A DNA stretch of 64,000 bases, taken from contig NC_007677.1 in NCBI RefSeq assembly GCF_000013045.1, forward strand, positions 806,001 to 870,000, written 5' to 3'. Shown here piece by piece: positions 1-64,000 of the stretch. A program made the translations under genes and the position numbers. Numbering within the stretch: the first letter of the stretch is position 1; every line of letters starts with the position of its first letter. The DNA is from Salinibacter ruber DSM 13855 (GTDB lineage Bacteria > Bacteroidota > Rhodothermia > Rhodothermales > Salinibacteraceae). Below the pieces are notes generated by a model. The model saw only the letters and a list, made by a program, of their open reading frames with translations, was not told where the DNA came from and did no database searches.

Positions 1-18
1 GCTAAGCTTTTATTCTAT

Positions 19-651
19 ATGGGTAAAACAAAGCACGCATCCGATTACGTTTATTCAAATGCAAAATGTGGGCGTTCTCACGATTATCTGCTTCCCAGGG
101 TAGAGGCTATACTCGATGATCTGCAACCAAATGAAATATTTGATCTGGGTTGCGGAAACGGATCCGTGATGGCACACCTCGTGGAGAATGGATACAACGT
201 CACCGGCGTGGATCCCTCAGAAGAAGGTATTACCGAAGCTAAGAAGGCCTTCCCATACCTAGACGTTCACATTGGCTCAGCGTACGATGACCTATCACGT
301 CAGTATGGGCAATACGATGTGACCTTAAGCCTTGAAGTAGTCGAACACGTGTACTATCCGAGAAAGTATGCCGATACAGTGTTTAACCTGACGAGACCTG
401 GTGGACATGCTATTATTTCGACACCCTACCACGGATATCTAAAAAACCTTCTAATAGCTCTCATGGGAGAGTGGGGCCATCGCCACTACAGTCCATTCTG
501 GACGAATGGCCATATTAAAATTTGGAGTCCGTCTACACTGAAAAAGCTTCTTAGGGAGGCTGGCTTTAAGCAGATAAGAGTACACCGCGTGGGTCGGCTG
601 CCTTCGATCGCAAAGTCAATGATTGTTACAGCTAGTAAGGTGAGCGAGTGA
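19..651 (+). CDS. Class I SAM-dependent methyltransferase
   Basis: The 210-residue protein has the Rossmann methyltransferase signature: the glycine-rich SAM-binding loop FDLGCGNGS at about residues 41-49, an acidic residue ending strand 2 (VTGVDPS), and the motif TLSLEVVEHV typical of methyltransferase_11/23 proteins. Such enzymes in glycan clusters methylate sugars or lipid-linked intermediates; the acceptor cannot be read from sequence. It opens an AT-rich glycosylation block, with a GT61 glycosyltransferase downstream. The start is the first ATG after the window edge and leaves a complete N-terminus. The family call is firm and the substrate unknown. Confidence 0.85.
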   Translation: MGKTKHASDYVYSNAKCGRSHDYLLPRVEAILDDLQPNEIFDLGCGNGSVMAHLVENGYNVTGVDPSEEGITEAKKAFPYLDVHIGSAYDDLSRQYGQYDVTLSLEVVEHVYYPRKYADTVFNLTRPGGHAIISTPYHGYLKNLLIALMGEWGHRHYSPFWTNGHIKIWSPSTLKKLLREAGFKQIRVHRVGRLPSIAKSMIVTASKVSE

Positions 652-809
652 CGATCATTGATGAATCTTGCCAAACATCTTTATTAGCGTCATTCTAAAA
701 AACTTGTAGATCATTACCAGATCCGGACTTCAACTGGACAATATTGGAAATAGAAGTGATCTCAATAATGGAGTCTTATGGTATGTTTTGCCTTTTATGG
801 AGATCGATA

Positions 810-1997
810 ATGTCGAGGATTATTTTTCCCTTAGGTCGCACAACACGAAATCTACTAAGCAAAACTATGTGCCATTTGACGCTACCGATGCGGTGGCTAC
901 CATCGGATTCGAAGTCTTTTGGGCCACCACGAGGATACTATCATCACGCGCGCACGTATGTCGATCAGCACGATGGACGGTACCAAACTGTTTTCCCGGA
1001 GCGCAAGCGCGTTCATGCTGAGCCGAGCAGTATTTACTCGTCTACTCACTGGAAATTTAAGAATGAGAAAGAGTCCACACTTAGAGAGGACTACGTTGCT
1101 ACGATTCCGAAAGGACGCATAGTTGGAACCCCTGGTGATGTGGTTACAGCGAACGACAGACTTCTAGCGGACGCGAGTAAGCAATTAGCAACAGAAGCCC
1201 AGTGCCATCACCTATTAAGGAAACCATGGCTACCTACGCTAGAAAAGATTGATGGAAATATTGCCGTCTTGGCTTCTGATCGTGGCTCGGAGTTTTATCA
1301 CTGGTTTGTTGATGTCCTGCCACGGATATATCTTGTGAACAAGAGTAAAGAACGGATCGATTATTACTATGTCCCCGATGACGACTCGTACAAAAAAAAG
1401 ACACTACAGAAAATAGGTATAGATTCCGGTAAAATAATAAACCCATCACAAGATCATCATATTGAAGCGGCAAAAGTTATAGTACCATCGTTGCCTAGAA
1501 CATTCGGCAACGTCCCGAGGTGGTCTACTGAATTTCTTCGAAAGAGACTTATACCTACTGTAGATGAAGCGAACAGTAAGCTGCCTTCACGTGTATATAT
1601 TGACCGGGTCAATGTGTTGAGAAGAAAGGTAGCTAACAGGGAAAGGACTATCAACTTTTTAAAAAAATACAATTTTAAGCCCGTAAGGCTTGAAAATTAC
1701 AAGTGGGATAAGCAAGTAAGCATTGTCAGAAATGCTAGTATAATAGTGGCACCTCATGGAGCAGGATTAGTTAACACTATTTTTTGCTCGGACGGGTGTA
1801 ATATAATAGAAATATTTTCGCCTAACTATATGAATCTATGCTACTGGAAGTTGCTACAAAACTTAAATGTGAGGTACCACTATATAATAGGCAGCGGTAA
1901 AAGACCGAAAAAGGGCAATGACCCACACTATGGCTGGGACCCAATAGAGGTGAATATTGATGCTCTGGAAAATACATTAGAAGCCATCCTACGGTGA
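810..1997 (+). CDS. GT61-family glycosyltransferase (DUF563)
   Basis: The central and C-terminal parts match the GT61/DUF563 family: RGSEFYHWFVDVLPR in the middle and VAPHGAGLVNTIFC near residue 330 are the family hallmarks, and the C-terminus carries the usual IIEIFSP strand. These enzymes add single sugars such as xylose or GlcNAc to polysaccharides or proteins. I chose ATG 810 because GGAG lies eight bases upstream; in-frame TTG or ATG codons at 744, 768 and 783 would add a poorly conserved basic leader. Codon use is AT-rich like its neighbours, suggesting the block was acquired together. The donor sugar is unknown. Confidence 0.8.
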   Translation: MSRIIFPLGRTTRNLLSKTMCHLTLPMRWLPSDSKSFGPPRGYYHHARTYVDQHDGRYQTVFPERKRVHAEPSSIYSSTHWKFKNEKESTLREDYVATIPKGRIVGTPGDVVTANDRLLADASKQLATEAQCHHLLRKPWLPTLEKIDGNIAVLASDRGSEFYHWFVDVLPRIYLVNKSKERIDYYYVPDDDSYKKKTLQKIGIDSGKIINPSQDHHIEAAKVIVPSLPRTFGNVPRWSTEFLRKRLIPTVDEANSKLPSRVYIDRVNVLRRKVANRERTINFLKKYNFKPVRLENYKWDKQVSIVRNASIIVAPHGAGLVNTIFCSDGCNIIEIFSPNYMNLCYWKLLQNLNVRYHYIIGSGKRPKKGNDPHYGWDPIEVNIDALENTLEAILR

Positions 1998-3040
1998 GAG
2001 TGTTGATTTATAGAATAGGATAGGGGTGCCTCATAAATACAGTTATGTCAACTGGGCCTATCAGTTCACAGAAGTGTAGTAGGTTCGCCGAAAGGTAGTT
2101 CGAGAAGATTAAAGTTTATGGTCTCGGTATAGAACTCTCGTCTTTCTGGAAAACCGTCTTGTCTATTATCTTATCGGGTAAGGGCTTTCCACGGAGACCG
2201 AGCGATCAAGGCCAACTCTTGTGCAAAAGTGCACTGCGTCAGGTTCGGTCAGGTAGCCGCTACTCAGTGTTGGTGAGGAAATTGTCGGCGTTAGGTTTGG
2301 ACCTAGTGGTTGGCTCACTCCTGCTGAGGATGGCGCTCATGTCCAAGACTTTCGCCCTGTCGACGATTCATCGTGTTTCTCGGCCAGCACGGCGCCAATC
2401 CGTCGGCAGGCCGAGTCGACGTTTGTGAAGATCCGGATTGCTTTTCGGGCGCAGACGAACTCTCTCGATCAACGGTTCGGTCATATTCATTGTGTGTGCT
2501 CGGTGCCCGTACCTGCCGGACGGTACAACGAGTACCGTAGCGTCCTCTAAGTTCTCCTCGACTGCGGCGAGGTTATGGGCCGCTTCTTCTCGAAGCCTCC
2601 CATAGGCATCTACCTCTTCAATTCGGCCCTTCTTGCCCACGACAGTCACGATCTTCTGGAGCTCTCACTCAAAGACCAGCCTGGCCTCCAATGGAACGTA
2701 GGTGCTATCTGGGACTCACAGCTCGCAGCGACTATCGGCCGGAAAATCGCCTTTTACAAGATCTGGAGTGAAATGCCTTTCAGCTCCGCGAACCGACATA
2801 GAGGGTTGTGTTTGAGGCCTTATCTCGCTAAGTGATCCTCTTTCATCGGGCGAGCCACACGCTTTTCGGCTGCCTCGTAGCCTTCAGTCCGGAGATCGTC
2901 ACCGGGAGCGGATACGGTGGACGTGTTGTAGCCAAGTGTAGAACTATTTTTGCGGAAATACAATGTCACATTGAGCGAAAGAGCTCCAATGTGTAAGCAC
3001 TGTCCCTGTTACCTCACAAATGAATTAATCTACACCACCT
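1998..3040. other. Gene-poor gap with decayed transposase
   Basis: About 1 kb without an intact gene between the GT61 and sulfotransferase genes. The only recognisable content is an IS256-like transposase remnant on the minus strand (separate entry). The rest gives no supported reading frame on either strand. Composition is richer in GC around 2400-2800 than in the flanking genes, in keeping with an inserted and degraded element. Confidence 0.6.
2325..2745 (-). pseudogene. Remnant of IS256 (mutator) transposase C-terminus
   Basis: Minus-strand reading gives HTMNMTEPLIERVR, a decayed form of the IS256 C-terminal motif (LRTTNMMERLIQEIRRR in the better preserved copy near 7080). In another frame it is followed by AVLAEKHDESSTGRK, matching ALLAEKHEEWSTGRR of that copy. 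The frame change between the two halves and the loss of the FPN motif show it is dead. Upstream residues resemble the helical region before the motif. No ends or target duplication could be located. Confidence 0.65.
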
Positions 3041-3835
3041 ATGTCGCCTATTCTCGTGGACAAAAGCTCTCTTTTGAACCCATTTTTTTACGCACGTAAG
3101 GCTTGGCTATACGCCGGCAGCCTCTATAAGCTATCTGAAACCGATATAATAATGGCATTTTACCCCAAGACTGGGAGTACATGGGTCAGGTTTTTCTTAT
3201 ATAATATACTGCGGGATAAACCTTTAGGGAGCGAACCACCGAGCTTTAATGAGCTAAACAAATACATGGCTGAGTACGGCAATCCGAGTATGTTCAATAC
3301 GTGGCCCTTCGAAGACCAGCCAAGACTTATCAAAACACACCGTCCATACAGCAGGGTATTCCGTAACAATAAGTCAATGATGGTTGTTCGAGATCCAAGA
3401 GACATAATGGTATCATTTTACCATTATGCAAAAGAAAATACGGACTTTTCCTTCGACGGTAGCATGAAAGAAATGATACACCACCCGAGAATGGGAATGG
3501 AAGTGTTTTTTCAGCACTATAAATCATGGAGGAATAACGTTAGCTTAATCAAAAGGTATGAAGATCTTAAAGAAGATCCGTTAAGTAACTTCGCAGATAT
3601 AGCAGATTTTTGTCAAATAAACACAAGCAGGAAAAAAGTAAAGCGAGCCGTCAAGCAATCAAGTGTGAAGAATGTTCGTAAAGCACAACAAAAAAGCGAG
3701 CTCGATCATCTTGACGATGAGTTTACATTTGCACGCAAGGCGACTAGCTCACAATGGAAAGATTATTTTGATAATAGTGACCTAAAGGAATTTCATAAAC
3801 TTTGCGAAAAGTACGAGTTCGACTTATACACTTAA
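3041..3835 (+). CDS. Sulfotransferase family protein
   Basis: A 264-residue protein with the PAPS-binding 5'-phosphosulfate loop AFYPKTGSTWVRFF at about residues 39-52 and the 3'-phosphate motif VVRDPRDIMVSFYHY near residues 114-128, as in the cytosolic sulfotransferase family. It probably moves sulfate from PAPS to a sugar hydroxyl of the local polysaccharide. Sulfated exopolysaccharide would suit a halophile, but the acceptor is inferred only from context. The gene is AT-rich and stops 15 bases before the next glycosyltransferase, so the two are likely co-transcribed. Confidence 0.85.
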   Translation: MSPILVDKSSLLNPFFYARKAWLYAGSLYKLSETDIIMAFYPKTGSTWVRFFLYNILRDKPLGSEPPSFNELNKYMAEYGNPSMFNTWPFEDQPRLIKTHRPYSRVFRNNKSMMVVRDPRDIMVSFYHYAKENTDFSFDGSMKEMIHHPRMGMEVFFQHYKSWRNNVSLIKRYEDLKEDPLSNFADIADFCQINTSRKKVKRAVKQSSVKNVRKAQQKSELDHLDDEFTFARKATSSQWKDYFDNSDLKEFHKLCEKYEFDLYT

Positions 3836-3850
3836 CGGAAATAAGGTATT

Positions 3851-5047
3851 ATGACAAAAGCTAATACGGGTTCGGACAGACCAGTTCTTCTCTTTGCGTA
3901 TGCTTGCCCTAAGGGTTTTTCAGGCCAGAAACGATCCACAGAAATTCTTATTGAAAATATAAACAGAGAGAAATGGGATATACGGAGCCTGCAACTTCCA
4001 GCTTATGAAGGCGGTAATGAGATTAGTATTAGGGCGGTTGTTAGGATGTGTAATGAGATGGTGAAAGCTATTGGTGATATATATAAATACTCAGGTAGTG
4101 AGGTAACTATGTATATGAATATGGGCCAAAGCCTGGTTTCGATAGTGAGGATGGCGATTCCATTTGTACTAATTCGTGCATTTGCCGCAAAATTCTCATC
4201 AGTTATTGCTTTACATGGAGGAAAATTTATGCAATGGGAGCCCGAGAGTATCGTAAACAGAACATTCGTTTTAATGCTCTCATGCGCTGATAAAATAAAC
4301 GTACTTAGCCCTAACCAGAAAAAAAGGTTATCAAGTATGGGCATACCTGAGCAAAAAATAGTTGTGAATCCAAACACGTGCACGTTTCCATCCCTGAGTC
4401 GGGGCCAAGTGATGGAGAAGCAAAATAGTGCTCCCCCAGTACGTATTATGTATTTAGGCTTATTAATCCAGACTAAGGGTTACTTCCGTTACTTAGAAGC
4501 TCTTGAGATGCTTGCAGATGATAGTAGTATGCCAGAGACGGATGCGATTTTGGCTGGCCCAATCAGTACGCACGAAGGGGAGGGGATATTTAGCGACCGA
4601 AAGCAAACCGAGGCGGCAATTCGCGATAAGATTGAGGTTATAAATAATTCTTCTTACATAAATATAAAGTGGCTTGATTGGGTTGATGGTCAAGAAAAAG
4701 TGGACCTGTATCATAAAACACATATATTTGTTTTTCCGAGCTACTTCTCGGTAGAGGCTCAGCCTCATGTTATTATGGAGGCATTGACAAGTGGTTGTGC
4801 GGTCATTACCTCCACAATCGGTGAAATACCTTATCAGCTTGATGATCGTATCGGTATTCAGCTTCAAGAGCCGACTTGTTCTCGGATAGCTGATGCCATC
4901 CGGGCATATGCGAAGAATGAGGAAGCGCGAAAGCGCGCAGCTGTGGAGGGCTGGTCACGTTTTCAAAAACAATTCTCCTTAGATCCACATCTTTCAAGGT
5001 GGCATGATACACTTGAGGAGTTGCGTCAATTACTTGATGTAAAATAA
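3851..5047 (+). CDS. GT4-type glycosyltransferase
   Basis: A 398-residue GT-B fold glycosyltransferase. The N-terminal half holds a Rossmann-like acceptor domain (FAYACPKGFSGQ, then IALHGGKF). The C-terminal half has the Glycos_transf_1 features: RIMYLGLLIQTKGYF at the domain start and the donor-binding segment VFPSYFSVEAQPHVIMEALTSGC with its conserved glutamate. It probably extends the lipid-linked oligosaccharide. The stop at 5047 is 5 bases before the first ATG of the epimerase gene, indicating an operon with the sulfotransferase upstream. Donor and linkage are unknown. Confidence 0.85.
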   Translation: MTKANTGSDRPVLLFAYACPKGFSGQKRSTEILIENINREKWDIRSLQLPAYEGGNEISIRAVVRMCNEMVKAIGDIYKYSGSEVTMYMNMGQSLVSIVRMAIPFVLIRAFAAKFSSVIALHGGKFMQWEPESIVNRTFVLMLSCADKINVLSPNQKKRLSSMGIPEQKIVVNPNTCTFPSLSRGQVMEKQNSAPPVRIMYLGLLIQTKGYFRYLEALEMLADDSSMPETDAILAGPISTHEGEGIFSDRKQTEAAIRDKIEVINNSSYINIKWLDWVDGQEKVDLYHKTHIFVFPSYFSVEAQPHVIMEALTSGCAVITSTIGEIPYQLDDRIGIQLQEPTCSRIADAIRAYAKNEEARKRAAVEGWSRFQKQFSLDPHLSRWHDTLEELRQLLDVK

Positions 5048-5052
5048 CTGAT

Positions 5053-6021
5053 ATGATGCGTGTTCTGGTGACTGGGACTCATGGGATAGTTGGGCGATGG
5101 CTTACGGAAAGACTTCAAGAGGAAGGTTTTACAGTAATAGGTTTGGATCGACAGAATGAACCTCGGAATGTTGACGAGCATTACACGTGTAATATTCTCA
5201 ACCGTGAGAGGGTTATGGAGGTTATACGTGCTGCTGCTCCTAATGCCCTTATCCATCTCGCCGCTCGTACGGATCTGGACGAAACGGAGAACCTAGATGG
5301 TTATGCTGCCAATATAGACGGTGTTCGGAATGTGGTCGACGCGGTGGGTAGTACTCCTTCAATTCGAAGAGCTATCTATACGTCATCCCAGCTCGTGTGC
5401 CGAACTGGATACGTGCCCGCTCACGACACGGAGTACTGCCCGGACACGTTGTATGGAAAAAGTAAGGTTAGAACGGAGCAAATTGTTCGGGATAAGGATG
5501 GTGGAGGGGTTTCCTGGTGTATAGTTCGACCAACGACAGTGTGGGGGCCTTACATGAAGCCACACTACCAAAAATTTTTGGAATATATACAGAAGGGAAT
5601 ATATTTTCATATTGGTAAAAAAGACTTATACAAGTCCTATGGGTACGCGGGAAATGTCGCGCACCAGTATTACAAAATACTGACCACCTCTTCTGACAGT
5701 ATACATCAGGAGGTGCTGTACCTTGCGGACTATGAACCTATTTCTCTGCGTGAATATGCTAACATGTTACAGGAAGAAATGGGCTCAAGGTCAATACCGA
5801 CTTGTCCACTACAGGTGGCTAAAGTCTTGGCCAAGATTGGGGATATAATTAACTGGCTCGGCTGGAAGAGTTTTCCCTTTAACTCGTTTAGGTTAAATAA
5901 CATACTTACAGAGTATACGTATGACATGGAGAGAACGAGGCAAATATGCGGCCCTCTTCCGTATTCTACTCAAGAGGGAATAAGAGAGACTGTGTCGTGG
6001 TTCTTAGAGGAAAGTAGATAA
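5053..6021 (+). CDS. NAD-dependent epimerase/dehydratase (extended SDR)
   Basis: A 322-residue extended short-chain dehydrogenase. The N-terminus is MMRVLVTGTHGIVGRWL, with the GxxGxxG NAD loop slightly altered (TGTHGIVG). Further on are LIHLAART, a catalytic-type YGKSK in TLYGKSKVRTEQ, and RPTTVWGPYMKPHYQ. These are sugar-nucleotide epimerases, dehydratases or reductases; the particular reaction is not clear. ATG 5053 and ATG 5056 are tandem start candidates. It is the last gene of the AT-rich block and was probably transcribed with the GT4 gene. Confidence 0.8.
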   Translation: MMRVLVTGTHGIVGRWLTERLQEEGFTVIGLDRQNEPRNVDEHYTCNILNRERVMEVIRAAAPNALIHLAARTDLDETENLDGYAANIDGVRNVVDAVGSTPSIRRAIYTSSQLVCRTGYVPAHDTEYCPDTLYGKSKVRTEQIVRDKDGGGVSWCIVRPTTVWGPYMKPHYQKFLEYIQKGIYFHIGKKDLYKSYGYAGNVAHQYYKILTTSSDSIHQEVLYLADYEPISLREYANMLQEEMGSRSIPTCPLQVAKVLAKIGDIINWLGWKSFPFNSFRLNNILTEYTYDMERTRQICGPLPYSTQEGIRETVSWFLEESR

Positions 6022-6281
6022 CGGTGTGTATGGAAAATAGTCTGGGTAAATGGGTGACTGAAGTTTTTGGTTAGATAGGAATGCATCACAATAGTTACCT
6101 AAGACAGTTGGTGTAAATTGTTTTATATCCGTTCTTTTATTTCATTTCCCGGTTGTGTTTAATAAGTTGTGCGAAGCCAATGATGGCCTGACCGGAAGCG
6201 AGGTGGAATAGAAAAGGGCCACCGCCGCCTGTAGGTTGGTTTGACCACCACAGTCGAACCGACCATACAGAGACGCTGACC

Positions 6282-7318
6282 CAAATCCAGGTGTCGTTAG
6301 ACGAGGAGACCCTCCGCGAAGCCAAAGGTCGGCGACAAGGGAGCCGAAGTGCTTCTGGGCAAGGTGATGATCCAGATTCTGCAGACAGAGATGACCGAGC
6401 CCCTTGGAGCTAACCATGGTGAACGGGCCCCGGGTCTGCGTGTCTACCGCAGTGGGAGCTCCGAGCGGGCCCTGACCAGGCGGATTGGGTTCCTGAAGCT
6501 GGAAGTACGTCGCGATAGAGACGGGACCTCCCCGACCCGGCTGTTCGAACGCTATCAGCGGTCGAAAAGAGGACTGGTGACGACACTGATGCAGATGGTG
6601 CTCCAAGGCGTATCGACGCGCCGGGTTAATAAGATCACCACTGAGCTCTGTGGGCGAGAGCTTAGCCGACAAACCGTAAGCAACCTGACCGAACCTCACG
6701 CAGCGCACTTTTGCACAAAAAATCGGACTTGTTCTGTGCGCTTTGGCGGATTGGCCCCCTGAGGAGGAATATCCGTTCCTGCCGGCCGACACCATGCAGC
6801 TAAAGGTTCGTCGCGGGGAGGCGGTGCGGTCGGCTATGGCACCCGTTGTCGTCGGAATCAGTGAAGACGGCTACCGAGAGATTCTTGGATTCAAGATCGC
6901 TCTCCGGGAGACCGGAGAAAGCTGGAGAGAGCTGCTGGGGGAACTCAAGAAGCGAGGCCTCTCCGGCGTAGAGTTGGCCACCAGCGACGCGCATGAGGCT
7001 TTTGAAGAAGGCCTTCTGGATGCCACTGCTGTTCTAGCTCTTCCGGAAAAGTATCGCGAGAGACTCCGAACGACGAACATGATGGAGCGGCTCATCCAGG
7101 AGATCCGCCGACGGGAGAAGGTCATTCGAATCTTTCCGAACAAAGCGTCGGCCTGGCGCCTCGTTGGGGCCTTGCTGGCCGAAAAACACGAAGAATGGTC
7201 CACCGGAAGGCGCTACTGGACAATCGAGGAGTTCTACGAATGGCGGACCAGAGAGCCCGGAAGAGACGCTCAAGAACTGAAATCAGAATCTCCTAGTCCC
7301 ACGCTACAACCAGCTTGA
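6282..7318 (+). pseudogene. Broken IS256-family (mutator) transposase
   Basis: Reading starts near QVSLDEETLREA (6282), then shifts frame around 6330 into AEVLLGKVMIQILQTEMTE and continues to RQTVSNLTE near 6695. About 35 foreign bases follow, then a new frame from ADWPPEEEYPF through LQLKVRRGEAV-like, ILGFKIALRETGESW and ELATSDAHEAFEEGL. The segment that normally follows, with the WQRC/HF region, is missing, so SDAHEAFEEGL runs almost directly into ALPEKYRERLRTTNMMERL. Two frame changes plus this internal deletion make it inactive. A C-terminal remnant of the same family lies at 2325-2745. Confidence 0.85.
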
Positions 7319-7329
7319 TAGGCAAGGCG

Positions 7330-7353
7330 CGTTACACAAAAAACTGGACTTGA
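7330..7353 (+). repeat. IS256-type right terminal sequence
   Basis: Just after the broken transposase lies TTACACAAAAAACTGGACTT. A near copy (TTGCACAAAAAATCGGACTT) occurs at 6718-6737, inside the transposase reading frame. The position after the stop codon suggests this is the element's right end, and the inner copy suggests a second end was embedded during earlier rearrangement. No matching left inverted repeat was found upstream of 6282. Confidence 0.5.
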
Positions 7354-7359
7354 CGGAAT

Positions 7360-7475
7360 TCGGCGGCTGAGGGCCTGCCGCGCCCAAACGGACTGGTCGA
7401 TCTCCGCCACGTTTAGCCAACCTCCATGCTCAGGCGTGTAGTGAATTTTGAGCCGCTCGGCCGAGAAGTCTTTGG
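7360..7475 (-). pseudogene. IS630-type transposase C-terminal remnant
   Basis: Minus-strand translation gives LKIHYTPEHGGWLNVAEID, followed by SVWARQALSRRIPS. This is the typical C-terminal region of the IS630-family DDE transposases that carry the HYTPxHGSWLNMAE motif. Nothing else of the gene survives: the upstream side passes into IS3-like sequence and the downstream side into the IS256 terminus. It forms part of an IS scrap zone between the two glycan blocks. Confidence 0.6.
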
Positions 7476-7590
7476 TCACCTGCTCGAAGCAAAAGTACTT
7501 GGCACCCGGTACCGTGAAGAATACAACACCGAACGGCCTCACATCTCAGTTGATTTCCAAAGCCGGGCGGAGTATTATGCAAACTGCGTC
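7428..7590 (+). pseudogene. IS3-family OrfB C-terminal remnant
   Basis: Plus-strand reading gives REVFGHLLEAKVL, then REEYNTERPHIS and AEYYANC. This matches the extreme C-terminus of IS3-family OrfB integrase-like transposases (EAKVLIEDWRREYNTERPHSSLG in typical members). Only this tail is left. It overlaps the IS630 scrap on the opposite strand, showing that different elements were joined here. Confidence 0.6.
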
Positions 7591-7784
7591 GCAGTCTCTG
7601 TTCTCACTCCAGCACCAGTCTAACATTCACCCTGGTACAGAGATCGGGAGCACCCCAAGCGTGTCTCACCGGTGAGTAGGAAGACTGCGCGCCTAGCAAT
7701 GGATCTGATACGTATCGAGAGAAAATCCACTATATATCGGGGGGATCCACTGGTGTACACCTAAAAGACAAGTCGGCCAAAAAA

Positions 7785-8927
7785 ATGACAGAGTTCTCCT
7801 CTAGTACGAACGGTCACTCTTTCTCGAATAGAGCGCCGGATCCACGCAGGGATATTCTCTCGTCAAATCCGAGGAATCGGGTCGAGGCGGAGTCCATCTT
7901 CCAGGGCGATGTCGACACCGACAACACCGTCGTCGTCTGCGGTGCAGGTGGCTTCATCGGCGGTCACCTCGTGGCCGACCTGCTCCGGCAGGGCTTCAAT
8001 CAGGTACGCGCCGTCGACATCAAGCCGCCGAACCAGTGGTTCCAGAAGTTTCCGCAGGCGGACAACCGCTCCCTCGACCTGCGGGAGAAAGAGAACTGCT
8101 ACCGCGCGCTAGAAAACGCGGACCACGTCTACAACCTCGCCGCCGACATGGGCGGGATGGGCTTCATCGAAAACAACAAGGCCCTCTGCATGCTCAGCGT
8201 GACGATCAACACGCACCTGCTGATGGCCGCCCGGGACATGGACATCGACAGATACTTCTATTCGTCGAGCGCCTGCGTCTACAACCAGGAGCTCCAGGAC
8301 ACCGCCGACGTAGAGCCTTTATCCGAGGAGGACGCCTATCCGGCCCTCGCCGAAGACGGGTACGGGTGGGAGAAGCTCTTCAGCGAGCGGATGTGTCGCC
8401 ACTTTCGCGAGGACTTCGGTGTGACGACCCGCGTGGCCCGCTACCACAACGTGTACGGCCCGTTCGGCACCTACGACGGCGGTCGGGAGAAGGCCCCGGC
8501 GGCCCTGACGCGCAAGGCGATCGAGGCGAAGCTATCCGGCAGCGACGACATCGTGATCTGGGGCGACGGGACGCAGACGCGAAGTTTCATGTACATCGAC
8601 GACTGCGTGAAGGGGACACAGAAGATTATGCACTCCGATATTACGGAACCAATCAACCTCGGGAGCGACGAGCTGGTGACGATCAACGAACTGGTGGACG
8701 TGATCGAGCAGGCGGTGGAGGTGGACCTCGACCGGGAGTACGACCTCACGAAGCCGCAGGGAGTCGACGGCCGCAACTCGGACAACACGAAGATTCTGGA
8801 GGAACTGGGCTGGGAGCCGCCGACGGGGCTTCGGGACGGGATGGAGGTCACCGCCGAGTGGATCGAGCAGCAGATGCGCACCCATCGTGAGGCGGAGACG
8901 ACGAGCCGGTTTGCGGTGCCGCATTAA
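7785..8927 (+). CDS. GDP-mannose 3,5-epimerase-like SDR
   Basis: A 380-residue extended SDR whose sequence follows the plant GDP-mannose 3,5-epimerase closely. Seen here are NAD loop GAGGFIGG (residues 53-60), NLAADMGGMGFIENN, YFYSSSACVYN, the catalytic YGWEK, RYHNVYGPFGTYDGG, GREKAPAA, a DGTQTRSFMYIDDCV segment and GRNSDNTKI near the C-terminus. That enzyme converts GDP-mannose to GDP-L-galactose and GDP-L-gulose. In this context it would supply an activated sugar for surface glycan. The first 45 residues are extra relative to the fold. A related bacterial epimerase with another GDP- or CDP-sugar cannot be excluded. Confidence 0.8.
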   Translation: MTEFSSSTNGHSFSNRAPDPRRDILSSNPRNRVEAESIFQGDVDTDNTVVVCGAGGFIGGHLVADLLRQGFNQVRAVDIKPPNQWFQKFPQADNRSLDLREKENCYRALENADHVYNLAADMGGMGFIENNKALCMLSVTINTHLLMAARDMDIDRYFYSSSACVYNQELQDTADVEPLSEEDAYPALAEDGYGWEKLFSERMCRHFREDFGVTTRVARYHNVYGPFGTYDGGREKAPAALTRKAIEAKLSGSDDIVIWGDGTQTRSFMYIDDCVKGTQKIMHSDITEPINLGSDELVTINELVDVIEQAVEVDLDREYDLTKPQGVDGRNSDNTKILEELGWEPPTGLRDGMEVTAEWIEQQMRTHREAETTSRFAVPH

Positions 8928-9115
8928 CGGGCCAGCAATCCGTACTCCCACTATTGGTACAGCTGCCGAGTACAGCAGCTAACGGCGGGTTGCCATTCAC
9001 GAAAATGGTCAATCTGGCGTGGGGTGCTGTCTGAAGTGGGATATAGAGCTATTGGCCCAGCTGAGAGGGTACGAATCATTTGCCCCCCTATCAAAAGTTA
9101 GGACACCATTCAGTT

Positions 9116-10099
9116 ATGACCGTCGTTGTCACCGGAGGCGCTGGTTTCATCGGCGCCCGTCTTTGCCGCCGTCTCTTGAAGGTCGGCCACACCGTTGTTG
9201 CGATCGACAACTTCGATCCCTTCTACCCCCGTGCCATGAAGGAGGAAGGCATCGAGGATTTTCCCCGAGAGTCGTTTTCGCTCGTCGAGACCGACATCTG
9301 CAACACTGGAACAGTCCTCCAAGCGCTTCACGCGCGGGACGTAGACGCCGTGATTCACCTCGCCGCGAAGGCTGGCGTTCGTCCCTCGATCGAGTCACCC
9401 GGGGCCTACGAGCAAGCCAACGTGGCTGGTACGCAGTCAATGCTGGAGGTCGCCCAGCGGCTCGGGGTCGATACCTTTCTGTTTGGTTCGTCCTCGTCCG
9501 TCTACGGCAATAACGAGAAAGTCCCTTTTTCAGAAGAAGACCCGGTGCGTCATCCCATCTCTCCGTATGCGGCCACGAAGCGATCCGGCGAATTGCTAGC
9601 GCACACGTTCCACCACCTTTATGACATGACGGTGCACTGCTTGCGCTTCTTCACGGTCTACGGCCCACGCCAGCGGCCGGACTTGGCCATCCACAAGTTT
9701 GCCCGTCAACTGCTCACCGATCAGCCCATCACCATGTACGGCGATGGCACGTCGAGTCGGGACTACACGTACGTCGACGACATCGTCGACGGCGTTATGC
9801 GAAGTCTCCACAGAGCCAAATCCTTGGAGGCTCCGGAGTACGAGATCATCAACTTAGGCGGCTCGGAGACGACTCAGCTCAAGGACCTCATTTCGGGTAT
9901 TGCAGATGCGATGGGGATCACCCCGGAAATTAAACAGCTGCCCGAGCAGCCGGGGGATGTGGAGCGCACGTATGCCGACATCTCGAAGGCAGAGGAGCTT
10001 TTGGGCTACGAACCGGACACGCCGATTCAGGTAGGCCTGCAGAAGTTTGTCAGCTGGGTCGAAGCCTACTACGCGGACCGGCCGGTGCTGGACGTGTAG
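9116..10099 (+). CDS. UDP-glucuronate 4-epimerase-like SDR, copy 1
   Basis: A 327-residue extended SDR with TGGAGFIG at residues 6-13, [15 protein letters not shown] (typical of UDP-glucuronate 4-epimerases), the serine triad in FGSSSSVYG, catalytic YAATK and [13 protein letters not shown]. It should interconvert UDP-glucuronate and UDP-galacturonate in the cytoplasm. An upstream in-frame ATG at 9080 adds twelve residues that do not fit the fold, so ATG 9116 is preferred. A paralogue of identical length lies at 26683, differing by roughly one residue in five by eye. The FYPRxxKE motif favours the uronate epimerase over GalE. Confidence 0.8.
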
Positions 10100-10564
10100 G
10101 TGGGTCGCAAAACAGGGGAGTCCAAGCCTATCTACGAAGCCAACGAGACGAGAGCCTAGCGGAAGCTCGAGCCCTGACCTGCTATTCCGTGAAGCGTTTG
10201 GAGGCGGCGGGTCTAGTCCCATTGGTCGTCTCCCTCATGGTCAAGGTCATTACCACTTGCTTCTGGGCACGTAAAGCCGCAACTGTGGTGCAAATCGGGT
10301 CTGTGCGCCACCGGACCGCGAGGCCTTGATATGCTCCTTCACCGTCCGCCGACACCAGTGGTCACTTCTCGCTGAGGTAGGGGGGATGCCAGTCGGTAGG
10401 GAGGATGTCAGTCGCAGAGAGTCTATCCTCCCGCGCAGGCATGATCGTTGACACCCTGGAGATCTACGAGGAGCGGGTTTGACTGTGCGTCGGGCTCACG
10501 TGGCGGGACTCTTGTAGACCCGAATCGCCGAGATTTCCACACCGAAGTTGGCGTTCCTAAATTC
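10100..10564. other. Intergenic region with 19-bp tandem repeat
   Basis: No supported gene in 465 bases. Positions 10376-10394 and 10395-10413 are two adjacent 19-base units (GGTAGGGGGGATGCCAGTC and GGTAGGGAGGATGTCAGTC). The region probably holds the promoter for the downstream glycosyltransferase. No convincing -35/-10 pair or terminator stood out. Confidence 0.5.
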
Positions 10565-11815
10565 ATGTCTAATGCCCCCTCGCTTTTATTTATCAACCAG
10601 CACTATGCCCCTGACCTCGCATCGACGGCCCAGCACCTGACGGACCTCGCTGAGCACCTCGTAGAGGAAGGCTTTGAGGTACATGTCCTTTGCAGTCGGG
10701 GCCACTACCTGTCCGGCGAGATGGACGTCCCGGCCGAGGAAATGCGCAACGGCGTCCACGTTCACCGCGTCCGCACGACCGCCTTTGGGCGCGAAACGAC
10801 CGTCGGACGCATCGCCGACTACGCGAGCTTTTTTCTCCAGGTGCTGTGGCGCCTGCTCAAAGGCCCTCGCTACGACGCGGTTGTGTCACTTACCACACCG
10901 CCGTTGCTTCCGGTGGCGATGGCTGTGGCGAACCTGCTTCGCGGACAGACCTACGGCATTTGGTCTATGGACCTCCACCCGGAGGCCGAGCAGGCGGTCG
11001 GAATGATTGAGTCCGACGGGCCGCTGGGTCAGCTCTTGCAGCGGCTGGCGGACTGGAGCTATCGCCAGGCCGCGTTTACCGTGGATCTGGGACCCTATAT
11101 GAAGGCCCGGATTCGGGACAAAGGCGTTTCGGAAAAGCACCTTCACACGATTCCGGTCTGGAACAAGAAGAATGAGGTCTACCCCATTCCGGAAGAGGAA
11201 AATCCTCTCGTGGACGAAGTGGGCCTAGAGGATGAGTTCGTCGTCATGTACTCGGGCAATGCGGGGATTGGGCACCGCTTCGACGAGGTACTCGGGGCGG
11301 CCCGGCGCCTCGACGGGCATCCGGACATTCATTTCCTGTTTGTGGGACGCGGACCGCGGCGTGAAGAAATTGAGTCCTTCGCCGAGTCCCGCGACTTGTC
11401 CAACTTCACGTACCTGGACTACTTCCCGCGGGACCAGATTAAGTACTCACTATCCCTGGCGGACGTACACCTGCTAACCCTGCGGCGATCATTTGCTGGG
11501 ATTGCGGTGCCGGGCAAGCTCTACGGCATTCTGGCCGCGGGTCGACCGGTGCTAATGGTGGGCCCGGAGGCGTCCGACTCAGCAGCTACGATCCAGCGCC
11601 AGGAGGTGGGGCGGGTGGTGGACCCGGGACAGTACAACGGCAACGGGGCCGCCACGGACGCCGTCGTCGAGACCATTGGCACACTCTACGAAAACCCCGA
11701 GCGCCGGGATGTCCTGGGTGAGCGGGGGCGTGAGGTGTTCCTGGAGCGCTTCGAGCAGGAGCAGTGTTGCGACCAGTGGGCCACGCTCCTGCGGAAAGAG
11801 GTGGGAGCCCCGTAG
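10565..11815 (+). CDS. GT4-type glycosyltransferase (WbuB-like)
   Basis: A 416-residue GT-B enzyme. The N-terminus LLFINQHYAPDLASTAQHL with HVLCSRGHYLSG resembles WbuB-type O-antigen fucosyl/GlcNAc transferases. The C-terminal domain has FVVMYSGNAGIGHRFDEVL, FLFVGRGPRREEIE and the donor loop AGIAVPGKLYGILAAGRPV. ATG 10565 is chosen over the in-frame ATG at 10448 because the family begins with this strand. It lies upstream of the WecA-type gene and likely works on the undecaprenyl-linked sugar that enzyme makes. Donor sugar unknown. Confidence 0.85.
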   Translation: MSNAPSLLFINQHYAPDLASTAQHLTDLAEHLVEEGFEVHVLCSRGHYLSGEMDVPAEEMRNGVHVHRVRTTAFGRETTVGRIADYASFFLQVLWRLLKGPRYDAVVSLTTPPLLPVAMAVANLLRGQTYGIWSMDLHPEAEQAVGMIESDGPLGQLLQRLADWSYRQAAFTVDLGPYMKARIRDKGVSEKHLHTIPVWNKKNEVYPIPEEENPLVDEVGLEDEFVVMYSGNAGIGHRFDEVLGAARRLDGHPDIHFLFVGRGPRREEIESFAESRDLSNFTYLDYFPRDQIKYSLSLADVHLLTLRRSFAGIAVPGKLYGILAAGRPVLMVGPEASDSAATIQRQEVGRVVDPGQYNGNGAATDAVVETIGTLYENPERRDVLGERGREVFLERFEQEQCCDQWATLLRKEVGAP

Positions 11816-12042
11816 TGGGCTTGTCAGTGGACCGCCAGGACGTTGGGTGGCTAAACACCGCCTTCCGAAGCCAGGAGGAAAGGCTGTTCGGCCCGGTCGC
11901 GAAAGAAGATTTGTTTTCGAATTGTCTTGTGGTACTGGCTCTGGGCCTGAGCGGACGCCACCGACTTACTGCGATTGGGAATGCATGTAGAGTGAAGTTT
12001 TATCGTTCGTTGCCTTTTCGGCCCCGAGTGGTCTGATACGTT

Positions 12043-13926
12043 ATGTCGTCTGTTCTCCCTTCCATATTCTCCACGGGCCTTGCTGAGGCGTGGCTGAGTG
12101 TGGGCGTGGCGCTTCTCGCCGCTCTTGGCCTTACGCCTGTCGTGAAGCGGATCGCCCGGTGGAACGGACAGGTCGACTGGCCCTCCGATGACCGCTGGCA
12201 CGACCGGCCGGTAGCCCTCATGGGAGGCGTTGCCATTGTTGGGGCTGTCGCCTTGGGGATGGCCGTGGCGGGGACTGGTGCGTTCCCCTGGCCGGTCTGG
12301 ATCGGAGCGAGCGCCCTCTTTGCCCTTGGATTGACCGATGACCTGTGGGGCGTGCGGCCCGAAGCAAAGGTGCTCACACAAGTCCTGGCCACCGCAGCCG
12401 TGCTCTATGCTGGCCATGAGTTCTGGCGTGGTGGTCCCGTATGGGCCTCGATACCACTCACGTTTCTGTGGGTGATTGGCATCACGAATGCGCTCAACCT
12501 GATCGACGGGATCGACGGCCTCGCGGCCAGCGTAACAGCGATTGCCGCGGGGGCGCTCGCCCTCCTTAGTGTTGCGCTGGGGAACTTGGCGCTAGCGGCA
12601 GTCATGTTGGCTCTCGCAGGGGCGGCCATTGGATTTCTCGTTTACAACATCCCACCTGCTTCCGTCTTCATGGGCGACTGCGGGAGCCTCGTTCTTGGCT
12701 ATCTCCTGTCGGTCGGGGCACTTGGCGTGCAGGGCGGCGGCGGGCCTGTGGTAGGGACGCTCGTGCCCATTGCGGTCATGGCGGTACCAATTTTCGACAC
12801 CACCTTCGTCACCGTCACGCGAGTCCTTCGGGGTCGTTCTGTGACTGATGGGGGGACCGACCACGTTCACCACCGGCTCATAAAACTCGGGGCTTCGGAG
12901 GGGCAGGCGCTGGCCTTGCTGAGCGGGATGAGCGCGGCCTTCGGGGGAGTGGCCCTGTCGGCCCTGTGGATGCAGCGGCTCCTCGCACTTGCGGTCGCGG
13001 CCCTCCTTCTGGTGCTGGTGACCGTCGTTGGCGTCTACCTCGCCACGATGGGTGGGGGTCGACTGGCAGGGGTTTCGTCGAGCGAGTCTGGAATGACGGC
13101 GCGATTTGGGGCACTTATGCGCACCTATGCTGGGGGGGCGTCCTGGAAGTCCGTGGCGGGGCTTCTCGCTGACCTGCTCGTAGTCGGCGCCGCATTCGTG
13201 GTGGCGGCTTATTTGCGGTACGGAGGGGCCCCGCCGCCGGATTGGTCTGCTGTGATGCTGGAAATTTTGCCTGCGGTGATCGGGGCAAAGCTCCTTGTCT
13301 TCTATACTTTTGGGCTGTACGAGGGCATCTGGCGGCACGCGGGCACGCCCGAGGTCGTTCGGCTTGCCGGGGCCTCGGGCACGGCGTCGGTTATCGTCTG
13401 GGTCGGATTGGTCACGGTGAAGGGACCTGCGGCGCTCGCGCCGTCGATCCTCATCCTCGACTGGCTCGTCACCACGATCGGAATCGGGGGAGCACGGTTT
13501 GCCTTTCGGGCGCTACGCCAGTACGCGGCGGCCCATCGGGACGGCGGGCGGCGGGTCCTCATCTACGGTAGTGACCCCGACGGCATCCTCCTCCTGCGTC
13601 ACCTCCGCCAGCACCCGGAGCTCGGCCGAACGGTTGTGGGGCTCCTCGACGAGAACTCTGTCCGGCACGGCTACCGGATGCAAGGGGTAGAGGTGCTCGG
13701 TGCTCCGGACGATCTGCCAGATATCTGCTCAGATCACGACGTGGAGGAGGTGATTGTCCCTTTGAAAGCAGTGTCGAAAGAGGAGCGGTCCCGCATCCGG
13801 GAGCAGTGCGCAGCGGCCGGGGTGGACTGTCAGTATTTTGATCCGACCATCCGTCCTGCCCCGGAGACCAGCACGTCTCCCTTGACGGACAACGGTAGGG
13901 GCGAGGAGAAAATTCTCTCGCCGTAA
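12043..13926 (+). CDS. WecA/TagO-type transferase fused to CapD-like half
   Basis: A 627-residue fusion. Residues 1 to about 345 form the MraY/WecA glycosyltransferase-4 membrane domain, with DRWHDRPVALMGGVA, the TDDLWG acidic pair, NALNLIDGIDGLAAS, VFMGDCGSLVLGY and HVHHRLIKLG. This domain transfers a sugar-1-phosphate from a UDP-sugar to undecaprenyl phosphate. Residues from about 370 to 490 are four more membrane helices and about 510-600 a Rossmann-like domain (RVLIYGSDPDGILLL), as in the N-terminal half of CapD/FlaA1/PglF dehydratases. The catalytic dehydratase half is absent. It may sense or hold a sugar nucleotide beside the transferase. Confidence 0.85.
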   Translation: MSSVLPSIFSTGLAEAWLSVGVALLAALGLTPVVKRIARWNGQVDWPSDDRWHDRPVALMGGVAIVGAVALGMAVAGTGAFPWPVWIGASALFALGLTDDLWGVRPEAKVLTQVLATAAVLYAGHEFWRGGPVWASIPLTFLWVIGITNALNLIDGIDGLAASVTAIAAGALALLSVALGNLALAAVMLALAGAAIGFLVYNIPPASVFMGDCGSLVLGYLLSVGALGVQGGGGPVVGTLVPIAVMAVPIFDTTFVTVTRVLRGRSVTDGGTDHVHHRLIKLGASEGQALALLSGMSAAFGGVALSALWMQRLLALAVAALLLVLVTVVGVYLATMGGGRLAGVSSSESGMTARFGALMRTYAGGASWKSVAGLLADLLVVGAAFVVAAYLRYGGAPPPDWSAVMLEILPAVIGAKLLVFYTFGLYEGIWRHAGTPEVVRLAGASGTASVIVWVGLVTVKGPAALAPSILILDWLVTTIGIGGARFAFRALRQYAAAHRDGGRRVLIYGSDPDGILLLRHLRQHPELGRTVVGLLDENSVRHGYRMQGVEVLGAPDDLPDICSDHDVEEVIVPLKAVSKEERSRIREQCAAAGVDCQYFDPTIRPAPETSTSPLTDNGRGEEKILSP

Positions 13927-14132
13927 CTTTTCATTCTCAGCGTTAAGACGGATGACATGGGAGAGAGGCAGGAGATGGCCGGCGTGCGATCTGCTAAATA
14001 GCAACGTCGTGGTCGTTCTGAGGAACTCCGAGCCGGGGAGAAAGCAAAGCAGAACGATGAGGCTGCAAAATCATCCCTTTCTTGCCGCTCGGTAATATCC
14101 GGACCATCCCCGCCTGAAGATATTGTGACTGA

Positions 14133-14606
14133 GTGACTGAAATGACGGAGTCGAAGGATGCGTCCCTTCCGGAACCTGTTTTGGTTTCGGTGGCACTTCC
14201 ACCGGGGACGTTCGACCGCACGAATGTGGTCGGGGCCAAGGTCCTGCACGCGGCCGTACTACCAGTTGTCGTCGGATTGGCCATAAGGCTGGTTGAGGGG
14301 ACATTTTCGATGGGACGGTTTGCGGAGGCGTGGCCCGTAACCGTCCTTTTCGTATTTGCGTATCTCGGGGCGTGGTCGCTAAACAGCGCTCTTGAGCGGT
14401 ATCCGTTCCTTGGCCAATTCGAGGCGGCGTTTCTCAGTGCAAATTGTGTCTTCGTTCCGGTTAGTCTTCTCCTGCACTCGCTTCTCGGTCCTTCGCTATG
14501 GATGATCGCCGTCGTCGCCGGAGGGGGAGGCCTCGCGGTGTATCTCGTAGACCAGTTTTTCCATCAGTTTCGGGAATCGCGCCTTGTCGTAATTCCGGGG
14601 GGGTGA
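14133..14606 (+). CDS. Membrane half of split hexose-phosphate transferase
   Basis: A 157-residue protein with about four membrane helices and a short tail ending FRESRLVVIPGG. This is how the N-terminal membrane region of polyisoprenyl-phosphate hexose-1-phosphate transferases (WbaP type) passes into its nucleotide-binding-like domain. The stop TGA at 14604 overlaps GTG 14603 of the next frame, and both lie on a run of seven Gs (14597-14603). One added G would read straight through as VIPGGVSYRLL into the catalytic half. GTG 14133 and ATG 14142 are alternative starts. Confidence 0.7.
   Translation: MTEMTESKDASLPEPVLVSVALPPGTFDRTNVVGAKVLHAAVLPVVVGLAIRLVEGTFSMGRFAEAWPVTVLFVFAYLGAWSLNSALERYPFLGQFEAAFLSANCVFVPVSLLLHSLLGPSLWMIAVVAGGGGLAVYLVDQFFHQFRESRLVVIPGG
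14597..14603 (+). repeat. G7 homopolymer at gene junction
   Basis: Seven consecutive guanines sit exactly where the two halves of the hexose-phosphate transferase change frame. Such tracts are prone to slippage during replication, transcription or sequencing. Confidence 0.8.
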
Positions 14607-15394
14607 GCTATCGACTCCTTGCGGCTCCGGGCGTTACGCTGATGAAGGATGTCCATCTCGACTCGGTCGATGTTGACGGAATCGTGGCCGATCTGCACAG
14701 CTCGCAGGCGGCGTACCAGCAGGTCATCGCCCAGCACGGGCTGACGGAGGTTCCGACCCATCACGCGGGATACCTATACGAACTGCTCACGGGCCGAGTC
14801 CTTCTCGGCGAGGACTGCCGTACTGAGTTGACTGTGGACGAACGCCCGTATTATTCCCACGTCAAGCGGGCAATTGACATCACGCTTCTATCTCTCAGTC
14901 TACCGTTTACCGGGCCCATTTTTGTAGTCGCCTCGCTCATGCTATGGCTGGAGTCAGGCGGGCCGGTCTTGTCGTGGCATGAGCGGATTGGTCAGTACGG
15001 CGAGCCCTTTCAGATGGCGAAATTCCGAGGTGTGGACGCAGGAGACGGTCGAGAAAACGCTACTTCAGTTGAGAGGCTTATTCAGAAGCTACGGATCAAC
15101 GAACTACCGAAACTCTGGAACGTGCTCAAGGGAGACCTGAGCCTGATCGGACCACGGCCCAAGGCTCTTGATTTCTCCCCGGAGTTGTTTGAGGAGGAAA
15201 CGCTCCTTGAGTACCGTCATTATGTGCGTCCAGGCATTACTGGGTGGGCACAGGTGACGCACGGATTTGCGGTGGATGAAGCGCGCCGCGAACTTGAGCA
15301 CGACCTGTACTACGTCAAGCACCGCTCTGCCGCGCTGGATTTGCTGATTGTCTACCTGACACTGAAGAACGTTTTGTCCGGGTTCGGAGCCTGA
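14603..15394 (+). CDS. Catalytic half of polyprenyl hexose-P transferase
   Basis: A bacterial sugar transferase domain of the WbaP/EpsE family. KRAIDITLLSLSLPFTGPIF is the re-entrant membrane segment, WHERIGQYGEPFQMAKFR the active-site region, RINELPKLWNVLKGDLSLIG the acidic-basic motif and GPRP with RPGITGWAQV the C-terminal signatures. It would place a hexose-1-phosphate on undecaprenyl phosphate to start repeat-unit assembly. I give the GTG 14603 start because its overlap with the upstream stop implies coupling; ATG 14642 is the next candidate. The N-terminal membrane helices normally in this chain are encoded by the preceding frame. Confidence 0.8.
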   Translation: MSYRLLAAPGVTLMKDVHLDSVDVDGIVADLHSSQAAYQQVIAQHGLTEVPTHHAGYLYELLTGRVLLGEDCRTELTVDERPYYSHVKRAIDITLLSLSLPFTGPIFVVASLMLWLESGGPVLSWHERIGQYGEPFQMAKFRGVDAGDGRENATSVERLIQKLRINELPKLWNVLKGDLSLIGPRPKALDFSPELFEEETLLEYRHYVRPGITGWAQVTHGFAVDEARRELEHDLYYVKHRSAALDLLIVYLTLKNVLSGFGA

Positions 15395-15457
15395 ATCCCA
15401 CAGTATGTTCGAGTTAAGGCGAGTATCTCACCCTCCCTCGGTTCGGTATAGCACTCC

Positions 15458-16045
15458 ATGAATGCCGACCAGAAATCCAATTACAAGTTGTCCCGCCACG
15501 GGCCCGTCCTCCAGTTCCTCGCAAAGGCAGTGGCGATCTACGGGGCGTGGTACGTGCTGTACGACCTGTGGCTACTCCCAGACGGGCGGTTGGACGCGTG
15601 GGTGTCGCAGACCGTCGTGCACGCCGGTCAGATGGTTCTTTCAGGGGTAGGGATCGAGGCCGTCGCCAACGGACGCTCCATTGAGCTGGCCCGTGCTTCT
15701 GGAATCCGAATCGTTGACGGCTGCAACGGCCTGGCGACGATCGGGCTCTTTGCAGGCTTCGTGCTCGCGTTTCCCGGCTCCACCCGGCGACGACTTCTAT
15801 TCATTCCGTTCGGCATCGGAGTGATCTACCTGGCGAATGTTGCTCGGGTCTCGTTGCTCGCGGGCCTTCAGGTCCACTGGCCTCCCGCCTTCGAAATCGT
15901 CCATAACCTGGGCGCCCCGGCGTTCTTTCATCTCATCGTGTTTGGGCTGTGGGTGCTCTGGGCGAATTATGGCGGTGCGTCCCAGGATTCCGCTTCTGAT
16001 TCTGGGCCCAACGTTTCAACGGAGAGCACCCCGGCGGTTGCGTAG
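15458..16045 (+). CDS. Exosortase/archaeosortase family membrane protein
   Basis: A 195-residue multi-span membrane protein with the exosortase catalytic constellation: the cysteine in VDGCNGLATIGLF, the arginine in NVARVSLLAGL and the histidine in HNLGAPAFFHLIVF. These proteins are transpeptidases that cleave C-terminal sorting signals and hand proteins to surface glycans, and they are regularly encoded with exopolysaccharide genes. It follows the sugar transferase by 63 bases, so co-expression is likely. No protein with a recognisable sorting tail was seen in the window, so its substrate lies elsewhere. Confidence 0.8.
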   Translation: MNADQKSNYKLSRHGPVLQFLAKAVAIYGAWYVLYDLWLLPDGRLDAWVSQTVVHAGQMVLSGVGIEAVANGRSIELARASGIRIVDGCNGLATIGLFAGFVLAFPGSTRRRLLFIPFGIGVIYLANVARVSLLAGLQVHWPPAFEIVHNLGAPAFFHLIVFGLWVLWANYGGASQDSASDSGPNVSTESTPAVA

Positions 16046-16179
16046 GGTTGGGACCGCGGACGACGGACCGCAGTTGGGGGGGGATTGCCGTGCAGAACCG
16101 CTCGTTGCGCCAGCAGTCGCCCAGAATCAGAGCGCAGACGGATCTGAGAGTCATGGCGTACAAATTCGAGCAGTTGGAC

Positions 16180-18021
16180 CGACACTCCGCACCCGCAAAT
16201 CGGCACCGATTACACTGCAGTAAGAAGCAATCTGGGAGGTTTGAGGGGTTTTGGCTGTCACCTTGGCAGTGATTCTCGCTTTTCTCTCGGATCTCGCTTT
16301 TCTCTCGGATCTTGGCCTATTTAGCGGTGCTCCCGGCCTATGATCTGATTCTGGAGACCTTCGATGCAAGCACCTACCGCACCGCCGACTTACGAGAGCG
16401 AGATCCTGGACCATCTGGGCTTGGTGGCCGGAATGTACGACGAGCTGGAGATTGGGGAGCGCATCGACTCCTGCATTGCTCAAGACCTCGATCAGCGAGA
16501 AGTCTCTGTTGGGCAAGCCGTGAAGGCAATGGTACTCAACGGCTTGGGGTTTGTCCAGCAATCTCTGTATCTGACGCCTCGGTTCTTCAAGAACAGGCCG
16601 ACCGACCGGCTGATCGGAGAGGGAGTCGAGCCGGAGCATCTCAATGATGACGCCCTGGGAAGGGCTCTCGACTGTCTCTACGACTACGGCGTGACCGAAC
16701 TTTTTCGCGATCTGTCGGCACACGCAGCAGCCCGGCTCGGGCTCACACCCCGGTTTGCTCACCTGGATGCGACGAGTTTTCTGGCTCATGGCGAATACGG
16801 AGGGGACGAGGGGCCTGAAAACGGAGTCATTCAGGTTCGGAAGGGATATTCTCGTGACCAACGTCCTGACCTCAATCAGGTCGTGCTCAATTTGATGGTC
16901 GAGCACAAGGCGGGACTGCCGGTGCTGATGGAGCCCCTCTCAGGGAACGCGAGCGATCAGGGCAGCTTCCGGGAGTTGATCGACCGGCACGTCGATCACC
17001 TTCAAAATGTGCACGGGTTCGATTATGTAGTGGCCGACAGTGCTCTCTACAGCGCCGGGCACATCCAGGATCTCGACGAGGCAGGGACAAAGTTCACCTG
17101 CGCGAGTACCGGGAACGCTCAATGAAGCCCGGCAGGCCATTCAGAACACCGACCTGGCGGATCTGAAGCCGCTCTCGGATGGATACCGTGCTCGAGAGAA
17201 GATCTCCGAGTACGGGGACGTAAAACAGCGCTGGCTCATCGTCTATTCGGAGGCTGCCGCCGATCGGGCCAGCGAAAGCGCAGCAAACCGGCGAGACCGC
17301 GAGCATGAGGCAGAGAAGCGCGATCTCCGCGCACTGGAGATGCGGGAGTTCTCGTGCCGGGAAGACGCCGAAAAGGCCCTGAGCGCCTTTGAGGAGGAGC
17401 TTGCCGGGAGCGTATGGGCCGAAAAGCAGGTGCTTCAGGCCGCGCGCTTCACCATCGACGAGGAAGGCGTCCCTGTAGAGACAGGGGAGGCGGGTTACCT
17501 GCTACAAGGAACGCTCGTCCCTTCGGAGGACCGCCTGGCCCAACTCGTGAAGAAGAAAAGCTTCTTCATCGTAGCAACCAATGAGCTTGACAAGGAGCGG
17601 CTCTCCGGAAAAGAGCTTCTGGAGGGCTATAAAGGGCAAAGCAAAGTGGAACGCGGCTTCCGCTTTTTGAAGGACCCGCAGTTTGTGGCGTCCTCCCTTT
17701 TTCTGGAGAGCGAGCGGCGGATCATGGCCCTGCTGATGGTCATGACGCTCTGCCTCCTGGTCTACGCGGCTCTACAGTGGCGCATCCGGCAAGGCCTGAA
17801 AGAGACTGGCTGCTCCTACCCCGATCAAAAAGGGAATCCGACCCAGCGACCGACGGCGCGATGGGTCTTTCAGAGCTTCGAGGGGATCCACGTGCTCCAC
17901 ACCCGAAAGCAGCAGTTCATTTTGAACTTGGAGGAGTACCACAGGACCGTGGTGTCGATCCTCGGCCCCGAGTACGAGCGACTTTATGTATCCCACCCGA
18001 CATAGGGGGTGCGGAGTGTCG
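16180..18021 (+). mobile_element. IS1634-like insertion sequence
   Basis: The transposase pseudogene is framed by 15-base perfect inverted repeats: CGACACTCCGCACCC at 16180-16194 and its complement at 18007-18021, giving an element of 1842 bases. A clear target duplication was not identified. An 18-base unit TCTCGCTTTTCTCTCGGA is repeated in tandem at 16274-16309, in the left leader. A stray copy of the left end occurs at 32414-32454. Confidence 0.75.
16364..18005 (+). pseudogene. IS1634-family transposase with frameshift
   Basis: The first frame (16364 to about 17100) encodes the N-terminal DUF4277-like region and the start of the DDE domain (AHLDATSFLAHGEYG, LMVEHKAGLPVLM, DYVVADSALYS). 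Near 17099-17103 one extra base moves the protein to the next frame, which resumes at RVPGTLNEARQAI, continues through LDKERLSGKELLEGYKGQ and KVERGFRFLKDPQF with its catalytic glutamate, and ends at 18005. All expected motifs are present, so the single indel is the only visible lesion. This family is not known to need a programmed shift, so it is called a pseudogene. Confidence 0.75.
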
Positions 18022-18049
18022 GGTTCCAGTTCGAGTTGTATTGTGGCGC

Positions 18050-18470
18050 ATGTGGTCGAGGGAGGCGGGGTCCCCCTTTCTGGTCTTGGCAACCTGGAAG
18101 GCCGATCCCGGCGAGGCCACCGAGCTCTACCGGCGGTGCTGAGAACTCGAGTTGATGTTTGCGGCCCTCAAGTCGCGCGGATTCGATCTGGAAGCAACCG
18201 ACCTGACCGATCCCAGCCGCGCCGAGCGGCCTGTTAGCCTGTTGGCGCTGGCGTTCAGCTAGACGCGGCTTGTCGAGGATCGGCGCGCCCAAGAAGACGC
18301 GCCCAATAGGAAGGGCCTCCTCCGATCAAAACCCACGGGCGTAGAGAGCGAAGCCTGTTCTTTTTGCAGACTGGACCGGCTCCAGGGAATTTTGACCACG
18401 CCAGAACCTCAGCCACAGGCGTTCTTCGAATGCCTACAGGTTCTTCGAAGTCCGACTGCGCTTTTGTCAT
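18050..18470 (+). pseudogene. IS4-family transposase C-terminal remnant
   Basis: One frame reads FLVLATWKADPGEATELYRRC, a stop, then [27 protein letters not shown], a stop, and CRLDRLQGILTT. These match the C-terminus of the IS4-type transposase at 20940-22053 (FFAALxSRGFGLEDTHMTEP, LLGMLALTYS). The N-terminal two thirds are gone and two in-frame stops interrupt the rest. It fills the space between the IS1634 element and the recombinase gene. Confidence 0.7.
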
Positions 18471-18474
18471 GTGC

Positions 18475-20538
18475 TCAGCCCATTTCCTTAAGCATGTGGT
18501 TCTTCATATCATTTGTCGGTCTCTCGTATTCCCTGAGCGCCTCTATTGACTTATGGCGGGATTGTGCAGCTATTCTAGGCTCTGTGATACCATCCAAGAT
18601 TGCCTGTGTTACAAAACCGGCCCTCAAGGAATGACAGCTATATTCAGATGGATCTTCTCCGATAGACTTCATCCAAGGCTTCACGATGTCTTTACTGATA
18701 GACCCAGAACTCAATCCGTCATCACCTCCGACGTTACCATATTGGTCCACGCTTCTGAACACAGCCCCAGACTCGATACCTGCGGCTTCGATCCAAGCAG
18801 TGAGAGCTTCGTTGGGTGATGGGGTAAGCGCAGGTACCTCATGAGGGACTGATACCCGTTCAGGGCCTGGGTCGCCCTCCCCTTTAGGATCCCGTATGCG
18901 ATACACAACACCGCCCTCCTTCTCAAAAATATCGCGCATTTCTAGCCCTATGAGGCCAGAATCTCGAAGTCCGGTAGCAACCCCAATATAGAGAATTGCC
19001 CGGTCTCTCAGGTCGGAGAGCTCTTCCTCGTCAAAACTCATCTGGTGAAGATGATGGAAAAGAATAGGGTCTTTTTGCCCGTGACCTCTGCTCTCAGGAA
19101 TGGTCTTGCGCAGATCGTCGAAATATCTCCGTACCGATTCGGAGGTAGTTGGCGACTCGTTCATGGACCTCTCGTGCAAAAACCTGATAGCTGACCTTCT
19201 TTTTCTGATCGTGGATTCCGCATACCCATTCTGTGCCAAATGCTCAAAGTACGCAATCAAGGTCTCAGGTGAAGCAGGTAGCGCCTTTGGCCCATGTCTC
19301 TCGCAAAAACTCTTGAAGTGGTCTATCGCGTGCTGGTATGCCTGAATGGTGTTCTCACTAAGTGCATCTTTGCGCCTAGCAGCCGCTTCCTCCAGAAGCT
19401 TCTTAATCTTGGCGGGCACATTATCGCCAGAAAGTACGTGCGTCTTGTCCAGTTCAGTATCTACAGCGAAAAAGTCAGTTTTTTGTTCGTGAAGTTTGGA
19501 CTGAATGGCTTCACGGCAAGCGGCCCACTTGAAGTATACTGGAAGTGCCTGGGCTAGCACGTAGTCTCGGCTCAACTTCTTGTCTGACACGTAGTATCTA
19601 ATTGCGCTTCTAGCCCCTTGAGAAACCGCACTTGGAACTTTTTCAAAAGTACCCTCAAACCAATCCTCGCTTTTGACCTGAGCGAGAGGCTGCCCTGACA
19701 CAATTCTGTCCCACAACCGGAGAGTAAAACGCAGGGTCGAGCCCCACGAAAGAACCGAACTATAACTTGCATTTCTAAGTGATTTATCAGGTTCACTTTC
19801 GAAGCCGATTTCTCGTCGGTATACTTCGACCATACATGGAATTAGGGCATTACGTAGCGGAGTTAAGACTTCGGCCTTGAGCGCCTCTTCGTATCTCTCA
19901 AGAGTAGGACGTATCTCGTTTTTCTTGAGACTAGAAAGATCGTAAAGAGAGGCTGACTCTTTGACTTCCGCACTGGAGAAATATTTGTCTTCGAAGTTGT
20001 GGGTTGGATATAAACGGTATGGTTTAAATATGTCGTTGCCATTTCTTTCGACAAAAAGGGACTTCGAAAACGTACAATACCCTGGCTGTCTATGCTGCTC
20101 AACATTTCTCACTAGTCGAAGGACACGACGAGAGGTGTCGGTAAAAGGCTCCTCCGGAGGGTCAAACTCGATCCAAAAATGCTTCCCCTCCTTCACTACT
20201 ATGTCTTCTGTGGTCTCCGTGTCCTGAGAACTCTCGTCTGTGCCCTTATGTGCGTAAAATGGCTTTTGAGAGTATTGCTCTATGGATGACATAATAGGCC
20301 TTTTGCTTTGAACAATCACTCTGCATTGGCCATCGGTAACGTATGGCTCACGGTACTTAATAAATATATGGGTAAGTAGCGAAAGTTCCCCAATTGGATC
20401 TCGTTGTGCAAAGCTCATTGGTCCACCTGTCCTGTGGTTATAGAAGGCTACGACCGTAGAGAATCTAGCTGTAGGGGAATCGTCGAAAAAGACAATAGTG
20501 TCAGGTGCTGTCCGATAAAAGACCCATAGGGATCTCAC
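18475..20538 (-). CDS. Tyrosine recombinase with long novel N-terminus
   Basis: The C-terminal 280 residues form a phage-integrase domain: a SAM-like core-binding helix bundle (NTIQAYQHAIDHFKSFC), then GVATGLRDSGLIGLEM with the first Arg, a PKGEG lysine, CHSLRAGFVTQA with HxxR, QSRHKSIEAL with the second His, and the nucleophile in REYERPT. Ahead of this are roughly 380 residues with no domain I recognise. The ORF opens with GTG 20538; ATG 20418, preceded by AGGTGG, is an equally good start and gives 647 residues. Long N-terminal additions are unusual in integrases. It may mobilise a local element, but no att sites were identified. Confidence 0.8.
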   Translation of the reverse strand: MRSLWVFYRTAPDTIVFFDDSPTARFSTVVAFYNHRTGGPMSFAQRDPIGELSLLTHIFIKYREPYVTDGQCRVIVQSKRPIMSSIEQYSQKPFYAHKGTDESSQDTETTEDIVVKEGKHFWIEFDPPEEPFTDTSRRVLRLVRNVEQHRQPGYCTFSKSLFVERNGNDIFKPYRLYPTHNFEDKYFSSAEVKESASLYDLSSLKKNEIRPTLERYEEALKAEVLTPLRNALIPCMVEVYRREIGFESEPDKSLRNASYSSVLSWGSTLRFTLRLWDRIVSGQPLAQVKSEDWFEGTFEKVPSAVSQGARSAIRYYVSDKKLSRDYVLAQALPVYFKWAACREAIQSKLHEQKTDFFAVDTELDKTHVLSGDNVPAKIKKLLEEAAARRKDALSENTIQAYQHAIDHFKSFCERHGPKALPASPETLIAYFEHLAQNGYAESTIRKRRSAIRFLHERSMNESPTTSESVRRYFDDLRKTIPESRGHGQKDPILFHHLHQMSFDEEELSDLRDRAILYIGVATGLRDSGLIGLEMRDIFEKEGGVVYRIRDPKGEGDPGPERVSVPHEVPALTPSPNEALTAWIEAAGIESGAVFRSVDQYGNVGGDDGLSSGSISKDIVKPWMKSIGEDPSEYSCHSLRAGFVTQAILDGITEPRIAAQSRHKSIEALREYERPTNDMKNHMLKEMG

Positions 20539-20939
20539 GTGATTTAGATACAGCCGTCTACATTGGCCATCAGGCGCTCAGTGCAGTTTGTTGGCAAGAG
20601 AGACTCTTGCCCAGCTCGTAGAAGAGCCTGAGCCGATGGAGCGTGTTTCTCCTCCAGGTCCTCCAAGAAGGAGCGTACCGCGTGGATCATCTCTTGGCAA
20701 GCCTTTTGGAGCCTGGATCACTAAGTATTCTGGTTGGCCTTCGTCAGGCAGCCGCCGACATTCCTTCTTATAGCCGGCTTCGGTTTTACAGGCAGCTTCG
20801 GTCTCATAGCCGGTTTCGATTGTGCCCATGCACATGTGCACATGATCTCCCTGCTCTCCAGCGACGCCTTGGGAATGTGGTGTCAATTTTGTGGTTAGAC
20901 CCATGCCCGGCTTCAGTGGAACCTCTGGACAGGTCCTAA
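20539..20939. other. Intergenic region with short degenerate repeats
   Basis: No supported gene. Around 20770-20815 a unit resembling ATAGCCGGCTTCGGTTTT is repeated about three times in degenerate form. The recombinase promoter should lie at the left edge of this interval. Short reading frames on both strands look like chance frames without recognisable domains. Confidence 0.45.
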
Positions 20940-20944
20940 CTACA

Positions 20945-22053
20945 CGACAAAAATGATCGAGAAGCGAGAAGCGCCTGAATGCACCGGCGCAGCTCGTCTC
21001 TCATCCGGTACCAATTGGTTGTCAGCTCTCGGAGCCGATCCAACCCACAAGAGGAAGAGGCTCTTCTCCGGATACCCGTTGGCACATTCCCGAGGGGCGC
21101 CTTCTTTAGCCTTCCGGTCGAGGCCGATAATCCGTGTCCAGCTGTAGGTCAGCGCCAACATGCCGAGTAGCTTCCGAATCCGGTCCGGCTCAGTCATATG
21201 GGTGTCCTCCAGCCCGAAGCCTCTGGACCCCAGGCGCCGCAAAAAACGCCAGTATCTCCCACCGCTTCCGGTAGAGATCCAGCATTGAGTCGGGATCGAC
21301 CTCGTGGCCTGCGAGAATCAGAAACGACTCCTCTTCCAAGCGCCGGGTAGTGACCTGACATTCCACCGACTCGGCGCCTCCAAGTCCCGTCGGGGCTGGA
21401 AGTTGACTGACTTGGCCCGGCTGGCAGGCCCGAGCAAACATTTTGACCGGAAGCGACCACTCTCCTGATGATTCTCCAGATGGAGGCCCGATCCGCCGAT
21501 CCTTTTTGAGGCGGATGACGAAGGGAATCTCTCGCTGGACGAGCGCTTTCAGAAAGTCGCTGCCCGTGAACTCTCGATCGGCCACCAGGGCGCGAAGGTC
21601 GTCCGGCTCGACAAGCCGAAGAAACCGGTCTAGAAGCTCGGTGTGCTCTCCAGCGCCGGATCCACCGCCGTGACCGAGCACGCTCCACGCGACCGGATAT
21701 GCAATCCCGCTCTCGGCAATCCCGATCATGAGCACGTTGACTGCCGTTTGTCCAAAGTGCCACTCGGTCCGATCTAATACCGCCACGTAAGGCGGTTGGG
21801 TCGGAACGAGATCCAACAAAAACCGCCCGAGCGTCTCATATCCGAAGCTGAACTCGGCAAAAAACCGCTGGAGACGCCGATAGGTCGAGTCGGTCTCGAC
21901 CTCAGGCTTCCCCGCGTGGGCCAACTGGGCAAGGTTCGTGGTCGTTTTCATCGGGAGCGCTCCTGTCAGGCGAGCCATCAGCTTCATTCGAGCCCGGTTC
22001 CAACCGAGCCGCTTGGAGAGAACGCGCGTCAGTTGCCTCACGTAGGGGAGCAT
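20945..22053 (-). pseudogene. IS4-family transposase, two frameshifts
   Basis: The first frame from ATG 22053 carries a DDE transposase body: VAVLDRTEWHFG with the first Asp, LVADREFTGSDFL with the second, and YRKRWEILAFFAA holding the Y-x2-R-x3-E-like signature. Near 21236 the frame shifts to LGSRGFGLEDTHMTEPDRIR and LLGMLALTYSWTRI. Near 21060 it shifts again to reach WYRMRDELRRCIQALLASRS. The two lesions should inactivate it. A long hairpin sits directly upstream of its start codon. Confidence 0.8.
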
Positions 22054-22115
22054 GGGGTTGATTGGCAGCAGTGATCGCGTCTAGGCTCGCGATCTGTACT
22101 GCCGCTGATCAACCC
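22054..22115 (-). promoter_or_regulatory. Long hairpin before IS4 transposase start
   Basis: Arms 22054-22079 (begins GGGGTTGATTGGCAGCAG) and 22088-22115 (ends GCTGATCAACCCC) are nearly complementary and directly abut the transposase ATG. In a transcript read in from outside, this hairpin would hide the translation start. Such protection against impinging transcription is known for IS10 and IS50. Confidence 0.55.
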
Positions 22116-22320
22116 CGTTCATTTTTGTCGTGTAGTGTGGTTTGAACCACGCTACGTCTGGTCCATCAGGTTAGCCTGTCCGGTAGAATAAGAGACTTAT
22201 GCAACAGGCATAGCTTCCGCTTCGGCTACACATGAACGGTAGACGGTTCCGGCCGCCGCGCAGAAACGGTCAACATCGGTACCGAAACCAGCACTTCCCG
22301 CGCAGCGAGGCGCCTGTTCT

Positions 22321-22597
22321 GTGATTCAGAAGATCCGCCACAAGGGGCTGAGAAAGCCCTGCCAGGACGACAGCGCCGCAAAGGTGAACCTCGCCACCCA
22401 GCAAGCTCCGGCGCATACTTGCCCGCTTGGACGCGGCTTCGGGGCCGCAGGATATCGACCTACCCGGCGACTGGCTTCACGAGCTGAAGGGGCAGCGGAC
22501 GGGCACGTGGTCGGTGAAGGTGTCGGGGAATTGGCGGATGACGTTCCGATTCGGGGGCTCCTGCGCCACGGACGTAGACTTTGAGGATTACCATTGA
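22321..22597 (+). pseudogene. higB: HigB-type toxin, frameshifted
   Basis: From GTG 22321 the frame reads IQKIRHKGLRK, the usual HigB/RelE start, through about DSAAKVN. A one-base shift near 22385-22400 moves to the next frame, which reads SKLRRILARLDAASGPQDID, then the HigB core motifs LHELKGQRTGTWSV and WRMTFRFGG, and ends VDFEDYH with TGA at 22595. Total length matches the normal 92-residue toxin, so a single indel is the only defect. HigB toxins cleave mRNA on the ribosome. The adjacent HigA antitoxin is intact. Confidence 0.8.
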
Positions 22598-22613
22598 CAA
22601 CACGCCCGAGCCC

Positions 22614-22898
22614 ATGCCGATGAAAAGTTCTCCACACCCGGGCGAGATCGTCCGCAAAGACTGCATCGAACCGCTGGATCTGACGATCACCGAGGCGGCC
22701 GAAGGGCTTGGCGTGAGCCGAAAGCACCTTTCAGCCCTCATGAACGGCCGGGCGGGGACCTCCCCCGAAATGGGAATCTGTTCCTCCCGGGCTTTAGGGG
22801 GCAGCCCGGAGGGCTGGCTAACCGGGCAGATGCAGTACGATCTCCGGCAGGCCGAAGAGAAGTCCGACCCGGAGGTGAAGCGGTTCGCGGCGGCGTAG
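22614..22898 (+). CDS. higA: HigA-type XRE antitoxin
   Basis: A 94-residue helix-turn-helix protein. [20 protein letters not shown] opens it as in Hig[21 protein letters not shown] is the HTH (about residues 33-52), and [20 protein letters not shown] is the family's C-terminal helix. It normally binds HigB and represses the higBA promoter. Starts at 22614 or 22620 are both possible; the toxin stop lies 16 bases upstream of the first. Its toxin partner is frameshifted, so it may act only as a repressor or as an antidote to related toxins. Confidence 0.85.
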
Positions 22899-23008
22899 GC
22901 GCTTCTCACCCACGATCGTTGAGGGTGGCAACGCCCTACAAACTCCTCTGCCTAAAACACTTCCTCCTGCAACGCCTCTCCGCTTCAGGCCTCTCTGCTT
23001 CAGGTAGG

Positions 23009-23566
23009 TCAGGCCCGCTGGGCCGTCTCCTCCGTTTCCTCCACCCACTTGGCGTTTACTTCCACCTTCACGGCCTGCCTTACAGCTTTTACCCGCAGGA
23101 GGACATACGTCCTGCCCCGGTGCTCTAGAACCTCTCCGGTGAGACCGCGGAGACGCTCCGGCCCATCGGTGATGGTGACGGTCGATCCGACCTGAGGCCG
23201 CAGGTCGGCCGTAGACAGCCGGTCAGGGACGGCTTGTATTTTTTTGAGCCGCTGGGCCGTGTCCTCTCGGAGCTGTGCTGGCTCACCATCGAAGTGAACA
23301 CAGCGTACAATTCCATTCGTTCGGAGCACACGGATCCTGTCCTTCTCGCCGACCCTCGCAAAAAGGTAGTTCCGGAAAAGCGGCTCGGTGACTTCTTTTT
23401 TCCGGTCGGACCACTGCCGCATCTCCGTCTTTTTCGGCACAAGCACTTCGATTCGGCGGTCCTCAAGCCGCTGTTCGGCCTTTTTCTCAGCTCGGGCGCG
23501 GGTGTAGAAGACGCGCCAAACTTCAGTATCGGGGCTTTTCGGCCTCTTCGAGGTTTCTGGGCTCAT
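23009..23566 (-). CDS. UpxY/RfaH-like transcription antiterminator
   Basis: A 185-residue NusG paralogue. The N-terminal NGN domain begins VWRVFYTRARAEKKAEQRLE and includes PKKTEMRQWSDRKKEVTEPL and YLFARVGEKDR. The C-terminal KOW region has VGSTVTITDGPERLRGLTGE. In Bacteroides, UpxY proteins of this type prevent premature termination in capsular polysaccharide operons. ATG 23566 is chosen because residues added by the longer frame do not fit. It stands alone between mobile elements near the glycan blocks, so its target operon may be one of those or have been displaced. Confidence 0.8.
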   Translation of the reverse strand: MSPETSKRPKSPDTEVWRVFYTRARAEKKAEQRLEDRRIEVLVPKKTEMRQWSDRKKEVTEPLFRNYLFARVGEKDRIRVLRTNGIVRCVHFDGEPAQLREDTAQRLKKIQAVPDRLSTADLRPQVGSTVTITDGPERLRGLTGEVLEHRGRTYVLLRVKAVRQAVKVEVNAKWVEETEETAQRA

Positions 23567-23984
23567 TGTAGAAAATGATTTCAACGAGACGGTCGAGGCG
23601 CTACAGCAGAGAGAAGCTCTTCTCCTAAGGGGATGCTTTGGGAATGTGGAGGGACACAGGTCACAACCGCAAGAGTCTTCTGGTCCGAATGATGGCACTC
23701 TCCCCTCAAGGTTTATTATCTTTTGAAAATGGCGCTTTGTCCTGAAGCCAACGAGAATGGTTTAGGTGCCCAGTAGAAAGTCAAGTTTGATCCGGTGTTC
23801 GTAGCTCCGTAGAATAGTCATGGGAAGGCCCCCTGACCACGATCCGAGAAGCTACCGCTCTTCTGTGGGCATGGGGCCTTCTTCCTTTGAGTAGCTTCTC
23901 GTTGAGAGATCGGAGCCGACAGGTCTCTGTTCGTGCCGGAATCTCGATCCGATTCATTCGGGTCATCCTGCCTTTTTTGTTCTT
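23567..23984. other. Intergenic region with 11-bp inverted repeat
   Basis: No gene is supported. The upstream region of the antiterminator gene lies at the left. An inverted repeat CGAGAAGCTAC (23845-23855) with its complement at 23891-23901 has a 35-base spacer. It may be a subterminal repeat of the neighbouring IS110-like element or an unrelated hairpin; no T-tract follows. Confidence 0.45.
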
Positions 23985-24238
23985 GAGGGGCTTTTTGTTC
24001 TTGACGGGCTTTCAGCCGCTCCTCGCAGGGGGGCAAACCGTTCTCCGTTGGACCAGCAGCCGTAGACGATCGCCACGAGCCCAAAGCATACGGGCGACCT
24101 CAGGGCCTTCCGGTGCTTCCCCTTTGCCTTCAACCGATCGAAGAGTCGTCCTGCAGGGGGACTCCTCCCACCGCGGATTGCAGCAGTCGCGCATCCGTAT
24201 AGGACAGACCGGATATAGCGGTTTCCCCTTTTGATGCC
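23985..24238 (-). pseudogene. IS110-family transposase, C-terminal piece
   Basis: Minus-strand reading gives GIKRGNRYIRSVLYGCATAAI, then LFDRLKAKGKHRKALRSPVC and FGLVAIVYGCWSNGE. These are the last motifs of the IS110/IS1111 Transposase_20 domain. The 5' side stops abruptly at the left end of the IS982 element (24239). The matching upstream piece resumes beyond that element at 25222, so this is the severed tail of one gene. Confidence 0.75.
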
Positions 24239-25221
24239 AATCAGGGGTTGAGATAAACCACGTCGCCGCAAGCGGCTTGAAGAAAGGTGCAACCAACATC
24301 TTTCTGATAAGCCGCCCTTGGCGACATGGACACTACCTCTACGCTCATTCGGATCTACCTGTTCATCTGTCAGCGCTACCGGGGACGGCTCGCCGAAGCG
24401 GCCCAGCGGCAGAGTAACAACGACCAGCCGGATTTTACCGACGAGGAGGTGCTGACAATTTACGTCTTCGGACTCATCAAAAAGCGGACGACCATCAGCG
24501 AGATTCACAAGTACGTCGAGGACCACTTTTCGGAATGGTTTCCCGAACTGCCTTCCTATCAGAGCTACAACCGACGCCTGAATCGGCTGAGCGCCGTTTT
24601 TGCTCCGTTGGTTGAAGAAGCCCTCTCAGAAGTTGGTTGCGAAAAGATCCGCGACGGGAGGATTCGCATCGCCGATTCGATGCCGATTATGCTGGCGAAA
24701 GGGCAGCGGGCCTCTCAGGCAATGGTGGCCTCCGATCGACTCGCATCGGTCGGTTACTGCTCCTCGAAGGATACCTTCTATCACGGCGTGAAACTCCATC
24801 TTGTCGTGGAACGCAGATCTGAGGAGCTTCCAGTCCCGGAGCGGGCCGGGCTGACGCCTGGAAGCGAAAACGACCTTCGCGCTCTCCGGCGGGTATTGCC
24901 GTTCATCGAAGATGGAGTCCTTTGCGGAGATAAGGCCTACTGCGACGGGCCGCTCAAAGAGCGACTTGCCGAAGACCAGAACCTCGATCTACTGACTCCG
25001 GTCAAGAGGGAAAAAGGCCAGAAGACCCTTCCAGCGGCAGATAAGCTGTTTTCCGAGGCTGTAAGTCGGCTTCGGCAGCCGATCGAGTCGCTTTTCAACT
25101 GGATCAACGAGAAAACCGGCATTCAGCGGGCCTCGAAGGTGCGTTCTTACCGGGGACTGTTGGTTCACGCGTTTGGTCGGCTCGCCGCCGCGATGCTCCT
25201 TCTCGCTCTCAACCCCTGATT
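24239..25221 (+). mobile_element. IS982-family insertion sequence
   Basis: A 983-base element with perfect 15-base terminal inverted repeats: AATCAGGGGTTGAGA at 24239-24253 and its complement at 25207-25221. It carries one intact transposase. It lies inside an IS110-like transposase gene, splitting it after the GISK motif. The bases outside the two ends are only loosely alike, so no clean target duplication can be claimed. Confidence 0.85.
24326..25219 (+). CDS. IS982-family transposase
   Basis: A 297-residue DDE transposase. The N-terminus FTDEEVLTIYVFGLIKKRTT with WFPELPSYQSYNRRLNRL is typical of IS982. RIADSMPIMLAKGQRAS carries the first acidic residue, GDKAYCDGPLKERL the second, and RQPIESLFNWINEKTGIQ the glutamate. 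The stop at 25217-25219 lies within the right inverted repeat. There is no internal lesion, so the element may still be active. Confidence 0.85.
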   Translation: MDTTSTLIRIYLFICQRYRGRLAEAAQRQSNNDQPDFTDEEVLTIYVFGLIKKRTTISEIHKYVEDHFSEWFPELPSYQSYNRRLNRLSAVFAPLVEEALSEVGCEKIRDGRIRIADSMPIMLAKGQRASQAMVASDRLASVGYCSSKDTFYHGVKLHLVVERRSEELPVPERAGLTPGSENDLRALRRVLPFIEDGVLCGDKAYCDGPLKERLAEDQNLDLLTPVKREKGQKTLPAADKLFSEAVSRLRQPIESLFNWINEKTGIQRASKVRSYRGLLVHAFGRLAAAMLLLALNP

Positions 25222-25868
25222 CGCATTTTTGCTTATCCCTTTTTCGGAGACCTGATCGCCGCTCTGTTCGACCTGAGGATCCGGGCCGGCGCAGGCCACG
25301 AGCTTCTCGACGGAGTCGAACCGGGTTATGTCTCCGATTTCAATGTAAAGCACCGCAGCGCCCCATTTGCCGATCCCGTCGATGCTCCTCAAGACAGGAG
25401 GGGCCCTCCGATCTTTGACTCGGTCCCAGAGCCGACCTCAGGGCCGATCGATGCGTTTTTCGAGCCGAAGAAGATCCTCTGCGACCATCGACAGAGCCAG
25501 TCCAGTGTCCGGATCTGTCTGCCCAGCGACGCTGCTTCGGGCATTGTCGATAACCTCTCGGGCCCTCTCCTCGGTGACGCATGGGATCTCGGCCACTGTC
25601 TCTACTCCGGCCTCAACGACCTTGTCGGGCGTCGGATGCCGTTTGATTAACTTCAGGACCCACCTGGCTCATGTGCCCACAGGCGCAGAAGGGCAAGTTC
25701 AGGATGGACTCGCTGGAGCAGAGCATGCAGCTCGTTTTTCAGCTCAGTAGCACGGCCAATCAGTTCCTTGGTCTTTCGAGAGAGGGTACGCAGAACAGGC
25801 TGAGGGCGGTAGCGGCTCAACAAGTAGTGAAAGATTCTGTTACAAAGGTGTCGCGTCCGGCTCAACAA
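25222..25868 (-). pseudogene. IS110-family transposase, middle piece
   Basis: Reading leftward, the coiled linker CNRIFHYLLSRYRPQPVLRT and LKNELHALLQRVHPELALL is followed after frame changes by VVEAGVETVAEIPCVTEERA. Then comes the Transposase_20 start, MRSIDGIGKWGAAVLYIEIG, and KLVACAGPDPQVEQSGD, ending at GISK beside the IS982 element. The N-terminal DEDD (RuvC-like) domain expected to the right is missing where the IS1 element begins. Stops and frameshifts add to the damage. Confidence 0.7.
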
Positions 25869-25882
25869 GCCAAAAACTACCG

Positions 25883-26161
25883 ATGATCAAAGAGACCCAC
25901 GAATGCAGGGAATGCGGCTCCTCAAATATCGTCAAAAATGGCCACAGCGCCAGCGGCTCCCAGCAGTATCACTGTAAAGACTGTGGTGCCCACAAGGTAC
26001 TTGACCCTGAGCCGCGTGGCTATTCTGAGGAGGAGAAGGAAAAGATCCTCCGAGCCTACCGCGAACGCGGGTCAAAACGGGCAATCAGTCGCATTTTTGG
26101 GATCAGTCGCAATACTCTGAACCGTTGGCTCGAAAAAAGGGACGCGAAGTCGACTCAGTAG
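25883..26161 (+). CDS. insA: IS1 InsA-like DNA-binding protein
   Basis: A 92-residue protein with a zinc-ribbon start (CRECGSSNIVKNG, then YHCKDCGAHKV) and a helix-turn-helix (SKRAISRIFGISRNTLNRWL). In IS1 this protein binds the element ends and represses the promoter. Its frame overlaps the transposase frame, and the overlap contains six adenines at 26133-26138 where a -1 slip would join it to InsB. Complete and undamaged. Confidence 0.85.
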   Translation: MIKETHECRECGSSNIVKNGHSASGSQQYHCKDCGAHKVLDPEPRGYSEEEKEKILRAYRERGSKRAISRIFGISRNTLNRWLEKRDAKSTQ

Positions 26162-26601
26162 CCGATGGACTCCGGCCAGCTGAGGAGAATGACGTCCTTG
26201 AGCTCGACGAATGCTGGACATACGTCCGAAAACGGCCGAACAAACGGTGGCTGTGGGTGGCTCTCTGTCGAAGGACACGGCAGGTCGTAGCGTTTGTCAT
26301 TGGAGACCGCTCGGCCAAAACCTGCGCGAGGCTCTGGGGCCGGATTCCGGAGGAGTACCGCCAAGCCAAAAGCTTCAGCGATTTCTGGAAGTCCTATCGC
26401 CCAGTTTTCGAAGACGACCCTAGTCACCAGCAGGTTGGAAAGTCCAGTGGCGAGTTGGCCCACGTCGAACGGTTCTTCGGGCGACTGCGGCAGAAGCTGG
26501 CGCGGTATGTCCGGCGAACGCGAGCGGCCTCCCAGTCAGAACGAATGCTCCACCTGACGACGAAACTGTTCGTGGAGTGGTACAACGAAGCCATCACTTA
26601 A
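26125..26601 (+). CDS. insB: IS1 InsB-like transposase domain
   Basis: This frame carries the IS1 DDE catalytic part: VLELDECWTYVRKRPNKRW with the first Asp, SFSDFWKSYRPVF with the second and HVERFFGRLRQKLARYVRRT with the glutamate. It lacks a good start of its own and should be made by a -1 frameshift from InsA at GAAAAAAGG (26132-26140), yielding an InsAB' fusion of about 240 residues. No stop interrupts it, so the element could be functional. Confidence 0.85.
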   Translation: MARKKGREVDSVADGLRPAEENDVLELDECWTYVRKRPNKRWLWVALCRRTRQVVAFVIGDRSAKTCARLWGRIPEEYRQAKSFSDFWKSYRPVFEDDPSHQQVGKSSGELAHVERFFGRLRQKLARYVRRTRAASQSERMLHLTTKLFVEWYNEAIT

Positions 26602-26682
26602 TATCTACCCGCTACCTGCCCAAGGGCTGGGTCTCTAGGCACGTTAAGCTCACTCCATCAACCGACATGTCTACATAAAGCG

Positions 26683-27666
26683 ATGCATGTTTGCGTTACG
26701 GGTGGGGCCGGCTTTGTCGGCGGACACCTCTGCCGCCGCCTCCTGGATGAGGGCCACCGCGTCACGGCCATCGACAACTTCGATCCGTTTTATCCCCGCG
26801 CCATCAAGGAGGAGGGGATCGAAGACTTTCCCCGCGAGCGGTTCACGCTCATCGAGACGGACATCTGCAACACCGACGCCTTCCTGCAGGCCCTGCATGC
26901 CCGGGACGTGGACGCGATCGTGCACCTCGCGGCCCGGGCTGGGGTGCGCCCCTCCATCGAGGCCCCGATGGCCTACGAGGAGACGAACGTGGGCGGCACG
27001 CAGTCGATGCTGGAGGTGGCCCAAGAGCTGGGCATCGGCACGTTCATCTACGGCTCTTCCTCGTCCGTCTACGGCACCAACGATACGGTGCCCTTCGCAG
27101 AGGGGGACCCGGTGGACGCACCGATCTCGCCGTACGCCGCCACGAAACGCTCCGGCGAGCTGCTGGCGCACACGTTCCACCACCTCTACGGGCTTACCGT
27201 CCACTGCCTCCGCTTCTTTACCGTTTACGGTCCGCGCCAGCGGCCAGACCAGGCGATCCACAAGTTTGCCCGGCAGCTCCTCACTGGCCAGCCCATCACG
27301 ATGTACGGGGACGGCACGTCGCGCCGCGACTACACCTACGTGGCCGACATCGTCGACGGCATCGTCCGCAGCCTGCGCCGGGCGAAGGGCCTAGACGCCC
27401 CCGAGCATGAGATCATCAACCTGGGCGGGTCGGAGACGACGCAGCTCAGAGATCTCATTTCCGGCATTGCGGAGGCGATGGACATCGCGCCGGAGATCGA
27501 GCAACTGCCCACCCAGCCGGGCGATGTGGAGCGGACCTACGCGGACATTTCTAAGGCGAAGCGGCTCCTGGATTGGACGCCCGAAACGCCGATCGACGAG
27601 GGGCTGCAAAAATTCGCGGACTGGGTGAAAGCCTATTACGAAGACCGGCCGGTGTTGGAGGTGTGA
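26683..27666 (+). CDS. UDP-glucuronate 4-epimerase-like SDR, copy 2
   Basis: A 327-residue paralogue of the enzyme at 9116, with the same landmarks: [47 protein letters not shown] and [14 protein letters not shown]. It is expected to catalyse the same UDP-uronate 4-epimerisation. ATG 26683 follows the IS1 right end by about 65 bases. The GC-rich codon use resembles the chromosome backbone more than copy 1 does. A third, decayed 3' end of this gene lies at 28693. The two copies bracket the mobile-element zone. Confidence 0.8.
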
Positions 27667-27668
27667 GG

Positions 27669-27714
27669 TGGGCGTGGGGGTTTGTGCGTTGAGGGTTTTG
27701 CGTTGGGCGTTCTG
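27669..27714 (+). repeat. GT-rich degenerate repeat, unit 1
   Basis: Directly after the epimerase stop: GCGTTGAGGGTTTTGCGTTG, followed by GGCGT, preceded by GGCGTGGGGGTTTGT. Related sequences recur at 28771, 29788, 33363 and 34671, in each case upstream of a toxin-antitoxin gene. Confidence 0.6.
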
Positions 27715-27851
27715 TGGGGAAGGCAAGAAGGGGCAATGAACTTTGCTCCGTCGTGAGGCGTTCATGATTACGCCCCCGCTACTGCAACCTGTTGTGGAAA
27801 TGTCCTCTTTCCCCTGACGGGTACATCATATCTCCCCGTAGACAGATATAC

Positions 27852-28139
27852 ATGTCCATGGCGACGCGTGAGCTTCGCATCCCGTATCCCGAGGAGTTGC
27901 CGGAGGCGATGGATCAGACCCCGGACGAGTTTGAGCGTGAAATGCGATTTCTCGTGGCGGCAAAACTCTACGAGCTGGGACGAATCACCTCGGGGCGAGC
28001 CGCAGACGTGGCGGGCATGCAGCGTGTCGGTTTTCTCAACGAACTTGGCGCCCACCGCATTTCTGTGTGGAACTACGACGCCGACGAGCTTGAGCAAGAG
28101 ATCGAAGCGGCCCAGGATCGAGCCCGTTCCCGCTCGTGA
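27852..28139 (+). CDS. UPF0175 family antitoxin
   Basis: A 95-residue UPF0175 protein: RIPYPEELPEAMDQTPDEFE, LVAAKLYELGRITSGRAADV and a C-terminal acidic helix (DADELEQEIEAAQ). Members act as antitoxins to DUF3368 PIN-like toxins. The stop TGA (28137) overlaps the toxin's ATG (28139), the usual translational coupling. ATG 27852 is preferred over the upstream ATG 27792, which would add unrelated residues. The reading frame is intact although its toxin carries a nonsense codon. Confidence 0.8.
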   Translation: MSMATRELRIPYPEELPEAMDQTPDEFEREMRFLVAAKLYELGRITSGRAADVAGMQRVGFLNELGAHRISVWNYDADELEQEIEAAQDRARSRS

Positions 28140-28621
28140 TGGTCGTCTGTGATACCAGCCCGCTTCTGATCCTGGCCAAAGTTGGACGGCTACAGCTGCT
28201 GACGACGCTGTACGCGACGGTGGAAATTCCGAAAGCCGTGTTCGACGAAGTGAACGCCCGGGAGCAACCGGACACCGAGGCCATTCGGCAGTGGCGACAC
28301 AGGCAAGACATTCCGGTCCAAGAGCCGTAGGATGCGTCTCTGCACCGTCTTCCCGAAGAATTGGGGGACGGAGAGCGGGGGGGGCTTCCGCTTGCCGTTG
28401 AGCGAGACGCTGACCTCGTCGTTCTCAACGACCAGGAAGGACGGCGAGTTGCGAAACAGCGAGGCCTCAGCGTGACGGGGACGATTGGGGTTCTCGTTGA
28501 AGCGCGGGCGGCTGAACACGCTGATTCACTGCGAGGAGAACTCGATCGCGTTTTGGAGGCGGGATTATGGATCAGTGAATCTTTTTACGAGCGCCTTCTG
28601 CAAGAATTTGGGGAGTTGTGA
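28139..28621 (+). pseudogene. DUF3368 PIN-like toxin with amber codon
   Basis: The frame starts VVCDTSPLLILAKVGRLQLL (PIN-like first Asp) and runs to DIPVQEP. It meets TAG at 28328-28330 and continues in the same frame as DASLHRLPEELGDGERGGLP, LAVERDADLVVLNDQEGRRV and VTGTIGVLVEARA, the family's catalytic half. No shift is needed, so a single nonsense change explains the break. DUF3368 proteins are probable ribonuclease toxins paired with UPF0175. Truncation removes the second acidic cluster and should abolish activity. Confidence 0.8.
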
Positions 28622-28939
28622 TTTCGATCACTGCTTCTGTCATTGCGGCCTGTCGCTGAATGAACTCTGTGCCGGCCGCGGTCGGTGCGGAGACGCCGAT
28701 CGACGAGGGCCCCAAAGTTTGTCGACTGTAGAAAGCCCATTGTGCGGATCGGCCGGTGCTGGAAGTTTGAGGTGTGCGTGGGGGTTTGTGTGTTGAGGGT
28801 TGTGCGTCGGGCGGTTTTCTTTCGTGCGCGGGAGAAATGCGAGAAGAGAGCGAGCATGGGAAACAGAGGCAACTGTCTCCCCGACGCGTGCGTACCTCTC
28901 TTACGAGACACGTTGCCCTTTCTGATCTACAGTACGACC
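28622..28939. other. Gap with decayed epimerase 3' end and GT-rich repeat
   Basis: No intact gene. 28693-28770 resembles the last ~80 bases of the UDP-sugar epimerase genes (begins ACGCCGATCGACGAGGG, ends with the CGGCCGGTGCTGGAAGTTTGA tail), and 28771-28820 repeats the GT-rich sequence that follows copy 2. From 28811 the sequence is shared with 34724 onward. The promoter of the DUF433 gene should lie near 28880-28935. Confidence 0.65.
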
Positions 28940-29239
28940 ATGTCCTTAGATCAACGAATTGAACAGACGGACGGAATCTGTGGTGGGAAGCCCCGGATTG
29001 CTGGCCACCGAATCACGGTTCAGGACGTTGTGGTGTGGCACGAGCGGCAGGGATGGAGCGTGGATCAGATTGTTAGCGAGTACGATCTGTCCCTGGCGGA
29101 CGTCTACGCGGCGCTTGCCTACTATTTTTCCCACCGGGAGGAGATTGATCGTTCGCTCGAAGAGAGCCGAGCTTTTATCAAGCGGATGAAGAAGGAGCAG
29201 TCGTCGGAGCAGACAGAACCTCTGGGGGAGGATGGCTGA
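28940..29239 (+). CDS. DUF433 antitoxin
   Basis: A 99-residue DUF433 protein: RIEQTDGICGGKPRIAGHRI, VQDVVVWHERQGWSVDQIVS and YDLSLADVYAALAYYFSHRE are the complete signature, a small winged helix-turn-helix. DUF433 proteins are antitoxins to DUF5615 PIN-like proteins. ATG 28940 is chosen over the long upstream frame, which reads through noncoding repeat. The stop overlaps the toxin start by eight bases. A frameshifted copy of this gene and its leader lies at 34724-35093. Confidence 0.85.
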   Translation: MSLDQRIEQTDGICGGKPRIAGHRITVQDVVVWHERQGWSVDQIVSEYDLSLADVYAALAYYFSHREEIDRSLEESRAFIKRMKKEQSSEQTEPLGEDG

Positions 29240-29564
29240 GTCGGTTCGTTTCCATTTGGACGAGCACATTCCGTCAGTCGTGGCGGAAGGGCTCCGGCAA
29301 CGGGGCATAGAGGTCCGTACGCTCGCCGAAATGGATCGGTAGGGAACCCAAGACAAGGAGCACCTTGCTCATGCCCGGAGGGACAGTCGGGTGCTCGTGA
29401 CGCACGACGATGACTTTCTCCGCTTGGCCGCAGAGGGGGGCTCTCATGCTGTCATTGTCTACGTGCCCCGGGAGCGGTCGATTGGCGACATTGTGCGCGG
29501 ATTGGTCCGAATCGCACGGGCGTCGTCGGAAGAGGAACTGCACCAGCAGATTCGGTTTCTGTAG
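29232..29564 (+). pseudogene. DUF5615 PIN-like toxin with amber codon
   Basis: From ATG 29232 the frame reads VRFHLDEHIPSVVAEGLRQR and VRTLAEMDR, then TAG at 29340-29342. It continues without a shift as HLAHARRDSRVLVTHDDDFL, VIVYVPRERSIGDIV and IRFL to a natural stop at 29562. The HLDEH start and THDDDF motif are the DUF5615 active-site acids. A single nonsense change separates them. The partner DUF433 antitoxin immediately upstream is intact. Confidence 0.8.
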
Positions 29565-29916
29565 ATGCGTTCGGAAGCTGAGCCTGACGACGGTTGCCGC
29601 CTGGTTCAGCGCCTGCAGATCGGCCGGAATTGAAATTGTAGCGCGCAGGAGGATGGCTTTGGTGGGAAGAGGAGACACACTGCTCTTCGCTCGCGGCTTG
29701 CCTGAACCGTCCGTGCGTGCAGGCGCGTGGGTGTGGAGAGCGTGGGAGTGTAGGGAATGGGGGAAAGGGAGAGTGGGGGAAGGGCGCTTGTGCGTATTGC
29801 GTTGAGTGTTGGGCGCTTTGACAAGGAGCGTGTCGGATGGGAATAGAGGTACGGAGCACCGTCAACGTCTTCTCGTACGTCATTCTCCGATTGTCTAAAC
29901 AGCATTCCATTGAGGC
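29565..29916. repeat. Noncoding repeats between toxin-antitoxin modules
   Basis: No gene is supported. 29651-29710 (begins GGATGGCTTTGGTGGG) is a diverged copy of 34607-34669. 29745-29785 is strongly purine-rich with GTGGGAG-like units. 29788-29820 is GT-rich repeat unit 3 (GCGTTGAGTGTTGGGCGCTT). The order of repeat and GT-rich unit is the same near 34607-34733. Confidence 0.6.
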
Positions 29917-30162
29917 ATGACCCAGGTCCCGCTTCGAGAAGCGCAAGACTGTCTTGAGGCCCTTCTCGCTCGTGTGGAGGAAGGAGAAACGATTCTCATT
30001 ACGCGGTCGGGACGCCCCCCGGTTCGGCTTGGGCCTGTACAGTCACAAGATGAAGAGGAGGATGCCTTGCCTTCGCTCCATAAGTGGCGTGAAGATCTTC
30101 AGGTGAAGGGGGAGCCCCTCAGTGAAACGATACAGCATCAGCGAGAGGAGGATCGATATTGA
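29917..30162 (+). CDS. Phd/YefM-type antitoxin
   Basis: An 81-residue antitoxin with the Phd fold: VPLREAQDCLEALLARVEEG, ETILITRSGRPPVRLGPV and an acidic, disordered toxin-binding tail ending LSETIQHQREEDRY. It should bind the PIN toxin that starts at TTG 30159, overlapping its stop, and repress the shared promoter. The frame is intact, whereas the toxin is split by an IS605 insertion. A stop-less, frameshifted relative lies at 33547. Confidence 0.8.
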   Translation: MTQVPLREAQDCLEALLARVEEGETILITRSGRPPVRLGPVQSQDEEEDALPSLHKWREDLQVKGEPLSETIQHQREEDRY

Positions 30163-30265
30163 CCCAATACGTCGACACAAGCATTCTGGCGGCGTATTAC
30201 TGCCCCGAGCCACTCAGCGGACGGGTTGAGCAACGGCTTCGTGCTCTTCCACCTTTCGTCGTTAG
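30159..30265 (+). pseudogene. PIN (VapC-like) toxin, 5' part
   Basis: From TTG 30159 it reads TQYVDTSILAAYYCPEPLSG, with the first catalytic Asp of the PIN fold, and RVEQRLRALPPFVV. The last two bases, AG at 30264-30265, begin a serine codon completed by C at 32026 on the far side of the IS605 element. Joining the parts gives FVVSWLTDVEMHSALAKKVR, an uninterrupted PIN sequence. The 3' part is at 32026-32358. Confidence 0.8.
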
Positions 30266-30432
30266 ACTATTGGGAGAGCGTGAGAGGGCAGTAAACCCTC
30301 CGGCTCCTGTGGAGCTGTCGTTCCTTGGGGGATATGAACCTGTCGGTTCGGGGACCCTCTCGCAGAGAAAATTCGAGTTCAAGGCAAGGATTTTCTCCAG
30401 AACACCGGCTGTGATGGTCTGTTGATTGAGTG

Positions 30433-30831
30433 ATGCCAGTCAACAAAGAACCATACCAATGGTCGCGTCACGCCGTCCACGCGGTGAAGTACAACTTCGT
30501 GTGGTGCCTGAAGCGTCGGGCGAAGGTGTTGAAGAATGAGATTGCCAATCGTCTTGAACAAGTACTCTTTGACGTAGCGGATGAGCATGACTGGGAGATC
30601 GGCTCTCTGGCAATTCGTCCCGATCATGTTCACCTGTTCGTTCAGGCGGATACCCGCCACGCACCCTATCAGGTAATTCATCGATTCAAGGAAAAAAGCG
30701 CTCACGTTCTGCGAAAAGAGTTCGACCAGCTTCACCGGCTTCCGTCGCTTTGGACCCGCTCGTATTTCGTGAGCACGACCGGCAAAGTGAGCGAGGAGAT
30801 CGTCGGGCGGTACATTGAGGATCAATCGTAG
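30433..30831 (+). CDS. tnpA: IS200/IS605 TnpA Y1 transposase
   Basis: A 132-residue HUH endonuclease. RPDHVHLFVQ carries the two metal-binding histidines (about residues 65 and 67) and VGRYIEDQ the catalytic tyrosine near residue 127. Size and order match functional TnpA proteins, which cut single-stranded ends at hairpin-guided tetranucleotides. GTG 30430 directly before the ATG is an alternative start. The tnpB frame begins three bases after its stop. No lesion is visible. Confidence 0.85.
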   Translation: MPVNKEPYQWSRHAVHAVKYNFVWCLKRRAKVLKNEIANRLEQVLFDVADEHDWEIGSLAIRPDHVHLFVQADTRHAPYQVIHRFKEKSAHVLRKEFDQLHRLPSLWTRSYFVSTTGKVSEEIVGRYIEDQS

Positions 30832-30834
30832 CCC

Positions 30835-31968
30835 ATGCGCAAGACGTACAAGTACCGGCTTTACACCTGCGAGCGCAACAAACACCTCGTAGAAAGCATC
30901 GAGCTTGCGTCGGTGGTGTGGAACCACTTCGTTGCTCTGACCCGCCGGTACTACGAAATCTATGGTGAGTACCCCGGCTACTACGCGCTCAAGAAGCACC
31001 TCACGAAGCTGAAGCAGCGGGACAAGGGCCACTGGTACGACCTCAACTCGCAGGCCCTCCAGAACGTGATTGAGCGCCTGGATCAAGCGTACCAGCGGTT
31101 CTTCGAGATCGATTCTGCCGGGCGTCCTGGGTTCAAGAAGCGCGAGAAATACACCTCGTTTACGCTCACGCAGACCGGTTGGAAGCTCCTCGGTGGAAAC
31201 CGAGTTCGTATCCAAAACCACAACTACAAATTCGTCAAGTCGCGCCCGATCAAGGGCGAGATCAAGACCGTCACGATCAAGCGAGATGCCTGCGGGTATC
31301 TCTGGATCTGTTTCTCTGTCGAGAAAGAACCACCTACCCCTGAACTGCCACGAACAGGTAATGCTGTCGGGCTCGACTTCGGACTCAAGGATTTCCTGGT
31401 GACTTCCGACGGAGATCGGATTCAAGCTCCAGAGCCGCTCCAAGAAAGCCTGGAAGAGGTCCAGGACCTTCACAAGAAGCTTTCTCGCAAAGAACGTGGC
31501 TCCAACAATCGAAAGGAGGCGAAACGCCGGCTGGCGAAGAAGTACCGCCAGATTGACAACCAGCGGAAAGACTTCCACTTCAAGCTCGCCCGCAGGCTCT
31601 TCTCCCGATACGACGTTGTTTGTATTGAGGAGCTCAACGTCGGAGCGATGAAAGAGCTTTGGGGAAGGAAAGTAAGTGATCTCGGCTTCGCTTCCTTCGT
31701 CAAGATTCTGGAGCACGTTGCCCAAAAAGAGGGCAAAGAGGTCCGCAAGATTGACCGCTGGTTTCCCTCCTCGCAGACGTGCTCCGACTGTAGCCACAGA
31801 TACGAAGACCTGTCGCTTGAGGAACGAACTTGGACTTGCGAAGAGTGCGGATCTCTGCATGACCGTGACTTGAATGCAGCACGAAATGTACTGGAGAGGG
31901 CCCTCTCCAGCGCGGAAGCGGGCGTAAGACCGTCAGGGGCGGCAGCCCGCGTTGCTCGAAGCTCGTAG
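30835..31968 (+). CDS. tnpB: TnpB RNA-guided nuclease
   Basis: A 377-residue TnpB. The RuvC triad is complete: Asp181 in GLDFGLKDFLVTSDG, Glu265/266 in VVCIEELNVGAMK and Asp345 in LHDRDLNAARNVL. The zinc-finger cysteines (CSDC at 316-319, CEEC at 335-338) lie between the last two. TnpB proteins use an RNA from the element's right end to cut DNA beside the element's target motif. Here the 3' end of the gene and the 57 bases to the right end would encode that guide scaffold. The sequence appears undamaged. Confidence 0.9.
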   Translation: MRKTYKYRLYTCERNKHLVESIELASVVWNHFVALTRRYYEIYGEYPGYYALKKHLTKLKQRDKGHWYDLNSQALQNVIERLDQAYQRFFEIDSAGRPGFKKREKYTSFTLTQTGWKLLGGNRVRIQNHNYKFVKSRPIKGEIKTVTIKRDACGYLWICFSVEKEPPTPELPRTGNAVGLDFGLKDFLVTSDGDRIQAPEPLQESLEEVQDLHKKLSRKERGSNNRKEAKRRLAKKYRQIDNQRKDFHFKLARRLFSRYDVVCIEELNVGAMKELWGRKVSDLGFASFVKILEHVAQKEGKEVRKIDRWFPSSQTCSDCSHRYEDLSLEERTWTCEECGSLHDRDLNAARNVLERALSSAEAGVRPSGAAARVARSS

Positions 31969-32025
31969 CGAGACCGCAGAATCTCCTGCCAAGCGATAGC
32001 TGGATTAGCCGGGGGAGTGGGTCAA
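31900..32025 (+). ncRNA. Predicted omega/reRNA scaffold region
   Basis: In characterised IS605 elements the guide RNA covers the 3' end of tnpB and the right end, and its guide is the adjoining flank. By analogy the scaffold lies here, including GC-rich arms such as GGGCGGCAGCCC near 31936. The guide would start at 32026 (CTGGTTGACCGACGTGG). The exact 5' end cannot be set from sequence. Confidence 0.45.
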
Positions 32026-32358
32026 CTGGTTGACCGACGTGGAGATGCACTCGGCGCTGGCAAAGAAAGTCCGGGGGGCGAATTGGCGGAAGAAGATGCC
32101 GAGCGGGTGCAGGACCTCTTTCGCACCCACATGTCCCATGTATTGTATGAGGTCGCGGCAATCGAACACGGGGATTTCGTGCAGGCCCGGCAGTGGATCG
32201 CTCGAAGGGACACGGCGCTCCGGACCCTGGATGCGTTGCACCTTGCCGTGGCCCATCGTCGAGACCGGGAGGTTCTGACGGCGGATCGGGGGTTGGCGGA
32301 CGCCGGTCCCACGTTCGAGCTGGACGTAGAATTGATGCGTGCCGGTGATTCTTCTTGA
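32026..32358 (+). pseudogene. PIN (VapC-like) toxin, 3' part
   Basis: Continues the toxin from 30265: WLTDVEMHSALAKKVR. At a run of six Gs (32073-32078) the frame then changes to GELAEEDAERVQDLF and runs on to TALRTLDALHLAVAH and REVLTADRGLAD, the second half of the PIN active site. It thus carries two independent lesions, the IS605 insertion and the homopolymer shift. The frameshift would stay even if the element were excised precisely. Confidence 0.8.
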
Positions 32359-32413
32359 CCGGGAGAAGGGAGGAAGGCGGACACGTGTCGTCATCGTACT
32401 CGATACTCCCTGT

Positions 32414-32454
32414 TGCAGTGCAGTCGGTGCCGATTTGCAGGTGCGGAGTGTCGG
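32414..32454 (-). repeat. Orphan end of IS1634-like element
   Basis: This 41-base stretch, ending GGTGCGGAGTGTCGG, is a close copy in reverse orientation of the left end of the IS1634-like element (16180-16222), including the inner CGGTGCCGATTTGC. No transposase or second end is nearby. It is either a scar of a deleted copy or a stray end. Confidence 0.65.
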
Positions 32455-32609
32455 ATCCATCACTGTTTTGGAAGAAACGACGGACTGCAGGGGGCGTACG
32501 TTGATTCCGATTGAGTGGCTGTCTGCAGACGGAACCTCTGATCCGTGATCGGTGGTAGCTCGTCTGTCGGAGACAATGCGGAACCGTATGAAAAAAGTGA
32601 TGCGCGTTC

Positions 32610-32897
32610 ATGACGAAGGTCGCCCGCGAACACCGGACCGAGATTTTGCAGCTTGCTCGCGAGCACGGGGCGTACGATGTGCGGCTCTTCGGGTCGGTCG
32701 CCCGCGGTGAGGATCGGCCGGACAGCGATCTCGATCTGCTCGTTCGGATGGAAGACGGCCGAAGTTTGCTAGATCACGTCGCTCTGAAGCAGGACCTTGA
32801 AGATCTGCTGGGACGAGATGTCGATGTGGTGACGGAAGCATCGTTGCACCCGGGGCTTCGCGATCGGGTGCTTCGGGAGGCCGTTTCCCTTCAATGA
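32610..32897 (+). CDS. mntA: MNT-type minimal nucleotidyltransferase antitoxin
   Basis: A 95-residue minimal nucleotidyltransferase with the signature FGSVARGEDRPDSDLDLLVR, where GSxxRG and DxD bind nucleotide and metal. Members such as MntA inactivate a HEPN ribonuclease partner, in several systems by AMPylation. The stop overlaps the next start (ATGA at 32894), the standard MntA-HepT arrangement. This gene is intact, but the HEPN partner is cut short. Confidence 0.85.
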   Translation: MTKVAREHRTEILQLAREHGAYDVRLFGSVARGEDRPDSDLDLLVRMEDGRSLLDHVALKQDLEDLLGRDVDVVTEASLHPGLRDRVLREAVSLQ

Positions 32898-33058
32898 GTG
32901 CCGATGAGACAGATGAACTGTACCTTGAGCACATTCAAAAGCGCACTAGGCGAATTGAAACGTGTGCCTCGGCGGCGGGGGGAGAAACGAAATGTCAGGG
33001 GAGCGTTGGCTTTGCAGAGTCTTTTTTTGTGACTCACCACTCGTTATGGAAGCCATCA
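32894..33058 (+). pseudogene. hepT: HEPN (HepT/DUF86) toxin, truncated
   Basis: Begins MSADETDELYLEHIQKRTRR, the normal HepT start, then after about 25 residues passes into unrelated sequence and stops near 33056. The catalytic R-x4-6-H motif that should come about 70 residues later is absent, so the toxin cannot be active. The next antitoxin gene begins at 33046, suggesting a deletion joined two modules. Confidence 0.75.
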
Positions 33059-33300
33059 AACTGACGGTGCAGGTGCACCCGGACGGAACTCTGAAGTGGC
33101 CGGACTCGCTTCCCGAACTGGCACCCGGGGAGGCTGAGGTCATCGTGCTGTCCCGTACGGAGAATGCGTCAATGGAGGAGTCCCCTCTGCGCCGGAGATC
33201 TTCCGACCTTCTCGCAACGAACTGGCCACGCCTCGACGCGGGGCAATGGAAGACGGGGACTCTTCGGCGCGAGCATCTCTACGGCAAAATGGGACGCTAA
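33046..33300 (+). CDS. Antitoxin-like protein without toxin
   Basis: An 84-residue protein with a strand-rich start (AIKLTVQVHPDGTLKWPDSL, PELAPGEAEVIVLS) of the kind seen in small antitoxins paired with PIN toxins. The C-terminus is basic. No toxin follows within the next few hundred bases; instead GT-rich repeat begins at 33363. I do not recognise the exact family, and the role is inferred from fold pattern and context. Confidence 0.6.
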   Translation: MEAIKLTVQVHPDGTLKWPDSLPELAPGEAEVIVLSRTENASMEESPLRRRSSDLLATNWPRLDAGQWKTGTLRREHLYGKMGR

Positions 33301-33362
33301 CGATGACTGAAGTGAACGTTCCGGAGCGCTGCATGGGAAAAGGGCGAGAATGTTGAGCATGG

Positions 33363-33428
33363 GTGTGCGTGGGAGGATGGGAGAGAGTGGAGAGTATAAG
33401 GGCCTGCATGTCGGGCGTTTTGCGTTGG
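33363..33428 (+). repeat. GT-rich degenerate repeat, unit 4
   Basis: GTGTGCGTGGGAGGATGGG, then ending TCGGGCGTTTTGCGTTGG. Similar in order and wording to the units at 27669, 28771, 29788 and 34671. It precedes the decayed Phd gene. Confidence 0.55.
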
Positions 33429-33546
33429 CATCGAGATAGCATCATCACTCCTTTTGATGGTCTCTCAGACGCCGGATGCTCCCTCAAGCGAAACGCCTGT
33501 GGGAAGAAACGGGACATCCTTTACGTCCGGACCGATCGACAACGTC

Positions 33547-33775
33547 GTGACGCAGGGCTCTCTTCGAGAAGCGCAAGTGGGTCTTGTCGACCTTGTCGCT
33601 CACGTGGAAGCGGGTGAGACAATTCTCATGGCCTCCAGTTCACCTTGGGCCTGTACAGCCTCACGAAGGGGAGGCTCTGCCCTCACTTCATCGGTGTCGA
33701 GACTCCCTTGAGGTGAACGGAGGGTCCCTCAGTGAGACGGTGCGACAACAGCGAGACGAGGACCGGTGTTGGCTC
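33547..33775 (+). pseudogene. Phd-type antitoxin, decayed second copy
   Basis: Aligned by eye with the gene at 29917: GSLREAQVGLVDLVAHVEAG and ETILMASS in one frame, then after a small deletion near 33635 HLGPVQPHEGEALPSLHRC and LSETVRQQRDEDR in another. The codon matching the original TGA is now TGG, so the frame runs on into the downstream nucleotidyltransferase gene. No PIN toxin follows. Confidence 0.75.
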
Positions 33776-33904
33776 AATCGGCATCCCGTCCCGACAGCGG
33801 TCGCGGAGGCCCCGAAGGCCGTCAGGGTCGGAACGTGGGGCTCCAACTTCTCCCGGACCTGTACGTGGGAAACGAGTACGACTGTTCATTGGCCAGAACG
33901 GACG

Positions 33905-34459
33905 ATGACTTCGGACAGGCGGGCACGGATCATAAATCTTCTCCACCCCCACGAGGGCATTGGGGCGGCCTGGGTCTTTGGATCGGTCGCCTCCGGTACG
34001 GCCGGCCTGACCAGTGACCTCGATGTGGCGGTGCTGCCGAACGAGCCCCTCGCTGCCGATGAGAAATTGGCGTTGATCGAAACGCTGGCGCAGGCAACCG
34101 GTCGCCCCGTTGATCTGATTGATCTTCAGGCCACCCACGGCCCTATCGTCGACCGGATTCTTCAAACCGGCACGCGCCTCTTTTGCGTCGACGTGGCTGC
34201 TCATCTCATTGCCGAAACCGACCGGCCGTCGCCGGAGACCATGGCGAAGGCGTTTGATCATCTCCAAGAGATGGGGTCCTTTCGGAGGAGCTGGCCCATC
34301 GGTTACAGGGGGCTGTCGGATTCCGCAACGTTGCTGTTCACGCCTATCGCTCCATTGACTGGGCGGATCGTGCACAGCATCTCCTACGAGCGGCTCGGGG
34401 ACTTTCGTGCGTTTGCCCATCAGGTGATGAGGCACCTGGATCTGTCGTCGGGTTCGTAG
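33905..34459 (+). pseudogene. MNT antitoxin joined to a broken HEPN toxin
   Basis: From ATG 33905: AWVFGSVASGTAGLTSDLDV is the minimal nucleotidyltransferase signature, continuing normally to LQTGTRLFC. The frame then passes into HEPN (DUF86) sequence (AKAFDHLQEMG), and after a shift near 34277 another frame reads EELAHRLQGAVGFRNVAVHA with the RNVAVH catalytic motif. A further one-base shift near 34371 leads to IVHSISYERLGDFRAFAHQV. The HEPN start is deleted and two frameshifts follow, so only the antitoxin half is readable. Confidence 0.7.
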
Positions 34460-34606
34460 CCAGGGAGTCCCGCCCGAGAGCGACTCGCAATTCATGGGGT
34501 CGCCCGGTGGACGCCTTCCTGCACCGGCGACATGGGGGCGTTTGGCATTGGACCCTCTACCCTGTGGCCGCGAGTGAGGTCGGTCGATGGAGGTGTAGCT
34601 GTCGGA

Positions 34607-34733
34607 GGTGGTTGTCTTCGGTGGACAAAGGAGACTCGCTGCTCTTATCTTGCGGCTTGTCTGAACCGTTTGGGCGTTGGGCGTTTTGCGTGCAGTGTTT
34701 GTATGTTGAACGTTCAGCGTTGGGCGGTTTTCT
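34607..34733 (+). repeat. Repeat pair copy and GT-rich unit 5
   Basis: 34607-34669 is a diverged copy of 29651-29710, sharing GGAGAC-x-CTGCTCTT and GCGGCTTG-x-CTGAACCGT. 34671-34733 is GT-rich: TTGGGCGTTGGGCGTTTTGC and later CGTTCAGCGTTGGGCGG. The unit leads straight into the duplicated DUF433 leader. Confidence 0.6.
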
Positions 34734-35093
34734 TTCGTGCGAGGGAGAAATGCGCGAAGAGAGCGAGCATGTGGAACAGAGGCACCTGTCTCCTTGACGT
34801 GTGCGTACCCCTTTCAAGCGAAATGTTGTCCTTTCAGGTCTCCAGTACGACCATGTCCTTGGATCAGCGGATTGAACAGACGGACGGAATCTGTGGTGGG
34901 AAGCCCCGAATTGCCGACCACCGAATCAGGGTTCAGGACGTCGTGGTGTTGGCACGAGCGGCTGGGCTGGAGCGTGGATCAGATTGCCAGTGAGTATGAT
35001 TTGTCCCTGGCGGATGTCTACGCAGCACTTGCCTACTATTTTGCTCACCGGGAGGAGATTGATCGTTCGCTCGAAGAGAGCCGAGCTTTTATC
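34724..35093 (+). pseudogene. DUF433 antitoxin, duplicated and frameshifted
   Basis: A copy of 28811-29179 including about 130 bases of leader. The gene starts at ATG 34853 (RIEQTDGICGGKPRIADHRI). An extra T near 34949 then breaks VVVWHERxGW, and the rest (WSVDQIASEYDLSLADVYAA, YYFAHREEIDRSLEESRAF) lies in the next frame. Homology ends after AFI; the following residues and a DUF5615 toxin are missing. Confidence 0.8.
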
Positions 35094-35215
35094 GTCGCCT
35101 CAGCAGCAGTGAGACACACCCCAGTTGAGTAGCGAGGCTGTACGTACCCAAACCTTTCGCGAGGGTGAAGAGTTGAAAACACAAATCGTGTCTTCTCACC
35201 GGCGAACTCACTGCT

Positions 35216-35473
35216 ATGCTCCGAACCTACGAAGGTATTCTCGAGGGCGACCGCGTCCGATGGGCAGGAGAAAAGGTGCCAGACACCGACCGTCCGTTGC
35301 GCGTACACGTCACCGTGCTCGAGGAAGAAACCGAGAAGGGAACCCAGGGTCAGAAGATGGCCGACGCCCTTGCCAAATTGGCGGAGTCTAGCGCCTTCAG
35401 TACGGTCGACGATCCAGACGCGTGGCAGCGGGAGGTTCGGCATGATCGTCCACTTCTTGGCCGTGACCGTTAA
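35216..35473 (+). CDS. Antitoxin-like protein preceding PIN fragment
   Basis: An 85-residue protein: TYEGILEGDRVRWAGEKVPD and RPLRVHVTVLEEETEK form a beta-rich start, followed by an acidic helical tail. This is the usual layout of AF2212/DUF104-like and similar antitoxins encoded before PIN toxins. The toxin start at 35479 follows the stop by five bases. The frame is intact. The family assignment is tentative; the position before a PIN gene is the main support. Confidence 0.65.
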   Translation: MLRTYEGILEGDRVRWAGEKVPDTDRPLRVHVTVLEEETEKGTQGQKMADALAKLAESSAFSTVDDPDAWQREVRHDRPLLGRDR

Positions 35474-35478
35474 GCCGC

Positions 35479-35565
35479 ATGCTTCTGGACAGCAACCTGA
35501 TCATCTACTCAAGTCAGCCTGAGCACGGTGCGCTTCGAAGATTCATCGCCGAGGAGGTGCCCTAC
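35479..35565 (+). pseudogene. PIN-domain toxin, N-terminal fragment
   Basis: MLLDSNLIIYSSQPEHGALR then FIAEEVP is the first part of a PIN ribonuclease with its leading catalytic Asp. After about 29 residues the sequence switches to an unrelated gene remnant (35570), so the other active-site acids are lost. A deletion that fused two modules is the simplest explanation. Confidence 0.7.
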
Positions 35566-35569
35566 TTAC

Positions 35570-35704
35570 GTGGTCGAAGGACCGATCGATACTCCGACGG
35601 GAAACCGCCCGGAGGTGCGGATGGTTTGGATTATCGAACAGGAGTAATCGGAGCCGGAATCTCGATTGGTAGCAGCATATCCCCTTTCTTCATCGGACCG
35701 GTAG
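35570..35704 (+). pseudogene. DUF6883-like C-terminal remnant with stop codon
   Basis: The frame reads VVEGPIDTPTGNRPEVRMVW and IIEQE, a TAA at 35645-35647, then SEPESRLVAAYP. The whole matches the C-terminal pattern of DUF6883 proteins as I remember it, with an added stop codon. These are commonly encoded beside DUF4926 genes, as here. The N-terminal part is missing. The family name rests on memory and is moderately certain. Confidence 0.5.
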
Positions 35705-35708
35705 GCCC

Positions 35709-35933
35709 ATGATCGAAGAACACGATCGAGTGGTTCTTACGACGAAAGAGCCCGACGCGGGACTGGAACCGGGGGACGTGGGAACGGTCGTTCATGTGTA
35801 TTCTGAGGGAGAGGCCTTTGAGGTTGAGTTCGTCACCCTCACGGGAGACACCGTGGCTATGCTGGCCATCGACCGGGACGAGGTGCGCCCGGTTCAGTCG
35901 CGGGAGTTGACCCACGCCCGTAGTGTGGAGTGA
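35709..35933 (+). CDS. DUF4926 family protein
   Basis: A 74-residue protein with the DUF4926 pattern: MIEEHDRVVLTTKEPDAGLE, PGDVGTVVHVYSEGEAFEVE and a final MLAIDRDEVRPV. It is a small SH3-like beta barrel of unknown function, generally encoded with DUF6883 proteins and suspected to be an immunity or antitoxin partner. It is intact, whereas the gene before it is a remnant. Confidence 0.75.
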   Translation: MIEEHDRVVLTTKEPDAGLEPGDVGTVVHVYSEGEAFEVEFVTLTGDTVAMLAIDRDEVRPVQSRELTHARSVE

Positions 35934-36157
35934 GAACCTGGTATGTTGATTTTGAACCGACCCTCGAGGACGAGCACCGATGTGCCGAGAATCGGGACAT
36001 GGTCGAGGGCTGCAGTGGATCTACCGCCCGAGTCCAGGTCCGATTTGCAGGCCATCGCTGCCGCCTGTCGCCTCGTGGCATGAATTAAAACAGGTTCTGA
36101 GAAGGGGAGAGGTGCTTTGGAGAAAAGCGCCGGTCGCCCCTTTTCTGGTCGCTTGGT

Positions 36158-36586
36158 TCAATCGCTCGGATGTCGGTGATCTTCATCGTTTCGGAGAGTG
36201 TCGCAGAGGTGCCGATGAAGCTCCTCGAACGTGAGGCGGGCGTACGCCTCGCCTGTCCGCACCAGCAGCGGATCGACGTACTCTTGAGGGCTGCGCTCAG
36301 TACCATTGCTCGTCTGTTCTGTCACGAACACGACCGCACGCATGAATTCGTGCTCCCCGTGCTTGTTAGTTTCGAGTGGGGGCGGGAGAAACGCGCCGTA
36401 GGGATCACCGTCCTCGTATCCCAGGCCGGGCGTGGGGGAGCCAATGTGCGAGGGAACCCCCTTGCGCCCCGAGCAAAGTGAGGAAGTAGTCTTGGGCTGG
36501 GCTCGTACACGGACCCAGTCGGAGTCTAGGTGTGCGCGGCCCTGATGCGGAAACTTGAGCGTCCAGAGGGTTGCGTAGATGCTCAT
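36158..36586 (-). CDS. Hypothetical protein
   Basis: A 142-residue frame that looks coding for part of its length: MSIYATLWTLKFPHQGRAHL, HIGSPTPGLGYEDGDPYGAF, LPPPLETNKHGEHEFMRAVV and an ordered C-terminus EYVDPLLVRTGEAYARLTFE. I do not recognise a domain. Around residues 30-45 (PKTTSSLCSGRKG) the sequence loses this character, perhaps a small insertion or compensated frameshift. It lies alone between the toxin-antitoxin region and the wzi gene. Confidence 0.5.
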   Translation of the reverse strand: MSIYATLWTLKFPHQGRAHLDSDWVRVRAQPKTTSSLCSGRKGVPSHIGSPTPGLGYEDGDPYGAFLPPPLETNKHGEHEFMRAVVFVTEQTSNGTERSPQEYVDPLLVRTGEAYARLTFEELHRHLCDTLRNDEDHRHPSD

Positions 36587-36927
36587 GTCGGGGCGAAGGC
36601 TGAAGTCTCATGTGGCAGCACTGGGGCGTAGTACCGATCCCACTGCGAGGTTCCCCCAAAACGTTGATGTGAGGGCGGCCGGGCGTGCGGCCACGCTCTC
36701 CTCGAACAGGGCACGTTGAATGATATCACTGCACGTCCACTATGTCTCTTGTTCGTGGGGGGCAGCCGTCTACGGGACCGTGTCCTGGTGGATTGGGGAC
36801 GATCGAGGGGCACTGCGTAAATTGAGCACTTCGGGCAACGAGTCGGAACAAGGAGCGTCCACGCCGATGGACACGGGCGTTCTACGCATTGCCTCGACGC
36901 GCCGACTGCGCACACGCCGACCGCCCC
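36587..36927. other. Intergenic region, no gene seen
   Basis: About 340 bases between the minus-strand hypothetical gene and wzi. No supported coding, repeat or terminator. It should contain the wzi promoter, but I cannot point to a convincing one. Confidence 0.4.
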
Positions 36928-38457
36928 ATGACTGCTTCTTCCCGACGCGCCCACCCCGCACGTGTGACCCGGTACACCACGACCCGGTACAAAAGGGGCC
37001 TCCCGGCCGGCCTGATCGTCTGGGTGGGTCTCTGCGCCTTGCTGATGGGGGCGTCCGCCCGGCCCGCGCAGGGGCAGGGCGGGGGCCCAATTCAATCGGA
37101 GGTGTCGGTCTTCGGGGCGGGGGCGAGCACGGAGGCCTTGCCCTTCTGGCTGGACGCGAACCAGTACGGGCGGCTAGGCCGGAGCGGGATCCCCCTCGGG
37201 GCGCGCCTCGCGGCCCGGCGGCCCTTTTCGGGCGCGAAGGGCGGGCTCGACTACGCCGTCGGGGCGAGCCTTCTGGGACGGGCCTCCGCCAACAGCACGC
37301 TCCACGTGCAGGAGCTTTACGGGCAGCTCCGGTACGGGCCGTTGCAGCTGACGGCCGGGTGGAAGAAGCAGGTCATCGGCCGGGTCGACACGGCCCGCTC
37401 GCTCGGCGGCGTCACGCGCAGCGAAAACGCGACGCCCCTGCCGAAGGTGCGCGTGTCGACGCCCGGCTACGTGCCCGTCCCCGGCACGAACGGATTCCTG
37501 GGGGTGAAGGGGTACCTCGCCCACGGCTGGATGGGGGAAGGCCGGGTGGTGCAGAATGCCTTTCTGCACGAGAAGTACGGGTACCTCCGCCTGCTGCCCC
37601 CCGAGTGGCCGGTGACGCTACACGCGGGGCTGATCCATCACGCGTTCTGGGGCGGGACGCCCACTGAGGCGGTGGCGGGCCAGGAGGCAGGGGCCTTCCG
37701 GGACGGCCTCCGGCAGTTCGGCCGCGTGTTCTTCGCGCTGCGGGGCTCCGATGAGGTGGGCCCCGACCACATGGGCAACTACGACTTCAGCGTCGATGTG
37801 TCGGCGGGGCCGGTGGCGGCACAGGTCTATCGCCAGTTCTTCTTTGAGGACAAGGCGGGCCTCTGGTTCCGAAACGTGTGGGACGGGCTCTGGGGCGTGA
37901 GTCTGCGGCGGCCCGGCGGGCCGGCCCTGGTGGAGGCAGTTCTGTACGAGCACTTCCGGTTCATCCGCCAGAACGCCAAGTACGCGGAGGGGCAGCGGGC
38001 GGGGTCCGACCGGAATTTTAGCCACAGCCTCTACCGATCGGGCTGGACCCATCGGGGACGCACGATCGGCCTGCCGCTCGTGACGCCGCCTGCGGGCACG
38101 CCGGGCGTCCCGGATGGCCGGCCCGGCATCGCCAACAGTCTCGTCGTGGCCCACCACGTGGCCGTGGAGGGCACGGCGTGGCCGGGCCTGTCCTACCGGC
38201 TCACGGGCACCTACAGCGAAAACAGCGGCTCGACGAGCCTGTGCTCGGACCCCGAGTGTACAGACCTGCTCGACGACCGCTTCTCGCGGACAGGCCAGTG
38301 GTCGCTTCTGGTGGAGGTCTTCGGGCGGGTGCCGGGGACGGAGGCGCTCGCCTACGACCTGGGCGTGGCGGTCGACACCGGCGACTTTCGTAAGGAAAGC
38401 GTGGGCGTGCGGGTCGGCCTCACGTGGCGGAGACTGCAGGATCCGTTGGGCCGTTAG
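36928..38457 (+). CDS. Wzi-family capsule assembly protein
   Basis: A 509-residue outer-membrane beta-barrel candidate. The N-terminus has a signal peptide (LPAGLIVWVGLCALLMGASA then RPAQGQ). The barrel region shows Wzi features such as ALPFWLDANQYGRL, YGQLRYGPLQLTAGWKKQ, GYVPVPGTNGFLGVKG, LHAGLIHHAFWGG and RQFFFEDKAGLWFRN. The family holds capsule or other polysaccharide at the cell surface. ATG 36928 is chosen because the longer frame adds residues ahead of the signal peptide. It stands apart from the glycan clusters but fits them functionally. Confidence 0.8.
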   Translation: MTASSRRAHPARVTRYTTTRYKRGLPAGLIVWVGLCALLMGASARPAQGQGGGPIQSEVSVFGAGASTEALPFWLDANQYGRLGRSGIPLGARLAARRPFSGAKGGLDYAVGASLLGRASANSTLHVQELYGQLRYGPLQLTAGWKKQVIGRVDTARSLGGVTRSENATPLPKVRVSTPGYVPVPGTNGFLGVKGYLAHGWMGEGRVVQNAFLHEKYGYLRLLPPEWPVTLHAGLIHHAFWGGTPTEAVAGQEAGAFRDGLRQFGRVFFALRGSDEVGPDHMGNYDFSVDVSAGPVAAQVYRQFFFEDKAGLWFRNVWDGLWGVSLRRPGGPALVEAVLYEHFRFIRQNAKYAEGQRAGSDRNFSHSLYRSGWTHRGRTIGLPLVTPPAGTPGVPDGRPGIANSLVVAHHVAVEGTAWPGLSYRLTGTYSENSGSTSLCSDPECTDLLDDRFSRTGQWSLLVEVFGRVPGTEALAYDLGVAVDTGDFRKESVGVRVGLTWRRLQDPLGR

Positions 38458-38563
38458 GCGGGGGAACAGGCGGGCGGGGCGGAAAACAGAGGAGGGGAGC
38501 GGATCCTGTTTCGGAGCTGAGCGTTTTGGAATCTGCATATCTATAGATCCTAATCGTCCAGCC

Positions 38564-39070
38564 ATGCCTGCGCCTACGACCGCAGAACAGGACCAGCAAG
38601 AGCGATGGGCGGAAATTCGCTCGGATCCCGTTCTCCGCGAGCTTTCCTACAAGGTCGAAACCAACCGTAGAGGACAGCTGATTTTGAGTCCACACTCCGC
38701 TTTGCATTCCGACAGGCAGGGCGACCTCATCGCTCTTCTGCACGAGCACGCAGGCGGGGGACGGGTCCGGCCGGAATTCCCCATCGTGACGGCGAAGGGG
38801 ACAAAGGTCGCCGACGTCGTCTGGTGCACGGCCGCGCGGAGGGACGAAATGGAAGGGACGGGGGATCCTCCCACCTTGGCCCCGGAGGTGTGCATCGAAG
38901 TTATGTCCGAGTCGAACGACTGGGACGAGATGGACGAGAAACGCGCGCTCTACCGCGAGGCAGGAGCCGAAGAGGTCTGGATCGTCACCGAAGAGAAGAA
39001 CATCCGCTTCTTTGCCGATGGGGAGCGAGACACGTCCGATGTAATCCCGGGCGTCCCGAATCGCCTGTGA
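38564..39070 (+). CDS. Uma2 family (DUF820) putative endonuclease
   Basis: A 168-residue Uma2/DUF820 protein with a PD-(D/E)XK fold: RRGQLILSPHSALHSDRQGD, RVRPEFPIVTAKGTKVADVV (Glu and Asp metal ligands), APEVCIEVMSESND (E-x-S) and KRALYREAGAEEVWIVTEE. These proteins occur in multiple copies in some genomes; their biological role is unsettled. ATG 38564 gives the family's normal start. The gene follows wzi by about 100 bases and may be read with it. Confidence 0.8.
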   Translation: MPAPTTAEQDQQERWAEIRSDPVLRELSYKVETNRRGQLILSPHSALHSDRQGDLIALLHEHAGGGRVRPEFPIVTAKGTKVADVVWCTAARRDEMEGTGDPPTLAPEVCIEVMSESNDWDEMDEKRALYREAGAEEVWIVTEEKNIRFFADGERDTSDVIPGVPNRL

Positions 39071-39206
39071 GGAACAGTTGGTGTTCAGAACGTTTGCGGG
39101 CAAATTGTCCTTCTGAACAGATTGTCCTTCCGAATTGTCTGGAGAGACGAGGCTGACCGAACTGGATGCAGTAAATGTTAGAGTTCTGTGTAGAACCGAA
39201 CGGGCG

Positions 39207-39235
39207 TTGACATCCGTGCCCGCGTGCCGTACTGT
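39207..39235 (+). promoter_or_regulatory. Candidate sigma-70-like promoter
   Basis: TTGACA at 39207-39212 and TACTGT at 39230-39235 are separated by 17 bases. The start of transcription would fall just before the leader ATG (39245), giving a nearly leaderless message. Bacteroidetes promoters often differ from this consensus, so the call is tentative. Confidence 0.45.
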
Positions 39236-39244
39236 ACGGTAGCC

Positions 39245-39388
39245 ATGAACCGACGCGCTCTCCCATTCGCCATCCCGTCCGCGGCCAGCGCCTCTGTCGG
39301 CGCGGCCGAAGGCCGCTGTGCCTTTGCCCGCTTCTATCTGGGCTACGTGTATGTCTATTTTTATCTCTGGACGGCCGGCGGCTCGTAG
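39245..39388 (+). CDS. Aromatic-rich leader peptide
   Basis: A 47-residue frame ending in a concentrated aromatic run: FARFYLGYVYVYFYLW, with five Tyr, three Phe and one Trp codons, then TAGGS-like residues TAGGS and stop TAG. It lies 137 bases before chorismate mutase, the branch enzyme for Phe and Tyr, and 24 bases before a strong terminator. This is the arrangement of pheA/pheST-type attenuation leaders. Scarcity of charged tRNA-Tyr or tRNA-Phe would stall the ribosome here. A hairpin GCGGCC-GAA-GGCCGC lies within it (39301-39315). Confidence 0.7.
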   Translation: MNRRALPFAIPSAASASVGAAEGRCAFARFYLGYVYVYFYLWTAGGS

Positions 39389-39450
39389 CGCGCGTACCCT
39401 CTTGTTGTTGCACCCCGCCGGTCGATCGCCTTCGGCCCCGGCGGGGTTTT
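39374..39450 (+). terminator. Attenuator: terminator with competing antiterminator
   Basis: CCCCGCCGG (39413-39421) and CCGGCGGGG (39438-39446) form a nine-pair stem followed by TTTT (39447-39450), an intrinsic terminator ahead of the chorismate mutase gene. CCGGCGG at 39374-39380, just after the aromatic codons of the leader, is complementary to CCGCCGG in the left terminator arm. It could form the competing antiterminator when a ribosome stalls upstream. Confidence 0.7.
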
Positions 39451-39525
39451 CGCATGTGTGGGCCGATGGCGCCGCGCCCGGTGGGTCCCCAGACGCATTC
39501 TGACCCCCACGCCAGCGACCCATCC

Positions 39526-39933
39526 ATGTCCACGTCTTCCAGCCCAACGACCGTGCCGGAGGCCCGCGCCCGCATCGACGAGATCAACGAGCGGGTCGTG
39601 GAGCTGCTCGCCGAGCGGCAGGCCATCGTCGACGACCTCTGCGAGTTGAAGGCCGACGCTGACCGCACCGTGCGCGACCCCGAGCGCGAGGCCGAACTGC
39701 TGGCCCACGTCCGGTCGGTGGCGGACGAGGCGGGCCTGCCGCCCACCCTCGCCGAGACCCTCTTCGAAGAGATCCTGGCCCACTCCGTAGAGCGCCAGCG
39801 GCGTCAGCGGGCCGACGGGGCTGCGGGTCCGTCCGCCGAGGAGTCGTCCGCCGAGGAGCTGTCCGCCGAGGAGCCCGCGGAGAAGGCGACCGGGGCCGTC
39901 TCCACGTGTGGGGCGCAGGCGCAGGCGGGGTAG
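39526..39933 (+). CDS. Chorismate mutase (AroQ class)
   Basis: A 135-residue protein whose first 95 residues are an AroQ helical bundle: ARARIDEINERVVELLAERQ, VDDLCELKADADRTVRDPER and a final helix ending LFEEILAHSVERQRRQ. It converts chorismate to prephenate, the entry to Phe and Tyr. The last 35 residues are a low-complexity acidic tail with repeats SAEESSAEELSAEEP, as in many halophile proteins. ATG 39526 is preferred to the upstream ATG at 39454, which lies in the leader-terminator region. An attenuator-like leader precedes it. Confidence 0.8.
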   Translation: MSTSSSPTTVPEARARIDEINERVVELLAERQAIVDDLCELKADADRTVRDPEREAELLAHVRSVADEAGLPPTLAETLFEEILAHSVERQRRQRADGAAGPSAEESSAEELSAEEPAEKATGAVSTCGAQAQAG

Positions 39934-40028
39934 CCTCCAGCGATGCGCCCGCGCCGCCGGGCCGAATCTCTCGGGGCGGGCGGGCATTCAAAAACGGACC
40001 CGTTCTCGTGAATTGGTTGGCGTTCCTC

Positions 40029-40460
40029 ATGAGCTCGTCCTCGGACCGCCCGGACTTCGTGCCGGAGTATAACAAGCCGGATGCGCCCGGCCTGCACATG
40101 AACTTCGACAACACAGTCTCGCTCTACCATATAGTGCGGCCGGACGACGACTTCGAGACGGCGGCGCAGGACGTCTTTGCGCTGCTCAAGGAGGCGCAGG
40201 CGGAGTTTCCGGACTGGCCGCGGGTCCTGTACCTTGACATTCAGGGGCACGCCCGGGACGACGAGCGCCTGGAAGAGGACATGGTGGAGCTGCAGCAGGA
40301 GTTTCTGCTCGCCGCCATGGGCAAGTTCTTCACCGCCCTGGCCCTGCCGCTCGTGTCGGTGGTCAACCCAGGCGACCAAGTGAACGACCTGCCGGACGAG
40401 CTCGTCCTGCAGCCCCCCGATGCGGAGCTGCCCGAGGAGACGGCCTGGCCCAAAGAGTGA
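40029..40460 (+). CDS. Conserved-looking hypothetical protein
   Basis: A 143-residue acidic protein: PDFVPEYNKPDAPGLHMNFD, VSLYHIVRPDDDFETAAQDV, WPRVLYLDIQGHARDDERLE and EFLLAAMGKFFTALALPLVS. The regular strand-helix pattern and codon use look coding, but I do not recognise the family. ATG 40029 is chosen because upstream residues of the longer frame are arginine- and proline-rich noise. It follows chorismate mutase by about 95 bases on the same strand. Confidence 0.65.
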   Translation: MSSSSDRPDFVPEYNKPDAPGLHMNFDNTVSLYHIVRPDDDFETAAQDVFALLKEAQAEFPDWPRVLYLDIQGHARDDERLEEDMVELQQEFLLAAMGKFFTALALPLVSVVNPGDQVNDLPDELVLQPPDAELPEETAWPKE

Positions 40461-40555
40461 GGCCCCGAACGGGCAGCCCTGTCGGCCAGTCGGGCGGGCC
40501 CCGACGCCGGCGCCCCCGCCGTTCATTCTTCCCTGCGAAACGCACAGTTGCCCCC

Positions 40556-40711
40556 ATGATGCTTCCCATCGCCCTTCTCCAGCGCGCCGCATCGTTTCAG
40601 GCGGACGCGCCGGTCGGGACGGGCATCGAGTGGCTCACCCTGGCCGCGATCTTCGTGCCCGCCGTGCTCCTCGTCGTGCTCGTCTACTGGGGGGCCCAGG
40701 AGACGGTGTGA
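40556..40711 (+). CDS. Small single-span membrane protein
   Basis: A 51-residue protein with one hydrophobic helix (WLTLAAIFVPAVLLVVLVYW) near its C-terminus. Tandem ATGs at 40556 and 40559 are alternative starts. Gene quality is judged from codon use and the clean membrane segment; the function is unknown. Confidence 0.5.
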   Translation: MMLPIALLQRAASFQADAPVGTGIEWLTLAAIFVPAVLLVVLVYWGAQETV

Positions 40712-40858
40712 GAGGCCCCCGCCTCTCTCCAATCGGGTGGGGCATGGAGCCATGGGCCCATCCCGCCCAGGGGCAGACTGCCCCCACGGCCTCGCCCGGC
40801 GCGCCCTTCGCTGATGAGTGGTAGGTTCTGAGGACGAGGCGGTGCACCCTCAACACGA

Positions 40859-40886
40859 AACGCCCGCGCCGGAGGGCACGGGCGTT
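40859..40886 (-). terminator. Hairpin after TPR gene
   Basis: AACGCCCG (40859-40866) pairs with CGGGCGTT (40879-40886). On the minus strand it lies 37 bases past the TPR gene's stop and is followed by a short T-rich stretch, so it may end that transcript. The T-run is weak. Confidence 0.5.
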
Positions 40887-40922
40887 CCGAGGGACACCGG
40901 AATGGCGCGGAGCAGCGGCGCG

Positions 40923-41837
40923 TCACACGTCGTCGCACTCGTTCTCCAGGTAGTGGTTGGCGCGGGCCTCGTAGTCGCCGTACGTGGCGTTGGCAAACGT
41001 CTCGCAGGCGGAGGCCTTGTTGCCGGTTTCCATTTGCGACTCGGCGATCACGAAGTGGAACTTCGCGGCGTCGCTGCGGCTGCCCTGGTGCATGTCCAGG
41101 CCCTGGCGGGCTGCTTGAATGGCCTGCTGGTATTGCCCGCTCTCGTAAAGGGCCGTGCCGCGGTAAAACATCGCGTTCGCGTTCGGCTCCACGTACTCGG
41201 TCATCTGGTCGAGGGCGCTCAGGGCCTTGTCGATCTGGGCCTGCGACGGGCTGTCGCCCTGCAGGGCCTTCGAGGCGCGGGCCAGGAACTCGTCCCGAAT
41301 GCGCTCGGTGGCCAGGCCCGCCACGCGGGTGTTGCCCACCTCGTTGCCCACCTCAATCGCCTGCCGCAGCGACTGCAGCCCGGCCTCCGTGCTGTCCTCC
41401 ATGTTGATGAGGGCCAGGCCCTGGTTGTACTGGACGGTGGGGTCGGCGTCCGTGTACTCCTGCAGCGTCTTGAAGTGGGACAGGGCGCCTGTGTAGTTCT
41501 CCTGCTTGAGCGCGGCGCTGCCGGCGCCCTTGAGGCTTTCGATGAGGTTGTTTTCAATCTTCCCGATGAGGTCGTCGAGCCCCAGCTTCTGGGCCAGCTC
41601 GATGGACTCCTCAAACCGCGTGGCGGCCATCTCGTAGTTCTCCGCGTTTCCGGCTTTGGCGCCTTCCTTATACGTCTGCTGCAGCTCCTTCTTCAGCTTC
41701 TTCTTCTGAGCGTTGGACAGGGAGTTGTCGCTTTGAGCACGCACGCTCCCGGCGCCAAGCTGGAGCCCGAGCAGGCAGGCAAATGCGACGACCGTCCAGC
41801 GGGTTGCGAGAGCGCGGGGTAGCCAGTGGGTATTCAT
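40923..41837 (-). CDS. Exported TPR-repeat protein
   Basis: A 304-residue protein with a signal peptide (WTVVAFACLLGLQLGAGSVRAQ, cleavage probably after RAQ), a charged helix (KKKLKKELQQTYKEG) and then several TPR-like helix pairs: NYEMAATRFEESIELAQKLG, NYTGALSHFKTLQEYTDADP, NANAMFYRGTALYESGQYQQ and AKFHFVIAESQMETGNKASA. It is likely periplasmic and scaffolding. ATG 41837 starts the signal peptide; the longer frame adds a hydrophobic stretch with no RBS. The specific partner is unknown. Confidence 0.75.
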   Translation of the reverse strand: MNTHWLPRALATRWTVVAFACLLGLQLGAGSVRAQSDNSLSNAQKKKLKKELQQTYKEGAKAGNAENYEMAATRFEESIELAQKLGLDDLIGKIENNLIESLKGAGSAALKQENYTGALSHFKTLQEYTDADPTVQYNQGLALINMEDSTEAGLQSLRQAIEVGNEVGNTRVAGLATERIRDEFLARASKALQGDSPSQAQIDKALSALDQMTEYVEPNANAMFYRGTALYESGQYQQAIQAARQGLDMHQGSRSDAAKFHFVIAESQMETGNKASACETFANATYGDYEARANHYLENECDDV

Positions 41838-42380
41838 GACTGGAAGACTGGTTGCGGGGAAGAATGAAAAAACCGTCGACATCAAACACTAAGTGCGGTA
41901 GGAGTGCCCCGTACGTTTGTTTCCGGGGCCGAGGGCCCCGGCGCCGACGGGGGCAGGCTGGCGGGCGGGAGGGCCGCCGCTGCCGTCATCGTGGAGCCTA
42001 AAAGGTACAACGTCTGTGCCGGAAGTGCAGCCGGGCCGACGAACCGGGCGCTCTCGCCGGCCAAAGGGGCCGCGCCCCGCGGTGGGCCTCCAGAACGGTC
42101 GAAAATATGAAGACGGCGTGGTGGAGGTGGGGCGGTGGAGGACGGGGGCGGGTCGTAGGCGGCAGTGCGCAGCGTTGTCCAGAATCGAGGACATTCCGGA
42201 CCCGCCGAAAGAGGGGCGGTGCACGAGAAAATCGCGGCGGGCGCGCTGGCATTCGGTCCCCGATCTCGTTATTATCATGGCGGCGTCGCATCGAACGCGC
42301 ACTCGGCATGCGAGTGTCTCCCGCGCGTGGACGCCCACGGCCGTTCTTCTCGTTCTCTGCGCAACGCATCAATTCTGCCC
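41838..42380. other. Divergent intergenic region, no gene seen
   Basis: 543 bases between the divergently transcribed TPR and nucleotidyltransferase genes. Open frames on both strands are GC-driven and lack domain or start signals. Promoters for both genes should be here. No strong repeat was noticed. Confidence 0.5.
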
Positions 42381-43394
42381 ATGAAGCTCATCGTTCCCAT
42401 GGCGGGGCGGGGCACCCGCGTCCGCCCGCACTCGCACGTCACCCCCAAGCCGCTTCTCAAGGTGCGAGGGCGGAGCATCGTCGAGCGCATCGTCGACACC
42501 TTCTCCCGCGTCCTCCCGGCGCCCCCCGACGACGGCGTGTTCGTCCTGGGGCCCGACTTCGGCACCGAAATCCGCGACCAGCTCACCGCGCTCTGCGACG
42601 AGCGGGGCATCACGCCGCACTTCCCCGTCCAGGAGAAGGCCCTCGGCACGGCCCACGCCGTCGGCTGTGCGGGCGAGCACCTCCAGGGCGAGGGCGTCGT
42701 GGTGTTTGCGGACACGCTCTTTGGCCTATCGGGCAAGGTGACCCTCGGCGACGCTGACGTGGTGGCGTTCGTCCGCGAAGTGGACGACCCGCGCCGGTTC
42801 GGCGTTGCCGTGCGCGATGGGGAGGAGGTCACCGAGCTCATCGAGAAGCCCGACGACCCGGTCTCCAACGAGGCGCTCATCGGGATCTACTACCTCCGCG
42901 AGCTGGCCGACCTGAAGGCCGGCATCGACCACGTCATCGAGACCGACATGAAGGGCGCGGGCGGCGAATATCAGCTCACCGACGCGCTGGACCACCGCCT
43001 GCAGGAGGGCGACATGTTTACCACGGCGGGTGTGGACGCGTGGATGGACTGCGGCACGATCCCGGCCCTGCTGGAGACCACCGGGCGCGTCCTGGAGCGG
43101 GAGTCCGGCGACGCCCGCCAGGGCACTGTCGAGGATAGTGTCATCCACGACCCGGTCTACATCGGCCCGGGCGCGACCGTTGAGAACGCCGTCGTGGGCC
43201 CGCACGTCTCGATCGAAGAGGGCGCGACCGTCTCCGACGCGGTGCTGCGGGACAGCATTGTCTTTGCCGGCGGCACGGTCGAGAACGCGGTGCTCGCCGA
43301 CTCCGTGATCGGGCGCCACGCCGCGGTCGACCTGCGGCCGGAAAGCCTCAACGTGGGCGACCACTCCCAGGTCAACGTGGAGCTGCGCAGTTAG
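42381..43394 (+). CDS. Sugar-phosphate nucleotidyltransferase
   Basis: A 337-residue nucleotidyltransferase with the Rossmann-like signature IVPMAGRGTRVRPHSHVTPK at residues 4-23, then PLLKVRGRSIVERIV, FADTLFG (metal Asp), IEKPDDPVSNEALIGIYYL and MDCGTIPALLETT. A left-handed beta-helix follows (residues ~255-325: DPVYIGPGATVENAVVGPHV, SIEEGATVSDAVLRDSIVFA). It makes an NDP-sugar, probably dTDP- or UDP-glucose-type, but the nucleotide and sugar are unclear. ATG 42381 begins the family's first strand. Confidence 0.8.
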   Translation: MKLIVPMAGRGTRVRPHSHVTPKPLLKVRGRSIVERIVDTFSRVLPAPPDDGVFVLGPDFGTEIRDQLTALCDERGITPHFPVQEKALGTAHAVGCAGEHLQGEGVVVFADTLFGLSGKVTLGDADVVAFVREVDDPRRFGVAVRDGEEVTELIEKPDDPVSNEALIGIYYLRELADLKAGIDHVIETDMKGAGGEYQLTDALDHRLQEGDMFTTAGVDAWMDCGTIPALLETTGRVLERESGDARQGTVEDSVIHDPVYIGPGATVENAVVGPHVSIEEGATVSDAVLRDSIVFAGGTVENAVLADSVIGRHAAVDLRPESLNVGDHSQVNVELRS

Positions 43395-43702
43395 GGAGCG
43401 CCGGGCCCCACCGAGCCTAAGGACGTTGCCGCCGTATCGACGGCGCAGGGGCCCGCTGCGTGTGGATTTTGGGTGGACTACGGCGTTTGGCGCCGCTGAG
43501 GGCGCGTGGGCCGCGTGGCGTTGGAGCAGCCGGGCCGGTCGATTGTTTATGATCCCACGCCAGGCGGCGATGGCCTGCCGGGCCGGCGGGGCAACGGCCG
43601 GCCCTTCCGTGAACGGACACGCGTGAGAGGCGAGTGTCGTTTTTCGCGCCCCGGTTCACGGCCCCCGAGCGTCCCCCTTCACCCTTGCGTGCTACGCGCC
43701 CC
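43395..43702. other. Intergenic region, no gene seen
   Basis: 308 GC-rich bases between the nucleotidyltransferase and mutS2. No supported frame, repeat or terminator. An in-frame ATG at 43634 would extend MutS2 by 23 residues that do not fit the family. Confidence 0.4.
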
Positions 43703-46162
43703 ATGGAGACGTACCCGGACTCGCTGGATGAGAAGCTCGGCTTCGACGTCGTGCGCGACCGCCTGGCGGCCCGCGTGCAGAGCCCGCTGGGCGAGGAGCG
43801 GCTGGCGTCCATGCGGCCGGCCCGCACGATGGACTGGCTGCGGGGCGAGCTGGGGCGGGTGGAGGAGCTGCAGGGCGCCTTTCAGTACGGGGACTCGGTG
43901 CCGCTCAGCCCGATGTACGACCTGCGGGACGCCCTCCGCCGCGCCGCCCCGGAGGACGCCTACGTGGACCCGGAGGACCTGATGGCGACCCGGCGGACCC
44001 TCGTCACGCTCCGGCGCCTGAAGAAGCACTTCGAGGCGCGGCGCGAGGACTACCCGCGGCTGGCCGACGCCGTGGCGCGAGCCACCCCGCTCCCGGATCT
44101 CGAAGAGACGATCGCGTCGATCCTCGACGAGGACGCGTCCATCCGGGACGACGCGTCGCCGGAGCTGCGGCGCCTGCGCCAGCAGATTCGATCGAAGGAG
44201 GAGGAGCTCCGCACGACGCTCGACAAGGCGCTCCGCCACGCCGTGCGGGAGGGCCACGCCACCGGCGAGCAGGCCACCCTCCGTGGCGGGCGCATGGTGA
44301 TCCCGGTCCGCGCCAGCGCGAAGGGGAAGGTGGAGGGCTTCGTGCACGACCGGTCCGCCAGCGGGCAGACCGTCTACATCGAGCCGGCGGCCTGCCTGGA
44401 GCTCAACAACGAGGTGCGCGAGCTCCAGAGCGCCGAGCAGGCCGAGATCGAGCGCATCCTGCGCCGGGTGACCGACCACGTGCGGGCCGAGAGCGACGCG
44501 ATTGAGGAGAATCTGACAGTGCTGGCCCAGTTCGACCTGCTGCGCGCGAAGGCCCGCTTTGCCAACCGCTTAGGCGCCGTCGTCCCCAAGCTCAACGACG
44601 AGGGCCACGTCGAGATCTACGAGGGCCGAAACCCGGTCCTGCAGCTGCACTTCGAGAGGCGCGACGCCGGCGACGCGACCGACGGGCGCGCCTCGGGCGA
44701 GGAGGAGGCCCTTCCGCCGCGGGAGGTGGTTCCCCTCGACCTGGAGCTCGGCGCCGACTTCCGCACGCTCGTGATCACCGGCCCCAACGCCGGGGGCAAG
44801 ACGGTGACGATGAAGACCGTTGGCCTCTTCTCGCTGATGCTCGCCTACGGACTCCCCCTTCCGGTGGCGCCGCACTCCTCGTTCCCGCTCTTCGACCAGA
44901 TTGTGGCCGACATTGGGGACGAGCAGTCGATCGAGGACGACCTGTCCACCTTCAGCTCGCACGTCTCCAACCTCCGTCACATGCTCTCCGCGGTCGGGGA
45001 GAACGCGCTCGTCCTGATCGACGAGGCCGGCACCGGCACGGACCCGGACGAAGGGGCGGCCCTCGCGCAGGCGGTGCTGGAGCAGCTCACGGAGGCCGGC
45101 GCCCGCACGATCGCGACCACCCACCACGGGACGCTCAAGACGTACGCCCACGAGGCGGAGGCCGTCGAGAACGGGTCGATGGAGTTTGACCAGGAGACCC
45201 TGCGCCCCACCCATCGCTACCAGGAGGGCGTGCCCGGGTCCTCCTACGCCTTCGAGATTGCCCGGCGCATGGGCCTGTCGGGCGACCTGCTGGACCGGGC
45301 CCGCACCCTGGCCGGGACCCAGAAGACGGCCATGGAGAACCTCATCACCACGTTCGAGCGGCGCACGCAGGAGCTGGAGGACGAGCTCTACGACGCCCGC
45401 AAGGCCCGCGAGAAGGCCGAGGCGGAGCAGCAGCGCTACGAGGAGAAGACGGAGAAGCTGGAGAAGGAGCGCGACGCGTTCCGCCAGCAGGCCCTGGAGG
45501 AGGCCGAGCGCATCGTGGAGGAGGCCAATGCCCGCATCGAGAACACGATCCGCGAGATCAAGGAGGCCCAGGCCGAGTCGGACGCCACCCAGGAGGCGCG
45601 GGAGCAGCTCGAAGACTACAAAGCGGACCTCCAGGCGCGGCGCGAGGAGGCGGCGCCGGAGCAGGACGCGGCGCCGGCGGAGGCGGACGGGGCGTCGCCG
45701 GCGGCCGCCGGCGGCCCCATCAACGAGGGCGACCAGGTGGTGGTGGACGACGGGTCGACCGCCGTGGAGGTGCAGGAGATCGAGGACGGAGAGGCCCGCC
45801 TGCTGATGGGCTCGATGCACATGCGCGTGTCGCTCGACCGCCTGACCCGCGTCGGCGGGCCGGAGTCTGCGGAGCCCGACGAAGAGGATACGGGCGGCAA
45901 CGCCGAGATGGCGGCGCTGGAGGCGAGCCCCTCGATCGATGTGCGCGGGGAGCGCGTGGACGAGGCCCGGCGGCAGGTGCAGCACTTCCTCGACGACGCC
46001 GTGGCGGCCAACCTCGACACGGTCGAGATCCTCCACGGGAAGGGCACCGGGGCGCTCCGCAATGCCCTCCACGAGATGCTCTCGGGTCGGCCCGACGTGA
46101 CGGACCACCGCAAGGCCCCCATTGAGGAGGGCGGGGCGGGCGTGACGAAGGTGGACCTCTGA
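43703..46162 (+). CDS. mutS2: MutS2 family ATPase/endonuclease
   Basis: An 819-residue MutS2. It starts SLDEKLGFDVVRDRLAARVQ, as is usual, and shows the core and lever helices with HDRSASGQTVYIEP, Walker A TGPNAGGKTVTMKT (about 359), Walker B ALVLIDEAGTGTDP, a long coiled coil (about 545-640) and a C-terminal Smr nuclease domain (SIDVRGERVDEARRQVQHF, EILHGKGTGALRNAL). MutS2 resolves recombination intermediates and in some bacteria rescues collided ribosomes. The coiled coil and linker are unusually rich in Glu and Ala, in keeping with a halophile. Confidence 0.95.
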   Translation: METYPDSLDEKLGFDVVRDRLAARVQSPLGEERLASMRPARTMDWLRGELGRVEELQGAFQYGDSVPLSPMYDLRDALRRAAPEDAYVDPEDLMATRRTLVTLRRLKKHFEARREDYPRLADAVARATPLPDLEETIASILDEDASIRDDASPELRRLRQQIRSKEEELRTTLDKALRHAVREGHATGEQATLRGGRMVIPVRASAKGKVEGFVHDRSASGQTVYIEPAACLELNNEVRELQSAEQAEIERILRRVTDHVRAESDAIEENLTVLAQFDLLRAKARFANRLGAVVPKLNDEGHVEIYEGRNPVLQLHFERRDAGDATDGRASGEEEALPPREVVPLDLELGADFRTLVITGPNAGGKTVTMKTVGLFSLMLAYGLPLPVAPHSSFPLFDQIVADIGDEQSIEDDLSTFSSHVSNLRHMLSAVGENALVLIDEAGTGTDPDEGAALAQAVLEQLTEAGARTIATTHHGTLKTYAHEAEAVENGSMEFDQETLRPTHRYQEGVPGSSYAFEIARRMGLSGDLLDRARTLAGTQKTAMENLITTFERRTQELEDELYDARKAREKAEAEQQRYEEKTEKLEKERDAFRQQALEEAERIVEEANARIENTIREIKEAQAESDATQEAREQLEDYKADLQARREEAAPEQDAAPAEADGASPAAAGGPINEGDQVVVDDGSTAVEVQEIEDGEARLLMGSMHMRVSLDRLTRVGGPESAEPDEEDTGGNAEMAALEASPSIDVRGERVDEARRQVQHFLDDAVAANLDTVEILHGKGTGALRNALHEMLSGRPDVTDHRKAPIEEGGAGVTKVDL

Positions 46163-46332
46163 CGCCAGGCAGGACGCGCGGGTCCGTTCGGGGGAAAGCG
46201 GGGTCCCATCGTGTCCGTCCCTGTTGTTTCTGGCTGCGCCTGTGCCCTCCCCGCTGGACGAAACGCCCGCCGCTTTGTAGCTTCGTGGGCGACAGCCCGA
46301 CTCGACGACATTCCTTAGTAGCCCTTCCACCG

Positions 46333-47298
46333 ATGGCCCACATCGTTTCGACGCGCCCCCTCATCGACGGGGGCCTCTCCGGGGTGCGAGACGAGCACAC
46401 CCTTACGGTCTGTGACCCGCCCGACGGCAGCACGCGCTCCGTCGATGAACTCATCGCCCTGGCCGACGGGGCCGACGTGCTTCTGTCCGTGCTCGCCGAC
46501 CCGATCACGGAGGCGCTGTTCGAGGCCCGCCCGGGGCTGCAGATGGTGTCGCAGTACGCCGTCGGGGTCGACAACATCGACCTGGAGGCGGCGGAGGCGC
46601 ACGACGTGGCCGTCACCCACACGCCCGGCGTGCTGACCGACGCGACGGCGGACCAGGCGTGGGCCCTGCTGCTGGCCGCCGCCCGGCACGTGCCGGCGGC
46701 CGACCGGTACGTGCGCGACGGCCGCTTCGAGCGCTGGGAGACGACCCACTTGATGGGCATGGAGCTGGCCCGCAAGACCATCGGCATCGTCGGCATGGGG
46801 CGGATCGGGACGGCGGTCGCGCGCCGCGCCCTCGGCTTCGGGATGGAGGTGATCTACCACAATCGGACGCGGGCCAACCCGACCGTGGAGCGCCAGGTGA
46901 GCGCCCGGCACGTGGGGCTGGGCGAGCTGCTGACGACGAGCGACGTCGTCTCGCTGCACTGCCCCCACAACGACGAGAGCCACCACCTCCTCGACGCGGC
47001 GGCCTTCTCGAAAATGAAGGCGTCGGCCCTGCTGGTGAACACCGCCCGCGGGCCCGTCGTCGACGAGGCGGCGCTGGTGGACGCGCTTAAAAGCGGTGAG
47101 ATTGCCGGGGCGGGGCTCGACGTGTTCGAGGACGAGCCGGAGGTGCACCCGGGGCTGATGGAGCAGGACCGGGTCGTCCTGGCGCCCCACCTGGGGAGTG
47201 CCACCACCGACACTCGCATGCGGATGGCCCAGATGTGCGTGGCCTCCATCACGGCGCTTCTGGACGGGGCCGAAAGCGTGCCGCACCGCCTGGTGTAG
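46333..47298 (+). CDS. D-2-hydroxyacid dehydrogenase
   Basis: A 321-residue NAD(P)-dependent D-isomer dehydrogenase. The Rossmann loop is IGIVGMGRIGTAVARRA. Catalytic Arg lies in LLVNTARGPVVDEAAL, Glu in VFEDEPEVHPGL and His in VLAPHLGSATTDTR. It most resembles glyoxylate/hydroxypyruvate reductases and phosphoglycerate dehydrogenase-like enzymes without the regulatory domain. ATG 46333 starts at the natural N-terminus. It follows mutS2 by 170 bases. The substrate is not decided by the sequence. Confidence 0.85.
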   Translation: MAHIVSTRPLIDGGLSGVRDEHTLTVCDPPDGSTRSVDELIALADGADVLLSVLADPITEALFEARPGLQMVSQYAVGVDNIDLEAAEAHDVAVTHTPGVLTDATADQAWALLLAAARHVPAADRYVRDGRFERWETTHLMGMELARKTIGIVGMGRIGTAVARRALGFGMEVIYHNRTRANPTVERQVSARHVGLGELLTTSDVVSLHCPHNDESHHLLDAAAFSKMKASALLVNTARGPVVDEAALVDALKSGEIAGAGLDVFEDEPEVHPGLMEQDRVVLAPHLGSATTDTRMRMAQMCVASITALLDGAESVPHRLV

Positions 47299-47482
47299 GC
47301 CGCCAGCGGCTTCCGGACCGGGCGGCTTGGTGGACGCCACTGTGTGCGGCGCCGGACGGTTGGCGGCGGGGGAGCGGCCCGGCGGCCTGTAGAGCGGGAT
47401 CGGTTCGTTTTTTGCAGACATGGATCCGTGATCAGATCCATCGCGCTGTCGTTCACTCTTTGCCGGTTGGTTTCCTGCGTCC

Positions 47483-47947
47483 ATGTCCGTCCCCAAATCG
47501 CTGGTGGTGCTCCTGGTCATCGGAATTGGAGGGGCCCCATCCGTTGGTCGGGGACAGCCGGCAGACTCGACGGCGTCGGGCCCGGGCTCGACGATCGAGG
47601 ACACGTCCGCGGTGGCCCGGCGGGTGGCGACTGCGTTTGCGGAGGGGAACGCCCGCCGGCTCCTCACGCCGTCGGCCGACCGGGTCGAGATCAGTCTCTT
47701 CGGCAACCGCACCTTCTACAGCAGCTCGCAGGCCGTGTACGTGCTGCGGGAGTTCTTTCGGCGCCATCCCTCCGGCCGCTTCGCGGTGGGGGACGTGATG
47801 GAGGCCGGAACGAGCTTTTTCGTCCGGGGCGAGTACGAGGAGGCCCGCATGGCCCGCCGGCACCACGTCTACGTGCGGCTCGACCAACCGCAGGGCAAGG
47901 ACCTGTGGAACCTGCACGAGGTTCGGATCGAACATGCTGCCAAGTGA
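47483..47947 (+). CDS. DUF4783-like exported protein
   Basis: A 154-residue protein with a signal peptide (KSLVVLLVIGIGGAPSVGRG) and an NTF2-like body: ARRVATAFAEGNARRLLTPS, RVEISLFGNRTFYSSSQAVY, VLREFFRRHPSGRFAVGDVM and YVRLDQPQGKDLWNLHEVRI. This matches DUF4783, a periplasmic family frequent in Bacteroidetes, of unknown function. It is followed closely by the large histidine kinase gene and may be read together with it. Confidence 0.75.
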   Translation: MSVPKSLVVLLVIGIGGAPSVGRGQPADSTASGPGSTIEDTSAVARRVATAFAEGNARRLLTPSADRVEISLFGNRTFYSSSQAVYVLREFFRRHPSGRFAVGDVMEAGTSFFVRGEYEEARMARRHHVYVRLDQPQGKDLWNLHEVRIEHAAK

Positions 47948-48073
47948 CGAGGGTGCTGGGGGAAAAACCGCCGGTCCCTGAAGGGAGCGCGTCTGTCGTG
48001 GGCCCCGGGCCGATTGGGCCCATCTCCCAAGGGGGGCTCGCTCGTCTGTGGACTCGTAGCTCCGGTGCGCGTG

Positions 48074-51000
48074 ATGGATCGTCTGCTTCGTATGCTCCGC
48101 CGTCGTCCCTGGGCCTGGGGGGGGGGCCTGGGGATATGCGTCGGGCTTTTGGTGACGGCCGGGCTCCGGACGTACGCGGTGCAGAGCGTTGCGGCGAACG
48201 CGGCGGCCCGCCAGGAGGCGACCGTCGAGGCGGCCCTTGCGACGATCCAGGAGCGGTTTGAGGGGCTCCGCGACCGGCTGCACGACCGTGCGGAGGGGCT
48301 CGCCGCCGACTCGACCATCTGGCAGGACCTGCGGGCGTGGCGGGAGCAGGGCACGCGCCCGGCGCGCCTTGCCCAGTACGTTGCCGCGCGCCCGCCTGCC
48401 GCCCGCACGGCAATCGAGGTGTACGCCCCGAACGGCCGCGTCCTTGCGTGGGCGGGGCCGCAGGTGCCCGTTGACAGTGCACAGGCGGGGAAGGGAAGGG
48501 CCGCCCGGCCCCGCACGGCCGTCGTCCGCGACGGCCGTGGGCGATGGGCCCTGGCGGCCTGGGCCCCAGTGACCCGTGGGGGCACACGGCTGGGGGCCGT
48601 GCGCGTCGTCCGCGTCGTCCGGTACCGGCCGCCCGTGCAGAACCGGTACGTGCAGGCGACGAGCCTGGAGGCCCAGTGGAGCCGGGCGACCGGCGAGCTG
48701 GTGCGGGTGCGCTGGAGCGGGGCCCCACCCGCGACGCCTCACCGGGCGCTTCGGGGCCGGAACGGCGCCGTCCTGGGGTACGCGTCCGTAGAGCCGCCCC
48801 CGCCCGACCGGCTCGTGGACCGGACGGCTGCGTTTTACACCGATCTCCTCGCGGCCGGGGCCGTCGGGCTCCTCGGGTGGGTTCTCGCTTTGGGGGGGCA
48901 CTGGTACCTCCGGCTCGCCCGGCGGCCGGGGCTGCGTCGCCACTGGCGGGCCCGGCGGGCGGCGGCGGGGCGGCTTGCCCTCGTCGCGCTTCTCGCGGTC
49001 GGGGCCCGCTATGCGATGCTGTCGCTCGACGTGCCGGCCCGGTGGGCGGCGCCCGGCTCGGGCATCGCCCCCCTCTTCAACCCGACGTACTTCGCGTCGA
49101 CCCTCGGGGGCGGCCTGTTTCGGTCCATCGGGGACTTGCTCCTTACAGGCGTGTGGGCGGCGGGGCTTGCCACCGGGGTGGTCTACCTGGCCCGGCACTA
49201 CCGCCCGCGGGCGGAGGTGCTCAGTGGGCTTCCGGAGGCCTTTCGCCGATACGCGCCGGACCGGCCGCACGCGGCTCGCTATCTGGGGATCCTGGTGGGG
49301 CTCGTGGCGGGCAGCCTCGGGGCGATTGTGGTCCTCGCCTTCATCGTGCGGCGGGCCGTCTTCGACAGCACCCTCGACTTCTTTGCCCGCACTGGGCTGC
49401 TCCCGGAGCCGCTCGTCCTGGGGGTGCTGTGCGGCCTGTTTCTCCTGGTGGCGGCCGGCATCCTCGTCGGCATCGGGGGCACGTGGGGGGCCCTGCGCCG
49501 CCTGCTGCACCATCGGCCCCGCAACTGGCCGCGAGGCATTGGGCTCGTGCTCGGGACGGGGCTCTACGGCGGGGCGCTGGCCGCGCTGTACCTCGGCACG
49601 GACGTGCAGGCCTTCGTGTCGCTGCCGTACGTGCTCGCCCTGCTCGCGGGCGTGGGGGGGCTGGCGACCTACGGCCTCGTGGGGCCGGCGCACGGGGACG
49701 AGGCCCTTACGCTACGGGGGCTGCTGGGGGGCCTCTTCGCGGTCACGTTGCTGCTCTACCCGTTGCTGTACGCCGGGATGGACGCGAAGCGGCAGGAGCA
49801 CATGGTCGACGCCGCGCGGTCGTTCGAACGGGGACAGGACCCGCGCGTCCTCTACTCGGTGCGCCGGGTGCTCCGGTCGGCCGCCGAGGCGCTGGGGCCG
49901 TCCGTCCGGGCCGCGGACCCGGCGTCCGAGGCCCGCCTCGATTCAATTGCGCCCCAGGTCGTGCGGGAGTCGCTGCTGTCGTCCCTCGCGACGTACGAGG
50001 TGCGCCTCAGCGTGCTGGAGTGGGACGGGACGGTGCGCCGCCAGTACACGGCCGACGGGCCCGTGGCGGCGGGGGAGCAGACCGAGGACGCGGCCCGGCG
50101 GGCGTTCGCCGGCCTGTGGTCGCGCTACGGGCAGCGCCCGGGGCCCGTGGTCGAGCAGTTGTCTGCGGGCGCGCCCGTGCGGACCGCCGAGACGCGACGC
50201 GTGCAGTACGCTGGGTTGCTGGGCGTCCCGACGGGGGGCGAGTTCGTGGAGGGCTGGGTGCTGGTCCGGATCGAGCCGCAGTCCGTGTTGCCCGGAACGG
50301 GATTCGGCCTGTCTCGGGTCTTGCTGCCGGACGGCTCGTTCGGGGACCTGTACGCCGATCTGTCGCTCGCGGAATTCCGGGACGGACGCCTCGTGCGGAG
50401 CGTGGGCGAGGCCTTCGGCCGGGCGCGCCTGCGGCCCCCCAAGCGCGACGCCCTCCGCGGAAAGCCGGGCGTGTGGCGGAACGAGACGGTGCAGGGGCGC
50501 GAGTACCTGACCCACTACCGCCGCTTCGTGCCGGTGGGCGAGACGACCCCCTCGACCGTGGCGGTGCGCATCCCGGCCACCCTGGCGTTCGATCACCTCT
50601 ACTACCTGCTTCGGCTCACCGTCGCCGGCCTTTGTGTGGGGCTCGTCGTGTACCTGCTCGGCCTCTACGTGCGGCACCGACGGGGGCGCCTGCCGGCCTC
50701 GCGCGTGCGCTTCCGCAACAAGGTCCTGAATGCCTTCCTGGTCGTCGGAATCGTCTCGATGGTTGCCGTGGGCGTCGTGGGGGTGCGCGTGGTGACGGGC
50801 GAGAACGAGCGGGCCATCGAGCGGCGCATGCACGACCAGCTCACCCGGGTCGAAGAGACGCTGGCCCTGGCGGCCCGCCCCGGCGAGCCCCTGTGGCGGA
50901 CGGCGAAGCGGATGGACGTGGACACCCTTGCCGCCCGGGTGGGGCTCGACCTGCACCTCTACGACGAGGGGCGGCTCGCGCGCACGAGCCAACCCCGCCT

Positions 51001-52180
51001 CCGCCGCGACGGGCTGGTGGACGAGCGCCTGCCGGGGGACGTGTACCACGAGCTGTACGACGAGGCCTACCGGTTCGTCACCGCCGAGGGGTCCATTGGG
51101 CAGTTTCGATACCGGGTCGGGTACCGGGCGCTGGTCGACGAGACGGGGCGGCCTCGGGTGGTCGTCGGGGTTCCCACGCTTGCGCAGCAGGAGCAATTGC
51201 AGGAGGAAAAGTCGCGCACCCTGGCCTACCTCTTCGGGGCCCTGCTGCTGCTCGTCGTGGTGGTTATGCTCACGGGCGTGGTCCTGGCCAATGCCCTGGC
51301 CCGGCCCATCGCCCAGCTCCGGGAGGGCCTGGAGGCCGTGGGCGAGGGCCGGTTTACGCGCACCCTCTCCGTCGACACGCGGGACGAGGTGGGCGACCTC
51401 GTGCAGACGTTCAACGAGATGCGCGATCAGCTCGCCGAGAGCCGGCGCAAGCTGGCCCGGCAGGAGCGGGAGCTGGCGTGGCGCGAGATGGCCCGTCAGG
51501 TGGCCCACGAGATCAAAAACCCGCTCACGCCCATGAAGCTGTCCATCCAGCACCTCCGCCGGGCCTTCACGCGCACCGACGACGCCACGGACGCGGCCGA
51601 GTTTGCGGAGGTCTTCGACCGCATCACGAGCACGCTCGTGGAGCAGGTCGAGTCGCTCGTGCGCATCGCCGACGAGTTTTCGACCTTCGCCCGGCTGCCC
51701 ACCCGCGTCCCCGAGCCGATCGACCTGGTCGAGGTGGTTCGGGGGGCCGCGTCGCTCATGGAGGAGGAGGCGGCCAACGCCGAGGCTTTGGCCCTCGACC
51801 TGCCCGGCGACCCGTTGGTGGTGGAGGCGGACCGCGAAGAGCTGCGCCGCGTCTACATCAACCTCCTCAAAAACGCCCTGCAGGCCCTCCCCGACGACCG
51901 GGAGGGACGGGTCCGGGTCACCGCGCGCCGTGAAGAGAACGCGGGCGACGGGCCGTCGGTCTACAGCGAGGTGATCGACAACGGCACCGGCATCCCGCCG
52001 GAGGTGCAGGACAAGGTCTTCGAGCCCAACTTCTCAACGAAGACGAGCGGCACGGGCCTCGGGCTGGCCATCGCCCAGAAGAGCATCGATGAGCTGGGGG
52101 GCGCGATCGGCTACGAGACGACGGAGGGGGAGGGGACGACATTTTGGATCCGGCTTCCCCTCGTGGACGAGCCGGCCTGA
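48074..52180 (+). CDS. Very large NtrY-like sensor histidine kinase
   Basis: A 1368-residue membrane kinase. One N-terminal helix precedes a sensor-like segment, followed by a cluster of many helices (about 265-600), a second extracytoplasmic region, two or three further helices up to about 1075, and a HAMP segment (RPIAQLREGLEAVGEGRFTR). HisKA has the phospho-acceptor His near residue 1145 in VAHEIKNPLTPMKLSIQHL. HATPase motifs follow (NLLKNALQAL, DNGTGIPPEVQDKVFEPN, GTGLGLAIAQKSIDELGG). It resembles NtrY but is nearly twice as long. GTG 48071 is an alternative start. No response regulator gene is adjacent. Confidence 0.85.
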   Translation: MDRLLRMLRRRPWAWGGGLGICVGLLVTAGLRTYAVQSVAANAAARQEATVEAALATIQERFEGLRDRLHDRAEGLAADSTIWQDLRAWREQGTRPARLAQYVAARPPAARTAIEVYAPNGRVLAWAGPQVPVDSAQAGKGRAARPRTAVVRDGRGRWALAAWAPVTRGGTRLGAVRVVRVVRYRPPVQNRYVQATSLEAQWSRATGELVRVRWSGAPPATPHRALRGRNGAVLGYASVEPPPPDRLVDRTAAFYTDLLAAGAVGLLGWVLALGGHWYLRLARRPGLRRHWRARRAAAGRLALVALLAVGARYAMLSLDVPARWAAPGSGIAPLFNPTYFASTLGGGLFRSIGDLLLTGVWAAGLATGVVYLARHYRPRAEVLSGLPEAFRRYAPDRPHAARYLGILVGLVAGSLGAIVVLAFIVRRAVFDSTLDFFARTGLLPEPLVLGVLCGLFLLVAAGILVGIGGTWGALRRLLHHRPRNWPRGIGLVLGTGLYGGALAALYLGTDVQAFVSLPYVLALLAGVGGLATYGLVGPAHGDEALTLRGLLGGLFAVTLLLYPLLYAGMDAKRQEHMVDAARSFERGQDPRVLYSVRRVLRSAAEALGPSVRAADPASEARLDSIAPQVVRESLLSSLATYEVRLSVLEWDGTVRRQYTADGPVAAGEQTEDAARRAFAGLWSRYGQRPGPVVEQLSAGAPVRTAETRRVQYAGLLGVPTGGEFVEGWVLVRIEPQSVLPGTGFGLSRVLLPDGSFGDLYADLSLAEFRDGRLVRSVGEAFGRARLRPPKRDALRGKPGVWRNETVQGREYLTHYRRFVPVGETTPSTVAVRIPATLAFDHLYYLLRLTVAGLCVGLVVYLLGLYVRHRRGRLPASRVRFRNKVLNAFLVVGIVSMVAVGVVGVRVVTGENERAIERRMHDQLTRVEETLALAARPGEPLWRTAKRMDVDTLAARVGLDLHLYDEGRLARTSQPRLRRDGLVDERLPGDVYHELYDEAYRFVTAEGSIGQFRYRVGYRALVDETGRPRVVVGVPTLAQQEQLQEEKSRTLAYLFGALLLLVVVVMLTGVVLANALARPIAQLREGLEAVGEGRFTRTLSVDTRDEVGDLVQTFNEMRDQLAESRRKLARQERELAWREMARQVAHEIKNPLTPMKLSIQHLRRAFTRTDDATDAAEFAEVFDRITSTLVEQVESLVRIADEFSTFARLPTRVPEPIDLVEVVRGAASLMEEEAANAEALALDLPGDPLVVEADREELRRVYINLLKNALQALPDDREGRVRVTARREENAGDGPSVYSEVIDNGTGIPPEVQDKVFEPNFSTKTSGTGLGLAIAQKSIDELGGAIGYETTEGEGTTFWIRLPLVDEPA

Positions 52181-52198
52181 GGAGGACGCCGGTCCGGG

Positions 52199-53455
52199 CT
52201 ACGCGGCCGTGGAGCCCGACCGGGCCGCGGCGCGAATCTGCTCGATGCGTTGGGAGAGGGGCGGATGGGAGTACTCCAGCGCCACCGTGAGGGGGTGGGG
52301 CGTGAGGTTCGAGAGATTGGTTTCCGCGAGGCGCTTTAGCCCGCCGACCAGCGGCCCGTCCCGGTCGGTGGTCTCCACCGCAAAGCGGTCGGCCTGAAAC
52401 TCGTGGCGGCGCGCCCAGGCGTTGAGCGGGATCGAGAGCAGCAGGTCCACCGGCGAGTAGACCAGGCCGAAGAACAGCAGCCCCGTGTAGACGGACGGCT
52501 GGTCGACGTAAAAGGCGTGGAAGAGGCCCTCCACCTGCAGGAAGAGGGAGAGCAGCAAAAAGAGGACGCCGGTCTGCACCACGCTGGTGGCGATGCGCTG
52601 CGGGATGTGGTTGAGCTTATAGTGCCCCATCTCGTGGGCCACCACCGACCGCAGCTCGTCCACGGACAACTGCTCCACGAGCGTGTCGAAGAGCACGATG
52701 CGCCGGTTGGCCCCGAAGCCGGTGAAGAAGGCATTCGCCTTGTTCGAGCGGCGCGACCCGTCCATCACGTAGACCTCGCCGACCGGAAAGTCGACCGAGT
52801 CGGCGTAGGACAGGATCGATTCGCGAAGCGCCCCCTCCTCCAGCGGCTCGAAGTCGTTGAAGAGGGGCATCAGGTAGCGGGGGGCGAAGAACTGAAGCCC
52901 TAGCATCACCGCCGTCACCACGGCCCAGGCGTACACCCAGCCGTACGGGCCGGTGGACTGAAAGAACCAGAGGATCGCGGCCAGGAGCGGCCCCCCAAGG
53001 GCCACCCCGAGCGCGACGCTCTTCAGCAGGTCCAGCGCGAAGGTCCGAGGCGTCGTCTCGTTGAAGCCGAACCGCTCCTCGATCCCGAACGTGGAGTAGA
53101 GCGAGAACGGCAGCGCCAGCAGTCCGCGCCCGAGGACGAGGAGGCCGATGTAACACAGCCCCGTCCCGATCGGCCCGAAGCCCCAGCCGCGCACGACCGT
53201 ATCGAGCCCCTCGAAGCCGCCCGCAAACCAGAAGACGAGCAGCACTGCCAGGCCGAACGTGGACGACACGAGCCCGAAGCGGGTCGTCGTGCGGGTGTAT
53301 GCCTGGGCGCGCTCGTACTCTGCCTCGTCGAACGTATCGCGAAACTCCGCCGGCAACTCGGGCTGGAGGTGGCGAAGATTGAGGAGGTCCGAGCCGAGGT
53401 TGAGGACGTACTCGGCCAGGAGGGCGGCGAGGATGAGGGCGGCGTAGGTGTTCAC
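52199..53455 (-). CDS. M48 family (Ste24-like) membrane metallopeptidase
   Basis: A 418-residue peptidase with several membrane helices. The zinc site is HEMGH at residues 274-278 in SVVAHEMGHYKLNHIP, and EFQADRFAVETTDR supplies the third ligand. An N-terminal Ste24-type region (EFRDTFDEAEYERAQAYTR) is also present. Such proteases degrade misfolded membrane proteins or process CAAX-like substrates. It converges with the histidine kinase gene, the two stops 18 bases apart. Confidence 0.9.
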   Translation of the reverse strand: MNTYAALILAALLAEYVLNLGSDLLNLRHLQPELPAEFRDTFDEAEYERAQAYTRTTTRFGLVSSTFGLAVLLVFWFAGGFEGLDTVVRGWGFGPIGTGLCYIGLLVLGRGLLALPFSLYSTFGIEERFGFNETTPRTFALDLLKSVALGVALGGPLLAAILWFFQSTGPYGWVYAWAVVTAVMLGLQFFAPRYLMPLFNDFEPLEEGALRESILSYADSVDFPVGEVYVMDGSRRSNKANAFFTGFGANRRIVLFDTLVEQLSVDELRSVVAHEMGHYKLNHIPQRIATSVVQTGVLFLLLSLFLQVEGLFHAFYVDQPSVYTGLLFFGLVYSPVDLLLSIPLNAWARRHEFQADRFAVETTDRDGPLVGGLKRLAETNLSNLTPHPLTVALEYSHPPLSQRIEQIRAAARSGSTAA

Positions 53456-53600
53456 GTCGACGCTAGGATGGACTCAGCAGAGGGGAGTCGGAATCATCGG
53501 ATGAATGGACGGGCGACGGCGGGGTTCAGTTTTTTTAGAACCGCCGTGGGAGCGGGTCGTATGCGTGATTGAACGGTCTTTTCACCAAACGCCGGAAAAA

Positions 53601-53831
53601 ATGCAGGTAACCATCGACCTTCCGGACGACGTGGGACTGGACGAGCACGAGGCGAAAGAACGGGTCGTCGCGTTGCTGTACGAGGCGGGGATGCTTTCGG
53701 AAAAGCAGGGACGAGATGTTCTTGGACTCTCGCGTCGGGCCTTTCAAGAGATGCTCTCGGAGCACGACGTGGCGTACATGAACAGCGATCCGGAGGACAT
53801 TCAGTATGAGTTGCGACATCGACGGGAGTGA
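53601..53831 (+). CDS. UPF0175 family antitoxin
   Basis: A 76-residue UPF0175 protein: VTIDLPDDVGLDEHEAKERV, VALLYEAGMLSEKQGRDVLG and a SRRAFQEMLSEHDV helix-turn-helix-like segment. It pairs with the DUF3368 toxin whose start (GTG 53883) follows 51 bases downstream. ATG 53601 is chosen; the longer frame crosses the divergent promoter of the peptidase gene. Both members of this pair are intact, unlike the related pair at 27852-28621. Confidence 0.8.
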   Translation: MQVTIDLPDDVGLDEHEAKERVVALLYEAGMLSEKQGRDVLGLSRRAFQEMLSEHDVAYMNSDPEDIQYELRHRRE

Positions 53832-53882
53832 TTTGTCCGCTCGCACTCCCGTTGGAATGTGTGAACCGATTGCCTTGACTCT

Positions 53883-54383
53883 GTGGAAGGCTGGGACGTC
53901 CTTGTGAGCGATACCGGACCGTTAATCAGTCTGGAGTCACCCCCAACGGGATTCCAGTGGATCCGGTCGGTCCTCGACCGGCTCATCATTCCTCCGACTG
54001 TGCTGGATGAGGCTGCTCATCCGTATGAGGAACGACAGGCGTTTCTGGAAGAAGCGGGGCTTCGTCGTCTGATTGACGTGCGGCGTCCGGAGACTCGCTC
54101 GAAGGCAGATCCAGGATCAGGGTGGCACGTGTTGGATGAAGGAGAACAAGAGGCGATTTCCCTTGCCCGAGAACTGGAGTATCCTCTCCTCATTGAGGAA
54201 ACGGCCGGGCGTCGCGTGGCCAAGAGCCTCGGGTGCGAGGTTTCGGGGATTGCTGGTCTGATAGATCGAGCCCGTCAGGACGACTTCCTCTCGTTTGCAG
54301 AAGCCACGGAAATGTGGCGGATTCTTCTGAAAAAGAATCGGATTTCCGAGTCCCTTTACCAGTCTCCGGTGCAGAACGAATAG
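53883..54383 (+). CDS. DUF3368 PIN-like toxin
   Basis: A 166-residue PIN-like protein: VLVSDTGPLISLE with the first Asp, RLIIPPTVLDEAAHPYEERQ, VLDEGEQEAISLARELEYPL with the middle Glu, LLIEETAGRRVAKSLGCEVS and a final helix. It is longer than the usual DUF3368 protein but undisrupted. Probably a ribonuclease toxin neutralised by the UPF0175 protein. GTG 53883 is the frame's first start; GTG 53904 (VSDTGPLI) is an alternative. Confidence 0.75.
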   Translation: MEGWDVLVSDTGPLISLESPPTGFQWIRSVLDRLIIPPTVLDEAAHPYEERQAFLEEAGLRRLIDVRRPETRSKADPGSGWHVLDEGEQEAISLARELEYPLLIEETAGRRVAKSLGCEVSGIAGLIDRARQDDFLSFAEATEMWRILLKKNRISESLYQSPVQNE

Positions 54384-54715
54384 TGGTCTACCGCTCAGCG
54401 GGCAGAACGGCCCTCCGATCCGTCGACAGCGCCTGCACGTCAAGGGCCGCATCGGCCTCGACGGCGACCCCGTCAACACGTCCGACCACGTCCGCCTCGC
54501 GAGCGCGCTCGGAGGCGGCAGATGGCGACCGTGGGCGGGCTGTGCGTGGACGCGTGGAGGTGCGGAGGAATGGAAAAAGAGCCGACGCCGGAAGTCAGCT
54601 CGACTGAAAGATCACAGTCTCGGGGCGTGTGAAGGAGATGGTGGCAGGAGAAACGGACAGTAACCGTGGGTCGAGGGGATAACTGCTCTGCTCGGTTTGC
54701 AGGGTGACGTGCTGC
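54384..54715. other. Intergenic region, possible gene scrap
   Basis: 332 bases without a supported gene. A plus-strand frame around 54430-54530 reads HVKGRIGLDGDPVNTSDHVR, which looks coding but which I cannot assign and which has no start or normal end. It may be the relic of a lost gene. Confidence 0.4.
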
Positions 54716-55009
54716 TCAGGTGTTCTTCGGCCGCACGTTCACGTCGACCTCCAGCCCCGCCCGGTCCAGCATGTTAATCAGCGCGTCGATGCTGAAGGCC
54801 TGAATCTTACCGTTCATCAGTGCGCTGATGCGAGCCTGCGTCGTGTCCAACCCGTCGGCTGCCTCCGCCTGCGTGATGCCTTGCTTCCGGAGGAAGCGCT
54901 CCAGAGGGGCCATCAGGCGGGCCCGCACGCGAAGCGATTCGGCTTCGCCACCGTCGAAGCCAAGATCCCTGAAGACGTTTCCGGACGATTCGGTGATGTC
55001 GGTGTTCAT
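54716..55009 (-). CDS. XRE-family HTH antitoxin-like protein
   Basis: A 97-residue HTH_37-type protein: NVFRDLGFDGGEAESLRVRA, LERFLRKQGITQAEAADGLD and TTQARISALMNGKIQAFSID, with the HTH at about 49-70. Proteins of this type are antitoxins to RelE-like (Gp49/HigB) toxins, whose gene normally precedes them. Here the upstream neighbour is treZ, so no toxin is present. ATG 55009 is preferred; the longer frame overlaps treZ. Confidence 0.75.
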   Translation of the reverse strand: MNTDITESSGNVFRDLGFDGGEAESLRVRARLMAPLERFLRKQGITQAEAADGLDTTQARISALMNGKIQAFSIDALINMLDRAGLEVDVNVRPKNT

Positions 55010-55065
55010 GGTCTCGGTCGGGGAAGGGAGAAACGTCAGCAATCCTGGCACGAGAGGGCCCGTAA

Positions 55066-56838
55066 TCATTCCGCCCGCACGACCACCGCCCCAGGCCGCG
55101 AAAACGACACCGTCTCCACCGTAAACGCCGGGGGGCGCGGGGCCGGGGTGTAGCCGGCCTGCTCGGTGTGAAGCAGTACGGAAGTCCCGGAGGCCAGGTC
55201 CAGATCGGCGGTGCCCTCCAGATTTACGGCAACGTGGATCGGCGGGCGCTCCAGCCGAAGCGTCGTATCGCTCGGCGCCTCCACGGTCAGCTCGTCGCCG
55301 AGCCGGGGCCGCAGGGCCAGCAGGTCGTGGTAGAGCGCGAGCACGCCGTCGTGGGGCGGGCGGGTGGGCTCCTCCCAGTCCAGCACGCTGCGCTCGAACG
55401 GGACCGGGGCCTGCGGGTCGGGCACCGCGCCCTCAAACCCCGAGAAGTCCGCGAACTCGTCCCTGCGCCCTTCGGTGACCGACGGGCCGAGCTCCTCGTC
55501 GTGGTCGGTGAAAAACTGGAACGGGGTGGAGGCGGCCCACTCCTGGCCCATGAACAGCAGCGGCACCTCCGGCACCACGCAGAGGAGCACCGAGAGGGCC
55601 CGGTACGTGGCGGGCGACACGTCGCCCGTGAGGCGGTTGCCGGTGGGGCGGTTGCCCACCTGGTCGTGGTTCTGGATGAAGACGACGCACTCCGTGCGGG
55701 CCACCGGGCCCGGATCGGTGCCCCGCGGCTCGCCCAGGTGTTCGGAGTGCTCGCCGCGGAAGAACCAGCCGTCGCGGATCGAGGTGGCAATGTCGGCGGC
55801 CGTAGTGTCCTGGTAGTCGCGGTAGTAGCCTTCGGTGTCCCCCGCCGTGAGGACGCGCAGCTGGTGGTGCAGGTCGTCGCTCCACACCGCGTCGAGCCCG
55901 TAGCCGCCGTCGTCGCGGGGCTGCACGAGGCGGTTCAAGTTGCGGCGGTCCTCGGCGATGAGGTGCCGTTCGGGGCCGTCGACGTGTTCGCCCACCGCGG
56001 CCGACAGCTCCGCCAGAAAGTGCGGATCGCTCTCGTCGCGGAGGGCGTGGGTGGCGTCGAGGCGGAGGCCGTCGACGTGGTACTCGCGCAGCCAGTGCAG
56101 CGCATTGTCGAGGAAGAAGCGCCGCACGCCCGCCGCCCCGTCGCCGTCGAGGTTGATCGCCGGGCCCCAGGGCGTCTCGGACGTGTCGGTGAGAAAGGGG
56201 CCAAAGGCGTTGGCGTAGGCGCCGTCGGGGCCCAGGTGGTTGTAGATGACGTCCAGGATCACGGCGAGGCCGGTCTGGTGGGCCGCGTCCACGAGGCGGC
56301 GCAGGGCCTCGGGCCGGCCGTACGTGTGTGCCGGGGCGAACCAGGCCGCCGGGTCGTAGCCCCAATTGCGGGCGCCCGGGAAGTCGTGCACCGGCATCAG
56401 TTCGATCGCCGTGACGCCCAGATCCCGCAGGTACGCGAGCTGCTCGCGGACGCCGTCGAAGGTGCCCGCCTCGGTGAAGGCACCGACGTGCAGCTCATAG
56501 ACCACGAGGTCCTCGCGGGGAATTCCGTTCCAGTCCGCGTCGCCCCACTCGTATGCGTCGGGGGCGATCACCTCGGAGGGGCCGTGCACGCCCTCGGGTT
56601 GGAAGCGGGCGGCGGGGTCGGGAAAGGGCCCCTCGTCGCCCAGCCGGAACCGGTAGCGCGTGCCGGGGCCGGCGGCGTCCGTGGTGCACGCGAACAGGCC
56701 GTCCTCGGTCTCCGACAGGGGGAGGGACGGCCCGCCGCCGAGCGCCAGGGTGACGGCGTCGGCCGCCGGGGCCCAGACGCAGAACGTGACGGCATCGTCG
56801 TGGGGATGGGCGCCGTGGAGGGGAAAAGAGGGAGACAT
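55066..56838 (-). CDS. treZ: Malto-oligosyltrehalose trehalohydrolase
   Basis: A 590-residue GH13 enzyme with an N-terminal beta-sandwich (VTFCVWAPAADAVTLALGGG) and a TIM barrel: YELHVGAFTEAGTFDGV, IELMPVHDFPGARNWGYD, VILDVIYNHLGPDG, DGLRLDATHALRDES with the nucleophile, LIAEDRRN with the acid and FIQNHDQVGNR with the third carboxylate. It releases trehalose from maltooligosyltrehalose. Trehalose would serve as a compatible solute. The TreY partner is not in the window. ATG 56838 gives the standard N-terminus; the very long upstream extension is noise. Confidence 0.9.
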   Translation of the reverse strand: MSPSFPLHGAHPHDDAVTFCVWAPAADAVTLALGGGPSLPLSETEDGLFACTTDAAGPGTRYRFRLGDEGPFPDPAARFQPEGVHGPSEVIAPDAYEWGDADWNGIPREDLVVYELHVGAFTEAGTFDGVREQLAYLRDLGVTAIELMPVHDFPGARNWGYDPAAWFAPAHTYGRPEALRRLVDAAHQTGLAVILDVIYNHLGPDGAYANAFGPFLTDTSETPWGPAINLDGDGAAGVRRFFLDNALHWLREYHVDGLRLDATHALRDESDPHFLAELSAAVGEHVDGPERHLIAEDRRNLNRLVQPRDDGGYGLDAVWSDDLHHQLRVLTAGDTEGYYRDYQDTTAADIATSIRDGWFFRGEHSEHLGEPRGTDPGPVARTECVVFIQNHDQVGNRPTGNRLTGDVSPATYRALSVLLCVVPEVPLLFMGQEWAASTPFQFFTDHDEELGPSVTEGRRDEFADFSGFEGAVPDPQAPVPFERSVLDWEEPTRPPHDGVLALYHDLLALRPRLGDELTVEAPSDTTLRLERPPIHVAVNLEGTADLDLASGTSVLLHTEQAGYTPAPRPPAFTVETVSFSRPGAVVVRAE

Positions 56839-57028
56839 GCGAGACGGGGACAAAACGGGGGGCGGTACGGAGAGCGACGGCCGCTGGAGAGGCCACGCCG
56901 GAGACGGACGGTGCCTGCGCCACGCGTCCGGAAGGCCATCGGGCAATCGCGGGGAGCCGTCCCCGAATCGGCCCCACCCGGTGACGCGACGCCCGGCGCA
57001 GTGCGACCGCGGGTGGCAGGGCGAGAAA

Positions 57029-58549
57029 CTAGTCGCCGTATCCGGACGCCCGTCCGTACAGGTGCGTGAGCTGCGCGAGCCGCGTCTCGTCCTCCTCGGC
57101 GATCTGGTCGGGGGTGAAGCGCCATGCCCAGTTGTCCCCCATCGTCCCCGGGGTGTTGATGCGGCCCTCGCTACCCAGCCCAATCACGTCCTGAAGGGGG
57201 GTCACCACGCGGTCGGCGACCGACGCCATCATTGCCCGGAGCGCCTGCCGGTGGACGCTCTCGTCGGGGTTCGTGTCGGGCAGGTTGAGGTACGAGTGCG
57301 CAAAATTGCGCTCCTTGTCGGAGAGGTCGTCCCGCCACCAGCCGACGATCGTGTTGTTGTCGTGCGTGCCGGTGTAGGCGACCATGTTGCGGCGGTGGTG
57401 GTGCGGGAGAAAGTCGTTGTCCGGGCCGCCGCCGAAGGCGAACTGCAGGACGGCCATGCCCGGAAAGTCGAACGTGTCCCGCAGCGCCCCTACCGAATCG
57501 GTGACGATGCCGAGGTCCTCGGCGACGACGGGCAGCTCCCCGAACTCGTCCTCCATGGCACGGAAGAACGCGGCCCCCGGCCCGCTCTCCCACGAGCCGT
57601 CGATGGCGGTGTCGTGCCCGGCAGGGATCGACCAGTACTCGTCGAAGCCCCGGAAGTGGTCGAGCCGAACGAGGTCGAACAGCTCGAATGCGCGCCGCAG
57701 CCGCTCCGTCCACCACGCGAAGTCGTGCTCTTCCATCCGGTCCCACCGGTAGAGGGGATTGCCCCACCGCTGGCCCTCCGGGCTGAAGTAGTCGGGCGGC
57801 ACCCCGGCCACCGACGTCGGGGTGCCGTCGTCGTCGAGCCGGAAGCGCTCCTGATGGGCCCACACGTCGGCGCTGTCGGGGGCAACGTAGATCGGCAGGT
57901 CCCCAAACAGCCGGATGTCGCGGGCGTGGCAGTAGGCCTGCAGGGCCGTCCACTGGCGGTGGAAGAGGTACTGCCAGTAGACGTGTCGCTCGATGGCGGT
58001 CTCGTGTTCGTCGCGGGCGCGCTTGAGGGCCTCCGGGTCGCGCCGCACGAGGGCCGACGACCACTCGGTCCAGGCGGACCCGCCGTGGGCGTCCTTCAGG
58101 GCGGCGTAGAGGGCGTAGTCGTCAAGCCAGGCGGATTGGGACGCCCGAAACTGCTGCACGCGCGTTGCCTCCGGGGTCGATACGTCGGCCCGAAACCGGC
58201 GGAAGGCCGTGCGGAGGACCTTCCGCTTGCGGGGGACGAGGCGCGCGTAGTCGACGTGGTCGGCGGGCAGCTCCGTGAGGGGGGCGAGGTCGTCCTCCGT
58301 GAGGAGCCCGTCCTCCACGAGCGGCTCGGGGCTGATCAGAAGCGGATTGCCGGCAAACGTGGAGGAGCTGGAGTAGGGCGAGGCGCCGGGCCCGATGGGA
58401 CCGACCGGCAGCACCTGCCACAGCCGCTGGTTGGTGCGGGTGAGGAGGTCGGCAAACTGAAACGCGGCCGGGCCCAGGTCGCCGATGCCGTACCGGCTGG
58501 GCAGGGCGCTGACGGGGAGGAGAAGGCCGCTCGTGCGTCGAGAATCCAC
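57029..58549 (-). CDS. malQ: 4-alpha-glucanotransferase (amylomaltase)
   Basis: A 506-residue GH77 enzyme: SGLLLPVSALPSRYGIGDLG, QVLPVGPIGPGASPYSSSST, DLPIYVAPDSADVWAHQERF, VRLDHFRGFDEYWSIPAG with the nucleophile Asp, VVAEDLGIVTDSVGALRD with the acid Glu and YTGTHDNNTIVGWW with the third Asp. It transfers glucan segments between alpha-1,4-glucans. It lies 190 bases upstream of treZ on the same strand, in line with glucan remodelling to feed trehalose synthesis. Confidence 0.95.
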   Translation of the reverse strand: MDSRRTSGLLLPVSALPSRYGIGDLGPAAFQFADLLTRTNQRLWQVLPVGPIGPGASPYSSSSTFAGNPLLISPEPLVEDGLLTEDDLAPLTELPADHVDYARLVPRKRKVLRTAFRRFRADVSTPEATRVQQFRASQSAWLDDYALYAALKDAHGGSAWTEWSSALVRRDPEALKRARDEHETAIERHVYWQYLFHRQWTALQAYCHARDIRLFGDLPIYVAPDSADVWAHQERFRLDDDGTPTSVAGVPPDYFSPEGQRWGNPLYRWDRMEEHDFAWWTERLRRAFELFDLVRLDHFRGFDEYWSIPAGHDTAIDGSWESGPGAAFFRAMEDEFGELPVVAEDLGIVTDSVGALRDTFDFPGMAVLQFAFGGGPDNDFLPHHHRRNMVAYTGTHDNNTIVGWWRDDLSDKERNFAHSYLNLPDTNPDESVHRQALRAMMASVADRVVTPLQDVIGLGSEGRINTPGTMGDNWAWRFTPDQIAEEDETRLAQLTHLYGRASGYGD

Positions 58550-58669
58550 GGGAGAAAACGGTTGATGAGGGGATTGTCGGGATGGGGGCGGCGCGACGCT
58601 GCGGCCACCGAACCGGGCGCGACGAGTGCGAGACGGGGCCGTGGCGGGCCGGGGGGCCCGCGGCCCGGG

Positions 58670-60385
58670 TCACTCGGGGGCCTCGTCGACCGGAAGGTGG
58701 GGCCGCTCATCGGGGGCGAGCCGCGTGTCGGGGGCGCCGGTGGCGGCCTCCACCCGGCCCCGGTACAGCCGCCGGAAGCGCCGGTAGAGCGTGTCGAACT
58801 GGGCGTCGGCCTCCGCGGCGGGCACGTCGATCACCTCGGGGTACTCAAACGTCGCGGCCCCGGCGGTGTCCACGAAGAGCGTCTTGAGGCCGAGCCGGCG
58901 CTGAAAGATCGACGCGGTGGCGTGGAAGACGTGAAACTTCTCGACCGGCAGGATCCACAGGTAGTGCGACAGCACGCCCCGGCGGATGTAGAAGCCGTCC
59001 TCGCCGCTGGCGTACATGTGATTGCGGTACTGAAGGACAGCCCATCCCAGGATGAACGGCACGAGCCCGAACCCCCACCAGGGCAGGACGACGCCGCCCA
59101 GGTGCAGCCAGCCCGCCGGCCAAAAGTAGACGGCGGGCAGGAGCAGCGCGGCGAGCACCGCCGTGTACCGGATGAACCGGCGGCGAATGGTCAGGCGCGA
59201 GACGCGTGTGAACGACTCGGGCAGCTGGACGGAGCGGACCTGGCGGGCCAGTTCGAGAATGCGTTCCGCGCCGGCGAAGGGCGCGATGACCCGGTGGCCC
59301 TGCTCCTCCACGTCCAGCCCGATCGTCTGGACCTTCAGCTCGTACCACCCGAAGGCCCGCATAAACGGGTTGGTGCGGAGGATCAGCGCCTGCACCTTGT
59401 CGAGCGGAATCGTGCCCTCCGTCACCGTAAACAGGCCGTGGCGCTTGCGCAGCTTGTCGCCGTCGAGCCACAGCCGAAAGTTGTAGTAGCGCGCCACGTG
59501 GACCCCGATGCCACTGAGCCATCCCAAAACAATGGCGGCCCCCACCGTCGCGAGGATGGCCAGGGCGGGGTGGCTGAAGACGATCTCCGACACCCACTCC
59601 ATCCGGCCGCGGGCCCGGAGCACCCGTTCGACCAGTGCCTCTGGGTTGAAGAGCTCAAGCACCGTGAAAATCACGGCGAGGTAGAGCAGAGAGAACCGGA
59701 ACGCCCCCGACAACAGCACCCGCCGCAGCGGCATGTCGAGCAGCGTGTCCCTGTCGGCGGCGTCTTCGGCGTCCGCGTTCGCCGCCGCCGCGTCGCTCCC
59801 CTCCGCGTCCCGCTGGAACGACCGGACCACCTGACGGATCTTGCGGGCCTCGTCCTGATGCACATACTCCAGGCTGCCCTCGGTGCTCGTGCTGCCGGCC
59901 GTCTCGAGCTTTACCTTCGCGATGCCAAACAGCCGGGCGACGAGGTTGCGTTCGATCTGGATGTTCTGGACGCGTTCGATGGGGATGCTCCGGTTTTTCC
60001 GGTTGAACACGCCGCTCTGGATGACAATCTGTTTCGGCGTGATGCGGTAGCTGAACCGCCAGTACTGGAGCAGGATGGCCGGCAGGGCAAACACGCCGTA
60101 CAGCGCGCCGAGCACCAGGGAGGTGACGTTCTCCGTCGAGCCGGGGTTGCGAAGAATCGGGAGCAGGATGATCACCAGGGCGGGCAGGCTGGTGCCCACC
60201 CGCAGGAGGAGCGTGAGCGGATGCAGGCGCTGCGGCTCACGGACGGCCCCGAGCGTCGTTGCGGCCGCGTCCTCCGCCGCATCGGTCGGGTCGGCCTCTG
60301 CATCGTCGGCGGGGCGGTCCGGCACTGGGGGCGGGTCCTGGCGCCCATCGGAATTGGGCTCCGCAGGGGAGGAGGGCGGCATCAC
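58670..60385 (-). CDS. Bacterial PH-domain (YdbT-like) membrane protein
   Basis: A 571-residue membrane protein with repeated bPH_2/DUF304 modules: YRITPKQIVIQSGVFNRKNR, SIPIERVQNIQIERNLVARL, then LRKRHGLFTVTEGTIPLDKV and IRRGVLSHYLWILPVEKFHV, each after a pair of hydrophobic helices. It starts with an acidic, proline-rich cytoplasmic tail. YdbS/YdbT-type pairs are membrane proteins of unclear function. Its start overlaps the stop of the upstream PH gene by four bases (60382-60385), so they form one operon. Confidence 0.85.
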   Translation of the reverse strand: MMPPSSPAEPNSDGRQDPPPVPDRPADDAEADPTDAAEDAAATTLGAVREPQRLHPLTLLLRVGTSLPALVIILLPILRNPGSTENVTSLVLGALYGVFALPAILLQYWRFSYRITPKQIVIQSGVFNRKNRSIPIERVQNIQIERNLVARLFGIAKVKLETAGSTSTEGSLEYVHQDEARKIRQVVRSFQRDAEGSDAAAANADAEDAADRDTLLDMPLRRVLLSGAFRFSLLYLAVIFTVLELFNPEALVERVLRARGRMEWVSEIVFSHPALAILATVGAAIVLGWLSGIGVHVARYYNFRLWLDGDKLRKRHGLFTVTEGTIPLDKVQALILRTNPFMRAFGWYELKVQTIGLDVEEQGHRVIAPFAGAERILELARQVRSVQLPESFTRVSRLTIRRRFIRYTAVLAALLLPAVYFWPAGWLHLGGVVLPWWGFGLVPFILGWAVLQYRNHMYASGEDGFYIRRGVLSHYLWILPVEKFHVFHATASIFQRRLGLKTLFVDTAGAATFEYPEVIDVPAAEADAQFDTLYRRFRRLYRGRVEAATGAPDTRLAPDERPHLPVDEAPE

Positions 60386-60915
60386 ACCGGCTCTTCAGTG
60401 AGCGGATCTTCGAGGATAAAGCGCTTGATCTTGTCCCGGATCGTCTCGGCCTCCGACAGGGGCAGGCCGGGGATCACGACGTCGCTGCTGCGCGACCCGG
60501 CGGTGTGCACCACGAGGCGGCCGAGGGCGAATTCCCGCTCGATCAGGTCCTGAGACACGTCGACGTGCTGGATGCGCCGCAGCGGCACGATCGTGCGGAC
60601 GTGTTGCAGGACCCCGTGCTCCATATAGAGCTCCTCGGGCCGCAGCACGAACCCCCACGCCCGGTAGCGAAGGCGCGGCCAGGCCACGCAGTAGAGCACG
60701 CCCCCCACGAGAACCGTCCCCGACAGCACGCCGAAGGGAAGCCAGGAGTCGGGCGAAAACAGATGGGTGAGGTCGTAAAACAGGGCGGGAAGAAACAGAA
60801 ACATCGAAAAGGCGGCCATCTTGATCGCCCAGACGGCCCGGATTGACGGGTCGAGCGATCGGATGGCGTCGCCGGCCGCCACGTCGGCAACGGTGGCGTT
60901 GGCGGGGGCACTCAT
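60382..60915 (-). CDS. Bacterial PH-domain (YdbS-like) membrane protein
   Basis: A 177-residue protein with two helices (KMAAFSMFLFLPALFYDLTH, GVLSGTVLVGGVLYCVAW) followed by one bPH_2 module (GFVLRPEELYMEHGVLQHVR, TIVPLRRIQHVDVSQDLIER, GRLVVHTAGSRSSDVVIPGL). It is the small partner of the adjacent 571-residue protein, translationally coupled by an ATGA overlap. ATG 60915 is chosen over 60930 by spacing; either is possible. Confidence 0.85.
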   Translation of the reverse strand: MSAPANATVADVAAGDAIRSLDPSIRAVWAIKMAAFSMFLFLPALFYDLTHLFSPDSWLPFGVLSGTVLVGGVLYCVAWPRLRYRAWGFVLRPEELYMEHGVLQHVRTIVPLRRIQHVDVSQDLIEREFALGRLVVHTAGSRSSDVVIPGLPLSEAETIRDKIKRFILEDPLTEEPV

Positions 60916-61024
60916 AGAACGGGTTGACAAGGGTCCAAAGCGTGGCGGACAAGCAACTCTATTGAAACAGGGACGCCGCGCGAGGTTTCCGCAAGCGCGC
61001 GGTTGGGCGGCGGCTCCCCAGTTC

Positions 61025-61564
61025 TCACGCGGGCTCGGCCTGTGCCGTCACGACCTCGACGATTCGGCCGACGACCTCCTCGACCGGACGGTCGGCGTCG
61101 AGGGTATGGTGGGCCGCCTCGTAGGCGGGCCGCCGCTCGTCCAGCATTGCCTCGATGCGGGTGCGCTGCTCGTCCCGCGGCAGTCGGGTGCCGGTGTCGT
61201 CCTCCAACAGGGGGCGCCGGGTGTCGTCGCCCGTCACGCGCCCGAGCAACGTGTCGACCGGGGCCTCCAGGTACAGCACGAGGCCGTGCTCCTTCGCAAA
61301 GGCCCGGTTCGCGTCGTCCAGGAGGGCTCCCCCCCCGAGGGCCACGACGAGGTCGTCGGTCGTGGCTGTTCGGCGGAGCAGGTCGCGTTCGAGCTCGCGG
61401 AAGCGCGCCTCCCCCTCCTCTGCGAAGAGGGCGGGAATGGAGCGCCCGGCGTGGGCGGTGATGAGGCGGTCGAGGTCCAGAAACGGCTGGCCGAGCCGGG
61501 CCGCGGCCTCGGGGCCCACGGTGGACTTGCCGCTTGCCATAAAGCCGGTCAGGTACACGCGCAT
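61025..61564 (-). CDS. aroK: Shikimate kinase
   Basis: A 179-residue P-loop kinase: VYLTGFMASGKSTVGPEAAA (Walker A at 8-15), FLDLDRLITAHAGRSIPALF (shikimate-binding Asp), EEGEARFRELERDLLRR (Arg), VALGGGALLDD and TRRPLLEDDTGTRLPRDEQR in the lid region. It phosphorylates shikimate on the route to chorismate, the substrate of the chorismate mutase at 39526. ATG 61564 begins the first strand; the longer frame overlaps the divergent truA promoter. Confidence 0.9.
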   Translation of the reverse strand: MRVYLTGFMASGKSTVGPEAAARLGQPFLDLDRLITAHAGRSIPALFAEEGEARFRELERDLLRRTATTDDLVVALGGGALLDDANRAFAKEHGLVLYLEAPVDTLLGRVTGDDTRRPLLEDDTGTRLPRDEQRTRIEAMLDERRPAYEAAHHTLDADRPVEEVVGRIVEVVTAQAEPA

Positions 61565-61578
61565 GGGGAACGGTCTGA

Positions 61579-62490
<912 letters not shown>

Positions 62491-62650
62491 CCGGCAAGAG
62501 GCGGCGCCGGGCGGGTGCCGGCGGCGCCGTTGATGCGAGAGCGAACGGCCGTCTCACGTCGACCACGATGCGCTTGCGGCAGGATTGTAACAAAGATGGG
62601 GGCGCGGTCCGTTGCCCAAGGCCCATCCCCTCAAAAGACCCCGTGTCTCC

Positions 62651-62839
62651 ATGGACCTCGACATCCGCACCGTTCTTCGCTGGCTCATCATCGGCGTGAT
62701 TGCACTCCTCGGCCTCAGCCTCGTGGGCGTGCTGGTGGACGTGGCGGGGGCGCTGCTCCAGCTCGTGCTGAAGGCGGGGGCGGTCGTGCTCGTGGTGCTT
62801 CTCGTGATTCGCATATTGGAGGGCGTGCGGTCTGGATAG
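62651..62839 (+). CDS. Small two-helix membrane protein
   Basis: A 62-residue hydrophobic protein: TVLRWLIIGVIALLGLSLVG and ALLQLVLKAGAVVLVVLLVI would span the membrane. It ends with a basic tail. ATG 62651 is preferred over 62612. No family recognised. Confidence 0.6.
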   Translation: MDLDIRTVLRWLIIGVIALLGLSLVGVLVDVAGALLQLVLKAGAVVLVVLLVIRILEGVRSG

Positions 62840-62907
62840 GTGGCTTTTCTCCGGGTTGATTTCGACCTTACGGGTGCACAATTCCTTCCGAACAACCCCC
62901 GTTTCCC

Positions 62908-64000
62908 GTGGACACGGTTCAGGCGTCCCCTACCCCTTCCGTTGAGCAGTCGTCGGCCTACAGCATTCCCGCCGAGGCCCATTTGCTCGAACAAGTCATC
63001 GTCCACACCCCAGGGTCGGAGATGGAGCTCGTGTCGCCGGCGAACCGAGAAGACCTGCTCTTCGACGACATCCTCTTCGTGGGCCACGCGCGGCAGGAGC
63101 ACCTGCTCATGTGCTCGGTCTTTGAGAAAATTGTCGGCCGCCCCGACGCGGTGCTCCAAATTAAAGACCTCCTGCGCGAAACGTTCGAGGCGGCCGAGGA
63201 GGCCCGTCACGCCTTCGTGGAGAAGCTGTGCCGAAGCCTGCCGGAGCAAAACCTGGGGGCGGTGGAGGACGAGCTGAAGCGGTTCTCTCCCGAGGAGCTC
63301 CAGCAGTTTGCCCTGACCGGCCAGTCGGACCTCGCCATTCAGGCCCAGCCGGTGCCCAACCTCATGTTCACGCGCGACCTCGCGGCGGTGGTGCACGACC
63401 ACATCATCCTGAGCCACGCGGCGACGGTGGCGCGGACGCGGGAGAGCATCATCATCAACGTCATTCTCCACCACCACCCGCGGTTTGCGCCCCACAGCGA
63501 CAAGGTGATCGAGCTGCCCCCCGGCGTCACCTTCGAGGGGGGCGACCTGCTCGTGGCGAGCCCCGACACGGTACTGATCGGCCACTCGGAGCGGACCTCG
63601 CTCGGGGCCATCATGGCGATTGCGCACGAGTTGTTCGAGCGCACGTCGATCGAGCACGTCCTCGCCGTCGACCTGCCCAAGCGGCGGGCCACCATGCACC
63701 TCGACACGGTGTTTACCTTCGCGTCGCCGGAGGAGGTGATCGTCTTTCCCCCGCTCCTCGAAACCCATGGCTTCGGGTACGCGATGCACTTCACCGCCGC
63801 GGACGAGACGGGGCGCTTCGTGACGGACATGCGCCGCAACCTGCGCGACGTGCTCGACGAGCTGCTCGATCGCGACCTGACGTTCATCCCCTGCGGCGGC
63901 ACGGAGCGCCTCCACCAGGAGCGCGAGCAGTGGACGGACGGGGCCAATGTGTTTGCGGCCGCACCGGGGGCCATCCTGGGCTACGAGCGCAACAGCCGCA
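62908..64000 (+). CDS. arcA: Arginine deiminase, 3' end beyond window
   Basis: The frame from GTG 62908 runs to the window edge (364 codons, about 410 expected). Motifs of arginine deiminase: QVIVHTPGSEMELVSPANRE, DLLFDDILFVGHARQEHLLM, PNLMFTRDLAAVVHDHIILS, LPPGVTFEGGDLLVASPDTV and RRATMHLDTVFTFASPEEVI. The enzyme turns arginine into citrulline and ammonia, the first step of fermentative arginine use. The catalytic cysteine near the C-terminus lies outside the window. Confidence 0.85.
   Translation, partial: MDTVQASPTPSVEQSSAYSIPAEAHLLEQVIVHTPGSEMELVSPANREDLLFDDILFVGHARQEHLLMCSVFEKIVGRPDAVLQIKDLLRETFEAAEEARHAFVEKLCRSLPEQNLGAVEDELKRFSPEELQQFALTGQSDLAIQAQPVPNLMFTRDLAAVVHDHIILSHAATVARTRESIIINVILHHHPRFAPHSDKVIELPPGVTFEGGDLLVASPDTVLIGHSERTSLGAIMAIAHELFERTSIEHVLAVDLPKRRATMHLDTVFTFASPEEVIVFPPLLETHGFGYAMHFTAADETGRFVTDMRRNLRDVLDELLDRDLTFIPCGGTERLHQEREQWTDGANVFAAAPGAILGYERNSR

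Follow-up and report, generated by a model that had tools for sequence, protein, structure and literature searches.

A conserved candidate leader-peptide attenuator with Phe/Tyr codons upstream of chorismate mutase in Salinibacter and other Rhodothermales

The region upstream of the chorismate mutase (CM) gene of Salinibacter ruber DSM 13855 contains a short open reading frame with a Phe/Tyr-rich end, an intrinsic terminator and an antiterminator that competes with it. From its sequence and its conservation, this element is very probably a ribosome-mediated transcription attenuator, which would sense the charging of Phe- and Tyr-tRNA and control chorismate mutase. The window, that is the whole stretch of 64,000 nucleotides that was analysed, corresponds to G000:C1:806001-870000, and belongs to a genome of 3.587 Mb in two contigs. 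The features of the element are shown in Table 1.

Table 1. Features of the CM leader region (positions within the window).
Feature	Position	Strand	Remarks
Sigma-70-type promoter	39207..39235	+	-35 TTGACA 39207-39212, 17 nt, -10 TACTGT 39230-39235
Leader-peptide ORF, 47 codons + TAG, Phe/Tyr-rich end	39245..39388	+	ATG predicted to be near-leaderless
Putative regulatory codons F27-W42 (FARFYLGYVYVYFYLW)	39323..39370	+	Tyr codons mostly TAT
Antiterminator 5' strand GACGGCCGGCGG, within last leader codons	39370..39381	+	Pairs with 39415-39424
Intrinsic terminator: hairpin 39412-39447 + U-tract	39412..39450	+	5' arm doubles as antiterminator 3' strand
Second conserved hairpin adjoining CM start codon	39480..39525	+	39480-39487 pairs with 39517-39525
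Putatively regulated gene: chorismate mutase of AroQ type (CM_2), 135 aa	39526..39933	+	Pfam CM_2 E 5.2e-21

The leader ORF, read directly, is translated as MNRRALPFAIPSAASASVGAAEGRCAFARFYLGYVYVYFYLWTAGGS. Its C-terminal end is FYLGYVYVYFYLW, with GGCCGGCGG immediately 5' of the stop codon; the last codons read FARFYLGYVYVYFYLWTAGGS-TAG, and 23 nt separate them from the terminator hairpin. The 16 residues from F27 to W42 include eight Phe/Tyr codons and one Trp codon. Direct reading agrees in this with the preliminary description of the region, which had also placed the start of chorismate mutase at 39526; Pfam finds a CM_2 domain in the product of that gene. The leader ATG is 9 nt 3' of the -10 and is predicted to lie about 1-4 nt from the RNA 5' end. 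An alignment of 15 sequences shows no variation in TTGA-A-TC of the -35 or in TA...T of the -10. Between the -10 and the ATG there are 9-10 nt in every one of the 13 Salinibacter genomes and 5-10 nt in most of the other loci. The near-leaderless promoter had been regarded as an oddity of this region; the conserved spacing argues otherwise, as do the leaderless small mRNAs reported alongside putative leader peptides in C. glutamicum (PMC4046766). A generic promoter and terminator scan detected neither the promoter nor the terminator of the CM leader, and missed the promoter because TACTGT agrees with TATAAT at just three of six positions. Two other motifs were observed 5' of the leader promoter. 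One, similar to ATGTKAGNNTTCTGTGTAGA, is located at window positions 39175-39195, about 11 nt 5' of the -35; it is kept in most Salinibacter loci, is absent from L011, L012, L027 and L029, and is possibly an activator site or an UP-like element. The other is a palindrome-like GAAGCGCTTCC or AAAGCGCTTCC, a possible operator, in L030, L033, L034, L035, L009 and L010.

Codon usage in the leaders differs from that of control genes. The Tyr codons of the genus leaders are 48 TAT and 11 TAC, versus 3 and 51 in five control genes of this genome, and the Phe codons show a smaller skew, with 32 TTT and 16 TTC versus 17 and 46, although Fisher p-values for these biases overstate the evidence because the leaders share ancestry. 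The TAT bias may reflect starvation sensitivity or avoidance of RNA structure; it has been argued that the sensitivity of an attenuator is set by codon choice (PMC1183508). Trp was considered as the regulating residue and rejected: within the genus, the Trp codon of this leader recurs in just one close relative, TGG being found only in L001 and L002.

The GC stem and U-tract that had been noticed downstream of the leader form a terminator hairpin of -26.4 kcal/mol, versus a mean of -16.4 for shuffled sequences (z -3.3). RNA from 39362 to 39428, without the terminator 3' arm, folds instead into an antiterminator hairpin (-29.0 kcal/mol, z -2.5). The leader as a whole is structured and GC-rich (z -2.1), and in its full-length fold the antiterminator strand is paired with upstream leader RNA, which may bear on the pause (1:2) hairpin that serves to synchronise ribosome and polymerase in ribosome-mediated attenuators. 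This strand, within the last codons, mimics the terminator 3' arm, so that the end of the leader competes for the terminator 5' arm, as in ribosome-mediated attenuators, and the two pairings are mutually exclusive. The preliminary description had proposed a pairing of CCGGCGG with the left arm of the terminator. The pairing holds, but the sequence is at 39375-39381, not at 39374-39380, and is part of the longer strand given in Table 1.

In the alignment of 15 sequences, the antiterminator shows 136 of 144 cells paired (slid controls 13-55%) and the terminator 132 of 135 (slid controls 33-60%). GC pairings are cheap because the background is GC-rich, and under a synonymous-recoding control the antiterminators of single species were mostly not clearly stronger (p 0.01 to 0.66, L028 excluded). 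Since this control is weak for each single species, a permutation between genomes was used: among 15 diverse representatives, pairing of the leader end was on the whole better with the terminator arm of the same genome than with the arms of other genomes (p=1.4e-4). Compensated antiterminator changes are found in L007, L028 and L038, of which L028 and L038 are the clear cases. Counted from the first base of the final aromatic codon, the antiterminator strand starts after 4-14 nt; it ends 2-27 nt short of the leader stop (4-5 nt in the genus). The starting distance of 4 nt in L001 and L002 is due to their non-conserved Trp, and becomes 10 nt when counted from the last Tyr. Taken with the general footprint size of a ribosome, this spacing roughly matches the ribosome leading edge, and the strand would be free during a stall at the aromatic codons and masked once the ribosome reaches the stop codon.

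These elements suggest the following mechanism. Transcription would begin at or just 5' of the leader ATG, and ribosomes would load on the 5'-terminal AUG. With plentiful Phe and Tyr, the ribosome would reach the UAG and cover GGCCGGCGG, the terminator would form, and transcription would end before CM. With scarce charged tRNA-Phe or tRNA-Tyr, the ribosome would stall within YVYVYFY, with its leading edge just short of GGCCGGCGG. The latter could then pair with CCGCCGGTC, in the terminator 5' arm, which would block the terminator and allow the transcription of CM. Either Phe or Tyr may be the dominant signal.

Salinibacter, which refers here to the 13 genomes of the genus of the window, is placed in Rhodothermota. 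Each of these genomes has one CM match with the same upstream element (13/13): a leader of 38-48 codons with the aromatic run, a TAG or TAA stop codon and a terminator. The element is also present 5' of CM-containing genes at 13 further Rhodothermales loci (L027-L039). Their leaders have 26-52 codons and differing N-termini, two of them with a GTG start, but the aromatic run, the GC-rich end and the terminator are similar. Thus, all 26 loci have a Phe/Tyr run ahead of the CM-containing gene and a hairpin with a U-tract between the leader stop codon and that gene. Mean identity in the 15-sequence alignment is 56%, and sites that clearly exceed it include the promoter core, the start codon, parts of the aromatic run, CCGG(C/T)G and the terminator arm CCCGCCGG. 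The promoter and its near-leaderless spacing, the aromatic run, the stop codon, the terminator and the competing antiterminator are kept, whereas the N-termini diverge. A comparison of relatives had been proposed as the test of an attenuation reading, and the retention of run, stop codon and both pairings within and beyond the genus supports that reading, with the exception of Trp as a signal. At 20 loci of the order that contain a divergent CM homologue no convincing aromatic leader was found, so the CM leader is not universal in the order. Neither a scan of the window nor a lax scan of the element gave a credible Rfam match: no leader or riboswitch family, T-box and enteric amino-acid leaders included, reached its gathering score.

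No CM_2 gene other than the one at 39526 was detected in the genome. PDT is encoded there by a gene lacking CM, and a DAHP synthase of type II is present, but no type I enzyme was found. No leader was seen at the PDT, type II DAHP synthase and leuA-like genes. A search of the same genome with the leaderless-promoter pattern gave five matches, and the other four do not combine a recognisable leader with a biosynthetic gene. In relatives, the targets of the leader are always enzymes of the Phe/Tyr pathway. According to Pfam, the protein behind the leader is CM alone in L029, CM-DAHPS in L027 and L028, and CM-PDT-ACT in L031. L030, L037 and L038 each show, behind an aromatic leader, a single protein containing CM, PDT with an ACT domain and type I DAHP synthase. 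In L032-L036 and L039, DAHPS motifs were recognised by eye.

The trpE gene of the same genome has a near-leaderless leader, MIDKSGITSFGWWLWRPSLRVESPMRA, with antiterminator and terminator. This leader (GWWLW) is at L054:1221-1385, about 2064800-2065000 of G000:C1, outside the window. Trp-codon leaders were recognised at 12 of the 12 Salinibacter trpE loci fetched and at eleven other loci of the order; in the L082 trpE locus the terminator pattern was not parsed. Since trpE carries a near-leaderless attenuator with Trp codons in the same genome, the two exits from chorismate appear to have a pair of attenuators. A broader scheme, plausible but rather short of probable, is that Rhodothermales have matched leaderless attenuators at both exits: one for Phe/Tyr, at CM alone or at CM-DAHPS, CM-PDT or CM-PDT-DAHPS, and one for Trp, at trpE. 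In this scheme the CM leader would sense Tyr and Phe, favouring the rare UAU, and Salinibacter would add the hairpin at the CM start, a single leader thus giving two layers of control.

That hairpin bears on a different explanation, in which control is mainly translational: the hairpin would hide the CM start site and the terminator would set a constant level. Its five-pair core is paired in 93.8% of cells (12 distinct Salinibacter sequences and L027; slid controls 43-62%), with one truly covarying pair (CG/UA/GC/UG), and its single-sequence fold in this species is not significant. However, the distant loci with the attenuator, in which CM sits close behind the U-tract, showed no such hairpin, and it leaves the aromatic run unexplained, which makes control of mainly this kind very unlikely. 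The hairpin could act additionally to attenuation, and extra translational control of the CM start site may be taken as a lead only.

It is also highly improbable that the ORF is the gene of a small functional protein, with the hairpin as its ordinary terminator and another promoter for CM. The terminator does lie between the ORF and CM, the encoded end is hydrophobic and aromatic, and in most of the family the ORF has 38-52 codons, enteric leaders being shorter. But no promoter-like site was found between the terminator and CM, and the protein sequence of the N-terminal half is poorly conserved, with ORF lengths from 26 to 52 codons, while the aromatic run and the antiterminator are kept. Moreover, the ORF is always directly 5' of CM-containing genes, and the sequence of its final codons is complementary to that of the terminator 5' arm. 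Direct sensing of aromatic amino acids by a riboswitch or by a protein-binding leader, the ORF being incidental, would agree with the structured, GC-rich leader. Conservation, however, tracks the reading frame and the aromatic codons and reveals no aptamer, several relatives have leaders of just 26-32 codons with little room for one, and the lack of an Rfam match extends to the T-box, so this possibility is extremely remote. Ribosome-mediated attenuation is the reading that we prefer.

The preliminary description had considered such control rarely described in this phylum, and this seems fair: a literature search that covered few subscription journals found no such attenuator described for Salinibacter or Rhodothermota. 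For the neighbouring phylum Bacteroidota there are the Bacteroid-trp motif (RF01692), listed as cis-regulatory in PMC2864571, and the leader-peptide attenuation suggested in F. psychrophilum (PMC9723704). Both resemble the Salinibacter element as cis-regulatory leaders of amino-acid genes; they differ in that no Phe/Tyr leader at chorismate mutase was found described for them, and the Salinibacter element is without an Rfam match. The element would extend classical leader-peptide attenuation to Rhodothermota, conserved across an order, and its Phe/Tyr leader accompanies the chorismate mutase domain through changes of fusion partner. In a near-leaderless attenuator, the start of the race between ribosome and polymerase would differ from the E. 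coli model, and together with trpE it offers a testable scheme for the split of chorismate between Trp and Phe/Tyr.

The gammaproteobacterial pheA and pheST of E. coli, the former encoding a CM-prephenate dehydratase, likewise have a leader rich in the regulating amino acid and a terminator/antiterminator switch; their leaders contain Phe codons only and are preceded by a ribosome-binding site. Both pheA (pheL) and pheST are classical leader-peptide attenuators (PMC11802643). The Salinibacter leader, by contrast, has more Tyr than Phe codons and a near-leaderless start, and it precedes a CM that has no fusion partner. All attenuators of C. glutamicum are reportedly leaderless, and aroR itself is said to be so. 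The aroR/aroF system is similar in having Phe/Tyr leader-peptide codons before an entry enzyme of aromatic synthesis and in being ribosome-mediated (PMC4046766; PMC11802643). It differs in its Phe-Tyr-Phe codons and in responding to Phe and not to Tyr (Neshat et al. 2014, as described in PMC11802643). It also controls DAHP synthase rather than chorismate mutase and belongs to another phylum, and no sequence similarity is claimed. On the comparative evidence, the predicted Salinibacter attenuator is real but of a kind already known, and the novelty lies in the phylum, in chorismate mutase being the target, in a run rich in Tyr and in the pairing with an attenuator at trpE.
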